From Bacteroidaceae bacterium (lineage in GTDB: Bacteria > Bacteroidota > Bacteroidia > Bacteroidales > Bacteroidaceae), in the NCBI GenBank assembly GCA_024398515.1, contig JAKSIZ010000024.1, forward strand, positions 1 through 36,585: DNA of 36,585 nucleotides. The letters run 5' to 3'. The notes below the pieces were generated by a model. That model worked only from the letters and a program-made list of their open reading frames with translations. It did not search any database and was not told where the DNA came from. A program made the translations under genes and the position numbers. Each line of letters begins with the position of its first letter. Position 1 is the stretch's first letter. Shown piece by piece: positions 1 through 36,585 of this stretch.

Positions 1-38
1 CCAATAATTGTACGTTAAAATGGAAATAATCATAAACA

Positions 39-527
39 ATGAAAGACTTTGCAGCCATAGATTTTGAGACCGCCAACTGTGAACGAAGCAGCGTTTGCAG
101 TGTCGGCATCGTGATAGTAAGGAACGGGGAGATTGTCGATACCTTCTATTCGCTCATCAATCCAGAACCAAACTACTACAATTACTGGTGTACCCAAGTG
201 CATGGACTGACTGCACAGGACACAGACAATGCCCCTATTTTCCCTGACGTTTGGAAACAGGTGGAACCACTCATAGAAGGATTGCCACTCGTCGCTCATA
301 ACAAAGCATTCGACGAGAGCTGTTTGAAAGCTGCATTCCGCACCTATCAGATGGACTATCCTGACTACGAGTTCCATTGCACACTCCTGAAGTCAAGAGA
401 AGTATGGCCAGAAGGACATCATAACCTTGACATCATAGCCGAGCGTTGCGGATATAATTTAGAGAATCATCATCACGCATTGGCTGATGCAAAAGCATGT
501 GCTGCCATAGCTATTCAAATACTCTAA
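39..527 (+). CDS. DEDDh 3'-5' exonuclease (DnaQ/epsilon-like), stand-alone
   Basis: A 162-residue single-domain exonuclease of the RNase T/DnaQ fold. It is expected to remove nucleotides from 3' ends using two metal ions. The catalytic set is visible: D8 and E10 in AIDFET (Exo I), D92 in HNKAFDESCL (Exo II), and H145 and D150 in HHHALAD (Exo III, the DEDDh arrangement). The length fits a bare exonuclease domain with no polymerase-binding tail or BRCT domain, so it is not a clear DNA polymerase III epsilon subunit. The ATG at 39 gives a complete Exo I motif. The next gene begins 11 nt after the stop. The 3' end of this gene recurs, decayed, at 1043-1222 and 2344-2391. Its biological substrate cannot be told from the sequence. 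Confidence 0.88.
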   Translation: MKDFAAIDFETANCERSSVCSVGIVIVRNGEIVDTFYSLINPEPNYYNYWCTQVHGLTAQDTDNAPIFPDVWKQVEPLIEGLPLVAHNKAFDESCLKAAFRTYQMDYPDYEFHCTLLKSREVWPEGHHNLDIIAERCGYNLENHHHALADAKACAAIAIQIL

Positions 528-538
528 AACAAAATATT

Positions 539-1042
539 ATGATTGAATTTGACATCGAAGAAATTAAGGAATCCATTCAAGATTTGTCAGACAATGACAA
601 ACTGAAAGTTCTCGAAGAAAAAGAAACAGAAATCTATTCTTTGATTGAAGAATTGGAAGGTTATCTGAGTGAGATTGAAGAACTCAAAGAGGAAATTGAA
701 GAGCGGCAGCACACCGCTTTCTACAATAATGTTCAAGACGCATTGAAAGAAGCAGGCTATAACATTCCATGGGATAATAATGGCAACCTCACAATAGAAT
801 TAGGAAGTGCTACTATTACCATAATGCCTACGTCGGAAAAGATAAGTGTTTACTTCACAGCTGAAAAGCATCAACTTTCATACCGTGAGTTAATGAGCAG
901 ACTTCTTCCTGATTATAAACAGGACGGAACTTTCTTTGGTTTGTCGTGCCAAGAAGAAAACCTAATTGCCAATTTGATTGAAACTATCAAAACTTTGACA
1001 AATGCAGAAGGTCAGTTCTCGGAAATAAGTGGGAAAAGCTAG
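539..1042 (+). CDS. Hypothetical coiled-coil protein behind the exonuclease
   Basis: A 167-residue protein I do not recognise. Residues about 5-60 are very rich in Glu, Lys, Leu and Ile with heptad-like spacing (for example EELEGYLSEIEELKEEIEER), which suggests a coiled coil. The second half looks like a small mixed alpha/beta domain. The ATG at 539 is preferred over the in-frame ATG at 497, because 497 lies inside the exonuclease gene and 539 follows its stop by 11 nt. The two genes are probably cotranscribed. The reading frame continues directly after the stop at 1042 into a decayed exonuclease tail. No signal peptide or membrane segment is seen. Confidence 0.65.
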   Translation: MIEFDIEEIKESIQDLSDNDKLKVLEEKETEIYSLIEELEGYLSEIEELKEEIEERQHTAFYNNVQDALKEAGYNIPWDNNGNLTIELGSATITIMPTSEKISVYFTAEKHQLSYRELMSRLLPDYKQDGTFFGLSCQEENLIANLIETIKTLTNAEGQFSEISGKS

Positions 1043-1222
1043 ATTCCATGGTACAAATACCCACAGTTCAAAGAGAGTTGTCTGAAAATTTCGTCAACTT
1101 CGGCCAGATTACAACATAATCTCGACATCATAGCCGAGCGTTGTGGATATAATTTAGAGAATCATCATCATGCATTGGCAGATGCCGAAACATGTGCAGT
1201 GATTGCGTTAAAAATACTATAG
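1043..1222 (+). pseudogene. Decayed 3' tail of a DEDDh exonuclease (second copy)
   Basis: Translation from 1043 to the TAG at 1220-1222 gives residues matching the C-terminal third of the intact exonuclease at 39-527. The shared stretches are NLDIIAERCGYNLENHHHAL followed by ADAETCAVIALKIL. Over the 59 nt starting at the LDIIAE codons there are only three mismatches to the intact copy; the last 40 nt before the stop diverge more. Upstream, PQFKESCLKISSTSARLQHN aligns loosely with the PDYEFHCTLLKSREVW part of the intact protein. No start codon or Exo I/II motif is present, so this is a fragment. It lies immediately upstream of the unrelated gene at 1243. Confidence 0.85.
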
Positions 1223-1242
1223 GACTAAATAATATAATAAGC

Positions 1243-2283
1243 ATGTACAAATATTCAAAAGAGATATTAGACATCTGTCACAAACAGTATGTATCTGCAA
1301 AGGAGATATACGACTTGTATTATAAACTGCTGAATGAAAAAAAGAATGCAAGTGATGAGAAGGAAATTGCATATTATGAACGTGAAGCGAACGAATTAAG
1401 AGGATATATTAACGATGCGCTCTGGCAATTGTTAGAGTTTGCTGACTCATACCCGAATAACAAATCCATCAAGATTCAGTACTGCGAGCATTGGGAGATA
1501 CCCCATTTCGGTCGTTCTTTCGGCATAGAAGTAACCATAGATGATTTCAACGTCTTTTTGGAATATGTTCAGAACCGTCGATATAGCCAGATTATGATTA
1601 ACTTCTACCACCTATTTATTGGTCAGCGTGGGGAGGATTTCAAGCACATTATGTTGAAGAAAAAATACATGTCCTCATGGATTGAGGGCAATTTCCGTAG
1701 AATAGACGATCACTATATCTACCCAGTCACTACCGAACAGATGCCACAGGCTATGCGCGATATTGTTCATTATATAGAAAGTAATCAAACAGATTTCATT
1801 GCCATGTGTCGAAAAAGCAGTTCGTACAACGAAAATGGCACACACAAGTTCAAATCATGGACAACAACGGCTACTGTCCAAATTACAAGCGAGTCCAACA
1901 CGGGGGTTGTCCAAGGGTTTAAGGACGGAGAACGTCCTCAATTCTACAACCATTATACAGGAGGAAATGGAAGTTTCCGAGTTTGGGATAAAATAACTTA
2001 CGGCATTGAGTTAAACATAGCATGCATTTCTGATGAATTGCCCATATCTCAGAAAATTTTCATCGACGCAGACGAGTATTTGAGAAAAAAGAAAGAAGAA
2101 TTCAACATAGGACGTAATATGCCCTATGCAAAACTGAATGCCTTTCTGACAAAAGAAATAAGAGTGATTACAAAAGATATGAATCTCGACCCAAGGGAAC
2201 GACAATTCTTCCCTATGGATTATAATCTTGACTGGAGAAAAGTTATTGATGAAGCATTTAAACGTATGTATACAACAGAATAG
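1243..2283 (+). CDS. Hypothetical protein, 346 residues
   Basis: I do not recognise this protein. With the ATG at 1243 it has 346 residues. A longer reading from 1192 would start inside the decayed exonuclease tail and is not favoured. The N-terminal 80 residues are helical and charged (YKYSKEILDICHKQYVSAKE and onward). The middle is rich in aromatic residues (HFGRSFGIEV, FYHLFIGQRGEDF). A Thr/Ser-rich stretch (KSWTTTATVQITSESNTG) and a charged C terminus follow. It has no signal peptide, membrane segment or obvious catalytic motif. It starts 20 nt after the decayed exonuclease stop and lies before the GmrSD-like gene, so a role in the same accessory or defence island is plausible but unproven. 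Confidence 0.6.
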   Translation: MYKYSKEILDICHKQYVSAKEIYDLYYKLLNEKKNASDEKEIAYYEREANELRGYINDALWQLLEFADSYPNNKSIKIQYCEHWEIPHFGRSFGIEVTIDDFNVFLEYVQNRRYSQIMINFYHLFIGQRGEDFKHIMLKKKYMSSWIEGNFRRIDDHYIYPVTTEQMPQAMRDIVHYIESNQTDFIAMCRKSSSYNENGTHKFKSWTTTATVQITSESNTGVVQGFKDGERPQFYNHYTGGNGSFRVWDKITYGIELNIACISDELPISQKIFIDADEYLRKKKEEFNIGRNMPYAKLNAFLTKEIRVITKDMNLDPRERQFFPMDYNLDWRKVIDEAFKRMYTTE

Positions 2284-2343
2284 ATTTTAATGGTCAATTC
2301 ATAAATACAAATCGTTAGGTTCATGAATAATGTAAGGTTCTAT

Positions 2344-2391
2344 TCATTGGCATATGCAGAAACCTGCGCTGCCATAGTTAATTTATTTTAG
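2344..2391 (+). pseudogene. Short decayed exonuclease tail (third copy)
   Basis: The 16 codons up to the TAG at 2389-2391 read SLAYAETCAAIVNLF and align with ALADAKACAAIAIQIL at the end of the intact exonuclease. In an ungapped comparison of the best 33 nt I count six mismatches. The region further upstream no longer aligns clearly. The stop lies 2 nt before the ATG of the DUF262 gene, the same position relative to a cargo gene as the other two tails. Confidence 0.65.
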
Positions 2392-2393
2392 AT

Positions 2394-4559
2394 ATGACAA
2401 AGGTTTGGAAAGTTGGTTCACGCTGGAGTGAAAACGGTCTTAAAAATACTTCTGTGCTAAGTATTTTTAGGCGCAATAATGTGGTATTTGTTGGTTCTTC
2501 TGACGAAACGAGAACACGATTCGTTAAAGAGGTAAAAAAAGGAGATTATCTTGCTATAGCAGATGGAAGGCAAATAGTTGCAATTGCTAAAGTGATAGGA
2601 TCGCCTGATCTATTGAAGAACCTCAAGAAACTTGAAACCACTTCTAATGATTTTGATTTCAACTATGAATACGATAAAGAATGGGTTGTTGGTGTAAAGG
2701 TACATATTGTTGAAATAAACAAAAAGGATTATGAGTCTTTCTATTATTGGAAAATGGGGACTTTCTTTGCCTTAAACGAAAGCCTTTCCAAGGAAGTGAT
2801 CAAATACTACGAGAGACAAAGTTGCTTATTTTCAATCAAATCCTATACTGCGACTTTGATGGATGGTGGTGATAATGACTATCGTTCGTTGCTTGATACG
2901 CATACAAGATACGTTATACCTGTATATCAGCGTCCATATGAGTGGGGGGAAGACCAGATAGTACCGTTCATTACAGACATTGTGAACGCTTACTTAGGTG
3001 AAGAGCGTTCTGCAAAACACTCTGAACCTATGTTTATTGGAACAATGCAGTTGTCCCAGAAAAAGTACATCTCAAAAAATGAATACGAGCAGGACGTGAT
3101 TGATGGGCAACAGCGTATTACAACTCTTTCCATTTTTCTTTTGGAGTTGAAAAAACTATATCCCGATTGCAATGCATTAAAGAACTTACAGTTCAATTGG
3201 TTGGAAAATCATATCAATCAGCAGCAAAGTAATTATACAAAAGCTTACTTCTTACAAGGAGAAGAGCTCTCATTAAACAAGTACTACAAGAACTCGTATA
3301 TTGTACGAGAGGCTTTTGATAACGCTTTGCAGGATTTTGATTTGAATATAGATTCCTTTTGTAAGTTTCTGTTTCACTCAGTTTACTTCGTAGTAATTGA
3401 GACAGCAGCAGGCCTATCTAAAACAATTCAAATCTTTAATACCATAAATAATACTGGGCTTGATCTTAATGGTGGTGACTTGTTCAAAGTTAGAATGTAT
3501 GAATACCTTACTGATTTTCAGTCTGCAGACGAAACTGCATTTGAGCAAATTAACGCATTGTACCAACGAATAGACAGCATAAACAAAGAGTTCGGATGCT
3601 ATGTCACGGATATAGGTCAAGTGTTGGACATCTATAAGAATGTCCTTATTACAAAATATGACTTATCTATAGAACTATATTCGTTCGGTTGGGAAACATT
3701 TTATAACAGATTGTTTGATACACTACTTGGCATAAAAGACTGGGGAACGGTATTCCGTTCTGCTACAAAGAATCATCTGGAATTGTCACTTGAAGAATTA
3801 GATAAGGTGATTTCAATAAGATACAGCAAATATTCATATAGATATAAAAACGTAGAGACGGAATTTGCCACACGCCATACAGATTGGTCAAGATATGCTC
3901 GCTCTAAAGGTCTGATGATGTATGTATTCCTATTCTTCCATTGGGATGAACAAGATGTGTTTGATCGACTTGAAGAACTTTTGATAGCTATGAACAAGGT
4001 GTTCTTCACATACAGTATCGTTTACTACAAACAAATTTGGGAAATTAATAGCTTTGTAGCAAATGCTGTTCAAGGTGTTAAATCGCAAACGATAGATGAA
4101 ACGATTAACCTCTTTCGAAAGAAAATCTCTGGATTGGATTTTCAGAATTGGGTAAAGGATAACCTTTTAGGTTACATCAGTGATAATGCAAAACGTAAGA
4201 ATCTTATTTGTGCGCTATCAACATACCTATCAGAGAAGGATTTCTGTCCAACGGAAATAATTGAGCATATTTTCTGGACTCCTTTTGATATAGAACATAT
4301 ACATGCAAATGCGGACGAGGAAGTTCAATTGGATGATGTTTTACAGAATAGCATTGGTAATCTGTCTCAGCTTGAACAAAGTCTAAACAGATCTATACAG
4401 GACAAGCCTTTCTCCGAAAAAAGAAAAGAATATCCTAAAAGTTGTTATTTTGCCATGAAAGAGATAGCTAAATTGAATCAATGGAATACCGAAGAGGCAG
4501 AAGCTCGTAGGAATAAAGAAGTTCTCAAAATGACAGATTATCTATTTGGCTCATTATGA
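2394..4559 (+). CDS. GmrSD-like DUF262/HNH restriction protein with PUA/EVE-like N terminus
   Basis: A 721-residue protein resembling modification-dependent (type IV) restriction enzymes of the GmrSD/BrxU/SspE group. The DUF262 (GmrS-type, ParB-like nucleotidase) domain is seen at about 165-450, with IPVYQRPYEWG at 175-185 and the hallmark DGQQR at 237-241. Near the C terminus, DIEHIHA at 632-638 followed by IGNL at 654-657 and a late Asn/Phe/Lys/Tyr pattern matches the DUF1524 HNH nuclease of GmrD. Residues 1-140 form an extra domain (KVGSRWSENG, then KGDYLAIADGRQIVAIAKVIG split over 49-69) that looks like a PUA/EVE-type modified-base reader; this last assignment is inference. The stop overlaps the next ATG by 4 nt. 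Probable role: cutting DNA carrying modified bases, such as phage DNA. Confidence 0.8.
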   Translation: MTKVWKVGSRWSENGLKNTSVLSIFRRNNVVFVGSSDETRTRFVKEVKKGDYLAIADGRQIVAIAKVIGSPDLLKNLKKLETTSNDFDFNYEYDKEWVVGVKVHIVEINKKDYESFYYWKMGTFFALNESLSKEVIKYYERQSCLFSIKSYTATLMDGGDNDYRSLLDTHTRYVIPVYQRPYEWGEDQIVPFITDIVNAYLGEERSAKHSEPMFIGTMQLSQKKYISKNEYEQDVIDGQQRITTLSIFLLELKKLYPDCNALKNLQFNWLENHINQQQSNYTKAYFLQGEELSLNKYYKNSYIVREAFDNALQDFDLNIDSFCKFLFHSVYFVVIETAAGLSKTIQIFNTINNTGLDLNGGDLFKVRMYEYLTDFQSADETAFEQINALYQRIDSINKEFGCYVTDIGQVLDIYKNVLITKYDLSIELYSFGWETFYNRLFDTLLGIKDWGTVFRSATKNHLELSLEELDKVISIRYSKYSYRYKNVETEFATRHTDWSRYARSKGLMMYVFLFFHWDEQDVFDRLEELLIAMNKVFFTYSIVYYKQIWEINSFVANAVQGVKSQTIDETINLFRKKISGLDFQNWVKDNLLGYISDNAKRKNLICALSTYLSEKDFCPTEIIEHIFWTPFDIEHIHANADEEVQLDDVLQNSIGNLSQLEQSLNRSIQDKPFSEKRKEYPKSCYFAMKEIAKLNQWNTEEAEARRNKEVLKMTDYLFGSL

Positions 4560-5074
4560 CACAGCTCATTGTTGACACTGAACATTATAATAAGGTCCTC
4601 TCTAAGTGTAAAGAAACATATAAAACCTTATGGATTGGCACCGCAGACATCAAAGATTTGTACATCTCCAACGGAAAGACTGACAAGCCTTTCCTTGGAG
4701 TATTATCTGAGTTGATTGGCAAAGGCGTGAATGTTCGTCTTATTCATGCTAAGGAGCCTGGGCAAGCATTTCGTGAGGATTTTGACAAATACAAACATCT
4801 GGCTATTGGATTGGAAAGAGTGCTCTGTTCCCGTGTCCATTTCAAAATCATCGTTATCGACTGCAAAATGGCATACATCGGTAGTGCGAATCTGACTGGT
4901 GCGGGAATGGGTATGAAGTCACCCAATCGAAGGAATTTTGAGGCAGGTATTCTAACTGATGATTCAGAACTTGTAGAAGCTGCGATGGAAGAGTTTGACA
5001 AAGTCTGGCGTGGAGAGATGTGTAAGAAGTGTAAACGTAAGCAATATTGCGGAGATCCGATTGTCGGCAAATAA
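4556..5074 (+). CDS. Single-HKD PLD-family nuclease-like protein
   Basis: A 172-residue phospholipase-D-superfamily protein. The one HKD motif is H95, K97 and D102 in VHFKIIVID, followed by IGSANLTGAG (108-117) and a conserved-looking NFEAGI near 127-132. One HKD motif per chain is typical of Nuc/BfiI-type nucleases, which form a dimer to build the active site; a lipase role is unlikely at this size. The C terminus carries CKKCKRKQYC (C156, C159, C165), possibly a small metal-binding knuckle. Its ATG overlaps the stop of the DUF262 gene in an ATGA, so the two are translationally coupled and probably act together. There is no signal peptide, so it acts in the cytoplasm. Confidence 0.78.
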   Translation: MTQLIVDTEHYNKVLSKCKETYKTLWIGTADIKDLYISNGKTDKPFLGVLSELIGKGVNVRLIHAKEPGQAFREDFDKYKHLAIGLERVLCSRVHFKIIVIDCKMAYIGSANLTGAGMGMKSPNRRNFEAGILTDDSELVEAAMEEFDKVWRGEMCKKCKRKQYCGDPIVGK

Positions 5075-5124
5075 AAATGATTCTTCCGTTTTTCTTTCAG
5101 TCGCAAACTTTGTATCATCGACTT

Positions 5125-5190
5125 TGTCGGTTCTCGGACAAGCCGAGCGACTTCGTCGATGAGCCATAGCAAGAACGCGGCAAGCCAATG
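5125..5190. repeat. Degenerate REP-like hairpin repeat
   Basis: TCATCGACTTTGTCGGTTC and the following CGACTTCGTCGATGAGCC form a long imperfect dyad (ATCGAC...GTCGAT). Word content such as TCATCG, GGTTCT, GCAAGAACG and GGCAAGCC matches the repeats at 12089-12198 and 22528-22626. It is a diverged member of the same family. Confidence 0.5.
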
Positions 5191-5324
5191 ATTCGTTGGT
5201 TGGATAAGAGTTTGTCAGCCTTGATGGTCTCAACTTTCATGCTAAGCTATTTGACTCTGATTTATTTGTTTCTGATTATGACACGAGGGTTATGCTTTAT
5301 AAGAACGAACCTTATACTCGGCGG

Positions 5325-5456
5325 TCATCGACGCTTGCGTCGCTTTCACCAAGCGCAGCGACTGAAAGTCATCGACGCTTGCGTCGCTTTTACAAAGCGC
5401 AGCGACTGAAAGTCATCGACGCTTGCGTCGCTTTTACAAAGCGCAGCGACTAAAAG
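5325..5456. repeat. Three tandem 44-bp hairpin repeats
   Basis: Three head-to-tail copies occupy 5325-5368, 5369-5412 and 5413-5456, differing at only a few positions. Each contains GACGCTTGCGTC (a GACGC/GCGTC stem) and a second dyad GTCGCT...AGCGAC. A related copy lies in the opposite orientation at 25592-25638, and half-related copies are at 12089-12198 and 22528-22626. This looks like a non-coding REP-type family. Confidence 0.85.
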
Positions 5457-5519
5457 AATACTGCTACAGTTTTCAAATCAAAACTGCTACAGTTTTCGAT
5501 CCAAAACTGCTACAGTTTT
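5457..5519. repeat. Triple palindrome array, type 1 (site A)
   Basis: Three copies of AAAACTGCTACAGTTTT start at 5457, 5480 and 5503 (period 23, spacers of 6 nt: CAAATC and CGATCC). The second and third are perfect 7-3-7 palindromes; the first has a changed left arm. A T run follows (5516-5524). The inverse copy of the same array is at 25529-25591. Confidence 0.9.
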
Positions 5520-5668
5520 TTTTCAGTCACTTCGTTTGATCCTCATCGTCATTAGTATGGTTCTTTGCAAACCAAGCGTTTGTATCATGACAGACTACAA
5601 ATTGAGTATGTAAATACCAACAAAAAGCGGAAGAACCTAAAAAAATCACTATTAATAGTCACTTTTTT

Positions 5669-5704
5669 GAGAGGTGTGTCCTATATTGGCACACCTCTCT
5701 TTTA
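5669..5704 (+). terminator. Rho-independent terminator
   Basis: A perfect 10-bp stem, GAGAGGTGTG (5669-5678) with CACACCTCTC (5690-5699), encloses an 11-nt loop and is followed by TTTTA. It would end rightward transcription from the DUF262/PLD pair and insulate the next cluster. Confidence 0.75.
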
Positions 5705-5710
5705 ATTTTG
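5703..5710 (+). promoter_or_regulatory. Possible Bacteroidetes -7 element for the small-gene cluster
   Basis: TAATTTTG fits the TAnnTTTG -7 consensus and lies 39 nt before the ATG at 5750. No clear TTTG is found about 19-20 nt upstream. The element overlaps the T run of the preceding terminator. Confidence 0.4.
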
Positions 5711-5749
5711 TATCAGATTTCATTATTAACTCATAAAAACAAATAGGTG

Positions 5750-5971
5750 ATGGCACAATTCAGAGATTTTTACTTCACGTTGTTTACCAGTGAAGATTGT
5801 AATTTTATAGAAGGAACAATTGAAGAATTCCTCGACTGGACTTTTGATGATACTGACGAAAATGTTGAATCGTTCACAAAAGAAGAGAAATTGGAATTAC
5901 TCGATGATCTGATTGCAGACATCGAGGCGTACAGACAAAAAATCACAAATGAAGCAGAGCAAGAAGAATAA
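5750..5971 (+). CDS. Small acidic hypothetical protein, 73 residues
   Basis: A 73-residue, strongly acidic protein I do not recognise (for example EEFLDWTFDDTDENVESF, then KEEKLELLDDLIADIEAY). The profile suggests a helical, soluble protein with negative charge throughout; an antitoxin, immunity or DNA-mimic-like role is only a guess from charge. The ATG at 5750 is chosen over the GTG at 5747. It is the first gene of a cluster in which the next ATG (5949) lies 23 nt inside this gene. It follows a terminator and a possible -7 element. Confidence 0.55.
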   Translation: MAQFRDFYFTLFTSEDCNFIEGTIEEFLDWTFDDTDENVESFTKEEKLELLDDLIADIEAYRQKITNEAEQEE

Positions 5972-6338
5972 TTCTATAAAAAAGTATGTATGGCAATCGA
6001 AAACATTGGCAGAGAAAGCTCATGAAGGCTATGCCGATGTTGATTATGGCGACGTGTGGAGTCTTGATGAAAGACTTGCCGGCATAATAAGCAAGCACCT
6101 TCACGCATTTCTCAAAGCTGAAAAAGGTCCCAACGGAGGCTGTCCTGGAATCATAGTAAATCAGGTTGGAGAAGGAAAGGCACACGAGTCATGGCTGCAG
6201 ATGATTAGGAAGATGATCTACGCATTCGACGAATATCAATCCGTTCATGACAAATTTAACATTGAACCCGAAAAAGATGTCCGCATCAAGGAGGGTATGC
6301 AGTTATTCATTGACTACTATAAATATTTATGGATATGA
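5949..6338 (+). CDS. Hypothetical protein, 129 residues
   Basis: The family is not recognised. From the ATG at 5949 the protein has a basic N terminus (MKQSKKNNSIKKYVWQSK). A segment with many aromatic and acidic residues follows (YADVDYGDVWSLDERLAGII, then SKHLHAFLKAEKGPNGGCPG). It ends with a helical KDVRIKEGMQLFIDYYKYLW. It has no signal peptide or membrane segment. An upstream in-frame ATG at 5913 is less likely because it would overlap the preceding gene by 59 nt instead of 23. It overlaps the next gene by 10 nt, or by 4 nt if the next starts at 6335. It is evidently part of one transcription unit. Confidence 0.6.
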   Translation: MKQSKKNNSIKKYVWQSKTLAEKAHEGYADVDYGDVWSLDERLAGIISKHLHAFLKAEKGPNGGCPGIIVNQVGEGKAHESWLQMIRKMIYAFDEYQSVHDKFNIEPEKDVRIKEGMQLFIDYYKYLWI

Positions 6339-7060
6339 CAGTACAAGAAATTTTCAACACGGTAGAAGTTCGTGAGATAGAGATTGAAATTCTATCAATC
6401 ATTGAAGAAAATGATAGGCGTTGGTGCTCAAATAACGCTTATATCGAATCAGTCAAACATCTGCTATCAGTCAGGAAAAGCATTCTTGACTCAAAATTCG
6501 TCATGGACGAAAACTATAAGTCATTGCTCTCAGACTTCAATGAAGCCTTCATAGCGCATGCCACAGAAATGCGGAAGCGTGTCATTGAACTGCACAATGC
6601 GAGTATCAACTGCGGAATAGAGTGCGATATAGAAACCACAGGTAAATGTTTCCTCGGTTACAAATACTCTTCGATACATCCTGTGCAGACCATGAGGGCA
6701 AAGAAAATCTGGAATATTCTCAATGGCTCTTACGACGAGTTCATGCCTCTGTACTACAATGGTGCATGTAGTTTTTCCATTAGCAATAATGAAAAGCCTG
6801 AATCCATAAACCAGATGCTGTATCTTGACGATTGCCTTGACAACTGGAATGAAATGCTCGATAAGGAGATGACGAAGGATATGCATCTGGTATATCCGTT
6901 CCATACTCTGTTTACCGACATGGACTTTTCTATCTATGACTTGCTATGGGTAAGAGATTTCAACATCGAGATAACGACAGAAAGTGATTACGGCTCATAT
7001 CCAGAAGGCGAAAATAAATATGATGATATAGACTGGAATAAAGGCGATTATTTTGATTAA
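6329..7060 (+). CDS. Hypothetical acidic protein, 243 residues
   Basis: A protein of 243 residues that I cannot assign. It begins with a helical acidic region (VREIEIEILSIIEENDRRW), continues with a Cys-containing middle (NCGIECDIETTGKCFLGYKY) and ends in a very acidic tail (ENKYDDIDWNKGDYFD). Near residues 190-215 the run VYPFHTLFTDMDFSIYDLLW resembles a C-terminal motif I associate loosely with uncharacterised Bacteroidales proteins. Two starts are possible: ATG 6329, or ATG 6335, which makes a classical ATGA overlap with the preceding stop. No membrane or secretion signal is seen. Confidence 0.6.
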   Translation: MDMTVQEIFNTVEVREIEIEILSIIEENDRRWCSNNAYIESVKHLLSVRKSILDSKFVMDENYKSLLSDFNEAFIAHATEMRKRVIELHNASINCGIECDIETTGKCFLGYKYSSIHPVQTMRAKKIWNILNGSYDEFMPLYYNGACSFSISNNEKPESINQMLYLDDCLDNWNEMLDKEMTKDMHLVYPFHTLFTDMDFSIYDLLWVRDFNIEITTESDYGSYPEGENKYDDIDWNKGDYFD

Positions 7061-7076
7061 TTATTTAACGATATAT

Positions 7077-7853
7077 ATGAAAAAAGAATTGCATATTGTA
7101 GCGAGCAGCTGTGTTACATCCGTTGTAAAACAAAGCTTAACAGAAGAAGAAAAGCAGTATAGTGATGTCACCTATTTCCCTGTGGACTTGTGTTGTCATC
7201 CTCTGCCAAAGGATTATTCGGATTTGGAGTTGGCAAGAACGTTTTTTAGTTCTCGCAGCCAAGAGTTTGATCGGTTTGTGGAATTATTAGATTTTGTTCA
7301 TCATGATTACTCAAAATATGACAAAGTTATTATTTGGCATGGTGATATAACTTTTGAACTGTTATTTTTATATATGATGTGCGACCTTGTATCGTCAAAG
7401 AATCTATATGAAATTGACTTGACAAAGATTCCTGCTCTTCTGAAATATACCAATGAAAGGAATAATGGTAATGAAGATCATTGGACTATTTATATGGGCA
7501 GTATAAGCCCGTACACTGCAAAAGAAAATCATTTGACATCCTATGTGTCACAAATCGAAGAAGAAAAATTGCAAGAGTACAGGGATTTGTGGAATAAATG
7601 GAAAAATACATCAACTAAATTCATTCTCAATACTCCTGGTGGAGAATTGAAGGCTTACCCAGGTGACTTTATGGATAAGGCTATTTTGCAAACACTTCAT
7701 AAATATAGCAAATATCGAATGGTTTTATGTGAGGTATTTCGGAAATTTAGCCCTTACGGAATCGGTGATCATATTATAGCAGAAAGAATAAGTTACTTGT
7801 ATGAACATGGCGTAATACAGGCATTATTTGTTTATGGAAATAATCATCCATAA
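7077..7853 (+). CDS. DUF1835/DUF3658-like protein
   Basis: A 258-residue protein resembling the DUF1835 (N-terminal) plus DUF3658 (C-terminal) family, whose function is unknown. Supporting features are the opening strand ELHIVASSC, the middle YDKVIIWHGDITFELLFLYM (family members have a similar hydrophobic strand with an acidic or Trp site), and the segment LQEYRDLWNKWKN before the C-terminal domain. The ATG at 7077 is preferred over the TTG at 7053, since that lies inside the preceding gene. The gap to the preceding stop is 16 nt, so it is likely the last gene of the cluster. The assignment is from remembered pattern only. Confidence 0.55.
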   Translation: MKKELHIVASSCVTSVVKQSLTEEEKQYSDVTYFPVDLCCHPLPKDYSDLELARTFFSSRSQEFDRFVELLDFVHHDYSKYDKVIIWHGDITFELLFLYMMCDLVSSKNLYEIDLTKIPALLKYTNERNNGNEDHWTIYMGSISPYTAKENHLTSYVSQIEEEKLQEYRDLWNKWKNTSTKFILNTPGGELKAYPGDFMDKAILQTLHKYSKYRMVLCEVFRKFSPYGIGDHIIAERISYLYEHGVIQALFVYGNNHP

Positions 7854-7983
7854 AAAATCTTTTGACAATTTCAAAAAGATTAATTACGCATTCAAGAAGT
7901 AATAATTAAATGGCAAATATCATATTTTTTGCGGGTGAAAGTAATTTTTCTCCCAAAAAGAAGATTACTTCGTGGATTTTTAT

Positions 7984-7991
7984 TAATTTTG
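7984..7991 (+). promoter_or_regulatory. Putative -7 element upstream of the GH97 gene
   Basis: TAATTTTG matches TAnnTTTG and lies 133 nt before the ATG at 8124, leaving a fairly long leader. The -33 box is poor. An imperfect dyad (AAGTAAT near 7940 with ATTACTT near 7965) spans the -33 region and could be an operator. No other feature is seen between 7854 and 8123. Confidence 0.45.
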
Positions 7992-8123
7992 CACGTGTGA
8001 AACATCAAACATCGCATATATGGGAGGACTTAAATTCAAACGCAGGATTTACGATCAGATTTTAGCGTGAAAGAAACAATAGTCTCCATTCATAGTCTAT
8101 ATTTTATAAAAAACATATCTACA

Positions 8124-10091
8124 ATGAAAACAAAGAAATGTATAAACTTAGTCATTGCGTTGCTGGTTTTCTTCTCAAGCACATACGCTAATGCAAAAGA
8201 TGTAAAGGTTACATCTCCAGATGGAAAAATATCTGTTTTAATCACTGATGTAGGCGGAAGTTTGTCCTATTCTGCATCCCTTGACGGTGAAAAGTTGTTC
8301 ACTCAAACAGATCTTATGGTCAAGTTGCAAGACAAATCAATCGGTGCCAAAACTAAAATAAAATCCGTCAAGACTTCAAATGTCAATGAGGTGCTTAGAC
8401 CAGTAGTTCCTGTTAAGCAGTCGAAAATAGCCAATCGCTACACGAAAGCAACCCTTTCAATGAGCGAAAGATACTCTGTTGAATTTCGCGTTTTCAACAA
8501 TGCTGTTGCCTATCGTTTCATACTGAATGAGAAGGACTCTATCAACATAGTAAATGAGACTTTCAATCTCAAGCCTGCAGATGAGATGGCAGTGCATTTC
8601 CAACCAACGGGAGGGTGGGGGACTAGTTCAGAATCACCTTACATAAGTTGTATGCTGAAGGAATGGAAGTTTGACCACGACATGTCGGTACTCCCAATGG
8701 CACTTTCCTCAACAAAACGCGACTTGCATCTCCTTATCTCAGAAAGTGACCTCCGCGACTATGCAGGACTTTATATTAAAGGAAATGGAGACAAGGATTG
8801 TCTTTCTGGAAACCTCGTGCCTTATTACAAGAAATGGGAACTTTTCTGGGATAGAGGGACAAAAATCAAGGAACTTGCCCCTTATTCAGTGCGTACTATA
8901 GGAAAGCGTTCACTCCCTTGGCGCTATGTTGTTATTGCTGATTCCAAGGGAATACTTGAACAGACACTTACTGCGCAGCTTGCAGGTAATTGTGAGATTG
9001 ACGACACAAGTTGGATAAAACCAGGTCAGGTGTCATGGGACTGGTGGAATCACAAGGCTGTATATGGTCCCGATGTTAACTTCAAACCAGGTTGCAACAC
9101 GGATACTTATAAGTATTATATAGATTTTGCAGCTAAGTACGGTATCAAGTACATCATCATGGATGAAGGTTGGGCAAAAAGCACATTTGACCCATTTGAG
9201 GCAAATCCAAATCTCGACCTCCAAGAATGTATAAGATACGGTAAGCAAAAAGGAGTAGGAATTATCCTCTGGCTTACGTGGATATGCGTTGAACGTAACC
9301 TTGACAAGATATTCGATACATACGAGAAATGGGGCATTGCTGGCACCAAGATTGATTTCATGGACCGTCAAGATCAGTGGATGATTAATTGGTATGAGCG
9401 TACTATCAAGGAAGCAGCAAAGCATCATATCGTCGTTGACTTCCACGGAGCAATGAAGCCTGCAGGTCTTGAGATACGCTATCCTAACCTTCTGGCATAC
9501 GAAGGTGTCCGCGGATTGGAACAAATGAGCGGTTGCCAACCTGACAATACTTTGTTTATTCCTTTCTTGCGCAATGCTGTTGGACCTGCAGACTTTACAC
9601 CAGGTGCAATGATAAATACTCAACCGGAATATGATAAATGGTCTGATCCAAACTGTTCTGCCGTTGGCACACGTGCTTATCACATGGCTCTCTTTACTGT
9701 ACTTGAAACAGGTACGCAGATGTTGGCTGACTCTCCTACGCAATACTATAAGAACCCAGATTGCATCGACTTCTTGAGTAAGGTACCAGTTACGTGGGAT
9801 GAAACTCGCGCCATTGAGGCAAAGTTCGGTGAATACCTCGTTATAGCCAAGCGTCATGGTCAGAAATGGTATGTTGCCGGTATATGCAACGGCAAGGAGA
9901 AAGTCCGCCATTTCAATGTTCCGCTCACATTCCTTGCATCAGGTGCACATCAGATGACCATCTTCACCGATGGTTTCAATGCAGATGTGCAGGCAATGGA
10001 TTATCGCCGTGAGGTCAAGAGCGTTACTAATGCAGATGCATTGAACATCAAAATGGTACGCAATGGTGGCTTTACTGCCGTAATTGAATAA
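8124..10091 (+). CDS. GH97 family alpha-glycosidase, secreted
   Basis: A 655-residue glycoside hydrolase of family 97 (SusB-like). The ATG at 8124 gives a good signal peptide (MKTKKCINLVIALLVFFSST, cleaved near ANAKD); the upstream ATG at 8067 would bury it. The N-terminal beta-sandwich (about 25-280) is followed by a TIM barrel containing VSWDWWNH, YIIMDEGW and GTKIDFMDRQDQW. In retaining members (BT1871 type) an Asp at the end of this beta strand is the nucleophile; here D411 is the likely equivalent. Inverting SusB lacks it. This suggests a retaining enzyme, possibly an alpha-galactosidase, but substrate is not settled. The location is the periplasm or outer membrane. A sugar kinase and phosphomannose isomerase follow. 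Confidence 0.85.
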   Translation: MKTKKCINLVIALLVFFSSTYANAKDVKVTSPDGKISVLITDVGGSLSYSASLDGEKLFTQTDLMVKLQDKSIGAKTKIKSVKTSNVNEVLRPVVPVKQSKIANRYTKATLSMSERYSVEFRVFNNAVAYRFILNEKDSINIVNETFNLKPADEMAVHFQPTGGWGTSSESPYISCMLKEWKFDHDMSVLPMALSSTKRDLHLLISESDLRDYAGLYIKGNGDKDCLSGNLVPYYKKWELFWDRGTKIKELAPYSVRTIGKRSLPWRYVVIADSKGILEQTLTAQLAGNCEIDDTSWIKPGQVSWDWWNHKAVYGPDVNFKPGCNTDTYKYYIDFAAKYGIKYIIMDEGWAKSTFDPFEANPNLDLQECIRYGKQKGVGIILWLTWICVERNLDKIFDTYEKWGIAGTKIDFMDRQDQWMINWYERTIKEAAKHHIVVDFHGAMKPAGLEIRYPNLLAYEGVRGLEQMSGCQPDNTLFIPFLRNAVGPADFTPGAMINTQPEYDKWSDPNCSAVGTRAYHMALFTVLETGTQMLADSPTQYYKNPDCIDFLSKVPVTWDETRAIEAKFGEYLVIAKRHGQKWYVAGICNGKEKVRHFNVPLTFLASGAHQMTIFTDGFNADVQAMDYRREVKSVTNADALNIKMVRNGGFTAVIE

Positions 10092-10146
10092 TATAAAACC
10101 GTAAATAAACAATAAGCGTTATGAATATAATTAACCTTTAATTATA

Positions 10147-11100
10147 ATGAAAATGAAACCATACGCATTAGGAATGGACATCGGCGGTACGAATACCGTA
10201 TTCGGTGTTGTTGACAGAGATGGCAAAGTTTTGTGCAGCGACAGTGTAAAAACCCGCAGTTACCCAGTGTTGGACGACTATATCAATACCATTGCCGATA
10301 AGATAAAAGTGTTGATGGACAAAGTTGGCGGCAAAGACCTTATCAATGGTTTAGGTATTGGTGCGCCTAACGGCAACTACTACCGTGGCAGTATTGAGTA
10401 TGCACCTAACCTCCCTTGGAAGGGTATCATCATCCCACTCGCAAAGATGTTTGAAGAGCGTCTCGGCATACCAGTCATAGTCACCAACGATGCCAACGCA
10501 GCAGCACTCGGTGAGATGACCTACGGTGTAGCAAAAGGCATGCAGCACTTCATTATGATAACCCTCGGCACAGGTGTAGGCAGCGGCATTATCATAGATG
10601 GTAAACTGCTCTATGGTTACGATGGCTTTGCAGGCGAGCTCGGACATGTTATTGTAGAGCCAAATGGCCGTGACTGCGGTTGTGGACGAAAAGGCTGTCT
10701 CGAGACTTACTGTTCTGCTACAGGCATAGCACGCACTGCACGTGAGGTGCTTGAGAACACTGACGAGCCTTCATTGCTCCGCAACGTGGACATCAACACC
10801 CTGGAGTCAAAGGATATCTACGATGCTGCAGTTAAAGGCGACAAACTTGCCATTGAGATATTCAACCGCACAGGTGAGATTCTCGGCAAGGCCCTTGCCA
10901 ACAACGTAGTATTCTCAAACCCAGAGGCAGTAGTGCTCTTCGGTGGTTTGGCAAAAGCGGGCGAGTTTATTACAAAACCAACATACGAGGCAATGGAAGC
11001 CAACATGCTTAACGTGTTTAAAGGCAAGACTAAGTTGCTTCTCTCAACGCTCAAGGACGCCGATGCAGCCGTTCTCGGAGCATCAGCACTGGCGTGGTAA
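10147..11100 (+). CDS. ROK family sugar kinase (glucokinase-like)
   Basis: A 317-residue cytoplasmic kinase that phosphorylates a hexose, most likely glucose, using ATP. The N-terminal phosphate-binding motif is D11-G13-T15 in MDIGGTNT. The catalytic Asp is D115 in TNDANAAALGE. The ROK signature with its zinc site is intact: ELGH (H167) and CGCGRKGCLE (C177, C179, C184). The length is usual for glucokinases and N-acetylmannosamine/fructokinase-type ROK enzymes; there is no N-terminal helix-turn-helix, so it is not a ROK repressor. It begins 55 nt after the GH97 gene and ends 6 nt before the phosphomannose isomerase gene, fitting a role in phosphorylating the sugar that GH97 releases. Confidence 0.85.
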   Translation: MKMKPYALGMDIGGTNTVFGVVDRDGKVLCSDSVKTRSYPVLDDYINTIADKIKVLMDKVGGKDLINGLGIGAPNGNYYRGSIEYAPNLPWKGIIIPLAKMFEERLGIPVIVTNDANAAALGEMTYGVAKGMQHFIMITLGTGVGSGIIIDGKLLYGYDGFAGELGHVIVEPNGRDCGCGRKGCLETYCSATGIARTAREVLENTDEPSLLRNVDINTLESKDIYDAAVKGDKLAIEIFNRTGEILGKALANNVVFSNPEAVVLFGGLAKAGEFITKPTYEAMEANMLNVFKGKTKLLLSTLKDADAAVLGASALAW

Positions 11101-11106
11101 AAGGTT

Positions 11107-12072
11107 ATGATCTACAAATTCAACCCTATACTCAAGCAAACAATTTGGGGCGGAGAAAAAATTCTCCGCTTCAAAAGCATAGACTCCACGCTCAATAGTG
11201 TCGGTGAAAGTTGGGAACTCTCAGCCGTAAAGGACAATGAATCCGTGATAACCTTTGGGCAACACATCGGCAAGAACATCACCCAACTGCTCAGCGAACA
11301 GCGTGAACAGCTCGTCGGCAAAACAAATTACGAACGTTTTGGCAACACGTTTCCACTGCTTATCAAGTTCATTGATGCTAATCAGGATCTTTCCATTCAG
11401 GTACATCCCAACGACCAACAGGCAGAACGCTTGCACGGAACACGAGGCAAGACCGAGATGTGGTACGTCGTAGATACTGAACAGGGAGCACATCTGCGTT
11501 CTGGGCTTAACCAGAAGGTAACCCCAGACGAATATGAGGCAAAGGTGAACGACGGCACCATAACCGACATTCTCTGCGACTACGAGATATCGCCAGGCGA
11601 TGTTTTCTTCCTCCCAGCAGGTCGGATTCACAGCATAGGGAAAGGTTCGTTCATAGCTGAGATACAGGAAACGTCGGATATTACCTATCGCATCTTCGAC
11701 TTTAATCGTGTTGACAAGAACGGCAAGCCACGTGAACTGCATACGGCACTTGCTCGTCAGGTCATCGACTTCAATGTAGAGTCCGACTACCGCACCCACT
11801 ACCAGCCTTCGCTTAATAAGCGTGTGGAACTGGTAAGTTGTCCTCTGTTCACCACCAACCTCTTTGAACTGACGTCCTCAAAGTTGTTGTCTTACGCTGA
11901 CCTTGACAGTTTCGTGATATGGATGGCACTTGACGGAAAGGCAGACTGCGAGTGCGACGGTATAGCCACCACACTCAACGCCGGCGAAACCATACTGCTT
12001 CCAGCCACCTCCAACGGCTTCAAAGTTACTCCGCACAGCACGGCAAAACTCTTGGAGATATACATATCTTAG
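11107..12072 (+). CDS. manA: Mannose-6-phosphate isomerase, class I (short form)
   Basis: A 321-residue cupin-fold isomerase that interconverts mannose-6-phosphate and fructose-6-phosphate. Zinc ligands are visible: Q98 and H100 in IQVHPNDQ, E117 in GKTEMWYV and H175 in GRIHSIG. The length matches the short form found in Firmicutes and Bacteroidetes; the E. coli form is longer. The C-terminal jelly roll is present (residues about 230-321). The gene starts 6 nt after the ROK kinase stop, so the two are cotranscribed. It links hexose phosphates to glycolysis and to GDP-mannose synthesis. Confidence 0.88.
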   Translation: MIYKFNPILKQTIWGGEKILRFKSIDSTLNSVGESWELSAVKDNESVITFGQHIGKNITQLLSEQREQLVGKTNYERFGNTFPLLIKFIDANQDLSIQVHPNDQQAERLHGTRGKTEMWYVVDTEQGAHLRSGLNQKVTPDEYEAKVNDGTITDILCDYEISPGDVFFLPAGRIHSIGKGSFIAEIQETSDITYRIFDFNRVDKNGKPRELHTALARQVIDFNVESDYRTHYQPSLNKRVELVSCPLFTTNLFELTSSKLLSYADLDSFVIWMALDGKADCECDGIATTLNAGETILLPATSNGFKVTPHSTAKLLEIYIS

Positions 12073-12088
12073 TCGTTTAGGCTCCCTT

Positions 12089-12198
12089 TCATCGGCTTGC
12101 CGGTTCTTGCTCTGGCAAGCGCCCAAGGGCGATGAGCACAAAGCGTAACGATTGAAAGTCATCGGCTTGCCGCTTTCACAAAGCGTAGCGACTGAAAG
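12089..12198. repeat. REP-like hairpin repeat
   Basis: TCATCGGCTTGCC occurs twice in the same orientation (12089 and about 12159). Between them lie GGTTCTTGCT, CGCCCAAGGGCGATGA (containing the GCCC/GGGC hairpin) and AAAGCGTAACGATTGAAAG. A closely similar element is at 22528-22626, and the AAAGCG...CGACTGAAAG end is shared with the 44-bp repeats at 5325. It is non-coding. Confidence 0.7.
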
Positions 12199-12279
12199 AA
12201 ACCACCAAACAACCAATAGTAAGGTTATAAAGTCGTAAGAAGTTTGTCTGCACTCAAAACGTGAAAAACGCACAAAAGA

Positions 12280-12311
12280 TTTGGCACTTTGGAAAATAAT
12301 CGCTAATTTTG
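12280..12311 (+). promoter_or_regulatory. Bacteroidetes promoter for the cation efflux gene
   Basis: TTTG (12280-12283), a 20-nt spacer and TAATTTTG (12304-12311) match TTTG-N19/20-TAnnTTTG. The expected transcription start is at about 12315-12318, almost exactly at the ATG (12317), so the message may have no leader. Confidence 0.7.
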
Positions 12312-12316
12312 CAGCA

Positions 12317-13213
12317 ATGGACAACAGGACAAGAGAAATACAAAGTGTTACGCTATGGGGCATTGTGGGTAACATTTTACTCACGGCTGTCAAGTTCATA
12401 GCCGGCATTGTTGGGTGCAGTGCTGCTATGATTGCCGATGCTGTGCATTCCGCTTCCGACCTAGTCAGCGACATTGTCGTCATAGCCTTAACACGCCTTT
12501 CAGCACAAGGGCGTGACAAGAGTCATGACTATGGACACGGTAAGTTCGAGACGCTGGCTACAGCTATCGTGAGTGTCCTGCTGCTGGCTGTAGGCGTGGA
12601 GATGGTCATTGCTTCGTATGAACAGGTTTGTTCCGCTGTAAATGGCATTACACTTCCTGTTCCTGGAAACATTGCTCTTTGGGCAGCAGTTGTTTCAATT
12701 GCCGTTAAGGAAATCCTGTATCAATGGACTGTTCGCGTGGGGAAACGGTTGTCGAGCCAAGTGGTTATTGCCAATGCTTGGCATCATCGAACGGATGCAT
12801 TCTGTTCCATCGGTTCGCTTGTTGGTATAGGCGGGGCTATCCTACTCGGAGGTGAGTGGACTATTCTCGACCCATTGGTAGGAGGAGTGATTAGCATCAT
12901 TATTATTGTGGTGGCTGTGAAGATGGCGGTTCCTGCCCTTGCCGAACTGACCGAGACATCTTTGCCCGATGAGACTGAACAGCAGATTCTCGACATTGCA
13001 CGTTCTGTGGAAGGCGTGAACGATGTCCACGATCTGAAGACTCGCCAATGTGGTCCTTACTGCATAGCCGACTTCCACTTGGTGGTTGACCCTATGATGA
13101 ACATTCTCACGGCACACGACATCACTGTACTCATTGAGGAGAGACTTCGCGAAGCCCTCGGTGCCGAGATGCAGATAAATATCCACATAGAACCGTCAGA
13201 GGACTCATTGTAA
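12317..13213 (+). CDS. Cation diffusion facilitator (CDF) efflux transporter
   Basis: A 298-residue inner-membrane transporter that exports divalent metal ions (zinc, iron or manganese) against protons. It has about six membrane segments: residues 12-32, 40-58, 78-98, 112-130, then a pair near 155-200. The metal-site HxxxD pattern is visible in ADAVHSASDLVSD and again in NAWHHRTDAFCS. The C-terminal cytoplasmic domain (about 208-298) has the usual beta-alpha-beta-beta form, with VNDVHDLKTRQCGPYCIADF. The ATG at 12317 is preferred over the TTG at 12281 since the longer form would start upstream of the promoter's -7 box. The metal is not determined. Confidence 0.85.
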   Translation: MDNRTREIQSVTLWGIVGNILLTAVKFIAGIVGCSAAMIADAVHSASDLVSDIVVIALTRLSAQGRDKSHDYGHGKFETLATAIVSVLLLAVGVEMVIASYEQVCSAVNGITLPVPGNIALWAAVVSIAVKEILYQWTVRVGKRLSSQVVIANAWHHRTDAFCSIGSLVGIGGAILLGGEWTILDPLVGGVISIIIIVVAVKMAVPALAELTETSLPDETEQQILDIARSVEGVNDVHDLKTRQCGPYCIADFHLVVDPMMNILTAHDITVLIEERLREALGAEMQINIHIEPSEDSL

Positions 13214-13235
13214 TTTTTTACACCTTATTAATAAA

Positions 13236-13254
13236 CGCGCGCGCGTGCGCGCGC
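13236..13254. other. Alternating CG tract with hairpin and Z-DNA potential
   Basis: Perfect purine/pyrimidine alternation runs from 13235 to 13259, with GCGCGCGC (13237-13244), GT, then GCGCGCGC (13247-13254). It lies 23 nt after the CDF stop inside otherwise AT-rich DNA. It may fold as a hairpin after the CDF gene, but no T run follows. Apart from the promoter at 13418, nothing else is seen in 13214-13473. Confidence 0.6.
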
Positions 13255-13417
13255 ATACAAATAATCAAAACTTTTACACTCGAAAGTTTCACTTTTCTGG
13301 AATTATTTTTCTCTTCCTTCCGCTTTTCTATATTATTTATATTTGGTAAATCAAACGTAGATAAATGGAAAACGACTTAGTTGTATTGCTGCTAAATTGA
13401 AAATAATGACTCTAAAA

Positions 13418-13449
13418 TTTGGAGTTTTGAATTTTTATTTTTACCTTTG
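13418..13449 (+). promoter_or_regulatory. Bacteroidetes promoter for the LRR surface protein
   Basis: TTTG (13418-13421), a 20-nt spacer and TACCTTTG (13442-13449) fit the consensus. The predicted start, near 13455, lies downstream of the ATG at 13453 and supports the ATG at 13474. Confidence 0.65.
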
Positions 13450-13473
13450 TTGATGATATTCAAAAATAGAACT

Positions 13474-15705
13474 ATGAGAAGAATCATTATTTTCTGTGTG
13501 TCGATATTGTTTACAGTTTGTACATTGGCATACGATTTTGAATTTGACGGGTTGGGCTATACCATCATTTCTACATCTGAATGCGAATTAGTATCTGTCA
13601 TAAAGGTTAAGGATAAGATAACCATTCCAGAAAAAGTTACATATCTTAATAAGGAACTCAAGGTGACAGGCATTGCAATTTCTACATTTTATAATTGTAG
13701 TTCACTACAGAAAATAGAAATGCCATCAACCATTAAGTATATAGGTATTTATGCGTTCGCTAATTGCTCTGCTTTACAAGAGTTTACATTCCCATCATCT
13801 ATAAGTGTCATTGCCGACAACGTATTAGCAGGATGTACTAACTTGCACAAAGTTATTATTCCAAACTCTGTTACTGAAATTGGCTCTTCCGCTTTTGCAA
13901 ATTGTAGTCATTTGGAAAAAATCAGATTGCCGAATGGGTTGAAACGTTTAGGAGATAATGCATTTCTCGGTTGTACAAACATGTCAGAGATAAGAATACC
14001 TCAATCTCTGTCTGAATTTGGTTCGTATGTTTTCACTAATTGTAATAGTTTACAAGATGTTTATGTTGAATGGTTAACTCCTCCTTATTTATACAACCAG
14101 ATATTTGATGTTACGACAAATGGCTTTATTACAAAGACACTTCATGTTCCAGATGGATCTGAAAACAATTATATGAATATACTTCCGTGGGCAAATTTTT
14201 GGGATATACAAGGTTATGTTGTCCCAAGCAATCATGTAGGTGATGCAAATGGAGATTTTTCCGTTGACGTAGCTGACGTAACAGCCGTATCTTCTTATAT
14301 TTTAGGAAATGCGTTTGATAATTTTATTGAAAACAATGCAGATGCCAATTTTGATGGAACAATTGATGTCGCTGATATCACCACAATCGCAAGCATAATA
14401 CTTACAAAACCCGATCCAATTTATCCAGAGCCAAAATCATTGCCATATATTTCTTATTCATGTAATGATTTTTCTGCCGTAACAGAATACGGTTTGCCTT
14501 GGCAATTTAGCAGGTCTTGTGCTTTAGCTTCAGGATACTCATCAGAATCTCAGACTATAACATCAACAAAGGCATGGTTGATTTCTCCACCAGTAAATAC
14601 AACAATATCGTGGCAACCTCAAACCAGAGCAAAGGCAAGCGATCTGTCAGTTTCTGCAGACGACGGCTTGGTGTGCTTGTCTTTTGACTATACTATTCGA
14701 TATTGGTGGGGACAAGACATAAATGCGTGTCATCAAGTGCTTGTAAGCACCGATTACGATGGTGATGTATCAAAGGCAACTTGGACTAAATTGAATTTCA
14801 AACCTCACGAAAGCATCACTTATGATTGGTCGCACTATTCTTCTGGGAAGATAGGTCTTCCTACTGATTTTGTCAATCAGCCAAAGGTTTATTTTGCTTT
14901 CGTATATGAATGTGGGGGTGATGTAGCATCTACTTGGGAAATCTCAAACCTCAATATCTCAGAGACTAATGGCGCAAGACTGTATGGTCATATACAAGAC
15001 AACATGACAAAATTACCTTTATCGGATGCGAAAATAAGCCTCGGAGCCGATAATCTCGTTACCTATACCGATGCTAACGGTGACTTTGACCTATTCGATA
15101 TCCCTCCTGGCGAATACTTTGTTGAAGTGTCAAAAGTAGGGTATAAAACCAAACAGTCAAAAAATAAAATTGAATTTAAAGAACATAACTTGATTAATCT
15201 TAATGTATCTTTAGACTCAACCCCACTTATAGAAAATGGTGGCTTCGAGGAGTGGAGTAGCACTAACGAAGCTACATGCTGGAAATCAACTACAACGGCT
15301 TCATCATTAGGAGCTGTAAGCCAGTCAACAGACGCTCACAGCGGTTCATACTCAGCACGTGTCCTTGGTTCAGCCACAGCAAACAAGCGTATTGCATATA
15401 AGGAGATAACTCTCTCGGCTGGTACATACAATATTAAATTCTATGCTAAATCTACGGGAAGTACATCAACCATACGCCCTGGGTATGTTCCTGTTGAAGG
15501 TAGTGCGGTCGGATCTTATGTCTATAATGAAAATTATATTGACGTAACTGACCAATGGACAGAAGTAACGTCAAGCTTCACACTTGCAGCAACAACAACA
15601 GTTAACCTCGTCATCATGAATTCAAAGAATCCAGGTGTTGACGTTTTGATTGATGATTATGAACTGACAACAAACGATGGGGCATTGATTTGTCAATATG
15701 AATGA
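13474..15705 (+). CDS. Secreted mosaic protein: BspA-like LRR, dockerin-like, CBM-like
   Basis: A 743-residue secreted protein with a signal peptide (MRRIIIFCVSILFTVCTLAY). Domains in order: BspA/LRR_5-type leucine-rich repeats at about 40-230 (repeated pattern I...AFANCS.L..I..P.S); a dockerin type I-like pair of calcium loops at about 256-312 (GDANGDFSVDVADV and ADANFDGTIDVADI); a choice-of-anchor-J-like beta-sandwich at about 325-498; a carboxypeptidase-regulatory-like domain at about 500-575; and a CBM-like jelly roll at about 587-735 (ENGGFEEW...). Such mosaics in Bacteroidetes bind surfaces or glycans. The extreme C terminus lacks a clear sorting domain. The ATG at 13474 is chosen because 13453 would lie at or before the predicted transcription start. 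No catalytic site is seen. Confidence 0.78.
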   Translation: MRRIIIFCVSILFTVCTLAYDFEFDGLGYTIISTSECELVSVIKVKDKITIPEKVTYLNKELKVTGIAISTFYNCSSLQKIEMPSTIKYIGIYAFANCSALQEFTFPSSISVIADNVLAGCTNLHKVIIPNSVTEIGSSAFANCSHLEKIRLPNGLKRLGDNAFLGCTNMSEIRIPQSLSEFGSYVFTNCNSLQDVYVEWLTPPYLYNQIFDVTTNGFITKTLHVPDGSENNYMNILPWANFWDIQGYVVPSNHVGDANGDFSVDVADVTAVSSYILGNAFDNFIENNADANFDGTIDVADITTIASIILTKPDPIYPEPKSLPYISYSCNDFSAVTEYGLPWQFSRSCALASGYSSESQTITSTKAWLISPPVNTTISWQPQTRAKASDLSVSADDGLVCLSFDYTIRYWWGQDINACHQVLVSTDYDGDVSKATWTKLNFKPHESITYDWSHYSSGKIGLPTDFVNQPKVYFAFVYECGGDVASTWEISNLNISETNGARLYGHIQDNMTKLPLSDAKISLGADNLVTYTDANGDFDLFDIPPGEYFVEVSKVGYKTKQSKNKIEFKEHNLINLNVSLDSTPLIENGGFEEWSSTNEATCWKSTTTASSLGAVSQSTDAHSGSYSARVLGSATANKRIAYKEITLSAGTYNIKFYAKSTGSTSTIRPGYVPVEGSAVGSYVYNENYIDVTDQWTEVTSSFTLAATTTVNLVIMNSKNPGVDVLIDDYELTTNDGALICQYE

Positions 15706-15708
15706 AGG

Positions 15709-15774
15709 AAATTGTCTATGTAATTGTCGTAAGTTGTCTATTTAATTGCTGCAAATTGTCTATTTAATTCGCTT
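15709..15774. repeat. Three tandem 22-nt imperfect repeats
   Basis: Units 15709-15730, 15731-15752 and 15753-15774 share the core TTGTCTATNTAATT. They begin just after the LRR protein stop. The period equals that of the nearby triple palindrome, though the sequence is different. Confidence 0.7.
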
Positions 15775-15780
15775 CGCATG

Positions 15781-15814
15781 CCCTGGGCTGATGGGTGTAA
15801 GCCTTTCAGGCTAT
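15781..15814. repeat. GCCTTTCAGGC intergenic repeat
   Basis: A 34-bp unit starting CCCTGGGCTGATGGGTG and ending with the small hairpin AGCCTTTCAGGCT. The same unit occurs at 25312-25345 (identical) and at 25375-25408 (one change). This kind of repeat is familiar between genes in Bacteroidales genomes. Confidence 0.8.
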
Positions 15815-15855
15815 AATTGTTTGCGTTGATGGGGATGAACGCTTAAGTCGGAAAA

Positions 15856-15915
15856 AAGTTGTACAACTTTCAACTGAATGTTGTACAACTTTCGCGCGAA
15901 AGTTGTACAACTTTT
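15856..15915. repeat. Triple palindrome array, type 2 (site B)
   Basis: Three copies of AAAGTTGTACAACTTT begin at 15856, 15878 and 15900 (period 22, spacers CAACTG and CGCGCG). The first and third are perfect 16-bp palindromes; the second has one change. The element is preceded by CTTAAGTCGGAAAAAA and followed by a T run. The partner copy is at 36482-36541. Confidence 0.9.
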
Positions 15916-16023
15916 TTTACCCCCAACAGAACGTATTCTGAAGGGGTAGCGTTCGAGTGCAGAAAATATGTCGCTTTAATGGGAGGAAACATGGTGTTGG
16001 GTGAGAAAAAAGTATGCGTTTGT

Positions 16024-16054
16024 TTTGATTGTTAAATTTTTTTTGTTACCTTTG
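16024..16054 (+). promoter_or_regulatory. Promoter of the ATP synthase operon
   Basis: TTTG (16024-16027), a 19-nt spacer and TACCTTTG (16047-16054) match the Bacteroidetes consensus exactly. The leader to the ATG at 16109 is about 50 nt. Confidence 0.8.
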
Positions 16055-16105
16055 CATCGAATTTGAAAAAATGGTAAAGAATAATTAAATAAAAAACAGA
16101 TTTAG

Positions 16106-17638
<1,533 letters not shown>

Positions 17639-17653
17639 GTTGTAAGGTTATAA

Positions 17654-17684
17654 GGTTGCCCAAACTCGAAAATTCGAAGTTTCG
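17654..17684. repeat. 31-bp direct repeat, copy 1 (left of atpC)
   Basis: GGTTGCCCAAACTCG followed by AAAATTCGAAGTTTCG is identical at 17984-18014. The two copies flank atpC. The unit contains a CGAAA/TTTCG dyad around TTCGAA. It is preceded by GTTGTAAGGTTATAAG, a word shared with other spacers of this operon. Confidence 0.9.
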
Positions 17685-17718
17685 TAAAACCTCAGAACGG
17701 TAAAAACCGCAAAAAAAA

Positions 17719-17967
17719 ATGTTACATTTAAGAATAGTAAGTCCAGAGAAAGTAGAGTTCGATGGGGATGTGCAGATGGTAAAAGTACCAGGCACTGTCG
17801 GCGAATTTGAAATTCTCGACAAGCATGCTGCGATACTCTCAACCCTGCAGAAAGGATGTGTAGAATACGAACCGCTGAAATCAGAACGTGTCCAACTGAT
17901 GATTACAAGTGGTTTCGTAGAGGTAAAAGAGAATATGGTAAATCTTTGTATTGAGAAAGAGTTTTGA
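17719..17967 (+). CDS. atpC: ATP synthase F1 subunit epsilon (short)
   Basis: An 82-residue epsilon subunit, part of the rotating central stalk. It matches only the N-terminal beta-sandwich of the family (LHLRIVSPEKVEFDGDVQMV, then KVPGTVGEFEILDKHAAILS). The C-terminal pair of helices that inhibits ATP hydrolysis in E. coli is missing, as is common in Bacteroidetes, so inhibition by extension of those helices cannot occur. It lies 80 nt after atpD. Both flanks carry the same 31-bp repeat. Confidence 0.92.
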   Translation: MLHLRIVSPEKVEFDGDVQMVKVPGTVGEFEILDKHAAILSTLQKGCVEYEPLKSERVQLMITSGFVEVKENMVNLCIEKEF

Positions 17968-17983
17968 AGATGTTTATTGGTTT

Positions 17984-18014
17984 GGTTGCCCAAACTCGAA
18001 AATTCGAAGTTTCG
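17984..18014. repeat. 31-bp direct repeat, copy 2 (right of atpC)
   Basis: Identical over 31 bp to 17654-17684, at a distance of 330 bp. It begins 16 nt after the atpC stop. The sequence after it (AAAAACCTTAAAACCG) remains similar to that after copy 1. Confidence 0.9.
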
Positions 18015-18052
18015 AAAAACCTTAAAACCGAGAACAGTAAAATAAAATCGTA

Positions 18053-18361
18053 ATGCTGGCAATACTGATAATCATAACTCTTGTATTGCATGCCGTGCTT
18101 ACGTTAGGGAGCATAAAGGTATGGAAGACTGTAGAGAAAACAAACCCTGTGTCATTGGCAAAGGTGTTTTTCGTCTCGATGGCTGTAAGGCTGATAGTCT
18201 CTGTTGCGATATTTGCAATCTCGTTGATGCTGATGAAAGACGATGTGGATGCAATAAAACTGTTTACGATACTGTTTGTCATCATCTATTTCCTCCTTTT
18301 AGCGTTCGACACGATATATTTCTATTGCTCTCTAAAGATGTTAAATAATAAAAAGAAATAA
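18053..18361 (+). CDS. Small membrane protein of the ATP synthase operon
   Basis: A 102-residue protein with three hydrophobic segments: about 1-20 (MLAILIIITLVLHAVLTLGS), 33-55 and 68-95. It sits between atpC and atpB, where Bacteroidetes operons carry a small membrane protein of unproven function. By position and size it may play the role of AtpI/AtpZ in Fo assembly or cation supply, but no diagnostic motif is visible. The ATG at 18053 follows the second 31-bp repeat by 38 nt. The end is 11 nt before atpB, so it is cotranscribed. Confidence 0.75.
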   Translation: MLAILIIITLVLHAVLTLGSIKVWKTVEKTNPVSLAKVFFVSMAVRLIVSVAIFAISLMLMKDDVDAIKLFTILFVIIYFLLLAFDTIYFYCSLKMLNNKKK

Positions 18362-18372
18362 AACAACGAAGA

Positions 18373-19467
18373 ATGAATTATTTCAAAAAGATATTGTTCT
18401 TGTTGGCTTTATGCCTTTCAATGACTCCAGCCCTTGCCGCTGACGAAGAGGGTGGGAAAGAGGAAGGCTTCAGCTTGAAGGAAGTTCTCTTTGGTCACGT
18501 ACAGGACTCGTATCAGTGGCATATTACCGACGTTGGCGGCAAACCAGTGGTAATAAGTCTGCCGATGATGTTCTACAGTACCAACAGCGGCTTCCATTTC
18601 TATTGCAGTTCGCAGTTCGCACATGAACCTGACGAACAGTTACTGCGCGAAGGACCAGATGGATTCTTTATTCAGGGTGCAGAAGACGAGAAAGGAAAGG
18701 TAGTGGAGAAAGTCGGCGAAGAACTGGTGCCAGTGTGCTTCGATATTTCGATAACGAAACAAGTTTGCATACTCTTTATCGATGCAATAATACTGTTGCT
18801 GTGCATCTTGATACCGGCACGTTGGTGCAAGAAGCATAAGGTTGACAGCCCTGCACCAAAGGGATTCGTAGGATTGATGCACATGTTTATCATGTCAATA
18901 TATGAAGATTTGGTAAAGTCCGTTTTGGGAGAAAAAGCAGACAAGTACGCTCCATATCTGCTGACTTGCTTCTTCTTTATCTTCTTTGCAAACCTTATGG
19001 GCATTATACCATTCCCTCCTGGCGGTGGAAACATTACGGGTAACATTGCCGTGACAATGACGTTGGCATTGTTTACGTTCATACTGACAAACTTTACCGG
19101 CAACCGTCATTATTGGAAAGAAATCTTCTGGCCAGAAGTTCCTACATGGTTGAAGGTTCCTGTGCCTTTGATGCCAATAATAGAACTCTTTGGAGTCTTC
19201 ATCAAGCCAATCGTACTTACTGTCCGACTCTTTGCCAATATGCTTGCAGGTCACGCAATAGCAATTTCGTTGGCATGCATGATATTCATCATGTTTGGTG
19301 TCGGTGGCGTACTCGGAAACATACTTGGCGGAGCAATTACGCCAATCAGCGTGTTGATGAGCGTTTTCATGATGTTCCTTGAACTCCTGGTATGCTACAT
19401 CCAGGCAATGGTGTTCACACTCTTGAGTGCTATATACATACAAATGAGTCATTCTCATGCAGAATAA
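18373..19467 (+). CDS. atpB: ATP synthase Fo subunit a
   Basis: The 364-residue proton-channel subunit of Fo. It begins with a signal-like segment (MNYFKKILFLLALCLSMTPA) and a periplasmic N-terminal domain of about 100 residues, longer than in E. coli, as is usual for the phylum. Five or so membrane helices follow. The essential arginine that faces the c ring is in IVLTVRLFANMLAGHAI. The C terminus has MVFTLLSAIYIQMSH. The subunit forms two half-channels against the c ring. It lies between the small membrane protein and atpE. Confidence 0.95.
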   Translation: MNYFKKILFLLALCLSMTPALAADEEGGKEEGFSLKEVLFGHVQDSYQWHITDVGGKPVVISLPMMFYSTNSGFHFYCSSQFAHEPDEQLLREGPDGFFIQGAEDEKGKVVEKVGEELVPVCFDISITKQVCILFIDAIILLLCILIPARWCKKHKVDSPAPKGFVGLMHMFIMSIYEDLVKSVLGEKADKYAPYLLTCFFFIFFANLMGIIPFPPGGGNITGNIAVTMTLALFTFILTNFTGNRHYWKEIFWPEVPTWLKVPVPLMPIIELFGVFIKPIVLTVRLFANMLAGHAIAISLACMIFIMFGVGGVLGNILGGAITPISVLMSVFMMFLELLVCYIQAMVFTLLSAIYIQMSHSHAE

Positions 19468-19519
19468 GAAATAAGTGAAATTATTAAATATTATAAACAA
19501 TTAGAAAAATTAAATCATT

Positions 19520-19762
19520 ATGTTATCAGTTTTATTAGCAGCAGAAGCACTGGCAAAGCTCGGTGCAACAATTGGTGGTGGTCTCGCAGTAATCGGTGCA
19601 GGTATCGGTATTGGTAAGATCGGTGGTCAGGCAATGGACGCAATGGCTCGTCAGCCAGAAATGCAGGGAAAGCTTCAGTCTTCAATGATCGTGGCAGCTG
19701 CCCTTGTTGAAGGTGCTACATTCTTTGCACTTATCATCTCAATTCTTGCTCTCTTCGTATAA
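19520..19762 (+). CDS. atpE: ATP synthase Fo subunit c
   Basis: An 80-residue hairpin of two membrane helices that forms the rotor ring. The polar loop is ARQPE (residues 43-47). The ion-binding carboxylate is E64 in ALVEGATFF. The first helix has the glycine-rich pattern GAGIGIGKIGG without the Gln used for sodium in Ilyobacter-type rings, and the residue after E64 is Gly and not Ser or Thr; this favours protons as the coupling ion, by inference. The gene is 52 nt after atpB and 66 nt before atpF. Confidence 0.95.
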   Translation: MLSVLLAAEALAKLGATIGGGLAVIGAGIGIGKIGGQAMDAMARQPEMQGKLQSSMIVAAALVEGATFFALIISILALFV

Positions 19763-19764
19763 TA

Positions 19765-19815
19765 TTAGGTTGTAAGGTTATAAGGTTGTAAGGACCTCAA
19801 AACCTAAAGACTTCA
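19765..19815. repeat. Intra-operon spacer repeat (GGTTGTAAGG family)
   Basis: The atpE-atpF spacer contains AGGTTGTAAGGTTATAAGG and AGGACCTCAAAACC. Related words occur after atpD (17637-17657), after atpA (22472-22520) and after atpG (23646-23693). They look like spread, decaying copies of one intergenic repeat. Confidence 0.6.
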
Positions 19816-19828
19816 AAAGATTTAGCAA

Positions 19829-20326
19829 ATGTCATTGATAACCCCCGATTTTGGTTTGCTTTTCTGGATGACCATCGTCTTCCTGATTGTGCTTTTCATC
19901 TTGTGGAAGTACGGCTTTCCTATCATCACAAATATGGTAAAGGAAAGAAAGAACTTCATAGATGAAAGTCTGAGGAAGGCACAAGAAGCCAACGAAAAGT
20001 TAGCCAATATACAGGCAGAAAGTGAAACCATCCTTCAGCAGACGCGTGAACAGCAGGCAAAGATATTGAAAGATGCCGCTGCGACACGTGATGCTATCGT
20101 TGCACAGGCACAAGATAAGGCAAAGGATGAAGGTGCAAGAATAATCAATGAAGCAAAGGCTGTGATCGAAACCGAAAAACAGAACGCCATACGCGACATC
20201 CGTTCACAGGTAGCAACATTGAGCATCCAGATTGCCGAAAAGATATTGCGCGAGAAACTTAGCGACGACCAGAAGCAGATGGAAATGATTGACCGTATGC
20301 TGGACGAAGTTACTGCAAACAAGTAA
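19829..20326 (+). CDS. atpF: ATP synthase Fo subunit b
   Basis: A 165-residue peripheral stalk subunit. One N-terminal membrane helix (DFGLLFWMTIVFLIVLFILW) anchors a long charged coiled coil, rich in Ala, Glu, Lys and Gln (for example AQEANEKLANIQAESETILQ), that runs along F1 to subunit delta. It is the usual length. It is placed 2 nt before atpH, which indicates tight cotranslation. Confidence 0.94.
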   Translation: MSLITPDFGLLFWMTIVFLIVLFILWKYGFPIITNMVKERKNFIDESLRKAQEANEKLANIQAESETILQQTREQQAKILKDAAATRDAIVAQAQDKAKDEGARIINEAKAVIETEKQNAIRDIRSQVATLSIQIAEKILREKLSDDQKQMEMIDRMLDEVTANK

Positions 20327-20328
20327 TT

Positions 20329-20862
20329 ATGGATTTAGGACTTATATCTGTTAGATACGCAAGGGCTCTGCTGAAATGCAGTCTTGAGCAGAAGGTGGAA
20401 GACGCTGTCTATGCAGACATGCTCACGTTGGCTGATTCATTCGCTAAAGTGCAACAATTGCACTCGGCAATGGACAATCCGATGATGAGTAGTGAGGATA
20501 AAGAGAAACTTGCCATGACGGCAATGGGAGGTAATCCATGTGACCTGTCAAGGAAGTTTGTCGCTCTCGTCCTCAGCAAAGACAGAGCAAAGCACCTGTT
20601 GTTCATGGCTAATTCATACATTACGTTGTATAGGAAACATAAGAACATCACCAGCGGAAAACTTATTACGGCTACACCTGTTTCAAAACAGACGGAAGAA
20701 AAGATGAAACAGATGGTAGAGCATAAGACTAACGGAACTGTAGAATTTGAAACGGTTGTGGATCCTGAAATCATAGGCGGTTTTATTCTCGAATATGATA
20801 CATACAGGATGGATTCAAGCATTCTGAATTCCTTACGCACCATTTCGGCACAGTTGAAATAA
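20329..20862 (+). CDS. atpH: ATP synthase F1 subunit delta
   Basis: A 177-residue subunit (OSCP) that joins the peripheral stalk to the top of F1. The N-terminal six-helix bundle begins ISVRYARALLKCSLEQ, a typical opening. The C-terminal beta/alpha part has the conserved VDPEIIGGFILEYD. The gene begins 2 nt after the atpF stop and ends 21 nt before atpA. Confidence 0.93.
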   Translation: MDLGLISVRYARALLKCSLEQKVEDAVYADMLTLADSFAKVQQLHSAMDNPMMSSEDKEKLAMTAMGGNPCDLSRKFVALVLSKDRAKHLLFMANSYITLYRKHKNITSGKLITATPVSKQTEEKMKQMVEHKTNGTVEFETVVDPEIIGGFILEYDTYRMDSSILNSLRTISAQLK

Positions 20863-20883
20863 TTTGAATACATTTTTTTTATT

Positions 20884-22470
20884 ATGAGTGATAAAATTAA
20901 AGCAAGCGAAGTGTCTGAAGTCCTTCTTCAGCAATTGCAAGGCATAAGCAACAGCCAGCAGTTCGACGAAGTTGGAACAGTGCTTACCGTTAGCGATGGC
21001 GTTGCCCGCATTTATGGCTTACAGCATGCAGAAGCTAACGAACTTCTCGAGTTTGAAAACGGCACTATGGCTATTGTCATGAACCTTGAAGAGGACAACG
21101 TGGGTTGTGTGCTTCTCGGTTCATCAGAAGAAATAAAAGAAGGAATGACGGTAAAGCGCACAAAGCGTATTGCTTCAATCCGCGTTAACGATAACATGCT
21201 TGGACGTGTAATCAATCCGTTAGGACAAGCTATCGATGGACTTGGCGAGATTGACCTTACTGATTCCTTCGAAATGCCTCTCGACCGAAAGGCACCAGGC
21301 GTTATCTATCGTCAACCTGTTAAAGAACCATTGCAGACTGGTCTTAAGGCAGTCGATTCAATGATTCCTATTGGTCGTGGACAACGTGAGCTCATCATTG
21401 GCGACCGTCAGACGGGTAAGACAGCAATCGCCGTTGACACCATCATCAACCAGAAAGGAAACTACGAAGCTGGAAAACCTGTATATTGTATCTATGTTGC
21501 GATTGGCCAGAAGGCAAGTACCGTTGCTGCCCTTGTACAGACATTGAAAGAGCATGGAGCACTTCCATATTCAATCATCGTTTCTGCAACTGCAGCCGAC
21601 TCTGCAGCAATGCAATACTATGCACCATTTGCTGGTGCAGCAATAGGCGAGTATTTCCGTGACAGAGGATATTCTGCATTGGTGGTTTATGATGATCTGT
21701 CAAAGCAGGCAGTTGCTTATCGTGAAGTATCATTGATTCTTCGTCGTCCTTCAGGACGTGAAGCATACCCTGGCGATGTGTTCTATCTGCATTCACGTCT
21801 ATTGGAACGTGCAGCACGTATCAACGATCAGCAGGAAATTGCTGAACAGATGAACGACCTTCCTGAATGCCTCAAGGGTAAAGTAAAGGGTGGTGGTTCG
21901 CTTACGGCTCTCCCGATTATTGAAACACAGGCAGGTGACGTTTCTGCATACATCCCTACAAACGTAATCTCAATTACCGACGGACAGATTTATCTTGAGT
22001 CGAACCTCTTCAACCAAGGTTTCCGTCCTGCTATTAATGTCGGTATATCGGTCAGCCGTGTAGGTGGTAGCGCTCAGGTAAAGTCTATGAAGAAGGTTGC
22101 CGGTACATTGAAGATAGACATGGCTCAATACCGTGAGTTGGAATCTTTCTCAAAGTTCTCAAGCGATATGGACCCTGTAACAGCAATGACTCTCGACCGT
22201 GGACGCAAGAACAATCAGCTGTTGATTCAGCCACAGTATTCACCACAACCAGTAGGTGAGCAGATTGCAATACTTTATTGCGGTACACATGGACTTATGC
22301 ACGATGTTCCTGTCGAAATGGTACGCGAATGCGAAAAGACATTCCTCGACCAACTGCGTTCACAGCATCAGGCAGACGTCATCGACGTATTGGCAAGTGG
22401 TAAGATAACCGACGATATTACAGCCATTCTCGAAGACGTAATGGCTGGCGTTGCAGGTCAATATAAGTAA
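20884..22470 (+). CDS. atpA: ATP synthase F1 subunit alpha
   Basis: The 528-residue non-catalytic nucleotide-binding subunit of F1. The P-loop GDRQTGKT is at 173-180, and the characteristic [20 protein letters not shown], including the arginine finger region, is present further on. The N terminus carries the helix that contacts subunit delta. The length is usual for the family. After the stop comes a spacer with the intra-operon repeat and a REP-like element before atpG. Confidence 0.97.
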
Positions 22471-22527
22471 GCGGTTGTGCGGATATAAGGTTGTACGGTT
22501 GCAAGGACCTCAAGACCTTAAAACCTC

Positions 22528-22626
22528 TCATCGGCTTGCTGGTTCTTGCTATGGCTCATCGGCTTGCCGCTTAGCTATTCCAAGAACCGCCCAAGGGCGA
22601 TGAATACAAAGCGCAGTGACTGCAAG
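22528..22626. repeat. REP-like hairpin repeat between atpA and atpG
   Basis: Two TCATCGGCTTGC words, GGTTCTTGCTATGG, CGCCCAAGGGCGATGA and CAAAGCGCAGTGACTGCAAG match the element at 12089-12198. It is inserted inside the ATP synthase operon, filling most of the 190-nt atpA-atpG spacer. Confidence 0.7.
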
Positions 22627-22660
22627 AAAACCTAATGTGTAAATCTGTAAATTCAACCTC

Positions 22661-23638
22661 ATGCCTTCATTAAAAGAAATTAAAACCAGAATAGCATCCG
22701 TCAATAGCACTCGCAAGATTACGAGTGCTATGAAGATGGTTGCATCCTCAAAACTGCATCACGCCCAGCAGATGATTGAGAATATGTTGCCGTATGAGAC
22801 GGAACTCGACCATATTCTCAAGACCTTCCTTGAGTCTGCCGAAAACCTGACTTCCGATTACGAACTGGAACACAAGCAGGTCAGCAAGGTCGCTATTGTC
22901 GTGTTTACTTCAAACAGCAGCATGTGCGGTGGTTTCAATGCGAACATCATCAGATTGCTGCAACAGGTGATAGACGAATACACCGAACAGGTCGGACGAG
23001 AGAATATCCTCATCTATCCTATTGGCAGAAAAGTCTATGACAAGGTGAAGAAACTCGGCTTTGTCCCACAGGGCGAATACAACAAACTTTGTGAGAAACC
23101 TAATCCGCAAGGTTGTGGTGCGTTGGCTGGGCAGTTGATGGCCGACTTCATCGATCATAAGATTGACAAGGTTGAAATGCTCTATCATCATTTCCGAAGC
23201 ACAGCATCGCTCATTGTAACACGTGAGCAGTATCTGCCTATTGACGTTTCCAACGATATCCTGAACCGAAAGAATCGCGACCTGAGTCGTGTAGATTCAT
23301 CAAAGGCTGCGATGGATTACCTCAACAACAAGGGTGCTGAAGCAGAATTGCTTAACGAGGACTTCAAACCATCAATGGTGCCGAATGTTGATTTCATCGT
23401 CGAGCCGAGTGTGGACGATGTATTGAAAAAGCTTATTCCTCAAGCACTCCATTTGAAAATGTACACTGCTTTCCTCGACAGCAATGCATGTGAACATGCT
23501 GCACGAATGATTGCAATGCAGACCGCGACGGACAACGCCGACGAACTCCTACGTGAGCTTAATCTGCAATACAACAAATCTCGTCAGCAAGCCATCACCA
23601 GTGAATTGCTCGACATCGTTGGCGGTAGTCAGAATTGA
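22661..23638 (+). CDS. atpG: ATP synthase F1 subunit gamma
   Basis: The 325-residue central rotor shaft. The N terminus LKEIKTRIASVNSTRKITSA and the C terminus (NLQYNKSRQQAITSELLDIV) are the conserved coiled-coil ends that rotate in the alpha3beta3 core. The Rossmann-like middle (VAIVVFTSNSSMCGGFNANI) is present. The protein is longer than the 287 residues of E. coli; the extra residues are in the middle domain (about 195-240), as in other Bacteroidetes. It closes the ATP synthase gene set. Confidence 0.95.
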   Translation: MPSLKEIKTRIASVNSTRKITSAMKMVASSKLHHAQQMIENMLPYETELDHILKTFLESAENLTSDYELEHKQVSKVAIVVFTSNSSMCGGFNANIIRLLQQVIDEYTEQVGRENILIYPIGRKVYDKVKKLGFVPQGEYNKLCEKPNPQGCGALAGQLMADFIDHKIDKVEMLYHHFRSTASLIVTREQYLPIDVSNDILNRKNRDLSRVDSSKAAMDYLNNKGAEAELLNEDFKPSMVPNVDFIVEPSVDDVLKKLIPQALHLKMYTAFLDSNACEHAARMIAMQTATDNADELLRELNLQYNKSRQQAITSELLDIVGGSQN

Positions 23639-23646
23639 TATGTTTT

Positions 23647-23693
23647 CGGTTATACGGTTGTACGATTGTGAGTATCGCTAAACCGTATAACCG
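23647..23693. promoter_or_regulatory. Long inverted repeat between atpG and the nucleotidase gene
   Basis: CGGTTATACGGTT (23647-23659) pairs perfectly with AACCGTATAACCG (23681-23693) around a 21-nt loop. No T run follows. The transcript could fold here and affect read-through or mRNA processing. The arms are copies of the operon's GGTTATA-type spacer repeat in opposite orientations. Confidence 0.6.
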
Positions 23694-23717
23694 TAAAATC
23701 ACAAATCCTTAAAACTT

Positions 23718-25151
23718 ATGAAACAACTTCTTTCCCTTTTTTGCTGCTTGTTGATTACCGTTTCTGTGGCTGCACAGACAGGACATATCAAGATACTTTC
23801 TGTCAACGATATGCATGCCTCAATCGATCAGATGCCAAAACTAAAGGCTTTGGCCGATAGTCTTCGTGGCGTTGAACCAAACCTCATCATACTTTCCGCC
23901 GGCGACAACCGCACAGGTAATCCCCATAATGACACCTATCCAGAGACATCGTTGCCTATGACAATGCTTATGAACAAGGTAGGTTTCAACGCGTCGGCAA
24001 TAGGAAACCATGAGTTCGACAGCAAATCAGATGGTTTTCGCAATGTAATAAACAAGAGCAATTTCCCATATCTTTGTGCCAACGCATTCTTCGACGATAC
24101 GCTGCGTATGCATGTATATCCGTATAAGATAATGGAACGCAATGGCGTGAAGATAGGAATCTTAGGCGGAGTGCAGATTAACAGCGGTGGCATACCCGAC
24201 TCTCATCCCGACGTGTTGAAAGGAATTACGTTCCGCCACATCGACGATGTCCTGCCTTCATACGAGTGGTTGCGCAAGCAAGTTGACGTATTGCTGCTCT
24301 TGTCTCACGACGGATACGAGGTTGACACCATGACAGCAAAAAAGTTCCCATACTATGACGCAATCATAGGCGGACATTCACACGTCATTGCCGACAATGA
24401 ATTCTACAACGGAGTGCTGGTCAACCAGGCTGGAAACAAACTTAAATATGCCAACATCACCGACATATTTGTCAAGGATGGGAAGGTAGTGCGCAAGTTC
24501 TCAAAGCTCTTCAACCTCACAAGTTACTCGAAAGAAGATGCCGAGACCAAGGAGATGCTTGCCGGATTCAAGAACAATCCTTACCTGAAGGAAAAGCTGA
24601 CAGAAGTGATATCGCCATTCCAGACTGCCGAAGAATTGGGTATCATGGAAACCGATGCCCTGCGCGAAGAACTCGGAGTAGATGTCGCAATACAAAACGG
24701 TGGCGGTGTAAGATACTCCACATTCCCTGCAGGTGACTTCACGGTGGGCGATTTGCTTGCACTCGACCCATTTGGCAACTCAGCAGTTGTCTATGAACTT
24801 ACGGGCAAGGAACTCGAAGACTTCATCATGAACAACCTTGACGTAGATGAAAAACAACCTGTCTTTGTCTCTGGCTGCACGTATGTCATGAAAGTCAGGA
24901 AAGGTGCAACGAAGGAAACCACTCATCCTGTAAGCATCAAGATCACGATGGACAAGGGCAAGTTCAACCCTAAGGCAAAATACAAAGTCGTGACAAACAG
25001 TTATGCTGCGTCGGTAAGCACATCAGCAAAAGCCGATAAAGGTACGACGCTTGTAGATAAATGTTCCGACATCACCATGCGCTGGCTCCGTCGTCAGCCG
25101 TCGCTCAACTATACTGGCAAAACCTGCAAGAAGATTGAATACGTTAAATAA
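23718..25151 (+). CDS. Secreted 5'-nucleotidase / metallophosphoesterase (UshA-like)
   Basis: A 477-residue periplasmic enzyme with a signal peptide (MKQLLSLFCCLLITVSVAAQ). The N-terminal metallophosphatase domain shows the metal-binding blocks NDMHA, GDNRTGN, GNHEFD and GGHSHV. The C-terminal 5'-nucleotidase domain (about 300-460) is recognised by AIQNGGGVR and FTVGDLLALDPFGN. It probably removes phosphate from extracellular nucleotides and feeds nucleosides and phosphate to the cell. It lies 79 nt behind atpG across an inverted repeat and may be partly cotranscribed. Substrate cannot be fixed from the sequence. Confidence 0.85.
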   Translation: MKQLLSLFCCLLITVSVAAQTGHIKILSVNDMHASIDQMPKLKALADSLRGVEPNLIILSAGDNRTGNPHNDTYPETSLPMTMLMNKVGFNASAIGNHEFDSKSDGFRNVINKSNFPYLCANAFFDDTLRMHVYPYKIMERNGVKIGILGGVQINSGGIPDSHPDVLKGITFRHIDDVLPSYEWLRKQVDVLLLLSHDGYEVDTMTAKKFPYYDAIIGGHSHVIADNEFYNGVLVNQAGNKLKYANITDIFVKDGKVVRKFSKLFNLTSYSKEDAETKEMLAGFKNNPYLKEKLTEVISPFQTAEELGIMETDALREELGVDVAIQNGGGVRYSTFPAGDFTVGDLLALDPFGNSAVVYELTGKELEDFIMNNLDVDEKQPVFVSGCTYVMKVRKGATKETTHPVSIKITMDKGKFNPKAKYKVVTNSYAASVSTSAKADKGTTLVDKCSDITMRWLRRQPSLNYTGKTCKKIEYVK

Positions 25152-25289
25152 CTTCGTAGGTTATTAGGTGGTTGGTTATCGGTTGTGGGTTGTTGGTTGA
25201 TATGTGTAAGCATTTATGACAAAAACCGAAATCCACCCCTTGGCATTGTTGCAAATGTCTCTTACAGAGCGTATGGTTGCGTCGATATA

Positions 25290-25408
25290 CCCAGGGTGCC
25301 GCTGCGCTCTGCCCTGGGCTGATGGGTGTAAGCCTTTCAGGCTATGAGTTTGCGTCGATATACCCAGGGCGTTGCCCTGGGCTGATAGGTGTAAGCCTTT
25401 CAGGCTAT
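25290..25408. repeat. Two GCCTTTCAGGC / CCCAGGG repeats
   Basis: Two consecutive copies of the unit at 15781 occupy 25312-25345 and 25375-25408, each preceded by GTCGATATACCCAGGG. In the second, CCCAGGGC-GTT-GCCCTGGG (25363-25381) is a perfect 8-bp hairpin. Confidence 0.8.
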
Positions 25409-25528
25409 TCTTTTTTTTGCTTGATTTGGAAAATCATTATAAAAATCAAAGCTGATTTGCGAAGGTGTCATTGATGGGGGCTTGTGGTGAACGCAAGGAT
25501 GTCTGAAGACGTGCCTTATAGTCGGGAA

Positions 25529-25591
25529 AAAACTGTAGCAGTTTTGGATCGAAAACTGTAGCAGTTTTGACTTGAAAACTGTAGCAGTTTT
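25529..25591. repeat. Triple palindrome array, type 1 (site D, inverse of site A)
   Basis: Three perfect copies of AAAACTGTAGCAGTTTT start at 25529, 25552 and 25575 (period 23; spacers GGATCG and GACTTG). It is the reverse complement of the array at 5457-5519, spacers included apart from one base. It is preceded by CTTATAGTCGGGAAAA, much like site B. Confidence 0.9.
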
Positions 25592-25638
25592 CTTTTAGTC
25601 GCTGCGCTTGGTGCAACCGACGCAAGCGTCGATGACTT
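25592..25638. repeat. Inverted single copy of the 44-bp hairpin repeat
   Basis: The sequence from CTTTTAGTCGCTGCGCTTGG to GACGCAAGCGTCGATGAC is the reverse complement of the 44-bp unit at 5325-5456 with a few changes. It abuts the triple palindrome exactly as at site A, so the two repeats travel as one composite. Confidence 0.8.
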
Positions 25639-25779
25639 ATGAGTATAGCTGACGTTCCGAACAAGTATAAGATACATCCCGAGGTGGCTGATACGTTGCA
25701 CGAGAAAATACAATTGTACATAAAAAACGACGGAATTATACATTGTTTGACAAAAAGTTGATAAAGTCGTGTCGTTTTT

Positions 25780-25810
25780 TTTGTTTTTTCATAGATTTTG
25801 TTTAATTTTG
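25780..25810 (+). promoter_or_regulatory. Promoter of the histidine operon
   Basis: TTTG (25780-25783), a 19-nt spacer and TAATTTTG (25803-25810) match the Bacteroidetes consensus. The leader to the hisG ATG (25843) is about 27 nt, too short for a classical attenuator. Confidence 0.78.
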
Positions 25811-25842
25811 CAGTCGTAAAGGTTGTTAAAATAAAAGATATT

Positions 25843-26694
25843 ATGTTGAGGATAGCTATACAAACAAAAGGGAGACTTAATGAACAGAGTATGGAACTGC
25901 TGCGCGATGCTGGCGTTAGGATTGGCGACGACAAGCGCAAGTTCCTGATGCAGGCAAAGGATTTCCCTGTAGAGATACTGTTTCTTCGCGACGACGACAT
26001 ACCGCAGACGGTGGCAATGGGTGCTGCCGACTTGGGCATCGTAGGCTATAACGAGGTGGCTGAACGAGGCTACAATGTCGATATTCTTGAGAAGCTTGGC
26101 TTTGGTGCATGTCGTATTTCGCTCGCAATACCAAAGACGGAGAAGTATGAGGGAATTGAATACTTTAACGGCAAACGCATTGCTACGTCGTATCCAAACA
26201 TACTGCAGGAGTATTTCAAAAAGAACAATATCACTGCCGATATACATACTATAACGGGATCAGTAGAGATTTCGCCAGCCGCAGGATTGGCTGATGCAAT
26301 CTTCGATATCGTATCGTCGGGCGGCACATTAGTGTCGAATGGCTTGGTTGAAGTAGAGAAGGTGCTCTTCTCTGAGGCTGTATTGATAGGCACACCAGGG
26401 TTGAGTGAGGAGAAGATGGCAGTCGCACGGCAGTTGATGTTCCGTTTTGAATCGGTGATAAAAGGCAAGGGTAAGAAGTATCTGATGCTCAATATACCGC
26501 AGTCATCACTCGAAAAAGCCATTGAGATATTGCCGTCGATGAAGAGTCCAACGGTGATTCCGCTTGCACAAGAAGGTTGGTGTTCACTGCAAACAGTGGT
26601 GGATGACAATGATCTATGGACCGTCATAGAGCAGTTGAAGGCTATTGGCGGCGAGGATATACTGGTGTTGAAACTTGATAAAATAGTGCTTTGA
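25843..26694 (+). CDS. hisG: ATP phosphoribosyltransferase, long form
   Basis: A 283-residue enzyme for the first step of histidine synthesis, joining ATP and PRPP. The start IAIQTKGRLNEQSMELLRDA and the GAADLGIVGYNEVAE region are typical. The PRPP-binding loop is near DIVSSGGTLVSNGLVEV. The C-terminal ACT-like domain (about 210-283, YLMLNIPQSSLEKAIEILPS) is present, so this is the long, histidine-inhibited form that needs no HisZ. The ATG at 25843 is used; the longer TTG start would lie in the -7 promoter box. The stop overlaps the hisD ATG by 1 nt. Confidence 0.93.
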   Translation: MLRIAIQTKGRLNEQSMELLRDAGVRIGDDKRKFLMQAKDFPVEILFLRDDDIPQTVAMGAADLGIVGYNEVAERGYNVDILEKLGFGACRISLAIPKTEKYEGIEYFNGKRIATSYPNILQEYFKKNNITADIHTITGSVEISPAAGLADAIFDIVSSGGTLVSNGLVEVEKVLFSEAVLIGTPGLSEEKMAVARQLMFRFESVIKGKGKKYLMLNIPQSSLEKAIEILPSMKSPTVIPLAQEGWCSLQTVVDDNDLWTVIEQLKAIGGEDILVLKLDKIVL

Positions 26695-27971
26695 TGAAAC
26701 GATATGTTGAGCCAGACAGGGTTTTATGGGCTGATTTGTGCCAGCGAGCCATGAATGATGACGCAGTTATCGATGCGCGTGTAAGCAATATAATAGATAA
26801 TGTGCGTAGGAATGGCGATGCTGCCATACGCGAATTGGCTTTGTCGATAGATAAAGTAAGCCTTGATGCGCTTGAGGTAAGCGCAAGCGAAATGGCAGAA
26901 GCAGCCCTTTCGGTTGACGAAAAAGTGAAGGAATCGATAAAGACAGCGATAGAAAATATATGTAAATTCCATAGGGCACAGCAGTTTCAACCCGTAGAAG
27001 TGGAGACCACAAAGGGCGTAAGATGCGTACAAAGAGCAGTGCCGATACAGCGCGTAGGCTTGTATATCCCTGGTGGTACGGCACCATTGTTCTCGACAGT
27101 ATTGATGCTTGCAGTGCCTGCAAAGGTTGCCGGATGCAAGGAAGTGGTACTTTGTACGCCGACAAACAAGGAAGGAAAGGTTGCTCCGACAGTGCTTTAT
27201 GCCGCATCAATGTGTGGCATAGACCATATATATAAGGTGGGCGGAGCACAGGCAATAGCCGCGATGGCATACGGAACGGAAACAATTGCCCCCGTTGACA
27301 AGATATTCGGTCCAGGCAATCGGTACGTGACCAAGGCGAAAGAGCAAGTAAGCAGGAAGGTTTCAATAGACATGCCAGCCGGTCCTTCGGAAGTTATGGT
27401 AGTTGCCGACGAGACATCCGTGCCAGCATTTGTGGCGAGCGACCTGTTGTCACAGGCAGAACATGGGGCAGATTCACAGGTGATGCTCGTGTGCAGCAAC
27501 GAGAAAATAGCCGATGCTGTAGAAGAAGAGACGATGATTCAGCTTGAGCAGTTGCCGAGAAAAGACCTCACCTGCAAGGCTTTGGAGAACAGTCGCACGA
27601 TAGTATTGTCGAAGATTGACGACCAGATAGCCTTTGCCAACAAATACGCAGCCGAACATCTGATACTCTCCGTGCGTGATCCGTGGGCAGTTGCAGAAAG
27701 GATTACGGCAGCAGGAAGCGTGTTCATAGGCAACTATTCCCCTGAAAGTGCCGGCGACTATGCGTCGGGAACCAATCACACACTGCCCACATCAGGCTGG
27801 GCACGCTCATGCAGCGGTGTGAATGTAGATAGTTTCACGCGAAAGATAACCTATCAGGAACTTACGAAGGAGGGTATTGACAACCTTGGTGAGTGCATCA
27901 TCACGATGGCTTGTGCCGAAGGACTTGATGCCCATGCCAATGCTGCAAGAATAAGAATAATGAAGAAATGA
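26694..27971 (+). CDS. hisD: Histidinol dehydrogenase
   Basis: A 425-residue, zinc- and NAD-dependent enzyme that oxidises histidinol to histidine in the last two steps. Family blocks are clear: VGLYIPGGTAPLFSTVLMLA, KVGGAQAIAAMAYGTE, DKIFGPGNRYVTKAK, IDMPAGPSEVMVVAD and the late SGTNHTLPTSGWARSCSGV. The ATG at 26694 shares its A with the hisG stop (TGATG); the TTG at 26691 is not favoured. The stop overlaps hisC by 4 nt. Confidence 0.95.
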   Translation: MKRYVEPDRVLWADLCQRAMNDDAVIDARVSNIIDNVRRNGDAAIRELALSIDKVSLDALEVSASEMAEAALSVDEKVKESIKTAIENICKFHRAQQFQPVEVETTKGVRCVQRAVPIQRVGLYIPGGTAPLFSTVLMLAVPAKVAGCKEVVLCTPTNKEGKVAPTVLYAASMCGIDHIYKVGGAQAIAAMAYGTETIAPVDKIFGPGNRYVTKAKEQVSRKVSIDMPAGPSEVMVVADETSVPAFVASDLLSQAEHGADSQVMLVCSNEKIADAVEEETMIQLEQLPRKDLTCKALENSRTIVLSKIDDQIAFANKYAAEHLILSVRDPWAVAERITAAGSVFIGNYSPESAGDYASGTNHTLPTSGWARSCSGVNVDSFTRKITYQELTKEGIDNLGECIITMACAEGLDAHANAARIRIMKK

Positions 27972-29020
27972 AAGATATTGACTCATTGGTTCGTCCGAAC
28001 ATAGCGAAGCTTACACCATATTCTACCGCAAGGGATGAGTATAAGGGAGAGATAGGCGTTTTCATTGATGCGAATGAAAATCCATTCCAAAATGGTTACA
28101 ATCGCTATCCCGACCCACGACAAACGGAACTGAAAAAGCAGATTTCGGCAATAAAGAACGTTCCTGTAGAGAATATGTTTATAGGAAACGGCAGCGACGA
28201 AGCAATAGATTTGTGTTTCCGCATATTCTGCAATCCAGGAGTTGACAATGCCATTGCCATAGCCCCAAGTTACGGAATGTATCGCGTCTCGGCAGACATC
28301 AACGATGTTGAGATGCGCGAAGTACGACTTAATGATGACTTCTCGTTGCCAGTAGAGCGACTACTTGAAGCAGCCGACGAGCATAGTAAGCTCATGTTTC
28401 TTTGTTCGCCAAACAATCCGTCGGGCAATAGTTTCCCATTCGACGAGATGCTTGCGCTCATTGATGGCTTCAACGGAATAGTTGTGGTTGATGAAGCATA
28501 TATAGACTTTGCATCACAACCAAGTCTCCTGACGGTGTTGGGCGAGCATAAGAACCTTATAGTAATGCAAACCTTATCGAAGGCATACGGCATGGCAGCA
28601 CTACGACTTGGCCTGGCATTTGCATCGAAAGAGATAATGCTGCATTTCGCAAACGTAAAGTATCCGTACAACATCAACCTTGCAGGTATGCAACAGGCGT
28701 ATGACCTATTGAAGCGCGACGTGAAGTCAGAGGTAGAAATGATAAAATCTGAACGTGCAAGGGTTGCTGAGGCATTGAACGGAATGAGCAACATAAAGAA
28801 GATTTATCCGTCGGATGCCAATTTCATACTCGTGAAAGTTGACGATGCCGACACTATATACGACAGACTTATTGAGCAGAAAATAATAGTGCGCAACCGT
28901 ACACGTGTTGTTGGTTGCAAGGATTGTCTGCGTATAACAATAGGAACACCCGAGGAAAACGATAAACTTATTGAGGAATTAAGTAAAATCGATAATTCGA
29001 AATCCCGAATAATCGAATAA
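27968..29020 (+). CDS. hisC: Histidinol-phosphate aminotransferase
   Basis: A 350-residue PLP-dependent class I/II aminotransferase that converts imidazole-acetol phosphate to histidinol phosphate. The PLP lysine is in MQTLSKAYGMAALRLGLAFA. Other family signs are DANENPF near the start, VVDEAYIDFA, FLCSPNNPSGN and the C-terminal RNRTRVVGCKDCLRITIGT. The length is normal. The ATGA overlap with hisD and an 18-nt gap to hisB fit one operon. The 3' end holds AATTCGAAAT and AATCGAATAATCGAA repeats that appear to extend the C terminus. Confidence 0.94.
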   Translation: MKDIDSLVRPNIAKLTPYSTARDEYKGEIGVFIDANENPFQNGYNRYPDPRQTELKKQISAIKNVPVENMFIGNGSDEAIDLCFRIFCNPGVDNAIAIAPSYGMYRVSADINDVEMREVRLNDDFSLPVERLLEAADEHSKLMFLCSPNNPSGNSFPFDEMLALIDGFNGIVVVDEAYIDFASQPSLLTVLGEHKNLIVMQTLSKAYGMAALRLGLAFASKEIMLHFANVKYPYNINLAGMQQAYDLLKRDVKSEVEMIKSERARVAEALNGMSNIKKIYPSDANFILVKVDDADTIYDRLIEQKIIVRNRTRVVGCKDCLRITIGTPEENDKLIEELSKIDNSKSRIIE

Positions 29021-29038
29021 TCGAAAGCAAAGCAGATT

Positions 29039-30148
29039 ATGAAGAAGGCATTGTTTATAGATCGTGACGGCACAATAATCTTTGAGCCACCAGTTACCGA
29101 ACAAGTCGATACACTTGAGCAGTTGGAGTTCATGCCTCATGCAATTGGAGCATTAAGCAGCATTGCACAGCTGGACTATGAACTTGTGCTTGCAAGCAAT
29201 CAGGACGGACTCGGAACGCAGGATTATCCGCAAGATCGATTCGACACTATACACAACAAGATGCTTCTTACGCTTGAGAATGAGGGAGTGGTCTTTGCTG
29301 ACCAACTCATAGATCCTTCAAGAAAAGAAGATAATTCGCCTAACAGAAAGCCTGGCATAGGTATGTTTGGCAAATATCTTTCGGGCGATTACGACCTCGC
29401 GAACAGTTATGTTATTGGCGACCGCATGACTGATGTGCAGTTGGCAAAGAATCTTGGGTGCAAGTCAATACTTTATAATCCTTTGAAACGTGATTTTGAA
29501 TGTGACTTGACTCCTGATTTAGTTGTGGAGTCGTGGACAGAGATTGCTGAACTTCTACGTATGACAGAGCGAACAGCAAGCATTCATCGCGTGACTGGCG
29601 AGACAGATATTGCCGTAAGCATAGACCTTGATGGCAGTGGGAAAGGGAGTGAAATTGACTCTGGATTGAAGTTTCTCGACCACATGCTTGACCAGATAGT
29701 CCATCATGCAGGCGTTGCACTACAGATAAAAGCAAAAGGAGACCTTCAGGTTGACGAGCATCATACGATGGAAGATATTGCCATCGTGCTCGGCGAGACA
29801 ATAATAAAAGCCCTCGGCGACAAGCGAGGCATCGGTCGTTATGGTTTTGCTGTGCCTATGGACGAATGTAACGCACTCGTTTTGCTTGACTTTGGCGGCA
29901 GAATTGATTTTCAGTGGTCGGTCAACTTTACGCGTGAATATGTTGGAGATACGCCTACCGAGATGTTCAAGCACTTCTTCCAGTCGTTGTGTTCGGCAAT
30001 GAAGTGCAATCTTCACATCGAAGCAAAAGGCGAAAACAACCATCATCTTGCCGAGGCAGTATTCAAAGCGTTTGCCCGAGCATTGCGTATGGCAATAAAA
30101 CGCGAACCATTCAGTTACGAATTACCATCAAGTAAAGGACTATTATAA
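29039..30148 (+). CDS. hisB: Bifunctional histidinol-phosphatase / IGP dehydratase
   Basis: A 369-residue fusion as in enterobacteria and Bacteroidetes. The N-terminal HAD-type histidinol-phosphatase (about 1-170) has LFIDRDGTI with D8 and D10 and YVIGDRMTDVQLAKNLG. The C-terminal imidazoleglycerol-phosphate dehydratase (about 175-369) has FLDHMLDQIVHHAG and DEHHTMEDIAIVLGE, whose His and Glu residues bind manganese. It performs steps 6 and 8 of the pathway. Its stop overlaps the hisA ATG by 1 nt. In most operons of this phylum one expects hisH next; it is not here. Confidence 0.95.
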   Translation: MKKALFIDRDGTIIFEPPVTEQVDTLEQLEFMPHAIGALSSIAQLDYELVLASNQDGLGTQDYPQDRFDTIHNKMLLTLENEGVVFADQLIDPSRKEDNSPNRKPGIGMFGKYLSGDYDLANSYVIGDRMTDVQLAKNLGCKSILYNPLKRDFECDLTPDLVVESWTEIAELLRMTERTASIHRVTGETDIAVSIDLDGSGKGSEIDSGLKFLDHMLDQIVHHAGVALQIKAKGDLQVDEHHTMEDIAIVLGETIIKALGDKRGIGRYGFAVPMDECNALVLLDFGGRIDFQWSVNFTREYVGDTPTEMFKHFFQSLCSAMKCNLHIEAKGENNHHLAEAVFKAFARALRMAIKREPFSYELPSSKGLL

Positions 30149-30876
30149 TGCAGTTAATTCCAGCCATAGACCTTATTGACGGACGATGCGTGCGCCTGTC
30201 GAAGGGCGATTATAACGAAAAGAAAGTATATGATGCAGAGCCTCTTGACTGGGCTTTGCAACTTCAGGATTGTGGAGTTGAGCGTCTGCATGTCGTTGAC
30301 CTTGACGGTGCAAAGGCAAGTGAACCGCAAAACCTTCGTGTACTTGAGCGTATTGCTAACGGCACATCATTGGACATAGAGTGGGGTGGGGGAATAAAGA
30401 GCTCCGATGCCCTGCGCTCGGTATTCAATGCAGGAGCCAATCGTGCCATTTGCGGAAGCATTGCTGTTGACAATCACGACCTATTCATGCAATGGATTAG
30501 TGACTATGGATATGACCATATCATACTTGGTGCTGATGTCCGCAACGGCATGGTCAGCACTCATGGATGGTTAGACACGTCAGAAGTGCACGTTGACACG
30601 CTCATAGAAAAGTGCCTGCCTGACGATGAACAACGATTGCAAATCATCTGCACCGACATAAGTCGCGACGGAATGCTGCAAGGTCCTAACTTCAAACTAT
30701 ACGAATCGTTGCTGAGAAAGTTCGATAATATCGAATTGACACTCAGTGGCGGAGTTTCGAAAGTTGCGGATTTGGAGCAAGCATCGACACTTGGAATCCA
30801 CAACGCAATAATAGGAAAAGCATTATATGAACATAGGATAACGTTAAATGATATAAGATTATGGAAAAGAAATTGA
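30148..30876 (+). CDS. hisA: ProFAR isomerase
   Basis: A 242-residue (beta/alpha)8 enzyme that opens the ribose ring of 5'-ProFAR to give PRFAR, the substrate of HisF. The N-terminal motif IPAIDLIDGRCVRLSKGDY carries the catalytic Asp (AID), and the second half has ILGADVRNGMV. Phosphate-binding loops are WGGGIKS and LSGGVSK. The gene follows hisB directly with no hisH between them, and overlaps the next gene by 16 nt. Confidence 0.93.
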   Translation: MQLIPAIDLIDGRCVRLSKGDYNEKKVYDAEPLDWALQLQDCGVERLHVVDLDGAKASEPQNLRVLERIANGTSLDIEWGGGIKSSDALRSVFNAGANRAICGSIAVDNHDLFMQWISDYGYDHIILGADVRNGMVSTHGWLDTSEVHVDTLIEKCLPDDEQRLQIICTDISRDGMLQGPNFKLYESLLRKFDNIELTLSGGVSKVADLEQASTLGIHNAIIGKALYEHRITLNDIRLWKRN

Positions 30877-32219
30877 TTATTCCTTGCCTCGACGTCAAAG
30901 ATGGCAGAGTCGTAAAAGGTATTTATTTTGAGAACTTACGTGATGTTGGCGACCCAGTAGAGTTCGGTAAACATTATGAAGAACAGGGCGCTGACGAACT
31001 TGTTTATCTCGATATAAACGCAACGGTTGAAGGCAGAAAGACCTTCACGGAAATCGTTGAACGCATAGCAAAGGAAATAAAAATACCGTTTACCGTCGGT
31101 GGTGGTATTGCTTCTCTTGATGATGCTGAGCGACTGTTTGCCGTTGGAGCTGACAAGGTGAGCATCAATAGTGCGGCTGTAGCAAATCCTGAGATCATCA
31201 ACGAGATTGCTGCAAAGCATGGAAGCAAGTCGCTTGTCATTGCAATTGACGGCGTAGAGAAAGACGGCAAGTGGTATGTAACCACTCACGGAGGCAATAA
31301 GGTTTCCGACAAGGAACTTATTGATTGGGCAAAAGAGTGCGAACAACGTGGCGCAGGTTCGTTGTTGTTTACATCAAAGACACACGACGGAACGAAGACT
31401 GGTTACCCTTGCGACATCTTTGCCGAACTGAAGAAAGCAGTTTCTATACCAATCATTGCATCGGGTGGCGCAGGTTGTATTGAAGATATTGTTGAGGTTC
31501 TTACCACTGGAAAAGCCGATGCAGCACTTGCTGCAAGCATCTTCCATTTCGGTGAGGTTACTATTCCTCAACTGAAAGCAGAACTTATGCGTCGCGGCAT
31601 CTGCGTAGAAAGATTGCCCTTAAAATACTCTGACTTCAATCTTTCAAAGAACTCCGACGGTCTGTTGCCCTGTGTGATGCAGGATGCTGCCACATTGAAA
31701 GTGCTGATGGTAGGTTATATGAACGAGGAGGCATTCAATAAGACACTCGAAACTGGCAAGGCAACTTTCTATAGTCGTGAGCGCAAGACGCTGTGGACAA
31801 AGGGTGAGACGAGTGGAAACTTCATGCAAGTGGTAGAAATGTTTGCCGATTGCGATGCCGACACGTTATTGCTGAAGGTCGTACCTTGCGGTCCTGCTTG
31901 TCATAGGAACACCACGTCATGCTTCGACACTTCCGATGCTGAAGGTTTCATCCGTCGTTTGGAAACAGTAATCCAAGGTCGTCATAAGGAGATGCCGGAA
32001 GGTCACTATACTACACACCTATTTAATAAAGGTGTAAACCGAATGGCACAGAAAGTTGGCGAAGAAGCTGTGGAGACGGTTATCGAAGCTATCGACGGCA
32101 ACAAGGAACGCTATCTCTATGAGGCATCCGACCTTGTTTATCATCTCCTCGTGCTCAATGAACAGATGGGATTCACCATTGCCGATATGGAGCGCGAACT
32201 GTTAAGCCGCCACAAATAA
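30861..32219 (+). CDS. hisF/hisIE: HisF-HisIE fusion (cyclase, cyclohydrolase, pyrophosphatase)
   Basis: A 452-residue single chain. Residues 1-250 are HisF: D11 in IPCLDVKDG and D130 in AIDG, the two catalytic aspartates, are intact, as are the phosphate loops VGGGI and ASGGAG. Residues about 257-375 are HisI, the PRA-CH cyclohydrolase (VLMVGYMNEEAF, RERKTLWTKGETSGN, CGPACHRNT). Residues about 378-452 are HisE, the PRA-PH pyrophosphatase (NRMAQKVGEEAVETVIEA). HisIE is a common fusion; adding HisF in front is not. Compared without gaps to T. maritima HisF, R5 is Leu, E167 is Ser and D174 is Thr, while E46, K99 and D176 remain. No frameshift or stop is seen at the join. Confidence 0.9.
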   Translation: MEKKLIIPCLDVKDGRVVKGIYFENLRDVGDPVEFGKHYEEQGADELVYLDINATVEGRKTFTEIVERIAKEIKIPFTVGGGIASLDDAERLFAVGADKVSINSAAVANPEIINEIAAKHGSKSLVIAIDGVEKDGKWYVTTHGGNKVSDKELIDWAKECEQRGAGSLLFTSKTHDGTKTGYPCDIFAELKKAVSIPIIASGGAGCIEDIVEVLTTGKADAALAASIFHFGEVTIPQLKAELMRRGICVERLPLKYSDFNLSKNSDGLLPCVMQDAATLKVLMVGYMNEEAFNKTLETGKATFYSRERKTLWTKGETSGNFMQVVEMFADCDADTLLLKVVPCGPACHRNTTSCFDTSDAEGFIRRLETVIQGRHKEMPEGHYTTHLFNKGVNRMAQKVGEEAVETVIEAIDGNKERYLYEASDLVYHLLVLNEQMGFTIADMERELLSRHK

Positions 32220-32237
32220 GGCATACCTTATATATAT

Positions 32238-32280
32238 AAGAGCCCCGAAAGTTTAATGTCTGACTTTCGGGGCTCTTTTA
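32238..32280. terminator. Strong hairpin terminator between convergent operons
   Basis: AAGAGCCCCGAAAGT (32238-32252) pairs perfectly over 15 bp with ACTTTCGGGGCTCTT (32263-32277), with a 10-nt loop, followed by TTTA. It starts 18 nt after the hisF/IE stop. On the minus strand it is followed by an A/T tract, so it may also end the gyrA-TPR transcript. Confidence 0.92.
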
Positions 32281-32315
32281 GTTAAAGGTTTGTTTTCCCT
32301 TTTCTATTCAATTGC

Positions 32316-33560
32316 TTATTTCTTGATGAACTTTGAAACTTCATCATACTTTGCCGTTTCTCCACGAACATAGTATGTGTTACCAAGGATGTATGCCCAA
32401 CGACAAATCTCCTGGTCTGGGTCAAGTTGACGTGCTTTCTCAAGATAAGTCTGTGCATCGGCAAGTATAACCTTTACCTTGTCGGCATTAACTTTTGTCA
32501 GGGCACCAGTCTTCTTGTCTGAAAGTTCATCCTTCAATGTGTTAGCCTTGTTGTAATAGCATACGCCGAGGTTGAAGTTAGCCGCAACATTGTCTGCTTC
32601 CTTTTCTACAACCTTCTTGAACAAATCAATGGCTTCATCATACTTCTGATTGTTCATCGCAATGTCGCCCTTATATTGATAAGGAAGAACTGCATCTGGA
32701 TTCTTTGCTATTTCCTCGTCCATGAACTTTATCAGTTGGTCATTGTTGTTCATGTAGCAACGAGCAATAACGTCGAAGTAACGCTGAACGTCAGGATACT
32801 TCTCGTGAGCTGCCTTTGCTGCCTTAAGGAATGCTATTGAATCCTCAGCTGCCTTGGTTGCAACGAAGTGGTTCTGAAGCATTGCAACATTGATTTCCTC
32901 TGCCGCTTTTGCCTGCTCTGGATCTGCAAGTGCTATGCCGATATACTTCTTGTAGCAATCATAGTCTTCTGTCTGATATGCAAGGAAACAGATATAGTAT
33001 GCTATCTGTGCTGCATACTGGTCTGGTTCTGCTGCATGATCGGCAAACAGAGGGGCATTCTTTGTGTCGAGATACAACCCCCAAATCTTCTTTGCCATAT
33101 CGTTCTCCTTGTTGCTGTAGAAGTACTGACCTGCATTGATCAAGTTAGGACGCTGGTTGAAATAAGTCTTTGAAACTTCCTGGCGGAACTTCATTTTTAC
33201 TTTGCCCTTTGCGTCTGGCTGGCAATCAAATTCGTCTGATTTCAAGAAAGCCTTGAATGCTTCGTAGATACTTGTGTTCATCAGCACTTGGTCAACAGGC
33301 TTTGTTTCGCCTTTTGCCTTGTTCATAATTTCGATAGAACTCTGATCTGCAAACTGCTTGAAATAGATTCTTGCCAGAGCATTGTATGCACCAGCCTTGT
33401 CAAGTGTCTCTGCACTTTCGAGTGCAGGCTTAATCATTTCGAGAGCTTCGGCTGTCTTGCCGCCTTCACCTGTCGAAAGAGCTTTCTTCCAAACTTTGTC
33501 TTGTGCAAATGCACCGCATGATACCATCATGGCAAGTGCAACAATAAATAACTTTTTCAT
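32316..33560 (-). CDS. Secreted TPR protein downstream of gyrA
   Basis: A 414-residue protein with a signal peptide (MKKLFIVALAMMVSCGAFAQ), so it acts in the periplasm or is envelope-bound. The rest is helical and shows tetratricopeptide repeats, best seen in the C-terminal third: AVLPYQYKGDIAMNNQKYDE, then AIDLFKKVVEKEADNVAANF. Such repeats mediate protein contacts; no enzyme motif is present. It follows gyrA on the same strand with a 39-nt gap, an arrangement I recognise from other Bacteroidetes, and is probably cotranscribed. Partner and role are unknown. Confidence 0.8.
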   Translation of the reverse strand: MKKLFIVALAMMVSCGAFAQDKVWKKALSTGEGGKTAEALEMIKPALESAETLDKAGAYNALARIYFKQFADQSSIEIMNKAKGETKPVDQVLMNTSIYEAFKAFLKSDEFDCQPDAKGKVKMKFRQEVSKTYFNQRPNLINAGQYFYSNKENDMAKKIWGLYLDTKNAPLFADHAAEPDQYAAQIAYYICFLAYQTEDYDCYKKYIGIALADPEQAKAAEEINVAMLQNHFVATKAAEDSIAFLKAAKAAHEKYPDVQRYFDVIARCYMNNNDQLIKFMDEEIAKNPDAVLPYQYKGDIAMNNQKYDEAIDLFKKVVEKEADNVAANFNLGVCYYNKANTLKDELSDKKTGALTKVNADKVKVILADAQTYLEKARQLDPDQEICRWAYILGNTYYVRGETAKYDEVSKFIKK

Positions 33561-33599
33561 TTCTTTTGTTATTAAAGGTTTTACTTAAATATAATCTTA

Positions 33600-36215
33600 T
33601 TATTCCTCTACTTTAAGGTCTTCAGGATTTGGTTCTTCGTCGAGATCCTCTTCTTCGATGATAGGTTCTTCGACTGTTGTTGCAGTCTGAACACCGAGAG
33701 CATTCTCCTTGTCCTCCAATTCCTTTCGGTTTTCTTCCTCAATCATTGCAGCGAGTTCTGAACTCATAACGGTGCAGACACTTGCAATGACATCGTTCTT
33801 CTTCTCAAGGTTGATGAGTCGAACGCCCTGTGTAGCACGTCCCATGACGCGTGCATCGGTCACTGCTATGCGGAGTACGATGCCACTCTTGTTGATTATC
33901 ATGAGGTCTTCCTGCTCTGTGACGGTCTTCAATGCAACTACACGACCTGTCTTTTCAGTGATGTTCAATGTCTTGACACCCTTTACGCCACGCGATGTTG
34001 TGCGGTAAGAATCAATGTCACTACGCTTTCCATAGCCGTTCTCGGAAACTACCATTACCGTTTCCTTTTCCTTGTCGTTGATTACAATCATGCCTATAGC
34101 CTCGTCGTCGCCTTCGTCAAGTCGCATACCACGAACACCTGTTGATACACGGCCCATCACACGAACTTGGTTTTCATTGAAGTGAACGGCACGTCCATTG
34201 CGGTTTGCAATAACGATTTCGTCGTTGCCATTCGTCAGGCGTACATCAACTACGCGGTCGCCTTCAAGTATATTGATGGCGCGGACACCGATTGAACGTG
34301 GGCGAGAGTATGCCTCAAGACAAGTCTTCTTAATGATACCGTTCTTTGTGCAGAACATAACATAGTGGCTGTTGAGGAACTCTTGTGACGCATTTTTACG
34401 TATCGGAAGTATTGCGTTGAGCTTATCGTCAGGGTCAATCTGCAATAAGTTTTGCACTGCACGGCCCTTTCCGTTCTTTGCACCCTCTGGTATTTCGTAG
34501 CATTTCATCCAGTAGCAGCGTCCCTTCTGGGTGAAGAAGAGCAGCAACTGGTGCATACGTGCAAAGTAAATGAACTCTGTAAAGTCTTGGTCGCGGGTTG
34601 TTGCGCCCTTGCTTCCTACGCCACCACGTGCCTGTTCGCGGAACTCTGTGAGCGGAGTACGCTTGATGTATCCGAGGTGAGAAACCGTGATAACCACTGG
34701 ATCGTCTGGATAGAAATCCTCAGCATTGAACTCTTCTGCCGACGGACGAATCTCTGTCTTGCGCTCATCGCCGTATTTTTCCTTTACTTCCAGCAACTCA
34801 TCCTTCATCACCTTCTTGCAAAGATTGTCGTCAACGAGTATCTGGTTGTAGTATTCTATCTTGCGTTGCAGCTCGTCGTACTCGGCATGGAGCTTGTCCT
34901 GCATAAGTCCTGTGAGCTGTGCCAGGCGCATGTCAACGATAGCCTTAGCCTGAATCTCGTCGAGACCAAAGCGTGACATCAATGCCAACTGCGCATCTGC
35001 AGGGCTCTTTGACGACTTAATAATCTGCACAACCTCGTCAATGTTGTCGCTGGCTATGATTAATCCTTCGAGTATATGGGCACGTTCTTCTGCCTTGCGA
35101 AGGTCATATTTTGTGCGGCGGATGGTTACGTCGTGACGATGTTCAACGAAATACTTGATGCATTCCTTCAATGACAACAGCTTTGGACGCCCATTGACGA
35201 GCGCAATGTTGTTTACTGAGAACGAACTTTGAAGCGCTGTCATCTTGAAAAGCTTGTTGAGAACCACGCGAGTGTTGGCATCTTTCTTCACGTCGATAAC
35301 GATACGCATACCTCTACGGTCCGATTCATCGTTGGCATTGCTTATGCCTTCGAGCTTCTTTTCGTTTACCAACTGGGCGATATACTGAATAAGTTCAGCC
35401 TTGTTTACGCCGTAAGGTATCTCGGTGATAACAATCTTGTCGTGTGTCTCGTCGGTTTCAATCTCAGCCCTTGCACGCATTACTACGCGTCCACGACCTG
35501 TCTCGTAAGCCTCGCGCACGCCTTGCAGTCCTGTGATTATTGCTCCGGTAGGGAAGTCAGGGGCTTTAATGTACTCCATCAAGCCGTCAAGATCTATCTC
35601 CGGATTGTCTATGTAAGCCACGCATCCGTCGATAACCTCGCTAAGGTTGTGCGTAGGAATGTTTGTTGCCATACCAACAGCAATACCCGTACCACCGTTT
35701 ACGAGCAGGTTAGGTATCTTTGTCGGCATCACGGTTGGCTCTTGAAGTGTGTCGTCGAAGTTGTTCTGCATATCGACTGTTTCCTTCTCCAAGTCGTCCA
35801 TCATGTGCTCACCTATACGTGAGAGGCGGCATTCCGTGTAACGCATTGCGGCTGCAGAGTCGCCATCTACACTACCAAAGTTTCCCTGACCGTCAACAAG
35901 TTTATAGCGCATGTTCCAGTCTTGTCCCATGCGGACAAGTGCACCATACACCGAACTGTCGCCATGAGGGTGGTACTTACCGAGCACTTCGCCTACGACG
36001 CGGGCGCTTTTCTTGTAAGGGTTGTTGCTTGTGTTGCCCAGTCCCATCATACCGTAGAGGATACGGCGTTGCACTGGTTTGAAACCATCACGAACATCAG
36101 GGAGGGCACGTGCCACGATTACCGACATGGAATAGTCGATATAGCTGGCTTTCATCTCCTCCTCGATGTTGATTTTAATAATTCTGTCTTGATCAAAATT
36201 TTGTAATTCGTCCAT
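33600..36215 (-). CDS. gyrA: DNA gyrase subunit A
   Basis: An 871-residue type IIA topoisomerase subunit that cuts and rejoins DNA, making negative supercoils with GyrB. The catalytic tyrosine is Y126 in AAMRYTECR. The winged-helix region has [16 protein letters not shown] (81-96); S87 equals E. coli S83, and G91 equals E. coli D87. The GyrA box appears as QARGGVG, marking it as gyrase and not topoisomerase IV, followed by six beta-pinwheel blades (for example [20 protein letters not shown]). The C terminus is a long acidic tail ([19 protein letters not shown]). The minus-strand ATG at 36215 gives the usual N terminus. Confidence 0.95.
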
Positions 36216-36256
36216 TATTTTTTGAGCGTTTATATATAAAATTCTTAATAAGCGTT

Positions 36257-36264
36257 CAAAGTTA
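36257..36264 (-). promoter_or_regulatory. Possible -7 element for gyrA
   Basis: On the minus strand TAACTTTG matches TAnnTTTG, 42 nt before the gyrA ATG. A clear -33 TTTG is lacking at the right distance. Confidence 0.4.
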
Positions 36265-36481
36265 CAAAATTTTATTCAACCATCAACCTCTTTTTCACAT
36301 TATTTTTGATTTAAGCCCATTTTTAAGCGATTTCAGCGCATTTGGCATAATTTTGCGCATATAGTTTTACCTTTCGAGGCATGTTTTTTTATACTTCGAG
36401 CCGATGTTGCGCAGGCAATGAATGTCATCGTTTCATCATGCGAACGCTATACTTTCTCAAGACGAACGCTTAACCTGAAAA

Positions 36482-36541
36482 AAAGTTGTACAACTTTCAT
36501 CTGAAAGTTGTACAACTTTTGCGCGAAAGTTGTACAACTTT
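36482..36541. repeat. Triple palindrome array, type 2 (site C)
   Basis: Three perfect copies of AAAGTTGTACAACTTT begin at 36482, 36504 and 36526 (period 22; spacers CATCTG and TGCGCG). It is preceded by GAACGCTTAACCTGAAAA and followed by a T run, then CCACCCCCACCAGA, similar to the flanks of site B. It is very close to the end of the window. Confidence 0.9.
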
Positions 36542-36585
36542 TTTCCACCCCCACCAGACACCCCTGTAGAGCCTATCGCTCACCC

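What the first reader, a model, noticed from the sequence alone, without database searches (positions are those of the whole stretch)
39..2394. Exonuclease 3' end repeated before three different cargo genes
The intact DEDDh exonuclease (39-527) is followed 11 nt later by one gene. A decayed copy of its last third (1043-1222) lies 20 nt before a second, unrelated gene. A shorter copy (2344-2391) lies 2 nt before the DUF262 gene. So the exonuclease tail marks the left edge of each cargo. Two explanations fit: successive insertion at the exonuclease 3' end, each event renewing the end of the gene, or repeated loss of exonuclease bodies from exonuclease-cargo modules. Either way the exonuclease end looks like a recombination anchor for exchanging accessory or defence genes. 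The tails match best in the middle and diverge toward the stop, which suggests they come from different donors.
Basis: partly seen in the sequence, partly recalled or inferred. Interest (0 to 1): 0.8.

Follow-up and report, generated by a model that had tools for sequence, protein, structure and literature searches.

The report
Exonuclease stubs mark stacked defence genes
In gut bacteria of the Bacteroidales, a small exonuclease gene heads a run of swappable, defence-like genes, and stubs of its tail left between them look like the scars of earlier genes being pushed along by newer arrivals.

Summary
In detail: an intact DEDDh-type exonuclease (39-527) with two stubs of its 3' end downstream, before a 346-aa gene and a GmrSD gene. 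The weak second stub is reached by 0 of 2000 shuffles. The pattern recurs. In 197 non-redundant related loci, 18 carry a second copy downstream (E<0.05), all on the same strand, none upstream. The 19 partial copies keep the 3' part; a 5'-end profile finds only the one complete second copy. Before/after pairs show insertion: L134 has, behind the exonuclease, one gene plus a 34-nt stub more than its syntenic relative L131. In L221 a stub and the GmrSD block behind it match L209's exonuclease end and GmrSD block at 99.3%, while the head is 80-83% alike; the switch lies within the stub. So new genes arrive behind the exonuclease and older cargo is pushed along, as proposed for Rhs and T6SS arrays; here the head is usually a WYL regulator plus exonuclease, and much of the identifiable cargo is defence-like. 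No tyrosine-integrase match lies on the contig and the exonuclease end shows no synonymous constraint, so it looks like a homology seam, not an att site.

The parts
39..527 (+). Intact 162-aa DEDDh-type 3'-5' exonuclease, the conserved head gene; the contig starts 38 nt before it, so a WYL gene, usual upstream in relatives, cannot be seen
   Evidence: Pfam RNase_T 2.4e-21, PADLOC DEDDh 7.6e-27
539..1042 (+). 167-aa cargo gene (cluster c26, coiled-coil-like N-terminus by eye), inferred youngest arrival
   Evidence: No Pfam or PADLOC match; c26 in 6 of 197 loci; five members aligned
1043..1222 (+). Stub 1: decayed last third of an exonuclease gene
   Evidence: E 1.1e-22
1243..2283 (+). 346-aa cargo gene
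   Evidence: No Pfam or PADLOC match; no relative at E<=1e-5 in 397 other same-genus genomes
2344..2391 (+). Stub 2: short, more decayed exonuclease 3' end
   Evidence: 0 of 2000 shuffles, 0 of 309 window segments
2394..4559 (+). 721-aa GmrSD-type restriction protein, inferred oldest cargo
   Evidence: Pfam GmrSD_N 1.4e-29, GmrSD_C 1.5e-15
4556..5074 (+). PLD-like nuclease, recurrent downstream member of these loci
   Evidence: Pfam PLDc_2 6e-15, PADLOC DrmC 4.4e-10; cluster c2 in 29 of 197 loci
6329..7060 (+). 243-aa gene of unknown function that recurs to the right of such cargo
   Evidence: Cluster c4 in 21 of 197 loci; no Pfam match

Best explanation
This is a displacement array. A conserved head (often a WYL regulator plus a DEDDh exonuclease) carries cargo directly behind the exonuclease. 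Now and then foreign DNA with a homologous head and a new gene recombines in: the left crossover lies in the shared head, and the right join falls in the 3' part of the resident exonuclease. The new gene then sits behind a complete exonuclease, and the older cargo is pushed downstream with only the 3' stub of its former exonuclease in front. Repetition gives ladders; in this window the order from young to old would be the 167-aa gene, the 346-aa gene, then GmrSD-PLD. Old stubs can serve again as short homology seams for later swaps. Shown: 3'-only stubs, before/after pairs, one switch point inside a stub. Inferred: the recombination pathway (most likely long homology on one side plus a short or illegitimate join), the order of events in this window, and selection for keeping several defence genes.
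For: 19 copies in 18 of 197 loci, all downstream and same strand at E<0.05, none upstream or in reversed sequence; 5'-end profile finds only the complete second copy in L235, a middle profile only L235, L230, L228. L134/L131: flanking blocks 91.7-94.0%, exonuclease 96.3%, one extra gene plus 34-nt stub. L221: stub plus GmrSD 99.3% to L209 over 5152 nt from exactly 46 nt before L209's exonuclease stop, WYL-exonuclease 80-83%; against L049 the dnaE-side flank drops to about 80%; the stub shares one change with L137's homologous junction and continues as L049/L209. Ten of 20 locus pairs sharing 1 kb or more upstream diverge within 13 nt of the exonuclease stop. In both two-stub loci the nearer stub is more like the resident exonuclease. 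No PF00589 match on the window's contig.
Against: Only 18 of 178 loci with at least 1.5 kb downstream have a stub. Some pairs point to a kept exonuclease, others to a replaced one, so one pathway may not fit all; L134 also gained a gene between WYL and exonuclease. The complete second head-exonuclease copy in L235 fits tandem stacking as well. For the L221 switch the diagnostic evidence inside the stub is one shared site. RhuM genes with stubs are scattered in the RhuM tree. The window's left flank is missing and no close relative of its GmrSD or 346-aa gene was found, so its own order of events is untested. Link of stubs with WYL-headed loci is not significant (11 of 71 against 7 of 107, p 0.07).
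Confidence: 0.7

Rival explanations
1. Whole WYL-exonuclease-cargo modules stack in tandem, and the redundant inner head is later deleted from its 5' side, because the gene before it and the leader of the gene behind it are kept by selection.
For: L235 has two intact exonucleases, the second with its own WYL gene; L230 (about 312 nt), L228 (about 187 nt) and window stub 1 look like intermediate stages; L105 has a second WYL gene downstream.
Against: L134 against L131 shows one gene plus a 34-nt stub added with no trace of a second head; many stubs begin within 0-24 nt of the upstream stop codon.
Confidence: 0.2
2. Site-specific integration: single-gene cassettes carrying an att-like exonuclease 3' end are inserted there by a recombinase acting in trans, as in integrons or islands at gene 3' ends.
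For: Units are often one gene plus a stub of about 50 nt, always behind the exonuclease; the same RhuM-stub junction recurs before different cargos.
Against: Stub length runs from about 30 nt to the whole gene; the last 17 codons show no synonymous constraint (0.90 against 0.89); no PF00589 match on the contig. Serine recombinases were not searched for.
Confidence: 0.04
3. The stubs are kept because they act as translation or transcription leaders for the gene behind them, whatever their origin.
For: In several loci the next gene starts 2-50 nt after the stub.
Against: The distance exceeds 100 nt in others (L052 332, L134 266, L105 106) and stubs decay.
Confidence: 0.06

Closest known systems
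T6SS effector-immunity displacement arrays of Vibrio cholerae (Kirchberger 2017, PMC5361080; abstract and passages seen)
   Same: Conserved upstream anchor, successive insertion next to it, older genes shifted downstream, 3' end of an old gene left behind; the authors propose homology-facilitated illegitimate recombination
   Different: Here the head is a WYL-exonuclease pair, cargo is defence-like rather than toxin-immunity, hosts are Bacteroidales, and a stub is seen re-used as a swap point
Rhs C-terminal displacement (Jackson 2009, PMC2935791; abstract and passages seen)
   Same: Conserved core, displaced tips downstream preceded by core fragments of variable length
   Different: There tip and core are one protein and core fragments within a locus were always identical; here cargo genes are separate and most stubs differ from the resident exonuclease
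Integron gene cassette array (recalled)
   Same: New genes enter next to the head, older ones move back, single-gene units with a short 3' tag
   Different: No tyrosine integrase on the window's contig, no conserved site, variable stub length

Membership tests
Sequential displacement array (Rhs/T6SS kind) | Old cargo kept downstream behind 3' fragments of the conserved head | tested here: met
Sequential displacement array (Rhs/T6SS kind) | Relatives with the displaced cargo still next to the intact head | tested here: met
   L131 for L134, L209 and L049 for L221; not found for the window itself
Sequential displacement array (Rhs/T6SS kind) | Cargo is a toxin-immunity or toxin-tip module | tested here: not met
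   Window cargo: GmrSD, PLD and two genes without family; wider cargo includes restriction and Abi-type genes
Integron or site-specific island | Integrase linked to the array | tested here: not met
   PF00589: five matches in the genome, none on contig C17; other recombinase families and other loci not tested
Integron or site-specific island | Fixed, DNA-conserved attachment site | tested here: not met
   Variable stub length; no synonymous constraint
GmrSD (type IV restriction) | GmrSD_N and GmrSD_C domains in the 721-aa protein | tested here: met
GmrSD (type IV restriction) | Cleavage of modified phage DNA | not testable with these tools
   Needs an assay

The most novel reading that the evidence does not exclude
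The WYL-exonuclease pair is itself an acquisition head: the exonuclease trims incoming ends (as DnaQ-like enzymes do for CRISPR spacers, recalled) and so builds, without an integrase, an ordered and regulated array of defence genes behind its own gene, newest first, with the stubs as reusable docking seams.
Probability: 0.06. Interest if true: 0.9.

Novelty: new variant of a known kind. Interest (0 to 1): 0.6.

Why it matters
Exchange of bacterial defence genes is mostly discussed in terms of mobile elements with integrases. Here the route seems to be a conserved head gene whose 3' stubs record earlier cargo, so the order of acquisition may be read from the DNA. It also gives a simple handle, 3' stubs of one exonuclease, for finding unknown defence genes.

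Tried and rejected
Att-site idea: disfavoured by variable stub length, no synonymous constraint and no PF00589 match on the contig. Chance for stub 2: rejected. Assembly artefact as a general cause: unlikely, since L228 (G351, one contig) and L237 (G185, two contigs) carry stubs; most other loci are draft or metagenome assemblies. Missing WYL head of the window on another contig: the one WYL relative in the genome (C33) is 34% alike and heads a different operon. Partial copies of other families: 73 five-prime, 45 internal and 30 three-prime in all, but noisy, because some called ORFs start inside the exonuclease end and large families match by domain only; within it the exonuclease gave 6 of 6 three-prime, the WYL gene 7 three-prime and 3 five-prime, the PLD gene 8 five-prime and 1 three-prime, so 3' stubs are not a rule for every gene. 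The RhuM tree does not group stub-bearing genes (5 labelled rows of 7; the labelling put L052 and L236 under 'elsewhere'). HSP ends pile up at both exonuclease ends, which by itself only says that the gene is shared between different contexts. Literature: the listings (no result) showed no paper on stubs of this exonuclease; only open-licence PMC text was searched. Loci not used: one search places below about 69% identity and one search places with little downstream DNA, already held, or beyond the listing; 26 loci dropped as duplicates.

Full report
What is there. The window opens 38 nt before an intact 162-aa exonuclease gene (39-527; Pfam RNase_T). A 167-aa gene follows after 11 nt, then a broken copy of the last third of an exonuclease gene, a 346-aa gene, a much shorter exonuclease stub, a 721-aa GmrSD protein and a PLD-like nuclease. 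Stub 1 is beyond doubt (E 4.9e-28). Stub 2 would be missed blind (E 2.2) but is well supported where it was predicted: 29 of 36 nt, 0 of 2000 shuffles, 0 of 309 other segments of the window.

Survey. I collected exonuclease loci by protein search in same-genus genomes (116 of 150 with a match at E 0.001; 195 of 398 at E 1e-60), in GTDB contigs (best 80 loci kept) and in IMG/VR (2 loci), and fetched flanks. With the window and after removal of 26 duplicates there were 197 loci. A DNA profile of the last 186 nt of the exonuclease was run over 1.41 Mb downstream and 0.93 Mb upstream. At E below 0.05 it found 19 copies in 18 loci, all downstream and on the same strand, none upstream and none in the reversed sequences; weaker hits (E 0.37 to 8) were ignored, among them three upstream and one reversed. 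One copy is a complete second exonuclease (L235). With window stub 2 there are 19 partial copies; 16 reach within 2 nt of the end of the profile, three (L244, L249, window stub 2) fade 9-19 nt earlier. A 3' profile could only find 3' pieces, so the control matters: a profile of the first 186 nt finds only L235, and a middle profile only L235, L230 and L228. This one-sidedness is the strongest single result.

Stub anatomy. Most stubs are about 30 to 55 nt; others are about 120 (L244), 134-177 (window stub 1), 187 (L228), 312 nt (L230) and the full gene. Grouped by eye there are about ten different junctions. One, the RhuM stop codon followed at once by the exonuclease end, recurs before different cargos (L052, L059, L236, L249, L232; eroded in L134 and L149; L237 keeps only the RhuM end). 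Another, behind the c24 family, recurs in L076, L137 and L221. RhuM genes with stubs are scattered over the RhuM tree, so repeated attachment, loss, or exchange within RhuM must be allowed. In the two loci with two stubs the nearer stub is more like the resident exonuclease (window 0.772 against 0.70; L149 1.0 against 0.861), which fits newest-first order but is only two cases. For likeness to its own exonuclease among 197, the stub ranks first in 3 of 20, second to fifth in 4 (both window stubs among them), eighth to 51st in 13; short stubs make these ranks noisy.

Before and after. L131 and L134 share upstream DNA in blocks of 91.7-94.0% (not collinear throughout) and an exonuclease 96.3% identical; behind it L134 has one extra gene (RhuM family) and a 34-nt stub before the cargo that in L131 follows the exonuclease directly (92.5% over 2.1 kb; only 77-84% in the first 400 nt). 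L134 also has an extra gene between WYL and exonuclease. L150, whose upstream 4.5 kb match L131 at 94.6%, carries other genes after the exonuclease stop. In L221 the stub and GmrSD block match L209 at 99.3% over 5152 nt, starting exactly 46 nt before the stop of L209's intact exonuclease, while WYL gene and exonuclease are 80-83% alike. Against L049 the block is 97.7-100% in 350-nt steps and then falls to about 80% at the dnaE-like right flank. L137 has a 91% similar exonuclease and c24 start and the same junction, but other cargo. The stub of L221 is only 0.872 identical to L209's end; its left part shares one change with L137, its right part runs on as L049/L209. So the swap of a cargo block seems to have had its left edge inside an old stub. 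Of 20 locus pairs sharing 1 kb or more of upstream DNA at 85% or better, 10 diverge within 13 nt of the exonuclease stop; part of that is expected wherever a shared gene meets unshared cargo.

Surroundings. A WYL-family regulator (representative: Pfam WYL and WCX) is in 85 of 197 loci, immediately before the exonuclease in 61, within 100 nt in 56. Behind the exonuclease 72 clusters stand first among 178 loci with at least 1.5 kb downstream; 55 of these have no same-strand ORF within 400 nt, and mechanical ORF calling inflates the variety. Of 78 scanned cluster representatives from behind WYL-exonuclease heads (79 clusters, one very long protein left out, right-flank housekeeping genes included), 4 match PDDEXK_4, 3 GmrSD_N and 2 McrBC; single members match AbiEi, AbiEii, type III restriction and RhuM-type candidates; only the first 25 families were listed. 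A PLD-like gene is in 29 of 197 loci. A dnaE-like gene (named by eye; one scanned member matches DNA_pol3_alpha) follows in 15 of 64 WYL loci with at least 4 kb downstream, so part of the loci may share a chromosomal site. Exonuclease relatives also occur in 22 plasmid and 26 phage records at E 1e-20, mostly under 60% identity, so mobile carriers are possible.

How it most likely works. The data fit displacement: homologous pairing in the head, a short or illegitimate join within the resident exonuclease, and older cargo surviving behind a stub. Kirchberger 2017 (PMC5361080; abstract and passages) proposes homology-facilitated illegitimate recombination for T6SS immunity arrays; Jackson 2009 (PMC2935791; abstract and passages) proposes circles and core homology for Rhs. 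I cannot decide between these here. A dedicated site is unlikely: the last 17 codons show no synonymous constraint (0.90 against 0.89) and are not the most conserved part (rank 32 of 146 windows). They do form a conserved block next to the least conserved stretch (codons 121-140), which may explain why many stubs are about 50 nt long.

Limits. The window's left flank is missing; no relative of its GmrSD (E 1e-60) or 346-aa gene (E 1e-5) was found in 397 other genomes, and its order of events is inferred. Most loci come from draft or metagenome assemblies. Defence function is by family name only; nothing was assayed.

Noticed in passing
window 5457-5519 and 25529-25591: A triple repeat of AAAACTGCTACAGTTTT occurs twice in the window on opposite strands (6 matches with up to 1 mismatch, 0 expected).
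   Followed up: partly
window 5329-5434: Three tandem copies of a palindromic unit CGACGCTTGCGTCGCTTT behind the PLD gene; one further copy in the genome on contig C39.
   Followed up: partly
L047, L094, L108, L123, L136, L157, L162, upstream of the exonuclease: Where the WYL gene is missing or broken, its 3' end is often left before the exonuclease (7 three-prime against 3 five-prime pieces); some may be contig-edge effects.
   Followed up: no
L149, L053, L076, L217, downstream of the exonuclease: The 3' end of a 73-aa DUF6140 gene is also left as a remnant: L053, L076 and L217, L149 by eye. PLD genes instead leave 5' ends.
   Followed up: no
L060 and other loci, directly after the exonuclease stop: A conserved leader resembling TTATCAACTTATCCACGCTACATTATTATC, with a DnaA-box-like TTATCCAC (recalled consensus), follows the exonuclease; L060's stub plus leader matches 22 loci across the exonuclease end.
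   Followed up: no
L235 (G181:C47): Two intact exonucleases in tandem, the second with its own WYL gene, the last 186 nt 92.5% identical.
   Followed up: partly
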